Of a stretch of DNA of 47,124 bases, positions 1-47,124 are shown piece by piece. The stretch comes from an uncultured Erysipelotrichaceae bacterium (GTDB taxonomy: Bacteria; Bacillota_I; Bacilli_A; Erysipelotrichales; Erysipelotrichaceae). Location of the stretch: the NCBI GenBank assembly GCA_902786245.1, contig CADABS010000011.1, forward strand, positions 1 to 47,124, read 5' to 3'. Both the position numbers and the translations under genes were made by a program. How positions within the stretch are numbered: the stretch's first letter is position 1; each line of letters starts with the position of its first letter. The notes under the pieces are model-generated. The model was not told the DNA's origin. It ran no database searches and was given only the letters and a program-made list of their open reading frames with translations.

Positions 1-10
1 TCATAAGTAA

Positions 11-47
11 AACTGACGAACAGCGCTATATGCACTTTTCGTCAGTT
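11..47. repeat. 10-bp inverted repeat, 17-nt spacer
   Basis: AACTGACGAA (11-20) is matched perfectly by TTCGTCAGTT (38-47). No T-run follows on the plus strand, and only a short T-rich stretch follows on the minus strand. It could be a terminator for a gene left of the window, the end of a mobile element or an operator. A 19-codon minus-strand ORF (60 to 1) spans it and has no convincing ribosome binding site. I see nothing else between 1 and 126. Confidence 0.4.
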
Positions 48-126
48 CCGTAATGGTCATATTTATTGTTGTCAAATCCTTAACTTACCAGCATTGGGAG
101 AAATCCGGATTTTTCTTTTGGAAAGT

Positions 127-150
127 AAAAAAGCAGCCGCTCAGGACTGC
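127..150 (-). terminator. terminator of birA
   Basis: Read on the minus strand, GCAGTC pairs with GGCTGC (one G-T pair, 6-nt loop), followed by six T. The stem overlaps the birA stop codon. Confidence 0.65.
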
Positions 151-914
151 CAGGATGTCAGGGATATTTCACCGGAGCTCAGGGTATAGGTGCGGTCTGC
201 TTCCACGATGAGATTGCCGTCCGCATTGATGTCTGTGGCGATGCCGGTGATGGTTCTTTCCTCCATGATGAAGGAGACTTCTTTTCCCAGGATCGCCGAC
301 CAGGCTTTATAGCGCTCCGTCAGTTCTTCAGAATCGAGACGTTCAAGCCAGTACATGAGACGGTCGGCAAGGGCTGCGGCCAGAACGTTGCGGTCGAGAT
401 CCGGCTGGTTCAGTGAGCCGGCGATATCCCGGATTTCTTCCGGGAATTCTTTCTGTGATACATTGATGCCGATGCCGATAATGATGCCGGGCAGATTCCC
501 ATGCATATCACGGGGTGCTTCGCACAGGATCCCGGCGATCTTTTTCCCGTTCAGGTAGAGGTCATTGACCCATTTGATGCCGCAGGCGATGCCGGCGGTT
601 TTTTCGACTGCTTCACACAGCGATACGGCTGCCGCAACGGTTGTTTTCGCAATGGCTGCTTCTTCGTTTTCAGGCCGGTACAGCATGGTAAAATACAGAC
701 CGCTTTCCGGGGAATAGAAGGAATGGCCCCGTCTGCCCCGTCCCTTTGTCTGTTTTTCTGCCAGGATCAGGGTGCCGGAAGGGGCACCTTCCATGATCAG
801 CTGTCTTCCTTTTTCATTCGTTGAGTCTATTTCCTGATAGACATGCACAGGCGCTCTGCGCTCTGTCAGATTCTGCACGGTCTCTGCCTGCAGGGGGATG
901 ATTTCTGTTTTCAT
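141..914 (-). CDS. birA: Biotin--[acetyl-CoA-carboxylase] ligase (class I, no HTH)
   Basis: Activates biotin with ATP and transfers it to the biotin carrier protein of biotin-dependent carboxylases or decarboxylases in the cytoplasm. The 257-residue protein has the biotin-binding GRGRRG motif at 58-63, KWVND at 114-118 and GKKIAGIL soon after, then the small C-terminal domain. The N-terminal helix-turn-helix of bifunctional BirA is absent, so this is a monofunctional enzyme and not a biotin repressor. The start chosen is the ATG at 914; an upstream in-frame ATG at 923 lies inside the -10 box. There is no ribosome binding site, and TATAAT (927-922) ends seven bases before the ATG, which predicts a leaderless mRNA. 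Divergent from the 974 gene. Confidence 0.93.
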   Translation of the reverse strand: MKTEIIPLQAETVQNLTERRAPVHVYQEIDSTNEKGRQLIMEGAPSGTLILAEKQTKGRGRRGHSFYSPESGLYFTMLYRPENEEAAIAKTTVAAAVSLCEAVEKTAGIACGIKWVNDLYLNGKKIAGILCEAPRDMHGNLPGIIIGIGINVSQKEFPEEIRDIAGSLNQPDLDRNVLAAALADRLMYWLERLDSEELTERYKAWSAILGKEVSFIMEERTITGIATDINADGNLIVEADRTYTLSSGEISLTSWQS

Positions 915-950
915 AGCCAACATTATACTACCGTTAAAGCAGTATGGTAA
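915..950 (-). promoter_or_regulatory. birA promoter (leaderless)
   Basis: TTACCA (950-945), 17-nt spacer, TATAAT (927-922). The transcription start should fall at about 914-915, at the A of the ATG. Confidence 0.6.
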
Positions 951-964
951 AATACAGACAGGAG
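943..964 (+). promoter_or_regulatory. extended -10 promoter and RBS of the 974 gene
   Basis: TGG-TAAAAT (945-953) is an extended -10. AGGAG (960-964) lies nine bases before the ATG at 974 and fixes that start. The box overlaps the -35 of the divergent birA promoter, so the two promoters may compete. Confidence 0.5.
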
Positions 965-973
965 TATAAAGCA

Positions 974-2005
974 ATGGATAATAAAATCATGAATATCGGC
1001 ATCATCGGCAACGGCAAATCCGCCAACCGCTACCATGCCCCGTTTATCTGCACCCGTCCGGAAACGATGCGCATCAAAACAGTCTATGCCCGCAGTCTGA
1101 ACAAGCAGGACTGGCCGCGTATTGAAGGCGTCCGTTATACAGATGATCTGCAGGCGCTCCTGACGGATGATGAAATCGATGTGATCGTTCTTTCACTGCC
1201 GCACAATGTCCATTATGCATATGCAAAACAGGTGCTGGAAGCCGGGAAGAACTGCGTCGTTGAAAAACCGTTCTGTGAAACACCGGAACAGGCACAGGAA
1301 CTCTTTGCTCTGGCAAAGGAAAAGGGACTGCTTCTTGAATGCTATCAGAACCGCCGGTTTGACAGCGATTACCTGACCGTGAAGAAAGTCATCGAAAGCG
1401 GCATCCTCGGCGATCTGCTGGAAATGGAAATGCATTTCGACTACTACCGGCCGGAAATTCCCGAATCGGTGAAAGAATTCAATCCGGTGATGTCCTATCT
1501 GTACGGACACGGCTGCCATACCCTGGACCAGGTCATCGCACTGCTGGGAGAACCGGATCATATTCATTACGATGTGCGCCAGCTCCTGGGTGAAGGAAGA
1601 ATGAATGACTATTTCGATCTGGATCTGTACTACGGCGTTTTCAAGGTATCGGTCAAGTCTTCCTACTTCCGCATCAAGGAACGGCCGAGTTTCATCGTAT
1701 ACGGGAAGAAAGGCATGTTCATCAAGGCGAAGAAGGACCGCCAGGAAACCGATCTCAAGCATTTCTATCTGCCCAAGGGACATCCGGATTTCGGCATCGA
1801 CAGACCGGAAGACTACGGGATCCTGACATATATCAAAGACGGCATCGTACACGAAGAAACCGTTCCTTCGGAAAAGGGCGATTACGGTCTGTATTATGAC
1901 GCATTGTATGAAACGGTCATGCATGGCGCACCGCCGCTTGTCACCGAGGAACAGACGATGCTGCAGATGCGTATCCTGGCAGAAGGCATCAGTTACTGCA
2001 GGTGA
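974..2005 (+). CDS. Gfo/Idh/MocA family NAD(P)-dependent oxidoreductase
   Basis: A 343-residue dehydrogenase of the glucose-fructose oxidoreductase / inositol dehydrogenase / MocA family. The N-terminal Rossmann fold starts with IGIIGNGKSA (residues 8-17), and the family's EKPF motif, which carries the catalytic lysine, is at 97-100. The C-terminal alpha/beta domain includes a GHGCHTLDQ stretch, as in YdgJ/YvaA-type members. The substrate, probably a sugar, inositol or related polyol, cannot be read from sequence. Start at 974 rather than the in-frame ATG at 944 because AGGAG precedes it and homology begins there. It is followed after 11 bases by a lipoprotein gene and then a PhzF gene, probably one transcript. 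Confidence 0.9.
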   Translation: MDNKIMNIGIIGNGKSANRYHAPFICTRPETMRIKTVYARSLNKQDWPRIEGVRYTDDLQALLTDDEIDVIVLSLPHNVHYAYAKQVLEAGKNCVVEKPFCETPEQAQELFALAKEKGLLLECYQNRRFDSDYLTVKKVIESGILGDLLEMEMHFDYYRPEIPESVKEFNPVMSYLYGHGCHTLDQVIALLGEPDHIHYDVRQLLGEGRMNDYFDLDLYYGVFKVSVKSSYFRIKERPSFIVYGKKGMFIKAKKDRQETDLKHFYLPKGHPDFGIDRPEDYGILTYIKDGIVHEETVPSEKGDYGLYYDALYETVMHGAPPLVTEEQTMLQMRILAEGISYCR

Positions 2006-2016
2006 AAGGAAGAAGT

Positions 2017-3279
2017 ATGAAAAGATTTCTCTCATTGATATTTGGGGCGGCGATGCTGTGCGGATGCACGGCAGACGATCCCGGACAGATCATGGACGGC
2101 GACGGCATGGAATATGATTTTATCACATACAACATCAAAGGCGACTGGGTACAGATCGGTACGGATACACCCTGGCACCTGCAGTTTACCAATGACACCG
2201 TGAAATGGACCGATGAAAACGGAAAGGAAGGCACGGCTGATTTCAGCGCGGCGGAGAGCGGATACACCGCGGAAAATACGCTGACGTTCAGCGGCGGAGA
2301 CATTCCGTTTGAAACCATGCTGTTCAGAAGAATGAAAGTCGGAGCCTGGCCGGTATCGCTGCTGTATCAGACGGACAGCGCCGATGCAGAACCGGAGCGT
2401 GTCTTTGTCTATTACGAAGATGAACGCCATATCCCGGAAGGATTCATTCCGCCCCTGACGCCGCCGGCCACGGATGAAGAAAAGCTGAACCGGACCCTGA
2501 TGGATGAAATCCTCAGAGGCAGCTGGACAGAAATCAGGACGGATGAACCTGCCAAACTGGAGTTTGAGCAGGATCAGCTGCGCTATACCGGTGAAGAGAG
2601 CACACTGGAAACGGCGTATATTCTCAAACCGGCAGGCAATGCGGAAAATCTGGTCCGGGTGATCGAACCGTCTGAAATGACAGTGGATTTCATGGAACTC
2701 CATTACCGTCTGAAAAACATCAATGGCAGCAAAGTCCGGATGATATTCGGCATCGAACTGACAGACGGCGGCGCAGACGATATGCAGGTCACAAAGGTAT
2801 TTGCGCATACGGATGATCTTGATCTGATACCTGCAGACTATGTACCGGGCTATGAAAAAGACGATGTCTATGTCTATGCGCCGGAAACCGAACCGGCAGA
2901 CGGCCTGTTCGTCAGCGACGCAATGGAAATGCTGGAATGGCTCGGCCGGACACCGGCAGATGCAGGGATCGATGAAAAATACATCACGGAATGGAATATT
3001 CCGTTTGACGGAAAACTGTTTGGGAAAACCGCTGTCGGCCGGATCGAAAACAAAAACGAGATCGAACGGATCGTCATCTATACAGAACTGATCGGGTTTG
3101 ATGAATGCTGCGCTGCTTTTGAAAAAATCTACGGCACGCCGGAAGAATATGATATTCCCTATATGGGCGGCAGGGGTACAGGTACCGGCCGGAAGTATAC
3201 GGATGACAGATTCCGGATCGATGTCAGTACCTATACGGAAGCGGATTTCACGATGGTGGAATTCTCATTGATAGACTGA
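2017..3279 (+). CDS. Lipoprotein of unknown function
   Basis: A 420-residue protein with a lipoprotein signal peptide: Lys-Arg near the start, a hydrophobic stretch, then a lipobox ending Leu-Cys-Gly-Cys at about 15-18, so the mature protein is probably lipid-anchored outside the membrane. The rest is acidic and predicted to be beta-rich. Two segments beginning DWVQIGTDTPW and SWTEIRTDEPA look like duplicated domains of about 130 residues (roughly 35-150 and 160-285), followed by a separate C-terminal domain. I do not recognise the family. An AGGAAGA site precedes the ATG at 2017; the upstream GTG at 2002 lies in the previous gene and has none. Its operon partners are both enzymes. Confidence 0.75.
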   Translation: MKRFLSLIFGAAMLCGCTADDPGQIMDGDGMEYDFITYNIKGDWVQIGTDTPWHLQFTNDTVKWTDENGKEGTADFSAAESGYTAENTLTFSGGDIPFETMLFRRMKVGAWPVSLLYQTDSADAEPERVFVYYEDERHIPEGFIPPLTPPATDEEKLNRTLMDEILRGSWTEIRTDEPAKLEFEQDQLRYTGEESTLETAYILKPAGNAENLVRVIEPSEMTVDFMELHYRLKNINGSKVRMIFGIELTDGGADDMQVTKVFAHTDDLDLIPADYVPGYEKDDVYVYAPETEPADGLFVSDAMEMLEWLGRTPADAGIDEKYITEWNIPFDGKLFGKTAVGRIENKNEIERIVIYTELIGFDECCAAFEKIYGTPEEYDIPYMGGRGTGTGRKYTDDRFRIDVSTYTEADFTMVEFSLID

Positions 3280-3286
3280 GAGGACG

Positions 3287-4072
3287 ATGAAACAGTATAT
3301 TATCGATGCGTTTGCGGATGCTCCGTTTACCGGAAATCCGGCTGCGGTATGCGTCATGGACGCATGGCCTTCGGAAGAATCGATGAAGCTGCTGGCAAGG
3401 GAAAACAATCTTTCCGAGACGGCATTCATCGTCAGAGAAGAAAACGGGTACCGACTGCGCTGGTTCACACCGGCAGCGGAAGTTGAACTGTGCGGACATG
3501 CGACTCTGGCATCTTCCTTTGTCATCATGAATTATATTGAACCGGGCACGGATACGGTACGCTTCAACACGATGAGCGGCATTCTGACCATCACGAAAGA
3601 AAACGGCTATTATGCCATGGATCTGCCCCGGTATGCACTGCAGGAAATACCGGTGACGGAGGATATGGAAAAAGCCTTCGGGGTCAGACCGCTGAAAGCA
3701 GTACTCGGTCTGGACCTGGTCTGTGTATTTGAAAACGAAGAACAGGTACGGACCATGTCGCCGGATCCGAAACGGCTGGAGAAGCTCCCCGGCAGGATCC
3801 AGAACGCTACGGCACCGGGAAAGGAAACCGACTGCGTATCGAGAAGCTTCTGTCCCAAACTCGGCATCGAAGAAGACCCGGTCTGCGGCTCTGCCCACTG
3901 CCAGATCGCCGATTACTGGGCAGATGTATACGGCCGAAAGGAAATCCTTGCATACCAGGCTTCCGCGCGGGGCGGAACTCTGCGCTGCAGGCTGACGGAT
4001 GAAAAGCGCATCTCCATCATGGGCAGGGCGGTGCTGGTTGCCGTATCGGAAATCTATGCTGAACTGAAATGA
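3287..4072 (+). CDS. PhzF family protein (isomerase/epimerase fold)
   Basis: A 261-residue protein of the PhzF/YddE family, which shares the diaminopimelate epimerase fold and includes the phenazine isomerase PhzF. The start YIIDAFADAPFTGNPAAV is diagnostic. The catalytic Glu lies in LSETAF (about 45), the ELCGHATLA motif follows, and EDPVCGSAHC is the second-half glycine/cysteine motif. There are no phenazine genes nearby, so it is a generic family member of unknown substrate. GAGGA seven bases ahead supports the start. It ends the operon that begins at 974, with a terminator directly after the stop. Confidence 0.9.
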   Translation: MKQYIIDAFADAPFTGNPAAVCVMDAWPSEESMKLLARENNLSETAFIVREENGYRLRWFTPAAEVELCGHATLASSFVIMNYIEPGTDTVRFNTMSGILTITKENGYYAMDLPRYALQEIPVTEDMEKAFGVRPLKAVLGLDLVCVFENEEQVRTMSPDPKRLEKLPGRIQNATAPGKETDCVSRSFCPKLGIEEDPVCGSAHCQIADYWADVYGRKEILAYQASARGGTLRCRLTDEKRISIMGRAVLVAVSEIYAELK

Positions 4073-4101
4073 AACCGCGGATATTCTATGCGGTTTTCTT
4101 T
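4072..4101 (+). terminator. terminator after the PhzF gene
   Basis: AAACCGC (4072-4078) pairs with GCGGTTT (4090-4096). An inner ATA/TAT pairing extends the stem across a GG bulge. TCTTT follows. Confidence 0.7.
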
Positions 4102-4107
4102 GCCGTT

Positions 4108-4121
4108 CCGCATGCATGCGG
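4108..4121. promoter_or_regulatory. 14-bp perfect palindrome upstream of the 4172 promoter
   Basis: CCGCATGCATGCGG is a perfect palindrome 12 bases upstream of the candidate -35. It has no T-run, so it is more likely an operator than a terminator. Confidence 0.35.
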
Positions 4122-4132
4122 ATGGGTATTCC

Positions 4133-4160
4133 TTTTCATGGTGCGGTTTTATGCTATAAT
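4133..4160 (+). promoter_or_regulatory. promoter of the NusG-II / permease pair
   Basis: TTTTCA (4133-4138), 16-nt spacer, TGC-TATAAT extended -10 (4152-4160). The predicted transcript starts about five bases before the ATG at 4172, with no ribosome binding site. Confidence 0.6.
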
Positions 4161-4171
4161 CATTCTCGCTT

Positions 4172-4627
4172 ATGAAAAAGAAAGAATGGATACTTCTGGC
4201 AGTGATCGCGGTTGTGTCATTGGCCGCAATTCTCATCATGAGACTGCCGAAAAATACAGCGGAAGGCACAGGCACAAATCATCAGCCCTATGTCTATGCG
4301 GATGACAGTGAAGACCCGTATGCATCTGCCGTTCTGCCGGACTGGGAGCCGGAAGGGGAATGGATCGCAGTCGTGTTCCGCAGCTCGAGAGTCGTGCTGT
4401 ACTTCGACTCGGGCGTCGATGGGGAATACACTGTCCATGGCAATGTCGGACATATGGATATTGAAGTCAAAGACAGAAAATGGCATGTCAAAGATGTTGA
4501 CTGCTATGACTATACATGCAAGAACATGGGCTGGATGTCAGCGGATGCGCTGCTGCCGATCATCTGTCTGCCGAATGATCTGGTGATCATCGACGCGGAA
4601 ACAGCACAGAACATGACCGGAGGATGA
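4172..4627 (+). CDS. NusG domain II-containing membrane-anchored protein
   Basis: A 151-residue protein with Lys-Lys-Lys followed by a hydrophobic helix (about 6-25), then an extracytoplasmic linker and a NusG_II-type beta domain. The segment KWHVKDVDCYDYTCKNMGW and the following LLPIICLPNDLVI are the family signature, with a conserved Cys pair. Family members are found in anaerobic Bacillota next to a Gx-type transporter, as here. The function is unknown; it is not the transcription factor NusG. No ribosome binding site is present. The -10 box ends 11 bases before the ATG, so initiation on a very short leader is likely. Its stop overlaps an alternative start of the next gene. Confidence 0.85.
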   Translation: MKKKEWILLAVIAVVSLAAILIMRLPKNTAEGTGTNHQPYVYADDSEDPYASAVLPDWEPEGEWIAVVFRSSRVVLYFDSGVDGEYTVHGNVGHMDIEVKDRKWHVKDVDCYDYTCKNMGWMSADALLPIICLPNDLVIIDAETAQNMTGG

Positions 4628-4629
4628 CC

Positions 4630-5139
4630 ATGGGAAATCTGAAAACAAGGCGGTTTGTATATCTGGCTCTGTTTACCGCCATGGCAATCGTTCTGAGCAT
4701 TATCGAATCCATCTATATCGGCCCGGTCTTCTTCATGGTGCGGGTCGGTCTGGCAAATATCGTTGCCCTGGTCACGATCAAGATCCTCGGTACGAAGGAA
4801 ATGATCATTGTCAACGCGATGCGCGTCGTCATTTCCACGCTGATGAGAGGCATGATCTTCTCCAGCACCTTCTGGATCTCACTGGGCGGTGTCGCATTGT
4901 CATCGCTGGTGCTGATCATCATGGACAGGATGAAATCCTCGCTGATGTTTACATCGGTGATGTGCTCCATATCCCATTCCGTCGGACAGGTCATCGTTGT
5001 TGCGCTGTTCTACATGCAGCCGCGGATTGCTGCGATCCTGCCGTATCTTCTGCTCGGATCGATCCCGATGGGTATTCTGACCGGCATTGTCGCACAGATG
5101 GTGCTGACAAGGATCAGACCGCTGAAACAGCCGCAGTAA
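4630..5139 (+). CDS. Gx transporter family protein (heptaprenyl-PP synthase component I-like)
   Basis: A 169-residue integral membrane protein with about five hydrophobic helices. It belongs to the family annotated as Gx transporter or heptaprenyl diphosphate synthase component I, related to ECF-type substrate-binding (S) components. The start LALFTAMAIVLSIIES is typical, and the FMVRVGLANIVALVTI stretch is conserved. Its actual substrate is unknown. Of two start codons, 4624 and 4630, the second is preferred because GGAGG (4619-4623) is then six bases away. Forms a two-gene operon with the NusG-II gene. Confidence 0.8.
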   Translation: MGNLKTRRFVYLALFTAMAIVLSIIESIYIGPVFFMVRVGLANIVALVTIKILGTKEMIIVNAMRVVISTLMRGMIFSSTFWISLGGVALSSLVLIIMDRMKSSLMFTSVMCSISHSVGQVIVVALFYMQPRIAAILPYLLLGSIPMGILTGIVAQMVLTRIRPLKQPQ

Positions 5140-5171
5140 ATGCGCTGTTTTTTCTTTCGGGCATAAAGAAA

Positions 5172-5224
5172 GACACCGGACCTCTGACGCTTTTATCAAC
5201 GGTTGGAAACGCGGGTCCGGTGTC
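5172..5224 (-). terminator. large hairpin, probable terminator (minus or both strands)
   Basis: GACACCGGACC (5172-5182) and GGTCCGGTGTC (5214-5224) form a perfect 11-bp stem, and inner CGC/GCG pairing shortens the loop. TTTCTTT follows only on the minus strand, so it best fits a terminator for pepF transcripts that read antisense through tRNA-Gly. It may also stop the permease operon from the other side. Confidence 0.45.
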
Positions 5225-5253
5225 CTGTCTATCATACACCTTTTCTGCAAATA

Positions 5254-5282
5254 TTGTTTAAATCATGAAACAGTTGTAAAAT
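5254..5282 (+). promoter_or_regulatory. promoter of tRNA-Gly
   Basis: TTGTTT (5254-5259), 17-nt spacer, TAAAAT (5277-5282). Transcription should start about five bases before the tRNA. Confidence 0.65.
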
Positions 5283-5293
5283 ATATGAGCCAT

Positions 5294-5364
5294 GCGCTGT
5301 TAATTCAATGGCAGAATGTCAGCTTCCCAAGCTGAATACGCGGGTCCGATTCCCGTACAGCGCT
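5294..5364 (+). tRNA. tRNA-Gly (anticodon CCC)
   Basis: Full cloverleaf. Acceptor GCGCTGT pairs with ACAGCGC, D-stem ATTC with GAAT, anticodon stem TCAGC with GCTGA around loop TTCCCAA, and T-stem GCGGG with CCCGT. The discriminator is T and CCA is not encoded. A T-run (5365-5370) follows and runs into the stop codon of the convergent pepF gene. It reads GGG codons. Confidence 0.95.
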
Positions 5365-5368
5365 CTTT

Positions 5369-7123
5369 TTATTTGCAGAGTCCGATGAATTCATCGATTT
5401 CATCGGCCAGGATCTGCAGCGAGCTTCTCCAGAAATTGATATCGGTCAGATCGATGCCCGCAACCAGAGCAGCTCCTTCAACAGTTGTCGTGCCGGTTGC
5501 TTTCAGCAGTTTCTTGTACAGCGGGACAAAGGAAGGACCGTCCTGCAGATACTTCGCATAAAGGCCTCTGGCGAACAGACCGCCGAAGGCATAGGGGAAG
5601 TTGTAGAAGCTCAGATGGCCGCTGTAATAATGGCTCTTGCAGGCCCACATGTAAGGATGCAGGTATGTATGGTCAAGACCGTCGCCGTATGCCTTTTTCT
5701 GTGCTTCCGTCATCAGTTCGCAGAGTCTGTCCGCAAACAGGAATTCGTTTTCCCTGTTTTCAAATACAGCGGTTTCAAAGAGATATCTGGAATAGATGTC
5801 GCAGATGATCTGGTTGGCATCCATCAGCTGGCTCTCGATGAGCGCTCTTCTTGCGGCAGGATCTTTTTCCGCTGCGATGGCTGCGTTCATTGCGACGACT
5901 TCGTTAAAGGTGGATGCGGTTTCGGCAACCGGCATCGATACATCCTGGTTGAGAACGCTGTTGTCGCGCAGACAGTGGTTATGGAATGCATGGCCGAGTT
6001 CATGGGCCAGGGTGACGACATCGCCCAGCGTACCGCCGAAGTTGGTCAGCACCCGGCTTTCCTTCAGGGCCATGACCGGAGCACAGAAAGCACCGCCGAC
6101 CTTGCCGTCATGGGGATAGAAATCGATCCATGCTTCATCAAAGGCACGGGCGATCATTTCCGTTTCTTCCGCATCGAAGCCGGAGAACAGCTTCACCAGA
6201 TATTCTTTTGCGTCTTCGGCTGTATATACCGCATCATTGCCTTCCAGCGGGGCAAACATTTCATAGAAGGGCAGACCGTTTTCATAGCCCAGCAGTCTTC
6301 CCTTGGCTTTCATGTATTCCCAGAATTTCGGCAGATATTCTTCGATCGCACCCATCAGCGCATCGAGGGTTTCCCGTTTCATATGGGCATTCTTCAGCGT
6401 TTCATCCAGAGGCGATTCATAGCCGCGCAGCTGGCAGTGGCTGATGACTTCCATCTTGATGGAATTCAGCGCAAAGGCAATACCGTCTTTGATTCTGTCA
6501 TATGCCTTCAGTTCCGCTTCATAGGCGGATTTCCGCACTGCCGGATCGGGATCGTATGCCTTGTTGCGGATGTCGGACAGATTCGTCGTCTGACCGTTGT
6601 ATTCGACCGGTACCGTGGAGGTCAGAAATCCCTGCAGATCGCTCCAGGCCGAAGAACCGCTGATCTCGTACAGGCTGATCGCCTTTTCGACTTCCGGCGA
6701 AAGGGTATACTTTGCGTCTTCCTGGATGTTCTGCAGGAAGAATTCATGTTCCTTCAGAAGCGGATCGCTGTCGATGACGGACTGCAGATCTTCCAGGGAA
6801 GAAATGTACTGCACCAGTGCCGTACGCGGCGCGGCTGCGGCCGAGAGCTTTCTGGAAAGACGGCCGATGACTGCGGTTGCGGCAGCGTCGGATGTATTGA
6901 CGGACTGATTCAGCTGGGCGAAGGAAAACAGGGTATCTGCCTTCAGGGTCAGATCGCGGTTGAGCCGGACTGCCTTGACCAGGATTTCTTTCGGATCGCC
7001 GGAAAGATCAGCAGCGAGTGCCTCATATTCTTTCAGCATTTCATCGACGGCTTTTTCGTCTTCCGCAAACTTCGGATCGTCATATCCGCGGTAGAGTTTT
7101 TCAAGTGACCATTCTCTGTTCAT
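5369..7123 (-). CDS. pepF: Oligoendopeptidase F (M3 family metallopeptidase)
   Basis: A cytoplasmic zinc peptidase that degrades oligopeptides. The 584 residues have the usual PepF length. They carry HELGH at 374-378 (zinc ligands and catalytic Glu) and the M3 C-terminal features, including YSGHLSFYNFPYAFG. The N-terminal half is helical as in the family. GGAG nine bases upstream selects the ATG at 7123; in-frame ATGs further upstream lack a site and overlap the divergent phosphatase gene. The stop is five bases from the convergent tRNA-Gly gene. Confidence 0.95.
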   Translation of the reverse strand: MNREWSLEKLYRGYDDPKFAEDEKAVDEMLKEYEALAADLSGDPKEILVKAVRLNRDLTLKADTLFSFAQLNQSVNTSDAAATAVIGRLSRKLSAAAAPRTALVQYISSLEDLQSVIDSDPLLKEHEFFLQNIQEDAKYTLSPEVEKAISLYEISGSSAWSDLQGFLTSTVPVEYNGQTTNLSDIRNKAYDPDPAVRKSAYEAELKAYDRIKDGIAFALNSIKMEVISHCQLRGYESPLDETLKNAHMKRETLDALMGAIEEYLPKFWEYMKAKGRLLGYENGLPFYEMFAPLEGNDAVYTAEDAKEYLVKLFSGFDAEETEMIARAFDEAWIDFYPHDGKVGGAFCAPVMALKESRVLTNFGGTLGDVVTLAHELGHAFHNHCLRDNSVLNQDVSMPVAETASTFNEVVAMNAAIAAEKDPAARRALIESQLMDANQIICDIYSRYLFETAVFENRENEFLFADRLCELMTEAQKKAYGDGLDHTYLHPYMWACKSHYYSGHLSFYNFPYAFGGLFARGLYAKYLQDGPSFVPLYKKLLKATGTTTVEGAALVAGIDLTDINFWRSSLQILADEIDEFIGLCK

Positions 7124-7182
7124 TGTTCTTTTCTCCATATCTTCTGCAATCATGGTAACATATTCGGAAGAATGGAGAAAAA

Positions 7183-7920
7183 ATGAAAAAGAACTATGTA
7201 TGCTCGGATGTGCATGCACATGCCGGCGTATTGAAAAAAGCACTGGATACCCTGGACGCAGATGACCGTCTGTTTATGATCGGCGATGCGGTGGACAAGG
7301 GACCGGACGGCATGCGGGCACTGCAGATCCTGATGGATGATCCCCGCTGTGAAATGCTCATCGGAAATCATGACCTGATGTTTCTGCAGCACTGCATCTG
7401 CCAGCAGAATGCGGATATCCTGCCGCAGGATATCGTCAATGACGTAGCGGTACGCTGGCTGATCCGCAACTACGGCATCGTCACCTGGGAAGCATTCCTG
7501 GAAGAAAGCGAAGAAGAACAGCAGCGCATCATCGCATATCTGCAGCATAGACCGGTCCTGAAGATCGTTGAACCGGAAAACCGGAAGTTCATCCTCGTGC
7601 ACGCTGCCGTTCCCAAAGACTTTGATTCCGCGCAGCTGAAAGACATGGATATGGATGTTCTGCGCGACCCTGTATATCCGTTTCTGTATGACTGGAAGAG
7701 CGATTTTATCTGGGGCAGATATCCGACCCATATCGAAGGCTATACGACAGTTGTCGGACATACAGCCTGCCAGCACTTCGGCGGCGAATATGTGCAGAGC
7801 GAAGGGAATGACTGGATGGATATCGACTGCGGACTGGCCTATAACGAACCGTCTTCCAAACTGGCGCTGCTGTGTCTGGAAGACATGAGCGTACAGTATT
7901 TCCTGCCGGACGGGGAATGA
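7183..7920 (+). CDS. Calcineurin-like metallophosphoesterase (PPP type)
   Basis: A 245-residue metallophosphatase resembling bacterial PrpA/ApaH-type serine/threonine phosphatases or dinucleotide hydrolases. All metal-binding motifs are present: CSDVHAH near the start, GDAVDKGPDG at about 31, GNHD at about 61, then later histidines in LVHAAVP and VVGHTAC. Whether it acts on phosphoproteins or on Ap4A-like nucleotides cannot be told from sequence. GGAG lies five to six bases before the ATG at 7183. Divergent from pepF with only 59 bases between the two starts. Confidence 0.88.
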   Translation: MKKNYVCSDVHAHAGVLKKALDTLDADDRLFMIGDAVDKGPDGMRALQILMDDPRCEMLIGNHDLMFLQHCICQQNADILPQDIVNDVAVRWLIRNYGIVTWEAFLEESEEEQQRIIAYLQHRPVLKIVEPENRKFILVHAAVPKDFDSAQLKDMDMDVLRDPVYPFLYDWKSDFIWGRYPTHIEGYTTVVGHTACQHFGGEYVQSEGNDWMDIDCGLAYNEPSSKLALLCLEDMSVQYFLPDGE

Positions 7921-7978
7921 GAAGGCATCACCGGAAAAAGAATTGTCACAGCCGGGGCGGATTGTGTGGAAAACAGGG

Positions 7979-8006
7979 TTGATTCACAGACCGCAGATGA
8001 TAAAAT
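7979..8006 (+). promoter_or_regulatory. promoter of the aminotransferase gene
   Basis: TTGATT (7979-7984), 16-nt spacer, TAAAAT (8001-8006), giving a leader of about 48 bases. AAGGAT just before the ATG at 8061 is the ribosome binding site. Confidence 0.65.
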
Positions 8007-8060
8007 ACAGTGTATTATTTTAATGACTTGAAGGCATATGCCTGACACAGAAAGGATTGA

Positions 8061-9359
8061 ATGTTTATGAAGCCCTATACAGAAATGACTCCGGAAGAAC
8101 TGACAGAAGAACTTGCTGCGCTCAAGGCAAAATATAAAAAGGTGCAGGCCCTCGGCATGCGTCTGGATATGAGCCGGGGCAAGCCCTGCCAGGAACAGCT
8201 CGATCTTTCCATGCGTATGATGGATGTCCTGGATTCCTCCAGCGACCTGACCTGCGAAGACGGCACCGACTGCCGCAACTACGGTCAGCTCAACGGCATC
8301 ATCGAAGCCCGTGAACTGATCGGCGATATGATGGAAAACAATCCCAAGGATATCATCATCTACGGCAACTCCTCGCTGAATGTCATGTTCGATGTCATCA
8401 GCCGGGCATATACACACGGCATCATGGGAAATACACCCTGGTGCAGACTGCCGGAAATCAAATTCCTCTGTCCGGTGCCGGGCTATGACAGGCATTTCTC
8501 GATTACCGAATACTTCGGCATCAAGATGATCCCGGTCGCCATGAGCGAAAGCGGACCGGATATGGAAACGGTGGAAAGAATGGTCAGTGAAGACGCATCG
8601 ATCAAGGGTATCTGGTGTGTTCCGAAATACTCCAATCCCCAGGGCTATTCCTATTCCGATGAGACCGTCCGCCGCTTTGCAAGACTCAAGCCGGCGGCAG
8701 CGGACTTCCGCATCTTCTGGGACAATGCCTACGGCATGCATCATCTGTATGATGACAGACAGGACTATCTGATCGAGATCCTGGCGGAATGCAAACGGGC
8801 CGGCAATCCGGATCTTGTCTATAAATTCTCTTCGACATCGAAGATCACATTCCCGGGCAGCGGCATCGCCGCAGTGGCGACCAGCCCCAACAACATGGAT
8901 GATCTGCTCAATCATCTGCGCCATCAGACGATCGGTCACGACAAGGTCAACCAGCTGCGCCATGTCCGCTTCTTCGGTGATATTCACGGCATGGTCGAGC
9001 ATATGCGGAAACATGCGGACATCATCCGGCCGAAATTCGAAGCGGTCGAGGAAATCCTGGAAACAGAACTGGGCGGTCTGAACATCGGCACATGGACAAA
9101 GCCGCTGGGCGGATACTTCATCATGTTCGATACGATGCCGGGATGCGCGAAAGACGTCGTCTCCAGAGCGAAAAAAGCAGGTGTCGTCCTGACCCCGGCC
9201 GGTGCGACATGGCCGTACGGAAAGGATCCCAATGATTCCAATATCCGTATTGCGCCGACCTTCCCGAGCCTGGCAGATCTCTGCAGTGCCATGGAAGTAT
9301 TCAGCCTGTGCGTCAAGATCAGCAGTATCAAGAAACTGCTGCAGGATGCCCGGTCCTGA
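8061..9359 (+). CDS. Aspartate aminotransferase, class Ic (PLP-dependent)
   Basis: A 432-residue fold-type I aminotransferase of the Asp_aminotransf (PF12897) group, whose characterised member is mycobacterial Rv3722c (aspartate aminotransferase, about 435 residues). Expected reaction: aspartate + 2-oxoglutarate to oxaloacetate + glutamate, in the cytoplasm. Visible hallmarks are RLDMSRGKPC near residue 34, WCVPKYSNPQGYSYS, FWDNAYGMHHL and the PLP-binding lysine K261 in SSTSKITFPGSG. Older annotations would call it a generic class I/II or GntR-type aminotransferase; it has no DNA-binding domain. Single gene with its own promoter and terminator. Confidence 0.9.
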   Translation: MFMKPYTEMTPEELTEELAALKAKYKKVQALGMRLDMSRGKPCQEQLDLSMRMMDVLDSSSDLTCEDGTDCRNYGQLNGIIEARELIGDMMENNPKDIIIYGNSSLNVMFDVISRAYTHGIMGNTPWCRLPEIKFLCPVPGYDRHFSITEYFGIKMIPVAMSESGPDMETVERMVSEDASIKGIWCVPKYSNPQGYSYSDETVRRFARLKPAAADFRIFWDNAYGMHHLYDDRQDYLIEILAECKRAGNPDLVYKFSSTSKITFPGSGIAAVATSPNNMDDLLNHLRHQTIGHDKVNQLRHVRFFGDIHGMVEHMRKHADIIRPKFEAVEEILETELGGLNIGTWTKPLGGYFIMFDTMPGCAKDVVSRAKKAGVVLTPAGATWPYGKDPNDSNIRIAPTFPSLADLCSAMEVFSLCVKISSIKKLLQDARS

Positions 9360-9374
9360 TTGCTTGAAAACATT

Positions 9375-9401
9375 GCCATATCCATGCGGTATGGCTTTTT
9401 T
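9375..9401 (+). terminator. terminator after the aminotransferase gene
   Basis: GCCATA (9375-9380) pairs with TATGGC (9390-9395), extended inward by two pairs to a 5-nt loop, followed by six T. Confidence 0.85.
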
Positions 9402-9496
9402 CATATCCGGGCGGCAGGGGACAAAAGGCACGAAACTATTTACTTTGAAGCGTAAATGATTTAGCATTTTTATAGTAGAAAAAAGGAGTAAACAAA

Positions 9497-11158
9497 ATGA
9501 ATATTTCACCACTTCAGAAGGCTCGTCTGCAGTATGAACCGAAACTTCCGGGAATGCTGAGAAACGGTATTGCCGAGATCTGCGTATGCGAAGGCGAAGA
9601 AACGCAGAGCGTTGCGGATCAGGAAAAAATCAAGGAACTGTTCCCAAATACATACGGCAAGAAGGAAATCACTTTTGCCAAGGGCCAGAACACATCTGAG
9701 ACAAAGAAGCAGGTCGTCGGCGTCATTCTTTCCGGCGGTCAGGCTCCGGGCGGACATAATGTCGTTACCGGTCTGTATGATGCACTGAAAGCAACCAACA
9801 GCGAAAACGTTCTGTACGGTTTCAAGAACGGTCCGAGCGGACTGCTGGACGATGACTATCTCATCTTCGACGATGAATATATCAATGCGTTCAGAAACAC
9901 CGGCGGATTTGACATTATCGGTTCCGGCAGAACAAAGCTGGAGACAGAAGAGCAGTTCGCAGTTGCGGCAGAAGTCTGCAAGAAGCACGGCATTACGGCA
10001 ATCGTCATCATCGGCGGCGATGACTCCAATACAAACGCTGCTGTTCTGGCTGAATACTTCGCAGCTCACAACACCGGCGTACAGGTCATCGGATGCCCGA
10101 AGACAATTGACGGCGACCTGAAGAATGAAGATATCGAATGCTCATTCGGATTTGACACCGCTACAAAGACATACAGCGAAGTCATCGGCAATATCGAAAG
10201 AGATGCCAACTCGGCAAAGAAATACTGGCACTTCGTCAAGGTCATGGGCCGTTCCGCTTCCCATGTCGCACTGGAATGCGCACTGGAGACACAGCCGAAC
10301 ATCTGCCTGATCTCGGAAGAAGTCGAAGCGAAGAAGATGTCCCTGTCGCAGATCGCCGACTATATCGCAGACGCGGTAAACAAGAGAGCGGACAACGGCA
10401 TGAACTTCGGTGTTGCCATCATCCCGGAAGGCGTTGTCGAATTCGTTCCGGAATTCAAGACACTGATCGCTGAAATCAATGAACTGCTGGCCGGCGCAAA
10501 GGCAGAAGAATTCAATGCACTGCCTACCTGGGCTGATAAGTATGCATTCATCGAAAAGGGCCTGACAAAGGAATCCATGGCAGTCTTCGCAATTCTGCCG
10601 CAGACGATCCAGCAGCAGCTGTTCCTCGAAAGAGACCCGCACGGCAACGTTCAGGTATCTCTGATCGAATCCGAAAAGCTGTTCTCGGCACTGGTCAAGG
10701 CCAAGCTCGACGAGAGAAAGGCAGCCGGCACATACAAGGGCAAGTTCAGCGCTCTGCATCATTTCTTCGGCTATGAAGGAAGATGTGCATTCCCGTCCAA
10801 CTTCGATGCGGACTACTGCTATTCCCTCGGATACAACGCATTCATGCTGATCCAGTACGGATACAACGGATATCTGTCCAAGATTTCCAACCTGTCCAAG
10901 CCGGCGGATGAATGGGTTGCCGGAGGCATGCCGATCACCAAGATGATGAACATGGAAAGAAGACACGGCGAAGACAAGCCGGTCATCAGAAAGGCTCTGG
11001 TCGAACTCGACGGCAAACCGTTTAAGTACTTCGAAGCGCACAGAGACGCATGGGCAGTTGAAACTGCTTATACGTACCCGGGCGCGATCCAGTACTACGG
11101 ACCGTCAGAGGTTTGCGATCTGACCACAAGAACACTTGCACTGGAAAAGGGCGAGTAA
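9497..11158 (+). CDS. pfp: Diphosphate--fructose-6-phosphate 1-phosphotransferase (PPi-PFK)
   Basis: Reversibly phosphorylates fructose 6-phosphate with pyrophosphate instead of ATP, saving ATP in glycolysis. The 553-residue length places it in the long, plant-PFP-like group. GGDDS at 173-177 has Asp where ATP-dependent enzymes have Gly (GGDGS), the accepted marker of PPi use, and PKTIDGDL carries the catalytic Asp. AAGGAG (9483-9488) is eight bases before the ATG. The upstream region has a TATAGT box (9471-9476) and a small TTTAC/GTAAA inverted repeat. A strong terminator isolates the gene. A second, different phosphofructokinase is encoded at 34729-35805. Confidence 0.93.
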
Positions 11159-11173
11159 GAATCTGATCTGAAG

Positions 11174-11201
11174 GACACGCATTGCGGTGCGTGTCTTTTT
11201 T
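11174..11201 (+). terminator. terminator after the PPi-phosphofructokinase gene
   Basis: GACACGCA (11174-11181) and TGCGTGTC (11188-11195), a perfect 8-bp stem with a 6-nt loop, then TTTTTT. Confidence 0.92.
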
Positions 11202-11236
11202 ATATTTCTTTTTTTGTGAAAACTTTAATTTATTCA

Positions 11237-11264
11237 ATGACAATCTCTATTATCCGGTTATAAA
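11237..11264 (+). promoter_or_regulatory. promoter of the flavin oxidoreductase pair
   Basis: ATGACA (11237-11242), 16-nt spacer, TATAAA (11259-11264). Confidence 0.5.
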
Positions 11265-11312
11265 ATAAACATGAACGTGTTCAATTTTGGATGGAATGGA
11301 GGAATATCATAT

Positions 11313-12725
11313 ATGTCAAAAATTGATGAGCGCGTCTGTATCATCGGAGGCGGACCCGCAGGTATTTCTGCTGCGATGTATCTGCAGTTCAAGGGATATA
11401 GAAACTATCAGATCTACGAAAAACTCAATAAAGTCGGAGGCAAATCCTGGTCGCCGAAGATCATGGTCAACGGAGAGGAGAGAAGCTTCGAAACCGGTGC
11501 AATCATGGGTGCGATCACATACCACGCAGTGCATGAAGTCGAGAAATTCGGCGGTGTCGGCCACTATGACGGACCGAATATGCGCCGTATGTACCGCAAC
11601 AGTGCCGGTGAGGAAATCTATCCGTTCGATGTCAAGAAGAATCCTTCGCTGCAGAAGACAAAAGACCTGCTGCGGCTGAAGAAGCAGATGAAGAAACTGG
11701 TCGAAATCATGGAGACCAAATACAAAGGCTATGACTGCTACGGCCACCGCGGAGTTGCCCAGGGCAGATACAGCGGTCTCTCCAAGGGAATCGATGACGC
11801 ACTGCTGCCGATCGAAGGCATCAACCCGAATCTGAAAGATCTGGCTCTGCCGTTCAGCGAATTCTGCAGACTGAACGGTGTCGAAGATGTCATGAAGATC
11901 TGGATCGGACCGTACACCTCCTTCGGATACGGCTACTTCGATGAGATCCCGGCTGCCTATGTCATGAAATATCTCGATACGACAACGGCGATCGAATTCG
12001 TGAATATGCGTCTTTGGACATGGAAAGACGGAACCCAGTCGATCTATGAAGCAGCCAATAAGAAACTGATCCATCCGGCAAAGCTGAACACCGAAGTCGT
12101 CAAAGTTGTAAGACCGGCGGAAGGCGAAGAAGGAAAGATCAAGGTCACCATCAGAGATGCGGACGGAGAAAGAACCGAAGAATTCGACAAGCTGATCGTA
12201 ACGACACCGCTCGACTGGTTTGCGCAGTACGCCGATGCCAGAGAAGAAGAGAAAGAGCTCTTCTCGAAGATCATCCATGAGAAGTATGTCGACTTCATCG
12301 CAACCTTCGAAAAGAACGAAGGACCGACGATCAGCGGCTACATCTTCGATAACATGACACCGGAAAGACTCGGTCACGCAATGGTCTATTATCACCGCTG
12401 GGAAGACCTCGGCGCTGACTGCCCGTGCTGCGTCTATGCCCTGAGAAACCATATGGGTTCCAAAGACGCGGATTATGATTATACGATCAATGCCATGATC
12501 GATGACATGCGTCTGTGCGGCTTCCGCGTCAAAGAGCGCCTGTATGAACAGGAAACATACTACTGCCCGCATGTATCGCCGGAAGACTACGCAGCCGGAT
12601 GGTATGACAGACTGGAAGAGATGCAGGGAAAGCAGAACACCTATTATGCCGGTGAGATCATCAGTTTCGGCGATATGGAAGACACCTGCGCAGCGTCCAG
12701 AGATCTGATCGGAAGATTCTTCTGA
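11313..12725 (+). CDS. FAD-dependent oxidoreductase (amine oxidase-like)
   Basis: A 470-residue flavoprotein. The N-terminal FAD-binding Rossmann motif is VCIIGGGPAGISAAMYL, with an acidic strand end (QIYEK). VGGKSWS follows, as in amine oxidase/phytoene desaturase-type enzymes. The C-terminal stretch TYYAGEIISFGDMEDTCAAS resembles the FAD-contacting end of that family. The substrate is not deducible. GGAGG (11298-11302) ten bases ahead supports the ATG at 11313; the in-frame ATG at 11271 has no site. It is followed after 22 bases by a ferredoxin/GltD-type fusion, so the two proteins probably work together, perhaps passing electrons between a substrate, NAD(P)H and ferredoxin. Confidence 0.8.
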   Translation: MSKIDERVCIIGGGPAGISAAMYLQFKGYRNYQIYEKLNKVGGKSWSPKIMVNGEERSFETGAIMGAITYHAVHEVEKFGGVGHYDGPNMRRMYRNSAGEEIYPFDVKKNPSLQKTKDLLRLKKQMKKLVEIMETKYKGYDCYGHRGVAQGRYSGLSKGIDDALLPIEGINPNLKDLALPFSEFCRLNGVEDVMKIWIGPYTSFGYGYFDEIPAAYVMKYLDTTTAIEFVNMRLWTWKDGTQSIYEAANKKLIHPAKLNTEVVKVVRPAEGEEGKIKVTIRDADGERTEEFDKLIVTTPLDWFAQYADAREEEKELFSKIIHEKYVDFIATFEKNEGPTISGYIFDNMTPERLGHAMVYYHRWEDLGADCPCCVYALRNHMGSKDADYDYTINAMIDDMRLCGFRVKERLYEQETYYCPHVSPEDYAAGWYDRLEEMQGKQNTYYAGEIISFGDMEDTCAASRDLIGRFF

Positions 12726-12747
12726 TTGCAATGGAGGAGGATACGAT

Positions 12748-15558
12748 ATGAAAGACCAGCTCAACCGGATGGTCAATGAAAGGGATTTCCGCCAAGCGCC
12801 CGATTATACTGCTCCGGATAAAGAAAAAGAAAAACTGATCCTGAAACTCGGTACGATGATCACCGACCGGTATCTGGTGAAATACACCAATACCATGAAG
12901 ACCGATGATCCGGAATACTGGGCCCTGGATGCAGTCCTGACCAAAGAAGAAGCACAGTTCCTGCTGAACTTCAAAAAGACGCGTACGGCGTATGATACGG
13001 AACAGCTCGCGGAAATGAACAATATGACCGTTGAGGAAACCCAGAAGATGATCGATCATCTGCTCTGGGTGGGCGTTCTGGAAATGAACCGTGAAAACGA
13101 AGACCATCACAAACAGTACAATGTCCCGATCTTCGTTCCCGGCTCGGCCGAGTTCATGATGATGAACGATGAACTGACGGAAAAGCATCCGGAGATCGCA
13201 ACGTTCTTCAACCTGATGACCCAGATGCCGCTGGAAGGCGTCACCCCGATGATCCCGCTCGGCGGCGACGGTGTCGGCATGCACGTCATCCCGGTCGAAA
13301 AGGCAATCGAGCAGGAAAGCACATCTGTATCGGTGGAGCATCTGTCGCACTGGCTGAGCAAATATGACAAGTACTCGGTCGGACAGTGCACCTGCCGCAA
13401 ACAGCAGACAATGCGCGGCGAAGGCTCCGGCGAAATCAACGGTGAATTCTGCGTCGGTGTCGGCGATATGGCGGAATACTGCGTAGACCGCGGTATGGGA
13501 CGCTATATCACCTATGAAGAGGCAATGGAGATCTTCGAAAGGGCAGAGCGCCACGGCTTCGTCCATCAGATTACGAATATCGACGGCGAAAACAAAATCG
13601 TCGGCATCTGCAACTGCGCACCGGGCGTCTGCAACGCGATCCGTACATCGCAGCTCTATAACACACCGAATATGTCCAGATCCGCATACCGGGCCCATGT
13701 CGATGCGGCCAGATGCGTGGCCTGCGGCAAGTGCGTGGAAGTCTGTCCGGTCGGCGCTGCCAAGCTGGGACAGAAACTCTGCACCATCAACGGCGAAGTC
13801 GAATATCCGCTCTCCGAACTGCCGGACGGCAGGCCCTGGGGACCGGAAAAATGGAATATCCATTACCGTGAAGATGCGAAGATCAACTGCTATGACAGCG
13901 GTACCGCACCCTGCAAGACAGCTTGTCCTGCCCACCTGGCAGTACAGGGTTATGTCAAGATGGCCAAAGAAGGCCGCTACATGGATGCACTGAAACTGAT
14001 CAAGCAGGACAATCCGTTCCCGGCTGTCTGCGGTGCCATCTGCAACCGCCGCTGTGAAGATGCCTGCACCAGAGGCATGGTCGACGCACCGGTCGCCATC
14101 GATGAAATCAAGAAATTCATCGCAGCCCAGGAACTGAAAGCGGAAAACCGCTATATTCCGCTCTGCGAAAACGATGAAGGAAAGATGTGGGGTCCGGATT
14201 ACAAGATGGCAGTCATCGGTGCCGGTCCGGCCGGCATGAGCGCTGCCTACTATCTGCGTACAAAGGGCTATGATGTCACGGTCTTTGAAAAAGAAGAGAA
14301 ACCCGGCGGAATGCTGACAATGGGCATCCCGAATTTCCGTCTGGAAAAAGATGTTCTGGAAGCGGAGATCCAGGTGCTCAAAGATATGGGCATCGAATTC
14401 AGAACCGGTGTGGAAATCGGAAAAGACGTTACCATCCCGCAGCTCAGAGAACAGGGCTATAAGGCATTCTATCTGGCAATCGGTCTGCAGGGCGGCAGAA
14501 AAGCAGGTGTCCCGGGTGAAGAGGCGGAAGGCGTTGAATCCGGTGTCAGCTTCCTGAAGAAAGTCAGTCTCGGCCAGAGCATCCGCCTGCAGGGCGACGT
14601 CGTAGTCGTCGGCGGCGGCAATGTCGCAGTCGATGTCGCAAGAACAGCCATCCGGACAACGGACGGAAAGGTAACGATGCTGTGCCTGGAAGGCGCAGAT
14701 GAAATGCCTGCGGCAGATGACGAAGTCGCAGAAGCGAAGCAGGAAGGCATTGAGATCCTGAACGGCTGGGGTCCGAAGGAAATCATTGTCAAAGACGGAA
14801 AAGCAGAAGCCATCGTATTCAAGAAGTGCACCAGAGTCTATGATGAAAACCACAGATTCGCACCGGAATATGATGAAAACGAAACCATTACCGTCAATGC
14901 GCAGAATGTGCTGATGGCAATCGGCCAGTCCGCTGTCTGGGGCAATCTGCTCAAGGATACAGCAGTCGAGCTGAATCCGAACGGTACGGTCAGACATGAT
15001 GCCATCACATTCCAGACGGCAGAGCCGGATATCTTCGCCGGCGGCGATATCGCCCATGGTGCGAAGTTTGCAATCGACGCAATTGCGGACGGCAGAAAGG
15101 GATGCGAATCCATGCACAGATCCGTCCATGCCGGTCAGTCTTTGACAATTGCCAGAGATCTGCGCGAATTCATCGAGCTTAACAAGGATGAAATCGTCGT
15201 TCACGGCTATGACAATGCCGGCCGTCAGGTACCGGGCCATACTGCTGCAGATCCGCGGAAATCCTTCTCTGACACAAGACTTCCGTTCACGGAGGAACAG
15301 GTCAGAAAAGAAGCAGGCAGATGTCTGTCCTGCGGACGCACCGTCGTCGATCTCAACCGCTGCATCGGTTGCGGTCTGTGTACGACAAGATGCGAATTCG
15401 ACGCAATCCATCTTTCAAGAGATCTGCCGGACGCATCGAAGATGGTCAGATGCGAAGATAAGTTCGGCTATGTCGGTGCTTATGCCGCCAAGCGCGGTGC
15501 GAAGATTGCCGCCAATGCCGTCAAGGATGCAATCAAAATCATCCGCAAAAACAAATAG
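12748..15558 (+). CDS. Multidomain Fe-S flavoprotein, GltD/NfnB-like fusion
   Basis: A 936-residue soluble oxidoreductase. In order: a helical N-terminal part (about 1-110); a cysteine-rich domain with QCTCRKQQ and ICNCAPGVC; a 4Fe-4S ferredoxin motif CVACGKCVEVCP at about 323; a glutamate synthase small-subunit (GltD) type Fe-S domain with CKTACPAHLAVQGY at about 390; an FAD Rossmann motif IGAGPAGMSAAYYL at about 490; an NAD(P) Rossmann motif VVGGGNVAVDVARTA at about 621; and a C-terminal ferredoxin motif CIGCGLCTTRCE at about 872. The core matches GltD and NfnB, enzymes that pass electrons from NAD(P)H through FAD and Fe-S clusters. No glutamate synthase large subunit is nearby. A GGAGGAGG site precedes the ATG. 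The partner is probably the upstream flavoprotein. Confidence 0.8.
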   Translation: MKDQLNRMVNERDFRQAPDYTAPDKEKEKLILKLGTMITDRYLVKYTNTMKTDDPEYWALDAVLTKEEAQFLLNFKKTRTAYDTEQLAEMNNMTVEETQKMIDHLLWVGVLEMNRENEDHHKQYNVPIFVPGSAEFMMMNDELTEKHPEIATFFNLMTQMPLEGVTPMIPLGGDGVGMHVIPVEKAIEQESTSVSVEHLSHWLSKYDKYSVGQCTCRKQQTMRGEGSGEINGEFCVGVGDMAEYCVDRGMGRYITYEEAMEIFERAERHGFVHQITNIDGENKIVGICNCAPGVCNAIRTSQLYNTPNMSRSAYRAHVDAARCVACGKCVEVCPVGAAKLGQKLCTINGEVEYPLSELPDGRPWGPEKWNIHYREDAKINCYDSGTAPCKTACPAHLAVQGYVKMAKEGRYMDALKLIKQDNPFPAVCGAICNRRCEDACTRGMVDAPVAIDEIKKFIAAQELKAENRYIPLCENDEGKMWGPDYKMAVIGAGPAGMSAAYYLRTKGYDVTVFEKEEKPGGMLTMGIPNFRLEKDVLEAEIQVLKDMGIEFRTGVEIGKDVTIPQLREQGYKAFYLAIGLQGGRKAGVPGEEAEGVESGVSFLKKVSLGQSIRLQGDVVVVGGGNVAVDVARTAIRTTDGKVTMLCLEGADEMPAADDEVAEAKQEGIEILNGWGPKEIIVKDGKAEAIVFKKCTRVYDENHRFAPEYDENETITVNAQNVLMAIGQSAVWGNLLKDTAVELNPNGTVRHDAITFQTAEPDIFAGGDIAHGAKFAIDAIADGRKGCESMHRSVHAGQSLTIARDLREFIELNKDEIVVHGYDNAGRQVPGHTAADPRKSFSDTRLPFTEEQVRKEAGRCLSCGRTVVDLNRCIGCGLCTTRCEFDAIHLSRDLPDASKMVRCEDKFGYVGAYAAKRGAKIAANAVKDAIKIIRKNK

Positions 15559-15572
15559 CAGAGCATAAGAAA

Positions 15573-15600
15573 GGCGTATGGCAGAACCGTACGCCTTTTT
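15573..15600 (+). terminator. terminator after the Fe-S flavoprotein gene
   Basis: GGCGTA (15573-15578) and TACGCC (15590-15595), extended by three inner pairs including one T-G to a 5-nt loop, then TTTTT. It may also serve the convergent GNAT gene. Confidence 0.88.
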
Positions 15601-15603
15601 ATA

Positions 15604-16479
15604 TTACTGCAGACCTCTGATCATCTGCCGGTATTTCTTTCCGTCCGACTGCCGGGTTTCGGCCGGCAGATCGACAAACCAGTTGCGCTTGAAGAATTTC
15701 GCGGCGGCTGTATTCTGAGGATCGAATCCGGCCTGTACCCACATGAATCCGCAGGCCGCAAACGCATCCAGCATATCGCGCAGGATCTCCGAGCCGTAGC
15801 TGAATCCCTGCAGTTCCTTCGAAAGGATGATCAGATCGATGCATACCGCATCCTGCCGCGGCCAGTGCAGGATGATATCCGCTGCCGCAATGACATCCGG
15901 ATCGCGGAAGATGACAAAATGCCGGTTTGCCGGATCGCTGCCTTCCGGATACCGGGCCATGTCCGCGATGACTGTATCCCTGTCCGGGACAATGTCCAGG
16001 CTTTCAAAATACTCCGTATTCTCCCGGTACAGAGCTGCAGTCTCATCGATATCGGCTTCTGTGATCTCACTGACCGCATATGTTCCGGATAAGGAGGAAA
16101 CCTGAAAGTCATATTCTGCCATGCGCAGTCCGTCGACCGCATTCACTTCGCACCGGTATCCGCGGCTGCGGTCATTGAGAACGTTCATGATCATTTCATA
16201 GAGCGATGCATCCGCTGAGCATGTGCTTTCCGGATGTTTTTTCCTGTATTCCGCTGCCGCATTTGTGTCAAAGGTGATGCGGGAGAGGTCCGCATTTTCC
16301 CACACCAGCAGGATCACCCGGTCTTTCTGCGTTTCCAGAAGTGCCTGCAGGTTTTCCAGGGATGGAATGCTTGTGCTCTGTCCGTCGCTGAGCAGCAGTT
16401 CCATCAGCGCAAAGAATTCGTCAAAATTGCTGAAGAATGTTCCGTCGATTACAATTTCTCTGGTCTGCTCCGTTTCCAT
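15604..16479 (-). CDS. Barstar-like domain fused to GNAT acetyltransferase
   Basis: A 291-residue protein in two parts. Residues about 8-110 resemble barstar, the barnase inhibitor: IVIDGTFFSNFDEFFALM, PSLENLQALLE and VILLVWENADLSR follow the order of barstar's first strand, central helix and last strand. Residues about 130-290 form a GNAT domain, with YAVSEITEADIDETAALY at the start, a DLIILSKELQGFSYGSEIL acetyl-CoA loop region (the usual Gln/Arg-x-x-Gly pattern is imperfect) and AGFDPQNTAAAKFFKRNWF near the end. The acceptor is unknown. An extended -10 (TGT-CATAAT, minus strand, near 16503-16511) and GAGG before the ATG support the start. Convergent with the Fe-S flavoprotein gene. Confidence 0.75.
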   Translation of the reverse strand: METEQTREIVIDGTFFSNFDEFFALMELLLSDGQSTSIPSLENLQALLETQKDRVILLVWENADLSRITFDTNAAAEYRKKHPESTCSADASLYEMIMNVLNDRSRGYRCEVNAVDGLRMAEYDFQVSSLSGTYAVSEITEADIDETAALYRENTEYFESLDIVPDRDTVIADMARYPEGSDPANRHFVIFRDPDVIAAADIILHWPRQDAVCIDLIILSKELQGFSYGSEILRDMLDAFAACGFMWVQAGFDPQNTAAAKFFKRNWFVDLPAETRQSDGKKYRQMIRGLQ

Positions 16480-16565
16480 TTTCCTGTACCTCGTTACCGC
16501 TATTATGACATGGTTTTATCTGTATGCACCAGTATTCTTCCAGCCGGAGGTTTTCTGCGTGATGG

Positions 16566-16594
16566 TTGCGAATTGCGCTCTGTTCGGCTAAAAT
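16566..16594 (+). promoter_or_regulatory. promoter of the 16652 gene
   Basis: TTGCGA (16566-16571), 17-nt spacer, TAAAAT (16589-16594). The leader of about 50 bases contains a weak AGCCA/TGGCT hairpin (16603-16618). Confidence 0.6.
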
Positions 16595-16651
16595 TTTCTT
16601 AGAGCCAGATGAATGGCTGATTATACTTTTTTTAAGGAGATATCATACATC

Positions 16652-17293
16652 ATGCAGAAGAAACTTATGGAGTACCCGAACCCGAAAGGTTCACTGAAGC
16701 TTCGCTTCATCAAAGGACATTTTGCGACAAGTCACAGCCATATCAATTATTATGTTGATCTGACAATGACAAAGCACCGTCTTTCCGAGGCAAAGGAAGC
16801 TGCCAGACTCTTGGCCAACAAATACAAGACTTCAACGATCATTGATACGATCCTGTGCCTGGACGGTACGGAAGTGGTTGGAGCCTGCATGGCCAGCGAA
16901 CTGACCAGACTGGGCTATTCTAATATCAATCAGCACAATACGGTTTATGTGGTAACGCCTGAGCATACGACCGGCAGCCAGCTGATCTTCCGCGACAATA
17001 CCAAGATGATGATCACCGGAAAACATGTTCTGGTCCTGGCCGCATCGGTAACGACCGGCTATACGGTGCAGGGCGGCATCGAAGCGATCCGCTATTACGG
17101 CGGCATTCCGGCCGGTGTATGCGCGATCTTCGCATCGGTCGATGAATGTCTCGGCTATCCGGTTTCCTCCGTCTTCCAGGCGGAAGGCATCCTGGATGAC
17201 TACCAGAGCAGACAGGCACCTGAATGCCCGCTGTGCAAAGCCGGCGTCAAGGTCGATGCCATCGTCAATACATACGGCATATCCTTCTTCTGA
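16652..17293 (+). CDS. Orotate phosphoribosyltransferase-like protein lacking the PRPP acidic pair
   Basis: A 213-residue type I phosphoribosyltransferase-fold protein, usually annotated as orotate phosphoribosyltransferase. GHFATSHSHINYYVD and CLDGTEVVGACMA resemble the OPRT core. The PRPP loop reads VLVLAASVTTGYT (127-139), with Ala-Ala (130-131) where active enzymes have two acidic residues. This departure is shared by a Bacillota subfamily I recall, so it is probably not a sequencing error. A C-terminal CPLC pair could bind metal. AAGGAG (16634-16639) lies 12 bases before the ATG at 16652; the ATG at 16613 has no site. No other pyr gene is near. Its activity is uncertain. Confidence 0.75.
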   Translation: MQKKLMEYPNPKGSLKLRFIKGHFATSHSHINYYVDLTMTKHRLSEAKEAARLLANKYKTSTIIDTILCLDGTEVVGACMASELTRLGYSNINQHNTVYVVTPEHTTGSQLIFRDNTKMMITGKHVLVLAASVTTGYTVQGGIEAIRYYGGIPAGVCAIFASVDECLGYPVSSVFQAEGILDDYQSRQAPECPLCKAGVKVDAIVNTYGISFF

Positions 17294-17319
17294 GCAGGAT
17301 ACAGAAACTTACATAACCG

Positions 17320-17349
17320 GAAAGTGCGGACACTGTCCGCGCTTTCTTT
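17320..17349 (+). terminator. hairpin between the PRTase-like gene and mutY
   Basis: A 12-bp stem with one T-G pair (17320-17331 with 17335-17346) and a 3-nt loop, followed by TTTC. The mutY ribosome binding site starts right after it. Confidence 0.6.
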
Positions 17350-17361
17350 CAGGGAGGAACC

Positions 17362-18429
17362 ATGCAGGAAAAACTGACAGAAAAACAGGCAGAGCAGCTG
17401 ACCGACTGGTATGAGAAAAACAGAAGAAGTCTGCCCTGGCGGGATACCGGCAATCCGTATCATGTCTGGATCAGCGAAATCATGCTGCAGCAGACGCGGA
17501 TCGAAGCCGTTATACCGAAATACGAAGCGTTCATCCGGGAACTGCCGGATACCGCAGCTCTTGCCCGCTGCGATGATGACCGGCTGATGCGTCTGTGGGA
17601 GGGGCTCGGCTATTATTCGCGGGCACGGAATCTCAAGAAATGCGCAGAGGTTCTGACGGAGAACTTCGGCGGCAGACTGCCGGAAGACTATGCACTTCTG
17701 AAAAAACTGCCTGGGATCGGTCCCTATACTGCCGGTGCCATCGCTTCGATTGCATTTTCCATCCCGGTGCCTGCGGTTGACGGAAATGTACTGCGCGTCC
17801 TTGCCAGAGTCTTTGCGGTCCGTGAAGATATCCGCAGTGAAGAAACGAAAAAGCATATCACGGATACACTGTCAGAGGTCTATGCCTCTGCCCATGTGAG
17901 CTGCAGCAGTTTCAATCAGGGAATGATGGAACTGGGCGAGACGCTCTGTCTGCCCGCAAAACCGCACTGCAGCACCTGCCCCTGGAATGAAAGCTGCCTT
18001 GCCCTGCAGCAGGGCACCGTCTCACAGATCCCGTACCGCAGTCCGCTGAAACAGAGAAAGATCATCCGCCGGACCCTGCTGGTGATCCGGGAAGGGGAAA
18101 AATTCATGATCCGCAGACGTCCGGAAAAGGGACTGCTGGCAGGATTATATGAATTTATCGGTATTGATGAAGATCTGGAAGCGAAAGATGCACTGGCAGA
18201 AGCAGAGAAAATGGGAATGACGCCGCTGCGGATCCGTCCGCTGCCTGATTCCGTGCATGTATTCACGCATCTGGAATGGCATATGAAAGCCTATGAAATC
18301 AGAATTGCCGAAGGGGCTAAACTCAAAGACGGCTGTATTCTTGTCAGCCGCGCAGAAATCGCTGATAAAGCACTGCCGTCCGCATTCCGGGCATATACGC
18401 GCTGGTATGCACTGCGGGAAGATGAATGA
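17362..18429 (+). CDS. mutY: A/G-specific adenine DNA glycosylase
   Basis: Removes adenine mispaired with 8-oxoguanine. The 355 residues show the full MutY plan. Catalytic Glu39 lies in ISEIMLQQT. A helix-hairpin-helix reads LKKLPGIGPYTAGAI, with the catalytic Asp in AVDGNVLRV. The 4Fe-4S loop is C-x6-C-x2-C-x5-C (about 195-212). The C-terminal NUDIX-like domain, which recognises 8-oxoG, begins at about residue 235 with RRTLLVIREGEKFMIRRR. GGGAGG precedes the ATG. An ordinary housekeeping repair gene. Confidence 0.96.
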   Translation: MQEKLTEKQAEQLTDWYEKNRRSLPWRDTGNPYHVWISEIMLQQTRIEAVIPKYEAFIRELPDTAALARCDDDRLMRLWEGLGYYSRARNLKKCAEVLTENFGGRLPEDYALLKKLPGIGPYTAGAIASIAFSIPVPAVDGNVLRVLARVFAVREDIRSEETKKHITDTLSEVYASAHVSCSSFNQGMMELGETLCLPAKPHCSTCPWNESCLALQQGTVSQIPYRSPLKQRKIIRRTLLVIREGEKFMIRRRPEKGLLAGLYEFIGIDEDLEAKDALAEAEKMGMTPLRIRPLPDSVHVFTHLEWHMKAYEIRIAEGAKLKDGCILVSRAEIADKALPSAFRAYTRWYALREDE

Positions 18430-18485
18430 TCTTACTGCAGACAGCGCCGGAATCATATACAATCAGAATATACGGAGGTATGATC

Positions 18486-18746
18486 ATGAGCACATATGCA
18501 ATCGAACTGATGGGTGACGAAAAAACCGAAGAACTTCTGAACAGAGCATTTGAACTGGCCGTCGTCCTGCCGGAGAATGCGGAATACCTTGATAAGCCCT
18601 GGTTCACCCGCGAGTATCAGCTGGTTATTGCGCTGCAGGGTTCAGCTGCTTCATCCGGCAGCCGTCCGCTGCACGATACATGGATCAATGAGAGTCTGAC
18701 GGATCATATCCGGGATATGGAAAGGATTCTGTCACAGAAAGAATAA
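18486..18746 (+). CDS. Small protein of unknown function
   Basis: An 86-residue, acidic, mostly helical soluble protein with no signal peptide, membrane segment or cysteine motif. I do not recognise it. GGAGG (18474-18478) is seven bases before the ATG at 18486, which makes the start firm; the ATG at 18480 is too close to it. A TACAAT box (18458-18463) upstream suggests its own promoter, and a strong terminator follows. The clear translation and termination signals argue that it is a real gene. Confidence 0.7.
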   Translation: MSTYAIELMGDEKTEELLNRAFELAVVLPENAEYLDKPWFTREYQLVIALQGSAASSGSRPLHDTWINESLTDHIRDMERILSQKE

Positions 18747-18752
18747 CGGAAG

Positions 18753-18782
18753 ACAATGTGTGCTGTGCACATTGTTTTTTTT
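18753..18782 (+). terminator. terminator after the 18486 gene
   Basis: ACAATGTG (18753-18760) and CACATTGT (18768-18775), a perfect 8-bp stem with a 7-nt loop, then a T-run. Confidence 0.92.
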
Positions 18783-18793
18783 CGGATCAACGG

Positions 18794-18819
18794 AAAAAAG
18801 ACCGGTTATTCCCGGTCTT
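18794..18819 (-). terminator. terminator of the carbohydrate-binding lipoprotein gene
   Basis: On the minus strand GACCGG pairs with CCGGTC (18817-18812 with 18805-18800), extended by A/T pairs, with a 6-nt loop, then TTTTTT. Confidence 0.88.
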
Positions 18820-18836
18820 CTGAAGCTTCTGCAGAA

Positions 18837-20165
18837 TCAGTGTCCGCCATGCGGGCCGCCCATCATGCCGCCGCCCGGAAAGCCATTACCGTTCATCTGA
18901 CCCGGCATACCGCCTTCCATCATGCCTCCGCCCATCATCATGGAATTGGAGAGCTGTGTGATCTGGCTGCCGTTGACAATCACCGTGCCGCCGTTGAGAG
19001 CACCCTGACCGTCATAGTCGAATGCGAACTGGGCACTGATATTGATCGTTCCGCCGTTGATGAACAGGCTGCCGTTGGAATCCAGTGCATCTGTATCGCC
19101 GGCGCCCATTGCGACTGTCAGATTTCCGCCGTTGATTTCAAGAGAAGCAGAATACGCAGAGGACTTGTTCGCCGCATTGATGCCGTCATCAGAAGCACTG
19201 ATATCGATATCGCCGCCGTTGATCTGAACGATGGTCGCCTCGAGGCCTTCAGCTGCGCTGATCTTCAGTGTACCGTCATCGATCTGCAGGATCGTTGTGG
19301 CATGGACTGCGTCATCGCCCGCATCGATATTCAGGGTTCCGCCGCAGATATAGATATAGCCGACACTGTCATCTTCATCATATTCCGCTTTCAGACCGTC
19401 ATTCTGTGTATTGATCGTGATATTTCCGTCGGCGATCCGGATCGAATCATTTGCTTCGACTGCGTCGGATGTACATGTGATATTCAGTGTGCCGCCGGTG
19501 ATCTTGAGATCATCCTTGCAGGAGATGCCGTTGTCTGTGGAAGAGATATTCAGCGTACCGGTTCCGTTGAGGACAAGATCGGATCTGGAGAAGATCGCTG
19601 CGTCTGTATTTGTATCGCCGTCAGCGGTGAATGTACCGGTGACCGCCAGTGTATTGTCTGAAGATGCGGATGTCACAAATACCTTATCCGCGGATTTGAC
19701 ATAGATGCAGGGGAAGTCTGTATTGGTGATGGATACACCGTCCAGAACGATCTGTACTTTTGCCGTATCATCTGCTTCAACCGTGACCGTAACATCTTTT
19801 GCACTGCCCTGGAGGACATAGACGCCTTCTTCCGTGATCGAGATATCCTGACCGTCGGAAACGGTGTAATAGACGGCGTCTGTAAGATCTGCTGTCTGCT
19901 GCAGATCGCGTTCCGTAAACAGATCGGATGCGTCAATGGCACCGTCAGAAGTCGTATTCGCCGTAGTTGTTACAGCTTCATAGGTGACTGTTTCCGTTTT
20001 TGTATCTGTTTTTGTATCTGTTTCTGTTTTTGTGTCTGTTTCTGTTTCCTGTACTGCGGTTTCTGTTTCCGTATTCTCTGCGGCAGCTGTGCTGCAGCCG
20101 GCAAGGCTGAGACAGAGCACGGATGCCAGGAAGGCTGTACTGTATTTCATCTGTTTCCTGTTCAT
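18837..20165 (-). CDS. Carbohydrate-binding domain lipoprotein (Cthe_2159-like beta-helix)
   Basis: A 442-residue surface lipoprotein. The signal peptide ends in the lipobox LAGC (about 21-24). A Thr/Glu/Asp/Lys linker of short repeats (TETDTK units, about 30-60) follows, then a long right-handed parallel beta-helix-like domain (about 95-400) of recurring LxINGGTxxI or LxITGGTLNI turns, as in the PF14262 family, whose Clostridium thermocellum member binds acidic or cellulosic polysaccharides. The last 30 or so residues are rich in Met, Gly and Pro and end Gly-Gly-His. Possible roles are binding plant or mucus polysaccharide or a metal-rich surface function. GAGG five bases before the ATG at 20165 decides the start. 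Confidence 0.85.
   Translation of the reverse strand: MNRKQMKYSTAFLASVLCLSLAGCSTAAAENTETETAVQETETDTKTETDTKTDTKTETVTYEAVTTTANTTSDGAIDASDLFTERDLQQTADLTDAVYYTVSDGQDISITEEGVYVLQGSAKDVTVTVEADDTAKVQIVLDGVSITNTDFPCIYVKSADKVFVTSASSDNTLAVTGTFTADGDTNTDAAIFSRSDLVLNGTGTLNISSTDNGISCKDDLKITGGTLNITCTSDAVEANDSIRIADGNITINTQNDGLKAEYDEDDSVGYIYICGGTLNIDAGDDAVHATTILQIDDGTLKISAAEGLEATIVQINGGDIDISASDDGINAANKSSAYSASLEINGGNLTVAMGAGDTDALDSNGSLFINGGTINISAQFAFDYDGQGALNGGTVIVNGSQITQLSNSMMMGGGMMEGGMPGQMNGNGFPGGGMMGGPHGGH
19989..20075. repeat. short tandem repeat in the linker coding region
   Basis: Units close to GTTTTTGTATCT and GTTTCTGTT recur, encoding alternating Thr with Glu, Asp or Lys. Such tracts can expand or contract by slippage; the repeated 12-mers keep the reading frame. 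Confidence 0.6.
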
Positions 20166-20179
20166 GTTTTCCTCGCTTT

Positions 20180-20201
20180 CACATCCTCTTTACTGGATGT
20201 G
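20180..20201 (-). promoter_or_regulatory. hairpin at the 5' end of the lipoprotein mRNA
   Basis: CACATCC (20180-20186) and GGATGTG (20195-20201), 7-bp stem with 8-nt loop, directly upstream of the GAGG site. The predicted transcription start (about 20200) coincides with its outer end. Confidence 0.4.
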
Positions 20202-20206
20202 CTTTC

Positions 20207-20238
20207 AGAATACAGGCCGATTGTGAACGTTTTCTGAA
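20207..20238 (-). promoter_or_regulatory. activator-type promoter with PhoP-like direct repeats
   Basis: On the minus strand TTCAGA (20238-20233) and TTCACA (20227-20222) are spaced by five bases, one helical turn apart, and sit nine bases upstream of a TATTCT -10 (20212-20207). No -35 hexamer is at the normal distance. This arrangement fits a class II site for an OmpR/PhoP-family response regulator. Confidence 0.35.
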
Positions 20239-20264
20239 CATACGATGTTTTCGTACTGAATTCG

Positions 20265-20293
20265 AAAAGAAAACCGCAGTTCTCAGGCTGCGG
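20265..20293 (-). terminator. terminator of the GmrSD-like gene
   Basis: On the minus strand CCGCAG (20293-20288) pairs with CTGCGG (20279-20274), then TTTTCTTTTC. The stem begins inside the last codons of the gene. Confidence 0.7.
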
Positions 20294-22427
20294 CCGTCTT
20301 CTTTTTCTTTCCTTTGATTTTCCGTACTTCCCGGCGTACTTTTCCGGTATTTCTGCTTTTCTTTTTTGGTTCTGCAGGCTGTTCCGCAGTTTCCTTAACG
20401 GAGGCAGTTTCTTTTTTCCAGGCTTCCCGGTTGTCTCCGCCTCTGTGCATCAGGAACTGGGCAGCGGTATTGAGGTCTTTGAAGTGCCAGCTCTGGGTAA
20501 ACTGGATGCGGCCGCCGTCGATGGTATGGAAGATGCCTCTGTCATCAAGATCCAGATACAGGCTGCGCATCGTTTTCATTTCCCGGGCGCCGTATTCTTT
20601 CATGACTGATCCGGCCAGTACTTCGACATCGCTGTCGCTGTGGCGGATCGCTCTGGCACTGACGGTCGGAGCACTGAGGGAGTAGATTTCCTCATCCACG
20701 ATCACTGCCGGCTGCGGTTCTTTCCGGACTGCGTTTGCGCCGTTATACGGATAGATGCGGATAATCTGTGCAGCCAGTGCATCGCAGCGCTTCAGGATCT
20801 GGTCTTTATTCCATTTCTTCTGCTTCAGAATATCCGTATTCATGCGGATATGCAGGGTTTTGGAAAGAATGCTCTTCTTGAAGGCAAAGTCCTCATTGCC
20901 CATGTGGCTGTTGTCATATTCCGCGCACAGCGTCAGATTGCCGATCAGATTGGCATAGAATGTATATTCATCTTCGTCTTTCGTGCCGGAGTTCTGTTTC
21001 CACCATTTGTTCGGATTTTGTGGCATGATGTGCTCGATGTTCAGTGCAGAGGTATCGACAGCGGCGGTTGCGCCGAAATGCTCGATTCTCTCCAGCACCG
21101 GACGGATGCACATCAGCGAATAGGCATTGATTTCCCTGAGCTGGGTGCGGAGCTGGTCATCCGTAGGCATGGCCAGGGATTTGCCCTTGTTGTAGGTGAT
21201 CAGGTTGATCTTTGTCAGAGACAGGATATCCTGTTTCGGATTCTTCCGGCAGGCGGTCATGACCGAACGCAGCAGGGTAGGGAAGTAGCGGCTCAAGGCG
21301 CTTGTGTCATTGCCGCACAGGGCTCTGCGCATCAGGTAGGAATCGATCAGCCGGATCTCGGCGACCATCGTCTTGTTATTGATCTGGCCGTTTTCCAGCA
21401 GGTTCATCATTTCCATCAGGAACGGAGCCGGCATCCGGGAATCGCTGCGGCGGAAGTCGCGCAGTGCTTCCTCTACTTCTTTATCTTCAGCCGGTCCTTC
21501 ATAAATATCATGGTAATAGCGGCAGTAGCGGTTGATCTGGCGCAGCTTTGTTTCGGAATCCGCCGGATCCTGGTTCCAGAATGCCTTGAATCCTTCATAG
21601 ACATCTCTGCGGTTGAGCAGATCGAATGTTTTGACAGCCAGATAGAAACGGAAGAATTCCTCCAGCTTCCGGGATTCCGGATACTGTTCCTCGAGCGGTT
21701 CCCAGTACATTTCGTACAGGCGTTCCTGTTCTTCATCGGTATGATTCATCAGGACATAGTTCCGGATCAGATCGGCGGATGTCAGCGGTGCACCGGTGCT
21801 GTTGATCGATTCGAAGATCTGCTGGGCATTGTCCGTATCCAGCAGCGGGAAGGCAAGAATATCCATTCCCGAAAGACAGTCGAGGATCTCCAGCAGGGAA
21901 TGCTTTTTCAGCATCTCCCGGATGCGCCGGCAGATATAGTCATAATTCCGGTAGACACCGGATTCTTTTTCTTTCCGGGAAAGATCATGCGCCGATCCGT
22001 ACACCAGACGGGCATAGACATCATCGGTGGAGACCGCCGGCTTCAGACGCAGTTTCGCGAGTCTGTCCGTATGCCGGTTGTACAGGTAGTAATCATCGAT
22101 CATGCCGGCAACAGCTCTGTCTTTGGCGGCTTCGGCTGCGTGTTTCAGGGCAAGAAGAAAGATGAAGGTGGTCGTCAGTCTCTGCTGGCCGTCCACGATC
22201 TGCAGCTGCTGGAACATCGCCGAGATCTTGGATTCCATATAGATAATGATGCCGAGAAAATGATTGGTCTTTTTCCTGTCCAGCAGGTCCTGAAGATCAT
22301 TCATAAAGCGGGCGGTTTCGCGTTCCGGGTTCCAGGTATAGTTTCTCTGGTATACCGGAATGACGAACTGCGAGCCCATCGTTGTCTTTATAAAGTCAGA
22401 TAAACTTGTTCTGACGGGAGCTTTCAT
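20283..22427 (-). CDS. GmrSD-type (DUF262/DUF1524) type IV restriction-like endonuclease
   Basis: A 714-residue single-chain protein of the GmrSD family, which cleaves modified phage DNA. The N-terminal DUF262 (ParB/Srx-like NTPase) part has IPVYQRNYTW at 23-32 and IVDGQQRLTT at 77-86. The C-terminal DUF1524 HNH-type nuclease has NIEHIMPQNPNKWW at about 462, and YANLIGNLTL with NSHMGNEDF further on. A region near 640-690 containing WHFKDLNTAAQFLM resembles DUF4357, and the tail is Lys/Arg-rich, suggesting nucleic-acid contact. All key motifs are intact. No methylase or other defence gene adjoins it. AAAGG nine bases before the ATG at 22427 sets the start, and an extended -10 (TGG-TATACT) lies upstream. 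Confidence 0.85.
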   Translation of the reverse strand: MKAPVRTSLSDFIKTTMGSQFVIPVYQRNYTWNPERETARFMNDLQDLLDRKKTNHFLGIIIYMESKISAMFQQLQIVDGQQRLTTTFIFLLALKHAAEAAKDRAVAGMIDDYYLYNRHTDRLAKLRLKPAVSTDDVYARLVYGSAHDLSRKEKESGVYRNYDYICRRIREMLKKHSLLEILDCLSGMDILAFPLLDTDNAQQIFESINSTGAPLTSADLIRNYVLMNHTDEEQERLYEMYWEPLEEQYPESRKLEEFFRFYLAVKTFDLLNRRDVYEGFKAFWNQDPADSETKLRQINRYCRYYHDIYEGPAEDKEVEEALRDFRRSDSRMPAPFLMEMMNLLENGQINNKTMVAEIRLIDSYLMRRALCGNDTSALSRYFPTLLRSVMTACRKNPKQDILSLTKINLITYNKGKSLAMPTDDQLRTQLREINAYSLMCIRPVLERIEHFGATAAVDTSALNIEHIMPQNPNKWWKQNSGTKDEDEYTFYANLIGNLTLCAEYDNSHMGNEDFAFKKSILSKTLHIRMNTDILKQKKWNKDQILKRCDALAAQIIRIYPYNGANAVRKEPQPAVIVDEEIYSLSAPTVSARAIRHSDSDVEVLAGSVMKEYGAREMKTMRSLYLDLDDRGIFHTIDGGRIQFTQSWHFKDLNTAAQFLMHRGGDNREAWKKETASVKETAEQPAEPKKKSRNTGKVRREVRKIKGKKKKTAAA

Positions 22428-22551
22428 AACAAATACCTTTCTGTTCTGATGCAAGTATACCATTCTGTAAACAAAAAACAGTGCATGCACTGCTGATTTT
22501 TACCGGACGTATACAGTTTCTGTGCCATGAAATGCTAATACAGAATCGCGC

Positions 22552-23505
22552 TCATGTCAATTTGTGCCGTTCTGTACGGAAACGGATGATCAGCAGAGAA
22601 AGAATGCAGGAAAGAACAGAAGAAATGACAAAACCGAACAGGGAAGGCAGACCGAGTGACTGGCCCATCCAGTTGAAATAAATCTGGGTCATATAGATAT
22701 ACAGACTCAGATCGCGGAAGCAGGGACGGTACAGAGAACAGGAAGGATGCTTTTCGGCGGTTTCAAAAAGGAAAACGGCAGTCAGCGGCATCATGAGATA
22801 ACAGTTGGCATCGGCAGCGCCCATCAGCTGTGTCACATTGGCTTCGGCAATCAGAAGAACCAGACAGAGCAGCAGTCCCGCTTCCGGATGAGGCAGGCGG
22901 CCTGGTTTCTGATACAGGCATACACCGATGGTCATAAACAGCACCGATTCCATCAGACCGGCCTGAGGCCAGCGGAAAACAGACTGATGCATGGCGATGA
23001 TCCGGCTGAACGGTGTGTCCGCAAAGAGAAAGGAATAGCTGTCGCCGCTCATCGCTGTCAGATACAGAATTGTACCGATGACAAGCAGAATACCTGTTTT
23101 CTTTCTTTTCCATAGCGGTGTGCACAGGGGAATGGTCAGAAGAAGGGAAACCATATACCAGTAGATATGGTTCATGCCGGTCGTCAGTGCCATCCATAGA
23201 ATATTGAAAACATTGCCATGGGCAGTGACGCCGAGAATCAGCACATCAATGGCTTCAAATACGGCATAGGTCTTCAGTACGGACAGATAGTATTTCTTCG
23301 AAGCATCCGGATCATGCATGCGCCTCGCATAGAAACAGCCGGAGACAATGAAAAAGAAGGGAACGCTGATCCGGAACAGTCCCTGGGTCAGTGTCCGGTG
23401 CAGAAAAAGATTCATGTCCTTGAACAGGGTGACATGAATGCCGATGACCGTAAATGAAAAAACAAGTTTCAGTACATCGATTGTCTGATTCCGCTTCATA
23501 CGCAT
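22552..23505 (-). CDS. Acyltransferase family 3 membrane protein
   Basis: A 317-residue integral membrane acyltransferase (Acyl_transf_3, OafA/WecH-like) with about ten hydrophobic helices. It typically acetylates or succinylates a cell-surface glycan at the membrane. The N-terminus RNQTIDVLKLVFSFTVIGIHV is typical, with the active-site His in IGIHV, and FFFIVSGCFYARR follows. The acceptor is unknown. Starts at 23505 and 23499 are both possible and neither has a clear ribosome binding site. A TACACT box (23516-23511) five bases before 23505 raises the possibility of a leaderless mRNA, but its -35 is weak. Longer upstream starts are unlikely on homology. Confidence 0.8.
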   Translation of the reverse strand: MRMKRNQTIDVLKLVFSFTVIGIHVTLFKDMNLFLHRTLTQGLFRISVPFFFIVSGCFYARRMHDPDASKKYYLSVLKTYAVFEAIDVLILGVTAHGNVFNILWMALTTGMNHIYWYMVSLLLTIPLCTPLWKRKKTGILLVIGTILYLTAMSGDSYSFLFADTPFSRIIAMHQSVFRWPQAGLMESVLFMTIGVCLYQKPGRLPHPEAGLLLCLVLLIAEANVTQLMGAADANCYLMMPLTAVFLFETAEKHPSCSLYRPCFRDLSLYIYMTQIYFNWMGQSLGLPSLFGFVISSVLSCILSLLIIRFRTERHKLT

Positions 23506-23658
23506 ATCGTAGTGTATTTTGAGCACCCGGACAACCGAAATACTTCCCGTCACCGGGTCAGAAGAAAAGCCGTGCGGACACGGCTGTTATGCAGAGAATT
23601 ACGCTTCGTCTGAAATCAGTGCCTGAATATGTGCCGGTATTGTCTTCTCTGAAGACAC

Positions 23659-23689
23659 AAAAAAAACTTCCGTGTTATACCGGAAGTTT
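23659..23689 (-). terminator. terminator of the tRNA-Glu/tRNA-Trp transcript
   Basis: AAACTTCCG (23664-23672) and CGGAAGTTT (23681-23689), a perfect 9-bp stem with an 8-nt loop. A T-run follows on the minus strand. Confidence 0.92.
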
Positions 23690-23694
23690 ACAGG

Positions 23695-23765
23695 CAGGGG
23701 CAGAGAGAATCGAACTCCCATCAGCGGTTTTGGAGACCGATGTACTACCATTGTACGATGCCCCT
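23695..23765 (-). tRNA. tRNA-Trp (anticodon CCA)
   Basis: Acceptor AGGGGCA pairs with TGCCCCT, D-stem GTAC with GTAC, anticodon loop CTCCAAA, T-stem GGGAG with CTCTC, discriminator G. One mismatch (T-C) lies at the outer anticodon-stem pair. CCA is not encoded. Confidence 0.95.
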
Positions 23766-23776
23766 AAAGCAAAAAA

Positions 23777-23850
23777 TGACGCGTACGGGATTCGAACCCG
23801 TGAATGCCGCCGTGAAAGGGCGGTGTGTTAAGCCGCTTCACCAACGCGCC
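23777..23850 (-). tRNA. tRNA-Glu (anticodon TTC)
   Basis: Acceptor GGCGCGT pairs with ACGCGTC (one G-T), anticodon stem CCGCC with GGCGG around loop CTTTCAC, T-stem ACGGG with CCCGT, discriminator A. Very close to the Bacillus tRNA-Glu as I recall it. Co-transcribed with tRNA-Trp 11 bases downstream. Confidence 0.96.
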
Positions 23851-23865
23851 ACATCGTGCTTAAAG

Positions 23866-23894
23866 ATAATAGCATACATGTAAAACGATGACAA
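23866..23894 (-). promoter_or_regulatory. promoter of the tRNA pair
   Basis: TTGTCA (23894-23889), 17-nt spacer, TATTAT (23871-23866). Transcription should start about nine bases before tRNA-Glu. Confidence 0.8.
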
Positions 23895-23949
23895 TATCTT
23901 TTTTTAAAATTTGCATGCTACAATATTTTCGGCGAAAGGAACACAGTTT

Positions 23950-25281
23950 ATGGAACAGGGATCATTGTTTGACGACCGCGCGGTCAGCGGTCCTCTTGCC
24001 GACCGGATGCGTCCGGAAACACTGGAAGAATATGCCGGACAGAAACATCTGCTGGCTGAAGATAAAATACTCCGCCGGATGATCGACCGTGATGAAGTAC
24101 AGTCGATGATCTTCTGGGGGCCTCCCGGTGTCGGCAAAACAACGCTGGCAAAGATCATTGCCAGATGCACAGAATCGAATTTTATCAATTTCTCTGCCGT
24201 GACATCAGGAATCAGAGAAATCAAGGAAGTCATGAACAAGGCCGAGCAGGCCCGGGCTATGGGCGAGAAGACGATCGTCTTTGTCGATGAGATCCACCGC
24301 TTCAACAAAGCCCAGCAGGATGCCTTTCTGCCGTATGTCGAACGCGGCAGTATTATCCTGATCGGCGCAACAACGGAAAATCCATCTTTTGAGATCAACA
24401 ACGCTCTTCTTTCCCGCTGCAAGGTATTTGTCATGCAGCCGCTGACCCAGGAAGATATCACAGAGCTTCTGAAACGGGCACTGAAAGATCCCAGAGGATT
24501 CGGCAGCTGGGAGGTGGAAATCGATGATTCCCTGATCGATCTGATCGCAGTCTATGCCAACGGCGATGCCCGCACCGCTCTGAATACGCTGGAACTGGCA
24601 GTCATGAACGGACAGGGAGATGCCGTCCACAGCACCGTCACAAAAGATATCATCGAACAGTGCATCCAGGGCAGATCGCTGCTCTACGACAAAAAAGGGG
24701 AAGAGCACTATAACCTGATCAGTGCTCTGCACAAGTCGATGCGCAACAGCGATGCGGATGCGGCCGTCTACTGGCTGGCAAGAATGCTGGAGGCAGGAGA
24801 AGATCCGCTGTATGTCGCCCGCAGAGTTGTCCGGTTTGCCTCGGAAGATGTCGGCATGGCTGACAGCAGAGCCCTGGAAATTGCCGTAGCTGCCTATCAG
24901 GCCTGCCACTTCATCGGCATGCCGGAATGCAGTGTCCATCTCACCCATGCCGTCGTATTCTGTGCGCTTGCCCCGAAATCCAATTCCCTGGAAACGGCTT
25001 ATATGGCAGCGGCGGAAGATGCGAGAAACATGCTCGATGAACCGGTGCCTCTGCAGATCCGCAACGCACCGACAAAACTCATGGAAGAACTCGGCTACGG
25101 AAAAGACTATATGTATGCCCATGATTACGAAGGACATATCACGGCCATGCAGTGTCTGCCGGATTCCCTGAAAGACAGACAGTATTACATTCCTTCCGAA
25201 CAGGGTGTGGAAAAACGGGTGAAAGAACACAAAGAACGGATCGACGCCTGGAAGAAACAGCAGCGTGAAAAACAGAAATGA
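23950..25281 (+). CDS. rarA: Replication-associated recombination protein A (AAA+ ATPase)
   Basis: A 443-residue clamp-loader-like AAA+ ATPase (RarA/MgsA/WRNIP1) that acts at stalled replication forks. It has a Walker A motif GPPGVGKTT (about 58-66), a Walker B motif VDEIHRF (about 113), a sensor 1 GATTENPSFEIN, and the C-terminal tetramerisation domain ending in YIPSEQG. It opens QGSLFDDRAVSGPLADRMRP, typical of the family. AAAGGAA before the ATG at 23950 selects it over the in-frame ATG at 23911. An extended -10 TGC-TACAAT (23916-23924) lies upstream. It is followed by an M32 carboxypeptidase gene in the same operon. Confidence 0.95.
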   Translation: MEQGSLFDDRAVSGPLADRMRPETLEEYAGQKHLLAEDKILRRMIDRDEVQSMIFWGPPGVGKTTLAKIIARCTESNFINFSAVTSGIREIKEVMNKAEQARAMGEKTIVFVDEIHRFNKAQQDAFLPYVERGSIILIGATTENPSFEINNALLSRCKVFVMQPLTQEDITELLKRALKDPRGFGSWEVEIDDSLIDLIAVYANGDARTALNTLELAVMNGQGDAVHSTVTKDIIEQCIQGRSLLYDKKGEEHYNLISALHKSMRNSDADAAVYWLARMLEAGEDPLYVARRVVRFASEDVGMADSRALEIAVAAYQACHFIGMPECSVHLTHAVVFCALAPKSNSLETAYMAAAEDARNMLDEPVPLQIRNAPTKLMEELGYGKDYMYAHDYEGHITAMQCLPDSLKDRQYYIPSEQGVEKRVKEHKERIDAWKKQQREKQK

Positions 25282-25289
25282 GGACAGCG

Positions 25290-26786
25290 ATGAATAAACA
25301 GGAAATGATCAGCCGGTTTGAACAGTGGGAAAAGAAAACAGCCGCATACCGCTATGCGGAGATCATGATGGGGCTGGATGCCAATGCCCTGCCGCCGGCT
25401 TCCGGCAGTGCCGCCCGCAATGAATGGCAGTCGGTTTTCGCAGAAGAAGCATTCAGGATTCAGAATGATCCGGATATCTATGCCCTGATCAGCAGACTTC
25501 TGAAGGAAGAGGATCTCGATCATGAAATGCGCAGAAAGCTGCAGCTCCATGCCCGGAGCCTTGGCCGGAGCCTGAACATTCCGGCGGCGGAGTACGGTGC
25601 CTACAGACGGGCGCTTGCCGAATCCGAACAGGCCTGGCTGAAATATAAAAAAGAAAAGAACTATGCCGGATATGCACCGTATCTGGAAAAACTGGTCAAT
25701 GCCTTCCGGGCCCTTTCGGAAAAAAGAGCATGCGGAGAGAATCTCTTCGATTATCTGCTGGAAGAAAACGAAGAGGGCTGGAACCGGGAAAAATATGATG
25801 CATTCTTTGCGGAAGTCCGGAATGAACTGGTGCCGCTGATCAAAGAGATCGCACAGCGCCCGCAGGTACGGACGGATTTCCTGAAGAAACCGTATGATCC
25901 GGACAGGCAGCGCATATACATGCAGGATATCCTGCAGTATATCGGCTTTACAGCCGACTGGGGCAAACTGTCGGAATCCGAACATCCGCTGACGACCTGC
26001 GTATGTTCCGGCGATATCCGCTTTACGACAAAATACCGTCCTTACGACGGTGCGGCAGCGGTTCTTTCTTCGGTGCACGAAGGCGGACATGCATGGTTCG
26101 GCCACAATGTGAACAGCGCCTATGACGGAACCATCCTTGCCGAAGCAATCAGTGCCGGTCTGCATGAATCGCAGTCGCGGCTGTGCGAGAACCATCTCGG
26201 CCGTTCCCTGGCATTCTGGCAGGCCAACTATCCGGGTCTGCAGAAAATGTTCCCGGAGAATCTGCAGGATATCAGTCTGGAGACATTCTGGCAGGGCATG
26301 AATGCCGTGCAGCCTTCTTTGATCCGGACAGAAGCTGATGAACTGACCTATCCGCTCCATATCATGATCCGCTATGAAATCGAAAAGGAAATCTTTGACA
26401 GTCATGCGGATATCCGGACCCTGAATAAACTCTGGAACAGGAAATATAAAGAATACCTGGGTGTCGATGTGCCCGACGATGAAGCCGGCATCCTGCAGGA
26501 TATGCACTGGCCGTATGCCTATTTCGGCTATTTCCCGACCTATGCCCTCGGCTCTGCCCGGGCTGCCCAGTTCTATGCGGCGATGTGCCGGGATATCGAC
26601 CCGGATGCACTGCTGCGCCAGAACCGGTTTGCGGAGATCATGGCCTGGCTGAAGGAACATGTCCATCAGTACGGAGCCCTGTACACCGCCGATGAAATCG
26701 TCGAAAAGGCGACCGGTGAGCCGTTTACGGCAAAGTACTACACGGATTATCTGAAACAGAAATACAGCCGGATCTACGGCCTGTAG
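25290..26786 (+). CDS. M32 family metallocarboxypeptidase (first copy)
   Basis: A 498-residue cytoplasmic zinc carboxypeptidase of the Taq/YpwA family that trims C-terminal residues from peptides. HEGGH at 263-267 supplies the zinc ligands and catalytic Glu, and HESQSRLCENHLGRS is the family's second motif. ALIRTEADELTYPLH-type sequence (here SLIRTEADELTYPLH) and FGYFPTYALGSARAAQFY are also typical. GAGGA before the ATG at 25290 is preferred over the ATG overlapping the rarA stop. A paralogue at 37408-38928 has the motif at exactly the same residue numbers. Confidence 0.95.
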   Translation: MNKQEMISRFEQWEKKTAAYRYAEIMMGLDANALPPASGSAARNEWQSVFAEEAFRIQNDPDIYALISRLLKEEDLDHEMRRKLQLHARSLGRSLNIPAAEYGAYRRALAESEQAWLKYKKEKNYAGYAPYLEKLVNAFRALSEKRACGENLFDYLLEENEEGWNREKYDAFFAEVRNELVPLIKEIAQRPQVRTDFLKKPYDPDRQRIYMQDILQYIGFTADWGKLSESEHPLTTCVCSGDIRFTTKYRPYDGAAAVLSSVHEGGHAWFGHNVNSAYDGTILAEAISAGLHESQSRLCENHLGRSLAFWQANYPGLQKMFPENLQDISLETFWQGMNAVQPSLIRTEADELTYPLHIMIRYEIEKEIFDSHADIRTLNKLWNRKYKEYLGVDVPDDEAGILQDMHWPYAYFGYFPTYALGSARAAQFYAAMCRDIDPDALLRQNRFAEIMAWLKEHVHQYGALYTADEIVEKATGEPFTAKYYTDYLKQKYSRIYGL

Positions 26787-26792
26787 ACAGTA

Positions 26793-26816
26793 AAGAGACC
26801 TTGCGGTCTCTTTTGA
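26793..26816. terminator. terminator between convergent genes
   Basis: AAAGAGACC (26793-26801) and GGTCTCTTT (26806-26814), a perfect 9-bp stem with a 4-nt loop. Its A- and T-rich flanks could serve both the M32 gene and the convergent permease gene. Confidence 0.8.
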
Positions 26817-26820
26817 TTTG

Positions 26821-27660
26821 CTATAAGCCGAGGAGTGCCAGGATCAGTCCGCCGGCAAGCGATGCCAGCCAGACACATCCGAGCACCCGGAAGTTTTCTT
26901 TCATATCAGGATTGACCCGGAACAGGACGAGCATGCCGGTGCCGGCATTGGCCAGCAGTCCGGCGGTCACCGACGCAAACGGGATCATCCCGTCCAGATA
27001 CATCTGCGACAGCAGGATCGAAGATGCACAGCTCGGAATCATGCCGACGAGGGCACAGACCGGGATCGATGCATTCTGATGCGAAGAAACAAATGTCTGC
27101 AGGGCATCCATGCCGATGAGTTCAACCAGGCCGTTGAGCAGCAGGGTGATCAGCAGCAGCCAGCCGGAGATCTGGAACGTATGCATCAGCGCCGAATAGA
27201 GAATGCCGTGGCTGTGATCGTCATGTTCACGGTCGCAGAAGGCATCCACATCCACCGGTCTTGATTTCAGCAGGAACGATATGAGATAGCCGGCAATCAC
27301 GGCAATGACGAATTTCACAGCCAGGACCGGCAGCCAGACAGAAGGGGACGCATGGGAAGAAACCATGATGGCAAGCATCTCGTCGCTGGTCGACAGATAT
27401 ACCGCCGCCAGTGTTCCCGTACCGATTACGCCGGTCGCAAACAGGCTTCCGGCTGCCCCGGAAAGACCGCAGGAGGGAACCAGTCCCAGCAGGGCTCCGA
27501 AGAAGGGAGCCAGGCGGTGATGCTTTTCAAGAACCGCTTCAAAGCGGTGTTCGGTCTGCTGTTCCAGCCATTCCAGAAACAGATAGGTGATGAACAGGAA
27601 GGGAATGATCTTGAGGACATCTTCACAGGTATCCGCAATGATGCCGGTTATGAACTCCAT
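26821..27660 (-). CDS. Putative manganese transporter / ArsP_2-type permease
   Basis: A 279-residue integral membrane protein with eight to ten helices and two related halves. Each half carries a G-x-x-P-S-C motif (GLVPSCGLSGAAGS and GMIPSCASSILLS). A cytoplasmic loop rich in His and acidic residues (DREHDDHSHG) lies between them. It matches the family annotated putative manganese transporter or ArsP_2 (PF11449). The ion is not proven; Mn(II) export is the usual suggestion. It starts inside the 3' end of apbE (13-nt overlap) with AGGAAGGA ahead of the ATG, so it is translated from the apbE mRNA. No yybP-ykoY type manganese riboswitch is visible upstream. Confidence 0.75.
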   Translation of the reverse strand: MEFITGIIADTCEDVLKIIPFLFITYLFLEWLEQQTEHRFEAVLEKHHRLAPFFGALLGLVPSCGLSGAAGSLFATGVIGTGTLAAVYLSTSDEMLAIMVSSHASPSVWLPVLAVKFVIAVIAGYLISFLLKSRPVDVDAFCDREHDDHSHGILYSALMHTFQISGWLLLITLLLNGLVELIGMDALQTFVSSHQNASIPVCALVGMIPSCASSILLSQMYLDGMIPFASVTAGLLANAGTGMLVLFRVNPDMKENFRVLGCVWLASLAGGLILALLGL

Positions 27661-28772
27661 GTGATCCTTCCTTCCAGACCCTCTGTATATGCAATATGGT
27701 AGCGGTCCGTGTCTTTTCCTTCAGTATCCTGGGTTTTATCTTTGGCCATGATCCATACCGCATCTGCCGTATGGCCGCTCTGCTGTTCGTATTTCTGCAG
27801 GACTGCTCTGCCTTCTTCGACGCTCAGACAGAACAGGGCAGTGCTCAGACAGTCGGCGGCCGAACTGTCTTCGGTGATGATCGTAACGCTGCGGTAATAC
27901 GCAGCCGGCATCAGCGTTGAAGGATCGATGATGTGATGATAGCGGGTGCCGTCTTCGCCTTCATAGAAGCGTTCATAGTCGCCGCTGGTGACAAACGAAC
28001 AGCTGCCGGGTTTCGAAATGACCAGCAGCGATGACCCGGTTTCCGGATCGACGATGCCGATCCGCCAGTCGCTGCCGTCTGCCTTCGTATGCACGGTCCG
28101 GATATTGCGTCCGGCATTGATGGAGGCATAGCTGCTGACCCTGTCATCCAGAGCCTGACCGATCATCTCCGCGGCATATCCCTTGGCGATGCCGCCGGCA
28201 TCCAGAGACATTTCCGGATCATCGAGGTACACCGTATTTTTTTCTTCATCGATCGTGACATGGGACCAGCCGGTATGGGCAGCTGCTTCCTGCAGTTCCT
28301 CCATGGAAGGAACCTTTCCCGGTCTGCCGGCAGCGTTTTCCTCAATGCCTTCTTCCCGGTAATTGTGCCAGACTTTCAGTATGGAGCCGATCGTGATATC
28401 AAAGGCACCGTCCGTGAGTTCACTGAAGTTCTTCGCTTCTTTGAGCATCCCGATCAGTACCGGATCGACTTCGACAGGTGCCTTGCCGGCATTGTCATTG
28501 ATCTCCTTGAGACCGCTGACGCCTTCATAGCTGTTATAGATATCAAACAGCGCATTGCACTGCGAGAACATGCCGGTGCCGGTTTCGAAGTTTTCCTTCA
28601 TCGCTTCCTCATCGGTGCCGTATTCGGTATAGGCATAGACGGTATCGAACCCTGCATCATACGACAGGTTGGAGTATTTGATCAGTTCTTTCTGTTCCTC
28701 TGCCGGGGCAGCTGTGCATCCCCACAGCAGTACTGCGGCAGCGGATATTTTTAAAATTCCTCTTTTTTTCAT
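27648..28772 (-). CDS. apbE: FAD:protein FMN transferase (lipoprotein)
   Basis: Transfers FMN from FAD to threonines of target proteins outside the membrane. The targets here are surely RnfG, RnfD and RnfD's extra domains, encoded divergently 102 bases away. The 374 residues start with a lipoprotein signal ending LLWGC. The ApbE core follows: SLDAGGIAKGYAAE (about 190), SYASINAGRNIRT, GSCSFVTSGDYERF and HHIIDPSTLMPA with its conserved His and Asp. There is no ribosome binding site. An extended -10 TGC-TATACT (ending at 28783) sits ten bases before the ATG, so the mRNA should have only a 3-4 base leader. The permease gene downstream overlaps it. Confidence 0.94.
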   Translation of the reverse strand: MKKRGILKISAAAVLLWGCTAAPAEEQKELIKYSNLSYDAGFDTVYAYTEYGTDEEAMKENFETGTGMFSQCNALFDIYNSYEGVSGLKEINDNAGKAPVEVDPVLIGMLKEAKNFSELTDGAFDITIGSILKVWHNYREEGIEENAAGRPGKVPSMEELQEAAAHTGWSHVTIDEEKNTVYLDDPEMSLDAGGIAKGYAAEMIGQALDDRVSSYASINAGRNIRTVHTKADGSDWRIGIVDPETGSSLLVISKPGSCSFVTSGDYERFYEGEDGTRYHHIIDPSTLMPAAYYRSVTIITEDSSAADCLSTALFCLSVEEGRAVLQKYEQQSGHTADAVWIMAKDKTQDTEGKDTDRYHIAYTEGLEGRITWSS

Positions 28773-28782
28773 AGCGGAACTT

Positions 28783-28791
28783 AGTATAGCA
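28783..28791 (-). promoter_or_regulatory. apbE promoter (near-leaderless)
   Basis: Extended -10 TGC-TATACT (28791-28783). No good -35 is present; TTGCAA lies at about 19 bases. Confidence 0.5.
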
Positions 28792-28831
28792 TGAGTTGTT
28801 TTGCAAATTGCAATGAAAACACTGTATTCAA

Positions 28832-28864
28832 TGATATAATTTCAAATAGTAGAACAAAGGAAGG
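28832..28864 (+). promoter_or_regulatory. rnf operon promoter and RBS
   Basis: Extended -10 TGA-TATAAT (28832-28840) and AAGGAAGG (28857-28864), nine bases before the rnfC ATG. Confidence 0.6.
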
Positions 28865-28873
28865 TATTCGAAT

Positions 28874-30190
28874 ATGTCATTGTTAACAGGACCGATGAAA
28901 CATCACCTGAACGGACATAAAGGCCTGACCAAGGAGAAACCGGTACTCAAGACAATTGATCCGGATGTTGTCTGGATACCGCTGGTAAACGGAAACGCTC
29001 CCTGCAAGCCCTGTGTCAATGTCGGTGATGAAGTCAAAGTCGGTACAAAGATTGCGGAAAGAAATGATCATTTTTATTTGCCGCTTTTTTCGCCTGTCAG
29101 CGGAACCGTTACAGGAATCGAAAAATTCATGACATCCGGTCTGACACCGGCTGATCATCTGCGTATACAGAATGATCATAAACATACGGAGGTCCGCGCA
29201 TTTGAGCCGTTTGATTATGAAAAGGCATCCTGGGAGGAACTGCTTGAATTCGTGAAAAATGCAGGCATGCTGGGTCTTGGCGGTGCCGGCTTTCCGACCT
29301 ATGTGAAGTATCTGAAGCCGGAGAACGTCAGTCTTTTTATTGTGAACGCGGTTGAATGCGAACCGTATCTGACGGCAGATTATAAGAATATTGAAGAAAA
29401 CATGGATCTGCTCAGAACCGGAACACTTGCGCTTTTCAAGCTCAGCAAGGCAGAGAAGGGCTGTGTCGCAATCAAGGAAGATAAAAAGCATCAGATCGCC
29501 GAACTGCAGAAGGCATTTGCCGGAACACCGATCGAGATCCGTACGGTTCCCGATATGTATCCGATGGGCTGGGAAAGAACGCTCGTATATCAGCTGACAA
29601 AGAAGCGCTATGACAAGCTGCCGATCGAAGCGGGATGCATTCTGAACAACGCTTCCACGGCAATCGCCCTGGGCAATGCAATCGACAACGGACACCCGAT
29701 CACGCATAAGTACGTGACAGTATCCGGCGATGCGGTCAAAAATCCCCAGAATGTCCTGGTTCCGGTCGGAACGAAGGCACATGAGATCATCGATGCCTGC
29801 GGCGGCTATACAGAGGGAACGGAAGAAGTCCTGATGATCGCCGGCGGACCGATGATGGGACGCACGATTCCCAATGATCAGTTTGTCATTGCCCCGCCCA
29901 ATAACGGCCTGACGGTGCTGATCAATAAAGAACCCGAAGAAGTCAAGTGCCTGCGCTGCGGACGCTGCACGGAAACATGTCCTTCCGGACTGCAGCCGAT
30001 CCGTATTGCCATGACCGCGGCGATCTTCGATGAAGAAGAACTGATGAAACTGTCTGTCCTGGACTGCGTTGAATGCGGCATGTGCACCTATGTCTGCCGC
30101 TCCAAGCTCAATGTGACGGAACTGGTACGCAGAGGCAAGAACTTTGTCAGGACCAGACAGGCCAACAGAGCAAAGGAGGCGAAGAAATAA
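28874..30190 (+). CDS. rnfC: Rnf electron transport complex subunit C
   Basis: The membrane-bound NADH-side subunit of the Rnf complex, which couples ferredoxin oxidation and NAD+ reduction to Na+ or H+ pumping. The 438 residues include an N-terminal barrel-like domain (LFSPVSGTVTGIEKF), the flavin/NADH-binding GLGGAGFPTYVK (about 135) and VNAVECEPYLTADY, similar to NuoF, and two C-terminal ferredoxin motifs CLRCGRCTETCP and CVECGMCTYVCR. The length is typical. First gene of a seven-gene operon; its stop overlaps the rnfD start (TAATG). Confidence 0.96.
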   Translation: MSLLTGPMKHHLNGHKGLTKEKPVLKTIDPDVVWIPLVNGNAPCKPCVNVGDEVKVGTKIAERNDHFYLPLFSPVSGTVTGIEKFMTSGLTPADHLRIQNDHKHTEVRAFEPFDYEKASWEELLEFVKNAGMLGLGGAGFPTYVKYLKPENVSLFIVNAVECEPYLTADYKNIEENMDLLRTGTLALFKLSKAEKGCVAIKEDKKHQIAELQKAFAGTPIEIRTVPDMYPMGWERTLVYQLTKKRYDKLPIEAGCILNNASTAIALGNAIDNGHPITHKYVTVSGDAVKNPQNVLVPVGTKAHEIIDACGGYTEGTEEVLMIAGGPMMGRTIPNDQFVIAPPNNGLTVLINKEPEEVKCLRCGRCTETCPSGLQPIRIAMTAAIFDEEELMKLSVLDCVECGMCTYVCRSKLNVTELVRRGKNFVRTRQANRAKEAKK

Positions 30191-32415
30191 TGAAATTCGT
30201 ATTCAAGCCTTCGCCGAACTACCGGACAGAGCGCTCAACGATCGGCATCATGAGGGACCTGACGATCTGTCTGTGCGCGGTCGTTCTCTTCTCGGCAGTC
30301 TACCACGGAACGGCATTCGGCTTCAGCTACGGCCTGCGGGTCGTGCTGATGAGCGCGGTATCCGTGATTGCGGCTCTGGCAACAGAGGCGGTCTATTTCA
30401 AGATCATGGGCAGCAAGGACATCGTCAAGGATCTGCGCCATTCATTCGGATGGGTGACAGCGCTGATCCTGACCCTGATCACGCGCCTGGATGTAACCTA
30501 TTACGCACTGGCAGTCGCGACTGCCATCTGCATCGTGTTCGGCAAGCTGGTATTCGGCGGCTTCGGACAGAACATCTTCAATCCGGCGGCGTTCGGCGAA
30601 GCCATCATCATGAACAGCTTTGCGGCGCATAAAGCGGCCCAGGTCACAGCGGATGTCTATACCGGTGCGACCCCGATGGCGGCGATGGACAGTTACGGCT
30701 GGATCATGAGCTCGGATAAATTCGGCGAATTCGTCCAGCAGTTCGGCGGCCTCGGAAATATGTTCCTGGGCCAGTACCCCAGTGTCATCGGCGGCAGCTG
30801 CGCGGCTCTGCTTCTGCTCTGCGGCGCATATATGCTGTGGAAGAAAGATATCGACTGGCATCTGTCGGTATTCTATCTGATTTCCGTATTCTGCATGTCC
30901 CTGATCGTCGGCCTGATCAAAGGCGCCGGCATCTGGTATGCGGTATTCAATATTCTCGGCGGCGGCGTTCTGTTCGGTGCGGTATTCATGATGACCGACC
31001 CGGTCACGACACCGATCACGATTCCCGGACGCATGATCTTCGCGTTCGGCTGTGCCGCATTGACCCTGATCCTGCGCTGGAAGTCCAATCTTCCCGACGG
31101 CGTTCTCTTCTCGATCCTGCTGATGAATATGCTGACACCGGCAATCGACAAACTGGTCGACGGCAACCAGATCAAGAACGCGGGAATCATCCGCCGCAAG
31201 GTCATCATCTCCAGTGCATTCGCAGTGGCGGTATGCATGGCCGTCGGTCTGACGATCGAAGGAAAGGAACCTGCTCCGGCAGCACCTGCGGGCGGTTCTG
31301 CAGAAGTGACACCGCTGGGTGCTCTGCAGGAAGAAGATCTCAGTTCTGCCAAGGCAGCCTGCACAGAGTCTTCCAATGACGGCAAGACAGCAGTATACGC
31401 CTGCGAGGCATTCGGCTTTGAAGGAACAAACAAGGCGGATGTCACAGTCGATCTGAAGAAGAATGAAATCGTATCGGTCAAGGTCACGGAATTCAATGAC
31501 ACCGAAGGCATCGGCGATGCGGCAGTGACAGAGGAAGCGCTGAAGGCATATAAGGGCGTTACCCTGGAAGGCAATGTCGATGACGCAAGTGCAGCTACGC
31601 CGGCGACAATGACGAAGAAAGCACTGCGGGCAATGGTCCAGAAGGCACTGCTCATGGCAACCGGACAGGAAGCTGCAGCCCCGGCAAAACCGCCTCTGTC
31701 AGAAGAAAAACTGAAGGGCTACCACGGTGAATGCACTGCCGAAAGCACGGACGGCGATATCACGGTATACGCCTGCAAGGCAACCGGCTTCAGCGGCGGA
31801 ACCAATGAAGCAAAGGTAACTGTCGATACGGCAAAGGGAACGGTCACGGATATCGAAATCACGGTATTTGCGGATGACGGTGACGATGTCGGCGATGATG
31901 CGGCGGATGCGGATAAGCTGGAACGGTATATCGGCGCATCCCTGGATTCGTCCATCGACAATCTCAGCGGCGCAACCAAGACGACCGGTTCCTTCAAGGC
32001 AATGGTCAGAGCTGCGCTGGAAGCAGCGGGAGCGGATGAGATTCCCGAAGGCGGTTCAGCTGCTTCGGCCGGTACGATCGGCAATGAGGCATTCAGCCTT
32101 TCCCAGAAGTGCACGGAATCATCCAATGACGGCAGTACCGCGGTCTATGCATGTTCCGCAAAGGGATATGCCGGAACCAATGAGGCAGAGATCACTGTCG
32201 ATCTGAAAGAAGGAAAGATCACGGCAATGGAAATCACGACATTCGCCGATGACGGCGACAATGTCGGCGATGATCTCAACAGTGCGGAAAAACTGGGTGC
32301 GTACGTCGGCGCAACGCTGCAGTCGGCAATCAATGAAACAGGCGGCGCAACGATGACCGCTGATTCTTTCAAGGCAATGGCAGCGGAAGCCCTGAAGGCT
32401 GCGGCCGGAAACTGA
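30190..32415 (+). CDS. rnfD: RnfD fused to three extracytoplasmic FMN-binding domains
   Basis: The first 375 residues are a normal RnfD/NqrB-type subunit with about ten membrane helices and the covalent-FMN site in TDPVTTP (269-275). The chain then continues to 741 residues, about twice the family's length. Three FMN_bind-like repeats lie at about 385-505, 515-625 and 635-741, each opening with Cys-Thr-x-Glu-Ser or similar and VYAC. Their flavinylation motifs differ: repeat 1 PATMT (471-475, degenerate), repeat 2 SGATKT (593-598, canonical), repeat 3 GGATMT (718-723, near-canonical). Arg-Arg-Lys before the last helix puts the repeats outside the cell, where ApbE works. Start 30190 has AAGGAGG; the longer frame from 30073 runs inside rnfC. 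Confidence 0.9.
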   Translation: MKFVFKPSPNYRTERSTIGIMRDLTICLCAVVLFSAVYHGTAFGFSYGLRVVLMSAVSVIAALATEAVYFKIMGSKDIVKDLRHSFGWVTALILTLITRLDVTYYALAVATAICIVFGKLVFGGFGQNIFNPAAFGEAIIMNSFAAHKAAQVTADVYTGATPMAAMDSYGWIMSSDKFGEFVQQFGGLGNMFLGQYPSVIGGSCAALLLLCGAYMLWKKDIDWHLSVFYLISVFCMSLIVGLIKGAGIWYAVFNILGGGVLFGAVFMMTDPVTTPITIPGRMIFAFGCAALTLILRWKSNLPDGVLFSILLMNMLTPAIDKLVDGNQIKNAGIIRRKVIISSAFAVAVCMAVGLTIEGKEPAPAAPAGGSAEVTPLGALQEEDLSSAKAACTESSNDGKTAVYACEAFGFEGTNKADVTVDLKKNEIVSVKVTEFNDTEGIGDAAVTEEALKAYKGVTLEGNVDDASAATPATMTKKALRAMVQKALLMATGQEAAAPAKPPLSEEKLKGYHGECTAESTDGDITVYACKATGFSGGTNEAKVTVDTAKGTVTDIEITVFADDGDDVGDDAADADKLERYIGASLDSSIDNLSGATKTTGSFKAMVRAALEAAGADEIPEGGSAASAGTIGNEAFSLSQKCTESSNDGSTAVYACSAKGYAGTNEAEITVDLKEGKITAMEITTFADDGDNVGDDLNSAEKLGAYVGATLQSAINETGGATMTADSFKAMAAEALKAAAGN

Positions 32416-32428
32416 GGAGGTGCAGACA

Positions 32429-32950
32429 ATGAAAAATTTTGACAAAGATTCTTCTGCATACAAGGCAGTTCTTCTCGGTATCATGTGCGCCATCTGCGGT
32501 CTGGTTCTCTCCGTAGTCAATTCCATTACCGATCCGATAATCAAGGAAGCGGAACTGGCTGAAGTCAAAGCGAATCTTGAAATCATGTTCCCGGGTACGT
32601 CCTATGAAGAAATCAAGGATTTCACAGATGAAAGCGGACTGATCCAGTCTGTATACAGAGCGAAAGACCAGGGTGTTGTATTCAAGATCCATGCGGTCGG
32701 ATACAACTCCAACGGATTTACGTTTATGACCGGCATTGCCGATGACGGCAGAGTCGCCGGATATATGGTGCTTGAACACGGTGAAACAAACGGTATCGGC
32801 AGCCGGGCGTTCGAAGATGACTACATCAGTAAGGTCACTTCGCTGAATGCCGGCGATGATGTGCCGCTGCTGACCGGCGCGACACTGACATCGACCGCTG
32901 TCAAGACCGGCATCGAAGCTGCATACAAAGTCTTCGATGCAGTGAAATAA
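32429..32950 (+). CDS. rnfG: Rnf electron transport complex subunit G
   Basis: A 173-residue subunit with one N-terminal helix (about 10-28) and an extracytoplasmic FMN_bind domain. The motif LTGATLTS near the C-terminus carries the threonine that ApbE flavinylates. GMVVLEHGETNGIG-type sequence (here YMVLEHGETNGIG) is typical. It passes electrons between the RnfC/RnfD flavins and the membrane part. GAGGAGG eight to nine bases before the ATG at 32429 fixes the start. Its FMN domain is the normal single-copy counterpart of the three repeats on RnfD. Confidence 0.95.
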   Translation: MKNFDKDSSAYKAVLLGIMCAICGLVLSVVNSITDPIIKEAELAEVKANLEIMFPGTSYEEIKDFTDESGLIQSVYRAKDQGVVFKIHAVGYNSNGFTFMTGIADDGRVAGYMVLEHGETNGIGSRAFEDDYISKVTSLNAGDDVPLLTGATLTSTAVKTGIEAAYKVFDAVK

Positions 32951-32961
32951 GGGAGGCAGTC

Positions 32962-33600
32962 ATGAGCGAAAATAAAGAAAAGAAATCCGTCTTCATGTCC
33001 AAGCTGCTGAAGGAAAATCCGGTATTCGGACTGTATCTCGGCATCTGTTCGACCCTTGCGATTTCCACATCCATCAACAACGCAATCGGCATGGGTGTCT
33101 GTGTAACGATCGTCCTTGTCCTCTCGAATATCCTTGTTTCCTGCGTCCGCAATATCACTCCGGAAGATATCCATATTCCGGTCTATATCGTCATCATCGC
33201 GTCTCTGGTTACAGTCGTATCCATGGTCGTGCATGCATTTGCCCCGACGCTGTTCAGTTCGCTGGGTGCGTTCCTCGACCTGATCGTCGTCAACTGCATT
33301 ATCCTGGGCAGAGCGGAAGCGTTCGCTTCCATGAACCCGATCGGACCTTCTGCCAAGGACGGTCTGAATATGGGACTGAGCTATACGGTCTCACTGCTGG
33401 CAATCTCGCTGATCCGTCAGCTGCTCGGCACCGGCATGATCACCTGGGACAATCCGTTTACGGGAGCCAATGTATTCTCGCTGCGGATCATTCCGGAAAC
33501 ATTCACGCTGCCGCTGATGACATCGCAGGTCGGCGCATTCCTGACATTTGCGTGCCTGGCAGCTGCCGTCGCCGCAATCAATAACAAGGAGGCGAAGTAA
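32962..33600 (+). CDS. rnfE: Rnf electron transport complex subunit E
   Basis: A 212-residue integral membrane subunit with six helices. It is homologous to RnfA and NqrD; the A/E pair holds a shared intramembrane iron-sulfur centre. ENPVFGLYLGICSTLAIS at the start and VVNCIILGRAEAFAS are signature segments, each with a conserved cysteine. GGGAGG precedes the ATG. The stop overlaps the start of rnfA by one base (TAATG), as between rnfC and rnfD. Confidence 0.95.
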   Translation: MSENKEKKSVFMSKLLKENPVFGLYLGICSTLAISTSINNAIGMGVCVTIVLVLSNILVSCVRNITPEDIHIPVYIVIIASLVTVVSMVVHAFAPTLFSSLGAFLDLIVVNCIILGRAEAFASMNPIGPSAKDGLNMGLSYTVSLLAISLIRQLLGTGMITWDNPFTGANVFSLRIIPETFTLPLMTSQVGAFLTFACLAAAVAAINNKEAK

Positions 33601-34172
33601 TGAATCTGTTTACATTGTTTCTGAGCGCAATGCTGATCAACAATATCATTCTCTCGAAGTTCCTCGGCATGTGTCCGTTCATGGGCGTATCGACCAGAAC
33701 CTCCAATGCCTTCGGCATGGGCATCGCGGTCATCTTCGTCATCTTCGGCGCTTCGCTTCTGTCCTATGCGCTGTATTATCTGGTTCTGGTACCGCTGGAA
33801 CTGGAATACATGGAACTGATCACATTCATTCTGCTGATCGCCGCATTCGTACAGCTGACGGACATGATCATCAAGAAGCATTCCCCGACGCTGTACAAGC
33901 AGCTGGGTATCTACCTGCCGCTGATCACCACCAACTGCGCAGTGCTCTATGTGGCAATGGACAACATTACCCAGAAATACAATCTGATTGAGACCATTGT
34001 CAATTCCATCGCAGTACCGGCCGGATTCATGCTGATGCTCGTCATCTTCGCTACGATCCGCGAACGTCTGCAGGGAAATGACGTACCGAAAGCGTTTGCC
34101 GGAAATCCGATCGCATTTATCATTGCGGCGATCATGGCAATTGCCTTCACATCTCTGTCCGGACTGGTATAA
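33600..34172 (+). CDS. rnfA: Rnf electron transport complex subunit A
   Basis: A 190-residue six-helix subunit paralogous to RnfE. LINNIILSKFLGMCPFMGVS and LITTNCAVLYVAM contain the two cysteines that with RnfE's pair would bind the intramembrane cluster. GGAGG lies inside the end of rnfE. Four bases after its stop begins a small cysteine-rich membrane protein instead of rnfB. Confidence 0.96.
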   Translation: MNLFTLFLSAMLINNIILSKFLGMCPFMGVSTRTSNAFGMGIAVIFVIFGASLLSYALYYLVLVPLELEYMELITFILLIAAFVQLTDMIIKKHSPTLYKQLGIYLPLITTNCAVLYVAMDNITQKYNLIETIVNSIAVPAGFMLMLVIFATIRERLQGNDVPKAFAGNPIAFIIAAIMAIAFTSLSGLV

Positions 34173-34175
34173 AAA

Positions 34176-34373
34176 ATGAATGCGCTTTTGGGAGCTGCCA
34201 TCGCATTTGCCCTGGTCGGGCTGAATGCATGGCTCTATACAGCCAATAAAAAAACGCCGGTACCGGAAGGCTGCGAAGAACTGAAGCCTGACTGCAGTGC
34301 CTGCGGAATCAGAGACTGCGCACTGCGCAGTGCCCTGACGGAAAGAAAAGAGGAGAATAATGGCGATAATTAA
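34176..34373 (+). CDS. Small single-helix membrane protein with four-cysteine cluster
   Basis: A 65-residue protein. Residues 3-22 form one membrane helix, and the soluble tail holds C33-x6-C40-x2-C43-x4-C48, then a charged end. Embedded between rnfA and rnfB and overlapping rnfB by 14 bases, it must be made with the complex. I do not recognise the family. The plan of one helix plus four cysteines recalls NqrM, the 70-residue factor needed to mature the Na+-NQR iron centre; that is inference from layout, not homology. Alternatives are an extra electron-carrying subunit or the detached N-terminus of RnfB. The ribosome binding site is weak, so translational coupling to rnfA is likely. Confidence 0.7.
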   Translation: MNALLGAAIAFALVGLNAWLYTANKKTPVPEGCEELKPDCSACGIRDCALRSALTERKEENNGDN

Positions 34374-34641
34374 AGCAGTAGCTATGATGCTGGTGATCGG
34401 TGCGCTGATCGGTCTGTTCCTCGGCATTGCCGGCAAGAAATTCTATGTTGCGCCTGATACAAGAGTCGAAGATGTTCTGGCGATGCTGCCGGGATACAAC
34501 TGCGGCGGCTGCGGAAATCCGGGCTGCGCAGGCATGGCTTCTGCGCTTGTCGAAGGAAGCTGCACCGTTGATAAATGCAAGCCGTGCAAAGCGGATGTGA
34601 AAGAGCAGATCAAAAAATATCTGGCTGAACACGCTAAATAG
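34360..34641 (+). CDS. rnfB: Short RnfB: membrane helix plus Fe-S domain only
   Basis: A 93-residue protein with an N-terminal helix (about 5-25) and the RnfB cluster domain: VEDVLAMLPGYNCGGCGNPGCAGM-like sequence with C-x2-C-x4-C and further cysteines in SCTVDKCKPC. Typical RnfB continues with two or more 4Fe-4S ferredoxin motifs that receive electrons from soluble ferredoxin. Here the stop comes straight after the first domain, and no ferredoxin motif exists in any frame before the terminator. AGAGGAG five bases before the ATG supports the start. Last gene of the rnf operon. Confidence 0.88.
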   Translation: MAIIKAVAMMLVIGALIGLFLGIAGKKFYVAPDTRVEDVLAMLPGYNCGGCGNPGCAGMASALVEGSCTVDKCKPCKADVKEQIKKYLAEHAK

Positions 34642-34648
34642 TATGGAA

Positions 34649-34679
34649 GAGGGAAGAGCGATCTTCTCTCTTTTTTTTT
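34649..34679 (+). terminator. rnf operon terminator
   Basis: GAGGGAAGA (34649-34657) and TCTTCTCTC (34662-34670) with a GCGA tetraloop, then nine T. Confidence 0.92.
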
Positions 34680-34690
34680 CAGGGCAGAAG

Positions 34691-34715
34691 AAAAAGCAGG
34701 GCCGGGCCCTGCTTT
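34691..34715 (-). terminator. terminator of the 34729 phosphofructokinase gene
   Basis: AAAGCAGGGC (34693-34702) and GCCCTGCTTT (34706-34715), a 10-bp stem with a 3-nt loop. The T-run lies on the minus strand. Confidence 0.88.
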
Positions 34716-34728
34716 ATGATGATTGCTG

Positions 34729-35805
34729 TCAGTCGCCGAAGCAGATGCCGAGCATCTTTGCTTCCTTGATGATCTCTGCATTCGGATCGATCGTCTTGAG
34801 TCTTCCGGCAACTTCCTTGAGCGGAACCTTGACCATTTCACGGTTCTTGTAGCCGACCATGAATCCGTACTGCTTCTTCAGGATCAGCTTGCCTGCTTCC
34901 GCACCGAGTCTCGATGCGAATACACGGTCATACGGGCAGGGCTGTCCGCCGCGCTGTGTGTGGCCCGGTACGGTGACACGCACTTCGCGTCCGGTAGCTT
35001 TCTGGATCTCTGCTGCGATTTCATAGGATACAGAAGGGAATTCCGACTTGGCGAGCTTTTTCTTGTATTCTTTCTTGGAAAGCTTTGCATCTTTCTTGGA
35101 GATTGCGCCTTCTGCGACAGCGATGATCGAGAAGCGGTCGCCGCGGGCATCTCTTTCTTCGATACATTCGATGACTTTGTTGATATCATACGGGATTTCC
35201 GGCAGAAGGATGATATCCGCACCGCCGGCCATGCCTGCATTCAGCGGCAGCCAGCCGACTTTATGACCCATGACTTCAATGATGAATACACGGCCGTGGG
35301 AGAAAGCAGTTGTATGGATTTCATCGATTGCCCGGGTAGCGATATCGACCGCTGTCTGGAAACCGAATGTCATATCTGTTCCCCACAGGTCATTGTCAAT
35401 GGTCTTCGGCAGGGTAACGACATTGAGGCCTTCTTCACTGAGAAGATTTGCTGTCTTATGGGAGCCGTTGCCGCCCAGCATGACAAGGCAGTCAAGCTGC
35501 AGCTTGTAGTATGTCTGTTTCATCATCGCGACTTTGTCATGGCCTTCTTCATCGGGTTCATGAATTGTCTTGAACGGAACCCGGCTGGTGCCGAGGAAGG
35601 TACCGCCCTGTGTCATCAGACCTTTGAAATCACCTGCTGTCAGAAGCCGGAAACGGCTGTACATCAGACCTTTGTAGCCATCCAGAAAACCGTAGAATTC
35701 AACCGGTTCCTTTGCGTTCTCCATAATGGATTTGTAAACACCGCGCATTGCGGCATTCAGTGCCTGACAGTCACCGCCGCTCGTCAGCATTCCGATACGT
35801 AACAT
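34729..35805 (-). CDS. 6-phosphofructokinase, GGNGS/MGH variant subfamily
   Basis: A 358-residue group A phosphofructokinase. The catalytic TIDND is intact at 135-139, and GGDCQALNAAMRG (10-22) and the Arg of HGRVFIIEVMG are as usual. Two normally conserved residues differ. The metal/phosphate loop is GGNGS (111-115) with Asn for Asp, while the Gly that marks ATP use is kept. The fructose-phosphate motif is MGH, not MGR. I recall the same changes in many clostridial homologues, so this is a subfamily trait. Donor and substrate are not settled. AAGGAGG eight bases before the ATG sets the start. A PPi-type enzyme is encoded at 9497. Confidence 0.85.
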   Translation of the reverse strand: MLRIGMLTSGGDCQALNAAMRGVYKSIMENAKEPVEFYGFLDGYKGLMYSRFRLLTAGDFKGLMTQGGTFLGTSRVPFKTIHEPDEEGHDKVAMMKQTYYKLQLDCLVMLGGNGSHKTANLLSEEGLNVVTLPKTIDNDLWGTDMTFGFQTAVDIATRAIDEIHTTAFSHGRVFIIEVMGHKVGWLPLNAGMAGGADIILLPEIPYDINKVIECIEERDARGDRFSIIAVAEGAISKKDAKLSKKEYKKKLAKSEFPSVSYEIAAEIQKATGREVRVTVPGHTQRGGQPCPYDRVFASRLGAEAGKLILKKQYGFMVGYKNREMVKVPLKEVAGRLKTIDPNAEIIKEAKMLGICFGD

Positions 35806-35867
35806 GATAGGATCCTCCTTCTGATTATTTTTGCAATCCTTTAATTAAATAAATCATACTCCAAAAC

Positions 35868-35879
35868 ACAGAATTCTGT
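35868..35879. promoter_or_regulatory. 12-bp perfect palindrome between divergent genes
   Basis: ACAGAATTCTGT lies between the phosphofructokinase and HAD genes. It adjoins TACAAT (35879-35884, plus) and lies ten bases upstream of TATGAT (35858-35853, minus). Possible shared operator. Confidence 0.35.
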
Positions 35880-35911
35880 ACAATAAGATTAACATTGACA
35901 GGAGGAACAAT

Positions 35912-36562
35912 ATGCTGAAGGGTGCAATCTTTGATATGGACGGACTGATGTTCGACACAGAGGCGATCTGGCAGAAAAACTGGAACCTGATCGCAGCGGA
36001 AATGGGAATCGAACTTGACCCCGAATTCAAGTTCAGCATCTGCGGCACAAGCGGCGCACTGATGAACAGCGTCATCGAGCGTTTCTATCATGTGGAAGAC
36101 GGTGCACCGATCGCAAAGGACTGTGTCGGCAGAGTCCATAAAGATCTGGAATCGTTCGTTCCGGAAAAGCCGGGCGTGCATGAGATCCTTGCGTTTTTCC
36201 AGGAAAACGGCGTGAAAATAGCCGTTGCTTCAAGCAGTACACCGCAGCAGATCCGCTCCAATCTCCGGATGACGGATACCGAAAATTATATTTCAGCGGT
36301 CGTCAGCGGCCAGTCCGTACCGTACGGAAAACCGGCTCCGGATATTTTCCTCAAAGCAGCGGAAGAACTCGGACTCGATCCGTCGGAATGCTATGTCTTT
36401 GAAGATGCGTTCAACGGCGTCAGGGCCGGATACAGAGCCGGATGCCGGACCGTCATGATTCCGGATATGTCGCAGCCGGATGACGAAATGAAAGAAATCG
36501 CCGCAGGAATCTATCCCGATCTGCTGCAGGCGATGGAAGCGATCCGCGAAGGACAGATCTGA
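35912..36562 (+). CDS. HAD superfamily hydrolase, beta-phosphoglucomutase-like
   Basis: A 216-residue HAD subfamily IA enzyme. The nucleophile motif is FDMDGLMFDTE (8-18), the Thr/Ser motif lies in VASSS (about 109), the Lys in YGKPAPDIF (about 137) and the acidic motif IV in FEDAFNGVRAG (about 158). The helical cap resembles those of beta-phosphoglucomutase and small phosphosugar phosphatases; the substrate is unknown. AGGAGG before the ATG gives the start. Divergent from the phosphofructokinase gene and closed by its own terminator. Confidence 0.9.
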   Translation: MLKGAIFDMDGLMFDTEAIWQKNWNLIAAEMGIELDPEFKFSICGTSGALMNSVIERFYHVEDGAPIAKDCVGRVHKDLESFVPEKPGVHEILAFFQENGVKIAVASSSTPQQIRSNLRMTDTENYISAVVSGQSVPYGKPAPDIFLKAAEELGLDPSECYVFEDAFNGVRAGYRAGCRTVMIPDMSQPDDEMKEIAAGIYPDLLQAMEAIREGQI

Positions 36563-36577
36563 GCATCTGTCTTTTTT
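36553..36577 (+). terminator. terminator after the first HAD gene
   Basis: ACAGAT (36553-36558) and ATCTGT (36565-36570), a 6-bp stem overlapping the stop codon, then CTTTTTT. Confidence 0.7.
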
Positions 36578-36625
36578 CTTCTGTATGCCGCCGGATTCTT
36601 TCTGTGAAGAAGCGGCATTTTTCTG

Positions 36626-36631
36626 TATAAT
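36626..36631 (+). promoter_or_regulatory. -10 box of the six-gene operon (leaderless)
   Basis: A perfect TATAAT eight bases before the ATG at 36640. The transcript should start one or two bases before the codon. No clear -35 at 17 bases. Confidence 0.55.
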
Positions 36632-36639
36632 GTTCGGGT

Positions 36640-37404
36640 ATGGACATATTTGCGAGCGATTTTGACGGAACCCTGCGCATCTATGACGGGCAAAGACCGT
36701 ATTTCCGGCCTGAGGATATTGAAGCAGTCCGCAGTTTTCAGAATGAAGGCGGGCTTTTCGGCATCTGTACCGGACGGCCGCTGTTCTGGATGCTGGAGTG
36801 CCTCGATCCCGGTATTCAGCCGGACTTTGCCGTCGCATCGACCGGGGCCCTGATCAGCCGTTATGACGGTACGTGGAAGACGCTGTATCAGCGTACGATT
36901 GCCTATCAGCCGCTGCTGACCTTATGCAGAGCGCTGTACAGGGATTATGCCATCAGCGTCAGCGATGCACAGCATATGTATGTGTTCAATGAAGAACGGA
37001 TGAGCAGCACCCGTTCCATCCTGCTGAAAGATCCAGACAGTCTGCCGGATACGGAAGTGACAGCGGTATCGGTATTCGCAGGCAATGCGGAAAAGGCATC
37101 TGTACTGACAAAGCAGATCAATGCGCAGTACGCAGGCAGTCTCAGCGCTTATCAGAATATCGATTATATTGATATAGTTGCGGACGGGGTATCCAAGGGA
37201 ACCGGCATGGCGGAGGCGAAGCGGATCCTGCAGGCAGACAGGACGGGCGGCATCGGCGATTCATTCAACGATCTGCCGCTGCTGCAGGCAAGCGATATTT
37301 CCTTTACATTCAGAAAATCACCGGCAGAGCTCCAAAGCAGAGCCGATTACGCCATAGACAGTGTTGCGGAAGCACTGCAAATATTCAGAAATACGGAAGG
37401 TTAG
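36640..37404 (+). CDS. HAD superfamily hydrolase, Cof type
   Basis: A 254-residue subfamily IIB HAD phosphatase like Cof/YbjI. DFDGTLR at 7-13 holds the nucleophile, CTGRPLFWML gives motif II, SKGTGMAEAKRIL contains the motif III Lys, and GDSFNDLPLLQASDISF is motif IV. Substrates in the family are sugar phosphates or cofactor phosphates. First gene of an operon running to 43703. It has no ribosome binding site and a -10 box eight bases upstream, so leaderless initiation is expected. Only three bases separate it from the next gene. Confidence 0.9.
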   Translation: MDIFASDFDGTLRIYDGQRPYFRPEDIEAVRSFQNEGGLFGICTGRPLFWMLECLDPGIQPDFAVASTGALISRYDGTWKTLYQRTIAYQPLLTLCRALYRDYAISVSDAQHMYVFNEERMSSTRSILLKDPDSLPDTEVTAVSVFAGNAEKASVLTKQINAQYAGSLSAYQNIDYIDIVADGVSKGTGMAEAKRILQADRTGGIGDSFNDLPLLQASDISFTFRKSPAELQSRADYAIDSVAEALQIFRNTEG

Positions 37405-37407
37405 ACC

Positions 37408-38928
37408 ATGACAAAAGAAGAAAAACTGCAGAAGTATGAAGACTGGCTGTTCAGACGCTCAGCCTATCAGATGGCACTTGCCGTCATCGGAATTGACAAG
37501 CTGACGGTTGCACCGCCGGCAGGCTCCGCATACCGCGACAGCCGGACTGCATATCTCGCCGGGGAACTGTTCAGTATCCAGAACGATCCGGAAATGATCA
37601 GTCTGCTGAAGGAAATGAAAGATGATCCGTCCGTCGATGCGGATGTGCGCAGAGGCATGCAGCTGTATTATGAAGAAGCGATGAAGACGATGTGCATTTC
37701 CAAGGAAGAATACGTCGCCGCAAGGGAACTGGCAAACCGTTCCTATGACGCATGGCTCAAAGCCAAGACGGAAGATGACTATTCCGTTTTCGAGCCGTAT
37801 CTGAAACAGGTGATCGAAACCCAGAAAAAACTGTACGGCTACCGGACCGGTGATCTTTCCCTGTATGACCGGATGCTCGATGATTTCGAACCGGGCATGA
37901 CCCAGGAGAAATACGACCGTTTCTTCAATGCACTCAAAGAACGGCTGGTACCGCTGATCAGAAAGGTAACAGAAGCACAGCAGATCGATGACAGCGCTCT
38001 CTTTCAGCACTACGATATCGATGCCCAGAAGAAATTCATGGATGAGCTGCTGACATATCTGTGCTTTGATCCGTCCTGGGGCTACCAGAATGAGACGGAA
38101 CATCCGTTCACGTCCTGGACATGCGAGAATGACTGCCGGACGACGACCAAATATCTGGAAAACAACGTCGCTTCAGCCATTCTTTCCACCGTGCATGAAG
38201 TCGGCCATGCGACCTATGAACACGATGTCGATGACCGCTATGACGGCATGATCCTCTCCGAAGGCATTTCTTCGGGTATGCATGAATCGCAGTCGCGTCT
38301 GTTTGAAAACTATCTGGGCCGTACCGAAGCGTTCTGGCAGTACAATTATCCGGTCCTGCAGAAATACTTCCCGGACCAGCTCGGCGGGGTGACGCTCGGG
38401 GAATTCGTACGGATGCTGAATGTCAGCCGTCCTTCCCTGATCCGGACTGAAGCAGATGAACTGACATATCCGATGCATATTCTGATCCGCTATGAAATCG
38501 AGAAGGGACTGTTCAACGGAACGATTCCGACCGAAGGCCTCAATGAGACATGGAAGAAGATGTACAAGGAATATCTCGGCGTGGATGTGCCGAATGACAG
38601 AGACGGCATCCTGCAGGATGTGCACTGGTCTGACGGCAGCTTCGGCTATTTCCCGACCTATGCCCTGGGCAGTGCATTCTCGGCCCAGTTCACAGCGAAA
38701 ATGCGTCAGGACATCGATGTCGATGAAGCCCTGCGCAGCGGCAGATTCGATGCATGCGTCAGCTGGCTGAAGGAACATATCCATCAGTACGGATGCCGCT
38801 ATAACGCAGATGAGATCATGAACATGGTCTGCGGCGAACCGTTTGATGTGAATTACTATATTGATTATCTCGAAGATAAATATACAAAGCTCTACGGGCT
38901 TCAGGCAGAAAAGGAGACAGACAGATGA
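37408..38928 (+). CDS. M32 family metallocarboxypeptidase (second copy)
   Basis: A 506-residue Taq/YpwA-type zinc carboxypeptidase with HEVGH at 263-267 and HESQSRLFENYLGRT following. SLIRTEADELTYPMH and FGYFPTYALGSAFSAQF are the same family motifs as in the 25290 copy, from which it has diverged considerably. GGAAGG inside the previous gene's end precedes the ATG. Its last four bases overlap the xpt start (ATGA). The pairing with xpt matches Bacillus subtilis, where ypwA adjoins xpt as I recall, so this is probably the orthologous copy. Confidence 0.95.
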   Translation: MTKEEKLQKYEDWLFRRSAYQMALAVIGIDKLTVAPPAGSAYRDSRTAYLAGELFSIQNDPEMISLLKEMKDDPSVDADVRRGMQLYYEEAMKTMCISKEEYVAARELANRSYDAWLKAKTEDDYSVFEPYLKQVIETQKKLYGYRTGDLSLYDRMLDDFEPGMTQEKYDRFFNALKERLVPLIRKVTEAQQIDDSALFQHYDIDAQKKFMDELLTYLCFDPSWGYQNETEHPFTSWTCENDCRTTTKYLENNVASAILSTVHEVGHATYEHDVDDRYDGMILSEGISSGMHESQSRLFENYLGRTEAFWQYNYPVLQKYFPDQLGGVTLGEFVRMLNVSRPSLIRTEADELTYPMHILIRYEIEKGLFNGTIPTEGLNETWKKMYKEYLGVDVPNDRDGILQDVHWSDGSFGYFPTYALGSAFSAQFTAKMRQDIDVDEALRSGRFDACVSWLKEHIHQYGCRYNADEIMNMVCGEPFDVNYYIDYLEDKYTKLYGLQAEKETDR

Positions 38929-39500
38929 AACTGCTGGAAGAAAGGATCCGCCGCGACGGACGGGTGATCGGAACGGAAATACTGAAAGTCGACAGCTTCC
39001 TGAATCATCAGATCGATGTACAGCTGCTGGATGAAATCGGCAATGAACTCTACCGGCTGTTCAAAGATGCCGGCATCACCAAGGTCCTGACGATCGAAGC
39101 ATCCGGCATTGCCATCGGCTGTGCGGCTGCCCGGGTCTTTCAGGTACCGGTCGTATTTGCCAAAAAGGCGCGTTCGCTGAATATCGGCACGGATACATAT
39201 ACATCCAGAGTCCATTCGTTTACGTATGGAAACGACTATGATATCACGGTATCCCGCAGATATCTTTCCGATGCGGACAGAGTCCTGATCGTGGATGATT
39301 TTCTTGCCAACGGCGCTGCTCTGAACGGTCTGCTGGCAGTCTGTGAACAGGCCGGGGCATCGGTCGGCGGCATCGGCATATGCATTGAAAAAGGGTTCCA
39401 GCCCGGCGGCGATGAGATCCGTGCAAAAGGTCTGCCTCTGCAGTCCCTGGCCCGGATCCGCTCGATGAGCGAAGAAGGAATCGAGTTTTTTGAAGACTGA
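38925..39500 (+). CDS. xpt: Xanthine phosphoribosyltransferase
   Basis: Converts xanthine and PRPP to XMP in purine salvage. The 191 residues match Xpt. The start is KLLEERIRRDGRVIGTEILK-like, TIEASGIAIGCAAA follows, and the PRPP loop is VLIVDDFLANGAAL (about 122) with both acidic residues present, unlike the 16652 protein. AAGGAG eight bases before the ATG. No purine riboswitch precedes it, because the start lies inside the carboxypeptidase gene, so control must come from the operon promoter. Confidence 0.96.
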   Translation: MKLLEERIRRDGRVIGTEILKVDSFLNHQIDVQLLDEIGNELYRLFKDAGITKVLTIEASGIAIGCAAARVFQVPVVFAKKARSLNIGTDTYTSRVHSFTYGNDYDITVSRRYLSDADRVLIVDDFLANGAALNGLLAVCEQAGASVGGIGICIEKGFQPGGDEIRAKGLPLQSLARIRSMSEEGIEFFED

Positions 39501-39514
39501 ACGCGGAGGAAGGA

Positions 39515-40762
39515 ATGACAGAATTCTGTGAATTGACAAAAGGGGAATACGCGGACTTCTACGCGGAACATCCGTACCGTACATTTCTGAATTCGGTGGA
39601 GGCGATGGAACACCTGCGCATGCGGGGCCGGGACATCGTCTATTTCGGCGTGAAAAGAGACGGGAAGCTGTGCGCTGCGGCAGCGGTTTCCTCTTTTCCG
39701 ATCGCCAAGAAAATGCTCCGCTGTTTCTATGCCCAGCGCGGCTATCTGATGGATTTCAGCGACCGCGAGGTCCTGCACTGCATGACGCAGAATATCAGCG
39801 CCTATGCGAAAAAGCACCGCGGTCTGTTTCTCGTCATCGATCCGTATGTTCTGTATAAGGAAAGAGATATTGACGGAAACATCGTGGAAGGCGGCTTTGA
39901 CAACAGCAGCGTGATCGCAGCCCTGGAAGCAGAAGGCTATGTGCACAAACCGTTTACTGCCGGGGTCGGCACGGATTCGCAGGCGAATTACATGTTTACC
40001 CTCGATCTGTCCGGAAAAGATGAAGATACCGTCTGGAAGGAAATGGCCCAGCAGACCCGCTGGTCCGTCAACCGGACGCTGAAACAGGGAATCGAAGTCC
40101 GGGAACTGGGGCCGGAAGAACTGGATGTTTTCCTGGATATGGAAGAAAGAACAGCACAGCGGCGCGGCTTTTCCATGTTTCCCCGCAGCTACTACCGGCA
40201 GATGGTGGAAGCGTACGGCAGACATGCCAGAGTGCTTCTGGCGTATCTGGATACGGAAAAATTCGCTGCGTCACTGAAACAGGAAAAAGAAGAAACCGAT
40301 CTTCAGATGGCGGAAACAGAGCAGAAACTGGCTGAGATGCCCGGCTCGAAGAAATTCCAGAAAAAGAAAAAGGTTCTTGAGGAAGCCCTTGAGATCAATG
40401 CGAAAAAAAACCAGGAGGCAGAGCGGCTGCGGAAGCAGTACGGTGCTGTCATCCCGATGGCATCTGCTTTCTTTACGCTGTATGATAATGAAGCGGTATA
40501 CTATGCCAGCGCTGCGGAGGAAGAATTCAGAAACTACTATGCGCCGTATGCGATCCAGTGGTATATGCTGAAGGAATGCATCCGCCGGGGCATACCGCGG
40601 TATAATTTCTATGCTGTATCCGGAGATTTCAGCGAAAACGCTGTCGATTACGGCGTCTATGAATTCAAGAAGGGCTTCGGCGGCACGGTCGAACAGACGG
40701 TCGGCGATTTCACCCTGGTGCTGAACAGACCGGTATATGCATTGTATGAAAAATTGAAATGA
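39515..40762 (+). CDS. FemAB family peptidoglycan bridge aminoacyltransferase (first)
   Basis: A 415-residue FemA/FemB/MurM-type enzyme that adds amino acids from aminoacyl-tRNA to the stem lysine of lipid II to build the interpeptide bridge. Two GNAT-like halves are separated by a charged coiled-coil (about 245-310), the tRNA-synthetase-like arm seen in FemA. PMASAFFTLYDNEAVYYASAAEEEFRNYYAPY-type sequence follows (shown in part), and FKKGFGGTVEQTVGDF lies near the end. The amino acid cannot be told from sequence. GGAGGAAGGA precedes the ATG. Directly followed by a paralogue and a flippase. Confidence 0.92.
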   Translation: MTEFCELTKGEYADFYAEHPYRTFLNSVEAMEHLRMRGRDIVYFGVKRDGKLCAAAAVSSFPIAKKMLRCFYAQRGYLMDFSDREVLHCMTQNISAYAKKHRGLFLVIDPYVLYKERDIDGNIVEGGFDNSSVIAALEAEGYVHKPFTAGVGTDSQANYMFTLDLSGKDEDTVWKEMAQQTRWSVNRTLKQGIEVRELGPEELDVFLDMEERTAQRRGFSMFPRSYYRQMVEAYGRHARVLLAYLDTEKFAASLKQEKEETDLQMAETEQKLAEMPGSKKFQKKKKVLEEALEINAKKNQEAERLRKQYGAVIPMASAFFTLYDNEAVYYASAAEEEFRNYYAPYAIQWYMLKECIRRGIPRYNFYAVSGDFSENAVDYGVYEFKKGFGGTVEQTVGDFTLVLNRPVYALYEKLK

Positions 40763-40772
40763 AGGTTCTGAT

Positions 40773-42035
40773 ATGAAGTTTGAAATACTGAATGAAGAAG
40801 AATTCCGGGCGTTTTCCGAAGCCCGGGATGATTACAATCTGTGGCAGAGCGTCGATATGGCCGAGCTGCGGAAGAAAGAAGGATTCTTTGTCGAATTCGC
40901 AGGGGTCAGAGATGACAGCGGAAAGATCCTGTGCGGCGGCATGTTCTCCTACCGCATGGTCATGGGACACCGCCAGTATTATTCGCCCCGCGGATTTCTG
41001 ATCGACTGGAACGATCGGGAACTGGTCCGCTTCTTTCTGCAGTCATTCGCATCCTACGCAAAGGCGCACAAAGGCCTGTCGCTGCGGGTGGATCCGTATG
41101 TGCCGCTGAAAGCAAGAGACCTGGACGGCAATGCCGTCGAGGGCGGTTTTGACAATACCTGGCTGGTGGAACTGATGCAGGAACTCGGCTTCCGCCATCA
41201 CGGCTATACCAGAGGCATCGATCTGCAGAGAGAATGCCGTTGGATCTATACGATTCCGCTCAAAGGCAGGACCCTGGATGAGATGCTGGAGAGCTTTGAA
41301 AGAAAGACCCGCCGCAGCGTGCAGAAGACGATCAAATACAGGATCTACACAAAAGAACTGGATGAATCCAATATCGACGAATTCATCAAAGTCATGGAAT
41401 CGACGAGCGAACGGCGCCAGTTTGAAAACCGGACCAGGGAATACTATATCGATCTGCTGCGCATCTTCGGAAAGCGCGGACACCTGAAGTATCTCTCCGC
41501 CATTGCGGATATCGATGTCTATATCGAAGAACTGGAAAAAGACGCACAGAAAGAAAAGGATACGATCGCCGAATGCGATGCGAAACTGGCAGTCAATCCG
41601 AATTCCGCCAAGATGACGAAAAAGAAGGCAATCGCCCAGGATGTCCTTGCCCAGTATGAAAAGCACATTGCGGAAGCACAGCAGATGAAGGCGGAAAAGG
41701 GAAAGGAAATCACGCTTTCCTCGGGTGTCTTCTTTATCAATAAGAACGAAATTCTCTGCCTGTTCTCCGGTGTCTATGAGGAGTACATGCAGTTTGCGTC
41801 ACCCTATGCGATGCACTGGCAGATGATGAAATACGGCATCGAGCACGGCATTGGCAGATACAATCTCTACGGCATCAGCGGCATCTTTGATGAAAGCGCG
41901 GATGACTGGGGCGTCTATCTGTTCAAGAAGGGATTCATGGGCGAGGTCGTTGAGCTGGTCGGCGAGTTTGAATGCGACTATACACCGCTCAACCGTGTCT
42001 ATCACTTCCTGAGCAGAATCAAAAATCACGGATGA
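40773..42035 (+). CDS. FemAB family peptidoglycan bridge aminoacyltransferase (second)
   Basis: A 420-residue paralogue of the preceding protein with the same plan: VDPYVPLKARDLDGNAVEGGF in the first half, a coiled-coil arm (about 245-310) and FKKGFMGEVVELVGEF at the end. Two successive enzymes usually mean a bridge of at least two residues made stepwise, as with MurM/MurN or FemA/FemB. AAGG before the ATG at 40773. The next gene, a flippase, starts nine bases after its stop. Confidence 0.92.
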   Translation: MKFEILNEEEFRAFSEARDDYNLWQSVDMAELRKKEGFFVEFAGVRDDSGKILCGGMFSYRMVMGHRQYYSPRGFLIDWNDRELVRFFLQSFASYAKAHKGLSLRVDPYVPLKARDLDGNAVEGGFDNTWLVELMQELGFRHHGYTRGIDLQRECRWIYTIPLKGRTLDEMLESFERKTRRSVQKTIKYRIYTKELDESNIDEFIKVMESTSERRQFENRTREYYIDLLRIFGKRGHLKYLSAIADIDVYIEELEKDAQKEKDTIAECDAKLAVNPNSAKMTKKKAIAQDVLAQYEKHIAEAQQMKAEKGKEITLSSGVFFINKNEILCLFSGVYEEYMQFASPYAMHWQMMKYGIEHGIGRYNLYGISGIFDESADDWGVYLFKKGFMGEVVELVGEFECDYTPLNRVYHFLSRIKNHG

Positions 42036-42044
42036 GGTTCATAA

Positions 42045-43703
42045 ATGCGGAATAAGAACGCGGAAAAAAGAGAAGAAAGATCGTCGAATATCAAGAAGTC
42101 GGTCGTGCTCAGCGGGCTGGTGGGAACCGGCGGTTTGTTCGTGGCCAAGCTTCTGGGTCTTTTCTATTCGATTCCGCTGTCTTCGATCCTCGGATCGGAC
42201 GCATACATGGCCTATTACGGCAATGCATACAGGATCTATAACTATATTCTGAATATATGCACGGCCGGATTCCCGATGGCGGTCGCGACGGTCGTTGCCC
42301 GCTATAAGGTCAAGGAAGATTACAAATCCCTGCTGGTGATCCGGAAGCTCGCGCTGGCGATCCTGGCGATGCTGGGACTGTTCGGCATGGGGATGCTGAT
42401 GATCATGGCCGGCGTCATATCGAAGATCATGCTGCAGAGCGATACGATGAACAGCGAAAGCGTCACGATCATGTCGAATCTGCTGCGGATCATTTCCATC
42501 TCGGTATTCCTGGTGCCGATCCTGGCTTCTTTCCGGGGTTTCTACCAGGGTCTCAAGGAGATGGAGGAATATGCCTTCTCGCAGGCCTTCGAACAGTTCT
42601 TCCGGGTCGGATTCATGCTCAGCGTCTCCTGGCTGCTTGTGTATGTTCTGGGCTATGAAAGAAAATGGGCGCTGTATGCAGCGGTTCTTTCCACCGGCAT
42701 TGCAGCGCTGGCCGGCATACTGCAGTACATCTGGTTCGACCGGAGAAAACGGCCGGATCTTGAGACAGCGGCAGAGGCACAGGAAGGGGAGGCAGTCGAC
42801 CGCAGGACGCTGACCAGGGAATTCCTGGTGCTGGCGGTCCCGTATCTGATTTCTTCGATCGTCGGATACGGCGATGACATATTCAATACGATGCTGCTGC
42901 CGATCGGTCTGCGCCGCAAAGGCTATGACGAAGCGACCCGCAGTATCATTCTCTCCGCATGCAACTATGTCGGCTCCAAGCTCAATGCCATTCCGATGAT
43001 TCTGGCCCCGGGCTTTACCGCTGCGGTCATTCCGCATATCGCCGGTGCGATCGAAAAGAACGATCATGAGATGGTCGAGAAGAATATCCTCGACTGTCTG
43101 AATATCATCCTGTTCATCGGTCTGCCGGTTTCCTTCTGTATCGCCGCCTATGCCCCGGGCATCTATCATGTTCTGTACTATACGGCAGATCTGAAAACGA
43201 GTTCCGAGGTTCTTGCCTGGAATGCGGTGGAGGGCATCATGGGAACCATCGGTCCGGTCGTCAGTACGATCATGATGACGGTCGGTTTCCGCAAAAGTCT
43301 TCTGCGGCGTCTGGCGATCAACTGTATCGGCAAGGCAATCATCATCGTACCGATGGTATCCGCGTTCGGCTATCCCGGCGCGGTCATGAGCTCCGTGATA
43401 TGCAACGGATATGCAATTATATTCAATCTCAAGGAGATCCACGACAATTACGGCGTTGAATTCAGACCGCTGCTGAAAACACTGGTGCAGCTGGGCGGAG
43501 GACTGGTGCTGATCTTTGCGGTCAGCCGCATTCTCAATATGGCCGGTCTTTCCGCGGCGGAAGGGGGGAGACTGGCAGGTCTGATCAGGCTGGGTGTCAA
43601 CGGTCTGTCGGCACTGGCCGTATATCTGGTCTATACATCGTACTTCGGCATTCCCCAGAAGATCTTCCACCGGGATTTCAGAATATTCAGACACAGAGGC
43701 TGA
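42045..43703 (+). CDS. MOP-superfamily lipid flippase (MurJ/SpoVB-like)
   Basis: A 552-residue membrane protein of the oligosaccharidyl-lipid flippase family with about 14 helices. VVLSGLVGTGGLFVAKLLGLFYSIPLS-type N-terminus (shown in part), SFRGFYQGLKEMEEYAFSQ and FRVGFMLSVSW are typical of the SpoVB/YtgP branch, some of which flip lipid II. It follows two lipid-II-modifying FemAB genes, which supports lipid II as cargo. GAGG seven bases before the ATG. A T-run at 43719-43724 with only a weak upstream stem may be the operon terminator. Confidence 0.88.
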   Translation: MRNKNAEKREERSSNIKKSVVLSGLVGTGGLFVAKLLGLFYSIPLSSILGSDAYMAYYGNAYRIYNYILNICTAGFPMAVATVVARYKVKEDYKSLLVIRKLALAILAMLGLFGMGMLMIMAGVISKIMLQSDTMNSESVTIMSNLLRIISISVFLVPILASFRGFYQGLKEMEEYAFSQAFEQFFRVGFMLSVSWLLVYVLGYERKWALYAAVLSTGIAALAGILQYIWFDRRKRPDLETAAEAQEGEAVDRRTLTREFLVLAVPYLISSIVGYGDDIFNTMLLPIGLRRKGYDEATRSIILSACNYVGSKLNAIPMILAPGFTAAVIPHIAGAIEKNDHEMVEKNILDCLNIILFIGLPVSFCIAAYAPGIYHVLYYTADLKTSSEVLAWNAVEGIMGTIGPVVSTIMMTVGFRKSLLRRLAINCIGKAIIIVPMVSAFGYPGAVMSSVICNGYAIIFNLKEIHDNYGVEFRPLLKTLVQLGGGLVLIFAVSRILNMAGLSAAEGGRLAGLIRLGVNGLSALAVYLVYTSYFGIPQKIFHRDFRIFRHRG

Positions 43704-43734
43704 GCTGTATGCCCGGTCTTTTTTCATGATTCTG

Positions 43735-43763
43735 TTGACGCGCCGGGTTAGTTAGTATAAACT
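43735..43763 (+). promoter_or_regulatory. feo operon promoter
   Basis: TTGACG (43735-43740), 17-nt spacer, TAAACT (43758-43763); TATAAA (43756-43761) at 15 bases is an alternative -10. Confidence 0.65.
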
Positions 43764-43765
43764 AA
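43748..43765. promoter_or_regulatory. DtxR-like operator over the feo -10
   Basis: TTAGTTAG-TA-TAAACTAA is an imperfect 18-bp palindrome (six of eight positions match between arms) resembling DtxR/IdeR/SirR iron boxes. It covers the -10 box, so an iron-loaded repressor would block RNA polymerase. Confidence 0.5.
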
Positions 43766-43794
43766 TGTTTGATTGAGCTAACCAGGAGGCGCAG

Positions 43795-44007
43795 ATGATG
43801 CCTATTACATTTGCAGATAAGGGTACCGAATATACGATTCAGAAACTCTCCGGCAATGCGGAGATGAAAAAGCACCTTGCCGATCTCGGCTTTGTGGCCG
43901 GCGGAAAAGTCAAGGTGATCAGTGAAATCGATGGCAATCTGATTGTCAACGTAAAAGAAAGCAGAATTGCGATCGGCAGAGATCTAGCCAACCGCATTAT
44001 GATCTGA
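43795..44007 (+). CDS. feoA: FeoA family ferrous iron transport protein (first)
   Basis: A 70-residue SH3-like FeoA protein, a small cytoplasmic partner of FeoB. KKHLADLGFVAGGKVKVIS and the end ESRIAIGRDLANRIMI are the family's conserved segments. AGGAGG (43784-43789) lies five bases before the first ATG and eight before the second (43798), so either could be used. First gene of the feo operon, behind the candidate iron box. Confidence 0.93.
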   Translation: MMPITFADKGTEYTIQKLSGNAEMKKHLADLGFVAGGKVKVISEIDGNLIVNVKESRIAIGRDLANRIMI

Positions 44008-44017
44008 AGGGGGTAAT

Positions 44018-44239
44018 ATGAAAACTTTAAGGGAAATTCAGCCAGGCAGTACGGTTAGTGTTGTCAAACTCCATGGCGAAGGTGCGGTCAAGCGCCGCAT
44101 CATGGACATGGGTATCACAAAGGGCATTGACATTTACGTGCGCAAGGTTGCACCGCTCGGCGATCCGGTGGAAGTGACAGTCAGGGGATATGAGCTTTCG
44201 CTGCGCAAAGCCGATGCAGAAATGATCGAAGTCCGTTAG
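44018..44239 (+). CDS. feoA: FeoA family ferrous iron transport protein (second)
   Basis: A 73-residue FeoA paralogue with the more canonical RRIMDMGITKGIDIYVRKVAPLGDP-type core (shown in part) and GYELSLRKADAEMIEV at the end. GGGGG four bases before the ATG. Two tandem feoA genes ahead of feoB are common in Bacillota; the more divergent first copy may have a separate regulatory role. Confidence 0.95.
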   Translation: MKTLREIQPGSTVSVVKLHGEGAVKRRIMDMGITKGIDIYVRKVAPLGDPVEVTVRGYELSLRKADAEMIEVR

Positions 44240-44255
44240 AAAAGGGGAATGCATA

Positions 44256-46685
44256 ATGACTGATAAAAAGATTACGATTGCCCTTGCCGGCAATCCGAAC
44301 AGCGGCAAAACGACACTGTTCAATGCGCTGACCGGTTCCAATCAGTTCGTCGGAAACTGGCCGGGTGTTACCGTAGAGAAAAAAGAAGGACGCCTGAAGA
44401 AGCACAGCGATGTCATGATCGAAGACCTTCCGGGTATCTATTCGCTTTCTCCGTATACGCTGGAAGAAGTCGTATCCAGAAAGTACCTGCTGGATGAACA
44501 TCCGGATGCGATCCTGAATATCGTTGACGGAACCAACCTGGAAAGAAACCTGTATCTGACGACCCAGCTGACAGAGATCGGCATTCCGGTCGTGATTGCC
44601 GTGAATATGATGGATCTTGTCAGAAAGAACGGCGATTCGCTGAACACCAAAAAACTCAGCGATGTATTCGGCTGCCCGGTCATTGAAATCTCGGCCCTGA
44701 AGGAAGACGGAATCATGGCAGCGGCAGAGGCGGCAGTGGATGCTGCGAAGCGTTCAGCTGCTGCACCGAAGCATACATTTGCGCCGGAAATCGAGAAAGC
44801 GCTGCAGGAGATTGCGGATATTGCTTTAGGTTCGGTGGCGGAAGCGCAGAAGCGCTGGTATGCCGTCAAGCTGTTCGAACGGGATGACAAGGTCATGGGA
44901 TCCATGAAGTTCTCCGCCGATACGGTACAGAAGATCGAATCGGTCATCTCACGGGTGGAAAAAGCGGAAGATGATGATGCGGAATCGATCATCACCAATG
45001 AACGCTATGTATTTATCGAGAATGCGCTGAAAGGTGTCTACCGGAAAAAGGGAGCCGGTGAACTGAGCGTATCCGATAAGATCGACAATATCGTTACAAA
45101 CCGCTGGCTTGCTCTGCCGATCTTTGCGGCAGTCATGTGGCTGGTCTACTACATTTCCGTTACAACGGTCGGTACATGGGCAACGGACTGGACCAATGAC
45201 GGTCTGTTCGGTGACGGATACTTCCTGTTCGGCCGGGGCAGAAGTGAATATGATGAGGCAATGACCGAATATTATGCGGAAAACATCTGGACAGATGATG
45301 TTGTTGAAAAAGTCACTGCTGCAGCTGAGGCAGAGATTCCGGGTGCGGATGAGATCCTCGGCGCGATCGAAGATGAAGACTACGGTGCATTTGATGAATC
45401 CTATGGTTTCTATGGTGCAGAGCTGGATGACAAGATGGATGGTGTTTACAGCATTTCCGAAACCGTAGACGCTGCTCTGGATGAGGAAGCACCGGTTCCC
45501 GATCCGGCGGAATACGGCACATGGGTGCCGGGTGTTCCGGTCATCATCGGCAATCTGCTGGAAGCTGTTCACTGCAATGAATTCCTGAGCGGACTGATCC
45601 TGGACGGCATCGTCGCAGGTGTCGGTGCGGTTCTCGGTTTCGTTCCGCAGATGCTCGTTCTGTTCGCATTCCTGGCATTCCTGGAAGCCTGCGGCTATAT
45701 GGCCCGTATCGCATTCGTCATGGACCGTATTTTCCGCAAGTTCGGTCTGTCCGGCAAATCCTTCATTCCGATGCTGATCGGTACCGGCTGCGGCGTTCCG
45801 GGTGTCATGGCATCCAGAACGATCGAAAATGAACGCGACCGCCGTATGACGATCATGACGACGACATTCATTCCCTGCGGTGCGAAACTGCCGATCATTG
45901 CAATGATCTCGACAGCGCTGTTCGGCAAGGCATCCTGGGTTGCGCCTAGCGCATACTTCCTCGGCATGGCTGCCATCATCGTTTCCGGTATCATTCTGAA
46001 GAAGACGAAGATGTTCGCAGGCGATCCGGCTCCGTTTGTCATGGAACTGCCTGCCTATCACTGGCCGACTGTTACCAATATCCTGCGTTCCATGTGGGAA
46101 AGAGGCTGGTCCTTCATCAAGAAGGCCGGTACGATCATCCTGCTGTCTTCCATTGTGATCTGGCTCGGTTCGACATTCGGCTGGACAGATGGTGCATTCG
46201 GATGGAATCTGGACATGGAACTGGAAGAGAGCGTTCTCGGTGCCATCGGAAACGGCGTGAAATGGATCTTTGCCCCGCTTGGATTTGACAATATCAAGGC
46301 GACGATTGCAACCGTCATGGGTCTTGTTGCAAAAGAAGAAGTTGTCGGCGTATTCGGTGTTCTGGACTTCGAAGGTCTGACACCGCTGGCAGGCTATTCC
46401 TTCCTGGCATTCAACCTGCTGTGCGCTCCCTGCTTTGCGGCAATCGGTGCCATCAGAAGGGAAATGAACAATGCGAAGTGGACATGGTTTGCCATCGGCT
46501 ATCAGTGCCTGCTGGCATATCTGGTTTCCTTTGTCATCTTCCAGCTCGGCTCTCTCATCAGCGGCACAGGCAGTATCATCGGCGCGATCCTGGCGCTGGC
46601 AATCATCGCCTGCACCGTATGGCTGCTGGTGCGTCCGTATAAAGAAGCGGACAGACTGACTACAGCCGTCGCAGAGGCGGACTGA
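44256..46685 (+). CDS. feoB: Ferrous iron transporter B with acidic extracytoplasmic insertion
   Basis: Imports Fe(II) through the membrane. The 809 residues begin with a G domain: GNPNSGKTT (12-20), DLPGIYSL and NMMD. The membrane part has the two Gate motifs, VLGFVPQMLVLF and LIGTGCGVPGVMASRTI. Between the first helix (ending near 307) and the next conserved segment (VPVIIGNLL from 427) lies an insertion of about 105 residues rich in Asp, Glu and Tyr. Most FeoB proteins have far fewer residues there. By topology it should face outside. AAGGGG precedes the ATG; the stop overlaps the next start. Confidence 0.94.
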   Translation: MTDKKITIALAGNPNSGKTTLFNALTGSNQFVGNWPGVTVEKKEGRLKKHSDVMIEDLPGIYSLSPYTLEEVVSRKYLLDEHPDAILNIVDGTNLERNLYLTTQLTEIGIPVVIAVNMMDLVRKNGDSLNTKKLSDVFGCPVIEISALKEDGIMAAAEAAVDAAKRSAAAPKHTFAPEIEKALQEIADIALGSVAEAQKRWYAVKLFERDDKVMGSMKFSADTVQKIESVISRVEKAEDDDAESIITNERYVFIENALKGVYRKKGAGELSVSDKIDNIVTNRWLALPIFAAVMWLVYYISVTTVGTWATDWTNDGLFGDGYFLFGRGRSEYDEAMTEYYAENIWTDDVVEKVTAAAEAEIPGADEILGAIEDEDYGAFDESYGFYGAELDDKMDGVYSISETVDAALDEEAPVPDPAEYGTWVPGVPVIIGNLLEAVHCNEFLSGLILDGIVAGVGAVLGFVPQMLVLFAFLAFLEACGYMARIAFVMDRIFRKFGLSGKSFIPMLIGTGCGVPGVMASRTIENERDRRMTIMTTTFIPCGAKLPIIAMISTALFGKASWVAPSAYFLGMAAIIVSGIILKKTKMFAGDPAPFVMELPAYHWPTVTNILRSMWERGWSFIKKAGTIILLSSIVIWLGSTFGWTDGAFGWNLDMELEESVLGAIGNGVKWIFAPLGFDNIKATIATVMGLVAKEEVVGVFGVLDFEGLTPLAGYSFLAFNLLCAPCFAAIGAIRREMNNAKWTWFAIGYQCLLAYLVSFVIFQLGSLISGTGSIIGAILALAIIACTVWLLVRPYKEADRLTTAVAEAD

Positions 46686-46933
46686 TGTACAGAACAACAG
46701 TGCAGATCGACGGCATGATGTGCTCCATGTGCGAAAGCCATGTCAATGATGCCATCCGGAATACACTGCAGATCAAAAAGGTATCTTCCAGCCATAAGAA
46801 GAATACTGCAGAGATCATCAGCGAAGAACCTGTGTCAGAAGCAGAACTTCACCGGGCTCTGGACGATACCGGCTACCGGATCATATCTGTAACCAGTGAG
46901 GAATACAGGAAAAAGGGACTGTTCTCACGTTGA
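46685..46933 (+). CDS. Heavy-metal-associated (HMA) domain protein
   Basis: An 82-residue small cytoplasmic protein. The first 68 residues form one HMA fold with the metal-binding GMMCSMC (10-16, Cys13 and Cys16), as in copper chaperones and P-type ATPase N-domains. The last residues are basic. Its ATG overlaps the feoB stop (TGATG), so it is co-translated with the transporter. It occupies the place of feoC. Whether it handles Fe(II), copper or zinc is unknown. Confidence 0.85.
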   Translation: MYRTTVQIDGMMCSMCESHVNDAIRNTLQIKKVSSSHKKNTAEIISEEPVSEAELHRALDDTGYRIISVTSEEYRKKGLFSR

Positions 46934-46943
46934 AACGAATGAG

Positions 46944-46969
46944 GAAACCGCAGAGATGCGGTTTCTTTT
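46944..46969 (+). terminator. feo operon terminator
   Basis: GAAACCGCA (46944-46952) and TGCGGTTTC (46957-46965) with a GAGA tetraloop, then TTTT. Confidence 0.88.
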
Positions 46970-46983
46970 GCGGTGTAAACGGC

Positions 46984-47012
46984 TTGACCGCATCGGAATG
47001 CAAAGCTATCAT
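46984..47012 (+). promoter_or_regulatory. promoter at the right edge
   Basis: TTGACC (46984-46989), 17-nt spacer, TATCAT (47007-47012). It points toward the right edge, so the gene it serves lies mostly outside the window. Confidence 0.55.
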
Positions 47013-47023
47013 CGGCTTATTAG

Positions 47024-47059
47024 ATGATGGAGGAAATAAGTGTGAATAAACAGACGTAG
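47024..47059 (+). CDS. Possible leader peptide ORF
   Basis: GGAGG (47029-47033) lies eight bases before a GTG (47042) that opens a five-codon frame ending in TAG (47057-47059). The frame can also be read from ATG 47024 as 11 codons, but then the GGAGG lies inside it. A hairpin GGGCTT/AAGCCC (47060-47065 with 47072-47077) follows the stop at once. This could be an attenuator leader or the decayed start of a gene. A GTG-GTG frame at 47091 stays open to the edge. Confidence 0.3.
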   Translation: MMEEISVNKQT

Positions 47060-47124
47060 GGGCTTCGAAAAAAGCCCGCATTAAAAACAAGTGGTGAAGC
47101 GAAAGCGAAAAATCAACTTTGAAC

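Follow-up and report, generated by a model that had tools for sequence, protein, structure and literature searches.

Does the rnfD gene of an uncultured Erysipelotrichaceae bacterium encode, behind an ordinary pump subunit, a chain of flavin-carrying domains outside the membrane, and might electrons leave the Rnf complex through it? In the window, i.e. the whole stretch of 47,124 nucleotides analysed here, rnfD lies at positions 30190-32415 (forward strand, as are all features below except apbE) and is a single open frame of 741 uninterrupted codons, from the ATG at 30190 to the TGA at 32415, which runs past the usual end of RnfD as the preliminary description had stated. The product consists of an RnfD core, an added helix, a linker and three FMN_bind domains, with one match to PF03116 and three to PF04205. 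The core (residues 1-327, positions 30190-31170) is complete, of the 10-transmembrane-helix RnfD/NqrB family: NQR2_RnfD_RnfE (PF03116) matches residues 5-327 (E 1.6e-70) and the best Foldseek matches of the fold are 9eri_D, 8ahx_D and 7zc6_D. Both hallmarks of an Rnf-type RnfD, the 10-helix core and the covalent-FMN threonine in an S/T-G-A-T motif, are found at the level of sequence and fold. The predicted attachment site of RnfD's own FMN is T161 (30670-30672, motif TGATP), the counterpart of Thr153 in C. tetanomorphum RnfD (PMC9588780), and T161-P162 is invariant in the alignments. This is the only PF03116 protein found by a profile search of the genome.

The genome is a draft of 102 contigs, and the long rnfD could be thought to arise from a frameshift, a misassembly or a fusion artefact of a metagenome-assembled genome, with the critical point near 31270. 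This explanation has a negligible probability and was dismissed because the same architecture of RnfD, helix, linker and FMN_bind domains occurs in many independently assembled relatives, including the isolates Dielma fastidiosa and Candidatus Stoquefichus massiliensis.

Canonical RnfD has 10 transmembrane helices and cytoplasmic C-terminal residues (PMC12174285, PMC9588780); its chain extends for only about 10 residues beyond helix 10 and ends on the inner side of the membrane (PMC9588780), whereas the RnfD of the window continues into the tail. The continuation begins with an added eleventh transmembrane helix (residues 331-355, 31180-31254), recognised by hydropathy and by the positive residues on its N-terminal side, and seen as a separate helix in the AlphaFold model. 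By hydropathy and charge, an eleventh helix was found in all 45 RnfDs checked, with a mean of 3.6 K+R before it and 1.5 after it, which is a positive-inside pattern. A flexible linker rich in Pro, Ala and Ser follows at 31258-31350 (low pLDDT at residues 360-384). The preliminary description had placed the tail at residues 380-741; the tail itself stands, but its start is better set just behind the added helix, near residue 357. Because an eleventh helix with positive-inside flanks follows what is canonically a cytoplasmic C-terminus, the tail is preceded by an odd number of helices, and its three FMN_bind domains are predicted to be located, probably, outside the cell membrane; a cytoplasmic C-terminus, which would have spoken against the original proposal, was not what the prediction gave.

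The three tail domains occupy 31354-31659, 31729-32034 (residues 514-615 in the model) and 32104-32409 (residues 639-740). Their PF04205 matches, at 31414-31650 (E 1.2e-7, 32.7 bits), 31795-32022 (E 3.7e-7, 31.2 bits) and 32164-32397 (E 9e-5, 24.7 bits), are all above the curated cut-off of 22 bits in the profile search of the genome and agree with the predicted fold and the motif, so that their assignment to the FMN_bind family is upheld. The model of domain 1 superimposes on RnfG (8ahx_G) with Z 11.3 over 103 residues and on 8p2b_A, the crystal structure of a multi-FMN protein, with Z 10.2 over 83 residues; in domains 2 and 3, strands and helices follow one another as they do in domain 1. 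The repeats are spaced by about 375 nt, the two best pairs being 71-80% identical in DNA over 98-103 nt. They also carry a C-x13-C pair.

The repeats end in TPATMT, SGATKT and GGATMT, as first described. Compared to the flavinylation motif of ApbE, Dxx[S/T]GA[S/T] (PMC12052999), repeat 2 is a full match (DNLSGAT, T596 at 31975-31977) and repeat 3 comes near the consensus without the D and the S/T (NETGGAT, T721 at 32350-32352), whereas the degenerate repeat 1 (T473) has lost the SG and gained three residues. From these motifs, two extra covalent flavins are likely on the tail, at T596 and T721, while repeat 1 is probably flavinylated poorly or not at all; of the one to three additional flavins originally proposed, two are thus predicted and the one on repeat 1 is doubtful. 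The further suggestion that the graded decay of the motif reflects different roles of the repeats was dropped, because an intact motif is the rule among tail domains of the relatives and the window ([ST]GA[ST] in 35 of 41, A[ST] in all 41) and the window is an outlier. The enzyme itself is encoded next to the rnf genes, as had been noted: apbE, an FAD:protein FMN transferase gene (27648-28772, reverse strand; PF02424, E 1.9e-69), is divergent from rnfC. Its sequence contains a lipobox-like signal (LLWGC), and ApbE is therefore probably exported.

Among the relatives, RnfD carries 0-3 FMN_bind domains and RnfG 1-5, so that RnfD, RnfG or both are extended. At least one domain is present on RnfD in 19 of the 28 complete operons of the genus; since the RnfD tail is missing from the other nine, and six operons have no extra domain on either subunit, the tail is dispensable. 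In the clade of four to which the window belongs, the domain total is always 4 (D1G3, D1G3, D2G2 and D3G1, for RnfD and RnfG). In a tree of the domains, one clade (100*) is made up of the core RnfG domains, and every RnfD-tail domain and every extra RnfG domain falls on the other side. The latter two are thus, by their sequences, one family distinct from the core RnfG domain, which is reported here for the first time. Placing the RnfD and RnfG labels on this tree takes 14 changes, at least 7 of them forced by starred branches. In the relative L045, rnfD and rnfG share their last 372 nt with 99.7% identity; in the relative L056, 411 nt at the 3' ends of the two genes are 96.4% identical. These near-identities reveal a second new feature, the copying of FMN_bind modules between the 3' ends of the adjacent rnfD and rnfG genes. 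Such copying is an unusual and directly visible route by which an electron-transfer chain can be lengthened or relocated in evolution.

The frequent shifts in domain number (11 changes in the RnfD count and 9 in the RnfG count on the operon tree), together with the off-consensus repeats 1 and 3 of the window, would fit a mostly neutral growth in repeat number through recombination, with little function. We consider this very unlikely: the dN/dS between paired domains is 0.1-0.5, indicative of purifying selection, the motif is kept in the large majority of tail domains, and the tail architecture is shared by two families of the order and by more distant lineages.

Extra flavins on an Rnf complex are not without precedent. 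RNF clusters with a multi-flavinylated RnfG have been described (Meheust et al. 2021, PMC8238504), their additional flavins being proposed to open a further route to acceptors outside the cell, and several relatives of the window have such an RnfG with 2-5 domains. The likeness lies in the extra FMN_bind domains outside; in the window, however, they are borne by RnfD behind the eleventh helix and RnfG has a single domain. In the main text of that study, the subunit described as multi-flavinylated is RnfG and not RnfD, and we found no report of an FMN_bind tail on RnfD in the accessible literature, although an earlier listing in a supplement is possible. The idea of a branch to external acceptors through extra flavins is thus already published for RnfG. 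The stand-alone extracellular proteins SaFMN3 and CbFMN4 (PMC10339131) also consist of several FMN_bind domains in a row to which ApbE attaches FMN, as is predicted for the tail, and domain 1 of CbFMN4 (8P2B) matches tail domain 1 in sequence (E 0.0074) as well as in fold, but the chain of the window is part of an ion pump subunit. Finally, Lachnospiraceae and other Clostridia have RnfD-RnfG fusions (L140, L142, L145, L150; also L082, L083), in which an extra helix at the C-terminal end of RnfD leads into an FMN_bind domain. These have no separate rnfG and, in complete operons, a full-length RnfB, whereas the rnfD of the window is followed by a gene for a complete RnfG, and its tail comes in addition to that.

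For the flavin reductases secreted by gut Firmicutes, the electron donor in the membrane is often not known. The genome of the window encodes an exported-type flavin reductase on contig C12 (P0004) and a lipoprotein (P0005); the rnf operon itself contains no reductase gene, and the profile search of the genome gave no match to PF12801, PF01794, PF02683 or PF03929. Because an exported-type reductase with FMN_bind and FAD_binding_2 domains is present without the other transmembrane donor families tested, an electron exit from the pump by way of the RnfD tail is plausible. We favour, as the fairly probable reading, an RnfD in which a 10-helix core and an eleventh helix are followed by FMN_bind domains in a chain, serving as tethered outside arms that pass electrons outward to exported flavoproteins. 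The eleventh helix would bring the C-terminus outside, beside RnfG and RnfD's own FMN; ApbE would attach FMN to repeat 2 and probably to repeat 3, less certainly to repeat 1; and the domains, on their flexible linkers, would accept electrons from the mobile FMN domain of RnfG or from the RnfD FMN. Other flavoproteins that are exported could then receive these electrons, for instance the lipoprotein flavin reductase of the same genome (two FMN_bind domains and FAD_binding_2), and the pump would have an outward exit alongside the usual ferredoxin/NAD loop. The modules would function on either RnfD or RnfG and are copied between the two genes.

The tail flavins may instead serve the loop itself, as extra mobile carriers among RnfA/E, RnfG and RnfD that speed up turnover with no outside exit. 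Two neighbouring subunits, RnfD and RnfG, do exchange modules freely, and the fusion of an RnfG domain to RnfD in Clostridia and RF39-like Bacilli that have no separate rnfG indicates that an RnfD-borne FMN domain can join the loop. However, the window retains a normal core RnfG, phylogenetically apart from the tail family, and up to six domains in a chain exceed the need of a loop. The potentials also argue against it: compared to the -500 to -300 mV spanned by ferredoxin and NADH in Rnf (PMC9588780), a studied three-FMN protein, another multi-FMN protein than the tail, has a midpoint of -184 mV (PMC10339131), too positive for easy return to NAD+, and electrons would therefore tend to leave the loop. 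A role confined to the loop thus seems unlikely. Still less probable is a protective role, in which the arms would buffer electrons or act as a sink for oxygen or oxidants and so shield the pump of a strict anaerobe. Several flavins per complex could store several electrons and the reduced multi-FMN protein reacts with oxygen (PMC10339131), but the co-occurring exported FMN_bind reductases would be left unexplained, an objection tempered by the non-significance of that association after tree correction. In the genomes, extra Rnf domains go together with other FMN_bind proteins (0-1 versus 1-15, p 0.0006 on raw counts), but this association comprises only three independent contrasts on the tree, is non-significant given relatedness and was not taken as proof.

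Extended to the Erysipelotrichales, the outward exit through flavin arms suggests an Rnf with interchangeable external arms, their number set by a module pool shared by rnfD and rnfG. Electrons derived from NADH or ferredoxin would pass along these arms to secreted flavin reductases, and in these gut bacteria, which are poor in cytochromes, Rnf would be the membrane donor so far missing from flavin-based extracellular respiration. We put this forward tentatively, as a possibility with the odds somewhat against it. If true, covalent flavin arms on an ion pump would couple extracellular reduction directly to the conservation of energy. The relatives, whose RnfD bears 0-3 arms and whose RnfG bears 1-5 domains, provide a natural test series.

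On the input side, the subunits are encoded together in the order CDGEAB (28874-34641). The order, the fold of the RnfD core and an RnfG with one covalent FMN are those of the canonical complexes of C. tetanomorphum (7ZC6), A. woodii (9ERI) and A. vinelandii (8AHX). The NADH-side subunit gene rnfC (28874-30190; TIGR01945, 353.7 bits, above cut-off) encodes two [4Fe-4S] motifs; rnfE (32962-33600) was assigned by RsxE/RnfE models and rnfA (33600-34172) by TIGR01943 (240 bits, above cut-off). Canonical RnfB has a C-terminal multi-cluster domain that accepts ferredoxin electrons, whereas the RnfB of the window (34360-34641) is a short form of 93 aa that lacks this domain, with one transmembrane helix and one [4Fe-4S] FeS domain, PF04060 being its sole Pfam match and its alignment to TIGR01944 covering positions 1-89 of 190. 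Another ferredoxin module of the RnfB type, encoded elsewhere, was considered and rejected, as the two other FeS-domain proteins of the genome resemble cytosolic hydrogenase-like sensors rather than RnfB. The short RnfB was likewise rejected as evidence for a lost ferredoxin input: the Rnf of Thermotoga maritima, whose RnfD of 34.6 kDa has no tail, unlike that of the window, possesses a similarly short RnfB (~10 kDa, one predicted [4Fe-4S] cluster; PMC7414866) and yet accepts ferredoxin electrons (PMC7414866; PMC9588780), so that the C-terminal cluster domain is not strictly required. The core rnfG (32429-32950; TIGR01947, E 2e-17; PF04205; 7zc6_G, E 3e-15) encodes its one FMN_bind domain with the motif PLLTGATLT and more likely starts at the ATG at 32429; the GTG at 32420 overlaps an AGGAGG ribosome-binding site.

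The rnfD gene of the window (30190-32415, forward strand) is an uninterrupted frame of 741 codons, in which a complete RnfD (PF03116, residues 5-327, E 1.6e-70) is followed by three FMN_bind domains (repeats 1 to 3). Scored singly, these reach 32.7, 31.2 and 24.7 bits, all above the Pfam cut-off of 22 bits, which confirms the preliminary description of a frame running on into three related FMN_bind segments. A frameshift or misjoin as the source of the long rnfD was ruled out, since relatives assembled from other samples share the architecture. The operon order is rnfCDGEAB, with apbE and a gene for an ArsP_2-like membrane protein divergently upstream. The latter (26821-27660, after apbE) encodes a 10-TM protein ('arsenic efflux') and also adjoins apbE in several relatives (loci L046, L047 and L060-L063). 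The host genome (2.75 Mb, 102 contigs, completeness 96.5%) has as its closest named records Solobacterium sp. and Erysipelotrichaceae metagenome-assembled genomes from ruminant guts, and more distant matches include Dielma, Stoquefichus and Massilimicrobiota.

In Rnf structures, RnfD has 10 transmembrane helices and its final ~10 residues are cytoplasmic, against RnfC (PMC12174285; PMC9588780). A tail joined directly to this canonical end would thus lie inside the cell, out of reach of exported ApbE. However, all 45 RnfDs compared from two families of the order, tailed or tailless, contain an extra hydrophobic stretch beyond helix 10, with a mean of 3.6 K+R before it and 1.5 after it, and the AlphaFold model of the window RnfD shows a separate helix (331-355) followed by a low-confidence linker. 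The simplest reading of sequences and model is that the tail is outside, a predicted location.

The full-length model (mean pLDDT 75) matched best the RnfD of A. woodii, A. vinelandii and C. tetanomorphum, with RnfG and NqrC chains also among the matches. Modelled alone (mean pLDDT 81), the tail resembles RnfG (8ahx_G, Z 11.3 over 103 residues) and the crystal structure of domain 1 of CbFMN4, a protein proven to carry multiple FMNs (8p2b, Z 10.2 over 83 residues). Foldseek with the tail model returned nothing under E 0.001, but its list was filled by RnfG and NqrC chains at probability 1.00.

ApbE recognises the motif Dxx[S/T]GA[S/T], in which replacing D by A has little effect; with A in place of G the yield falls by half, and loss of the Thr abolishes flavinylation (PMC12052999). 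Repeat 2 (DNLSGAT) fits it exactly and is expected to carry FMN on T596. Repeat 3 (NETGGAT) lacks the D and the S/T and is probably flavinylated on T721, and FMN on T473 is doubtful for repeat 1 (AATPAT), which lacks the SG and has a three-residue insertion compared with relatives. The graded decay had been taken to suggest different roles of the repeats. However, 35 of the 41 D-tail domains (FMN_bind domains on the RnfD C-terminus) from the genus and order keep the strict motif and all 41 keep A[ST], so that the decay, judged by sequence, is peculiar to the window and lends no support to distinct roles. Each tail repeat opens with a C-x13-C cysteine pair (CTESSNDGKTAVYAC; 31357-31402, 31732-31776 and 32107-32152), which spans the first predicted beta hairpin and could be a disulfide. 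A similar pair occurs in many extra RnfD and RnfG domains of relatives and in almost no core RnfG domain.

Within the genus, RnfD carries 0-3 FMN_bind domains and RnfG 1-5. A tree of 82 domains unites the core RnfG domains in one group of 28 (100*), opposite which all D-tail and all extra RnfG domains are mixed, with 14 changes of D/G label, at least 7 of them forced by well supported branches. The nearest neighbours of window repeats 2 and 3 are extra RnfG domains of relatives, at a fork that is not starred. In one relative (L045, 4868-7635), rnfD and rnfG share 99.7% identity over their final 372 nt, including the stop codon, which we take as recent copying between the adjacent genes. In another (L056), they are 96.4% identical across the final 411 nt, and synonymous changes are, per site, ten times as frequent as nonsynonymous ones; at least this pair is therefore no assembly echo. 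The four operons of the window's clade have RnfD and RnfG counts of D1G3, D1G3, D2G2 and D3G1, the sum being 4 in each, which suggests, from these few operons, that domain number matters more than the carrier subunit.

Within the order, RnfD frames above 450 aa are common, and they are also present in other families of the phylum. In Proteiniclasticum and Youngiibacter, RnfD has one FMN_bind domain and RnfG two. An RnfD-FMN_bind fusion in the absence of a separate rnfG occurs in some RF39-like Bacilli (L106, L108-L111, L117, L119 and L120) and in some Lachnospiraceae/Clostridia (L140, L142, L145 and L150). There the fused domain must perform the job of RnfG, and an FMN domain at the RnfD C-terminal site can thus exchange electrons with the complex. 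RnfB beside these fusions is short or undetected in the RF39-like Bacilli and full-length in Lachnospiraceae/Clostridia.

The core chain of the window Rnf (RnfB, RnfA/E, RnfG, RnfD, RnfC) is complete. Its RnfB (34360-34641, 93 aa) is of the short one-cluster type, with a TM helix and one FeS domain. A loss of ferredoxin input was rejected, because the T. maritima complex, with an equally short RnfB of this type, still accepts electrons from ferredoxin (PMC7414866); by this analogy, normal ferredoxin:NAD activity is likely. Short RnfBs (86-131 aa) occur throughout the tail-bearing relatives, in Acholeplasmatales, in Athalassotoga (L137) and in a Defluviitaleaceae genome (L114).

Multi-flavinylated RnfG, with a proposed second route from RNF to external acceptors, has already been published (PMC8238504). 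There the extra domains are on RnfG, whereas here they are on RnfD; the literature searched yielded no description of this RnfD-borne form or of rnfD-rnfG module exchange. The tail would supply two or three extra external flavins on flexible linkers. If its potential resembles the -184 mV midpoint of a three-FMN protein (PMC10339131), electrons would tend to exit through it from the Rnf loop, which spans -500 to -300 mV (PMC9588780).

As possible acceptors, the genome encodes a small FMN_bind lipoprotein and an exported-type lipoprotein with two FMN_bind domains, the first with a degenerate motif, and FAD_binding_2 (L084, 4692-7205 on contig C12), which is a putative secreted fumarate/urocanate-type reductase. 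The transmembrane donor families PF12801, PF01794, PF02683 and PF03929 had no match in this draft genome, and other donors may exist. DsbD_TM (PF02683) is present in all but one of the other same-genus genomes listed, and its absence here may reflect either true loss or a gap in the draft assembly. Another FMN_bind protein (L086, 9127-9675) looks Bacteroidota-like by eye, and its contig, C68, may be a binning contaminant. Across the genus, 0-1 other FMN_bind domains accompany operons lacking extra domains and 1-15 accompany all others; since this association reduces to three independent contrasts on the tree, it is a hint that extra Rnf domains go together with other FMN_bind domains.
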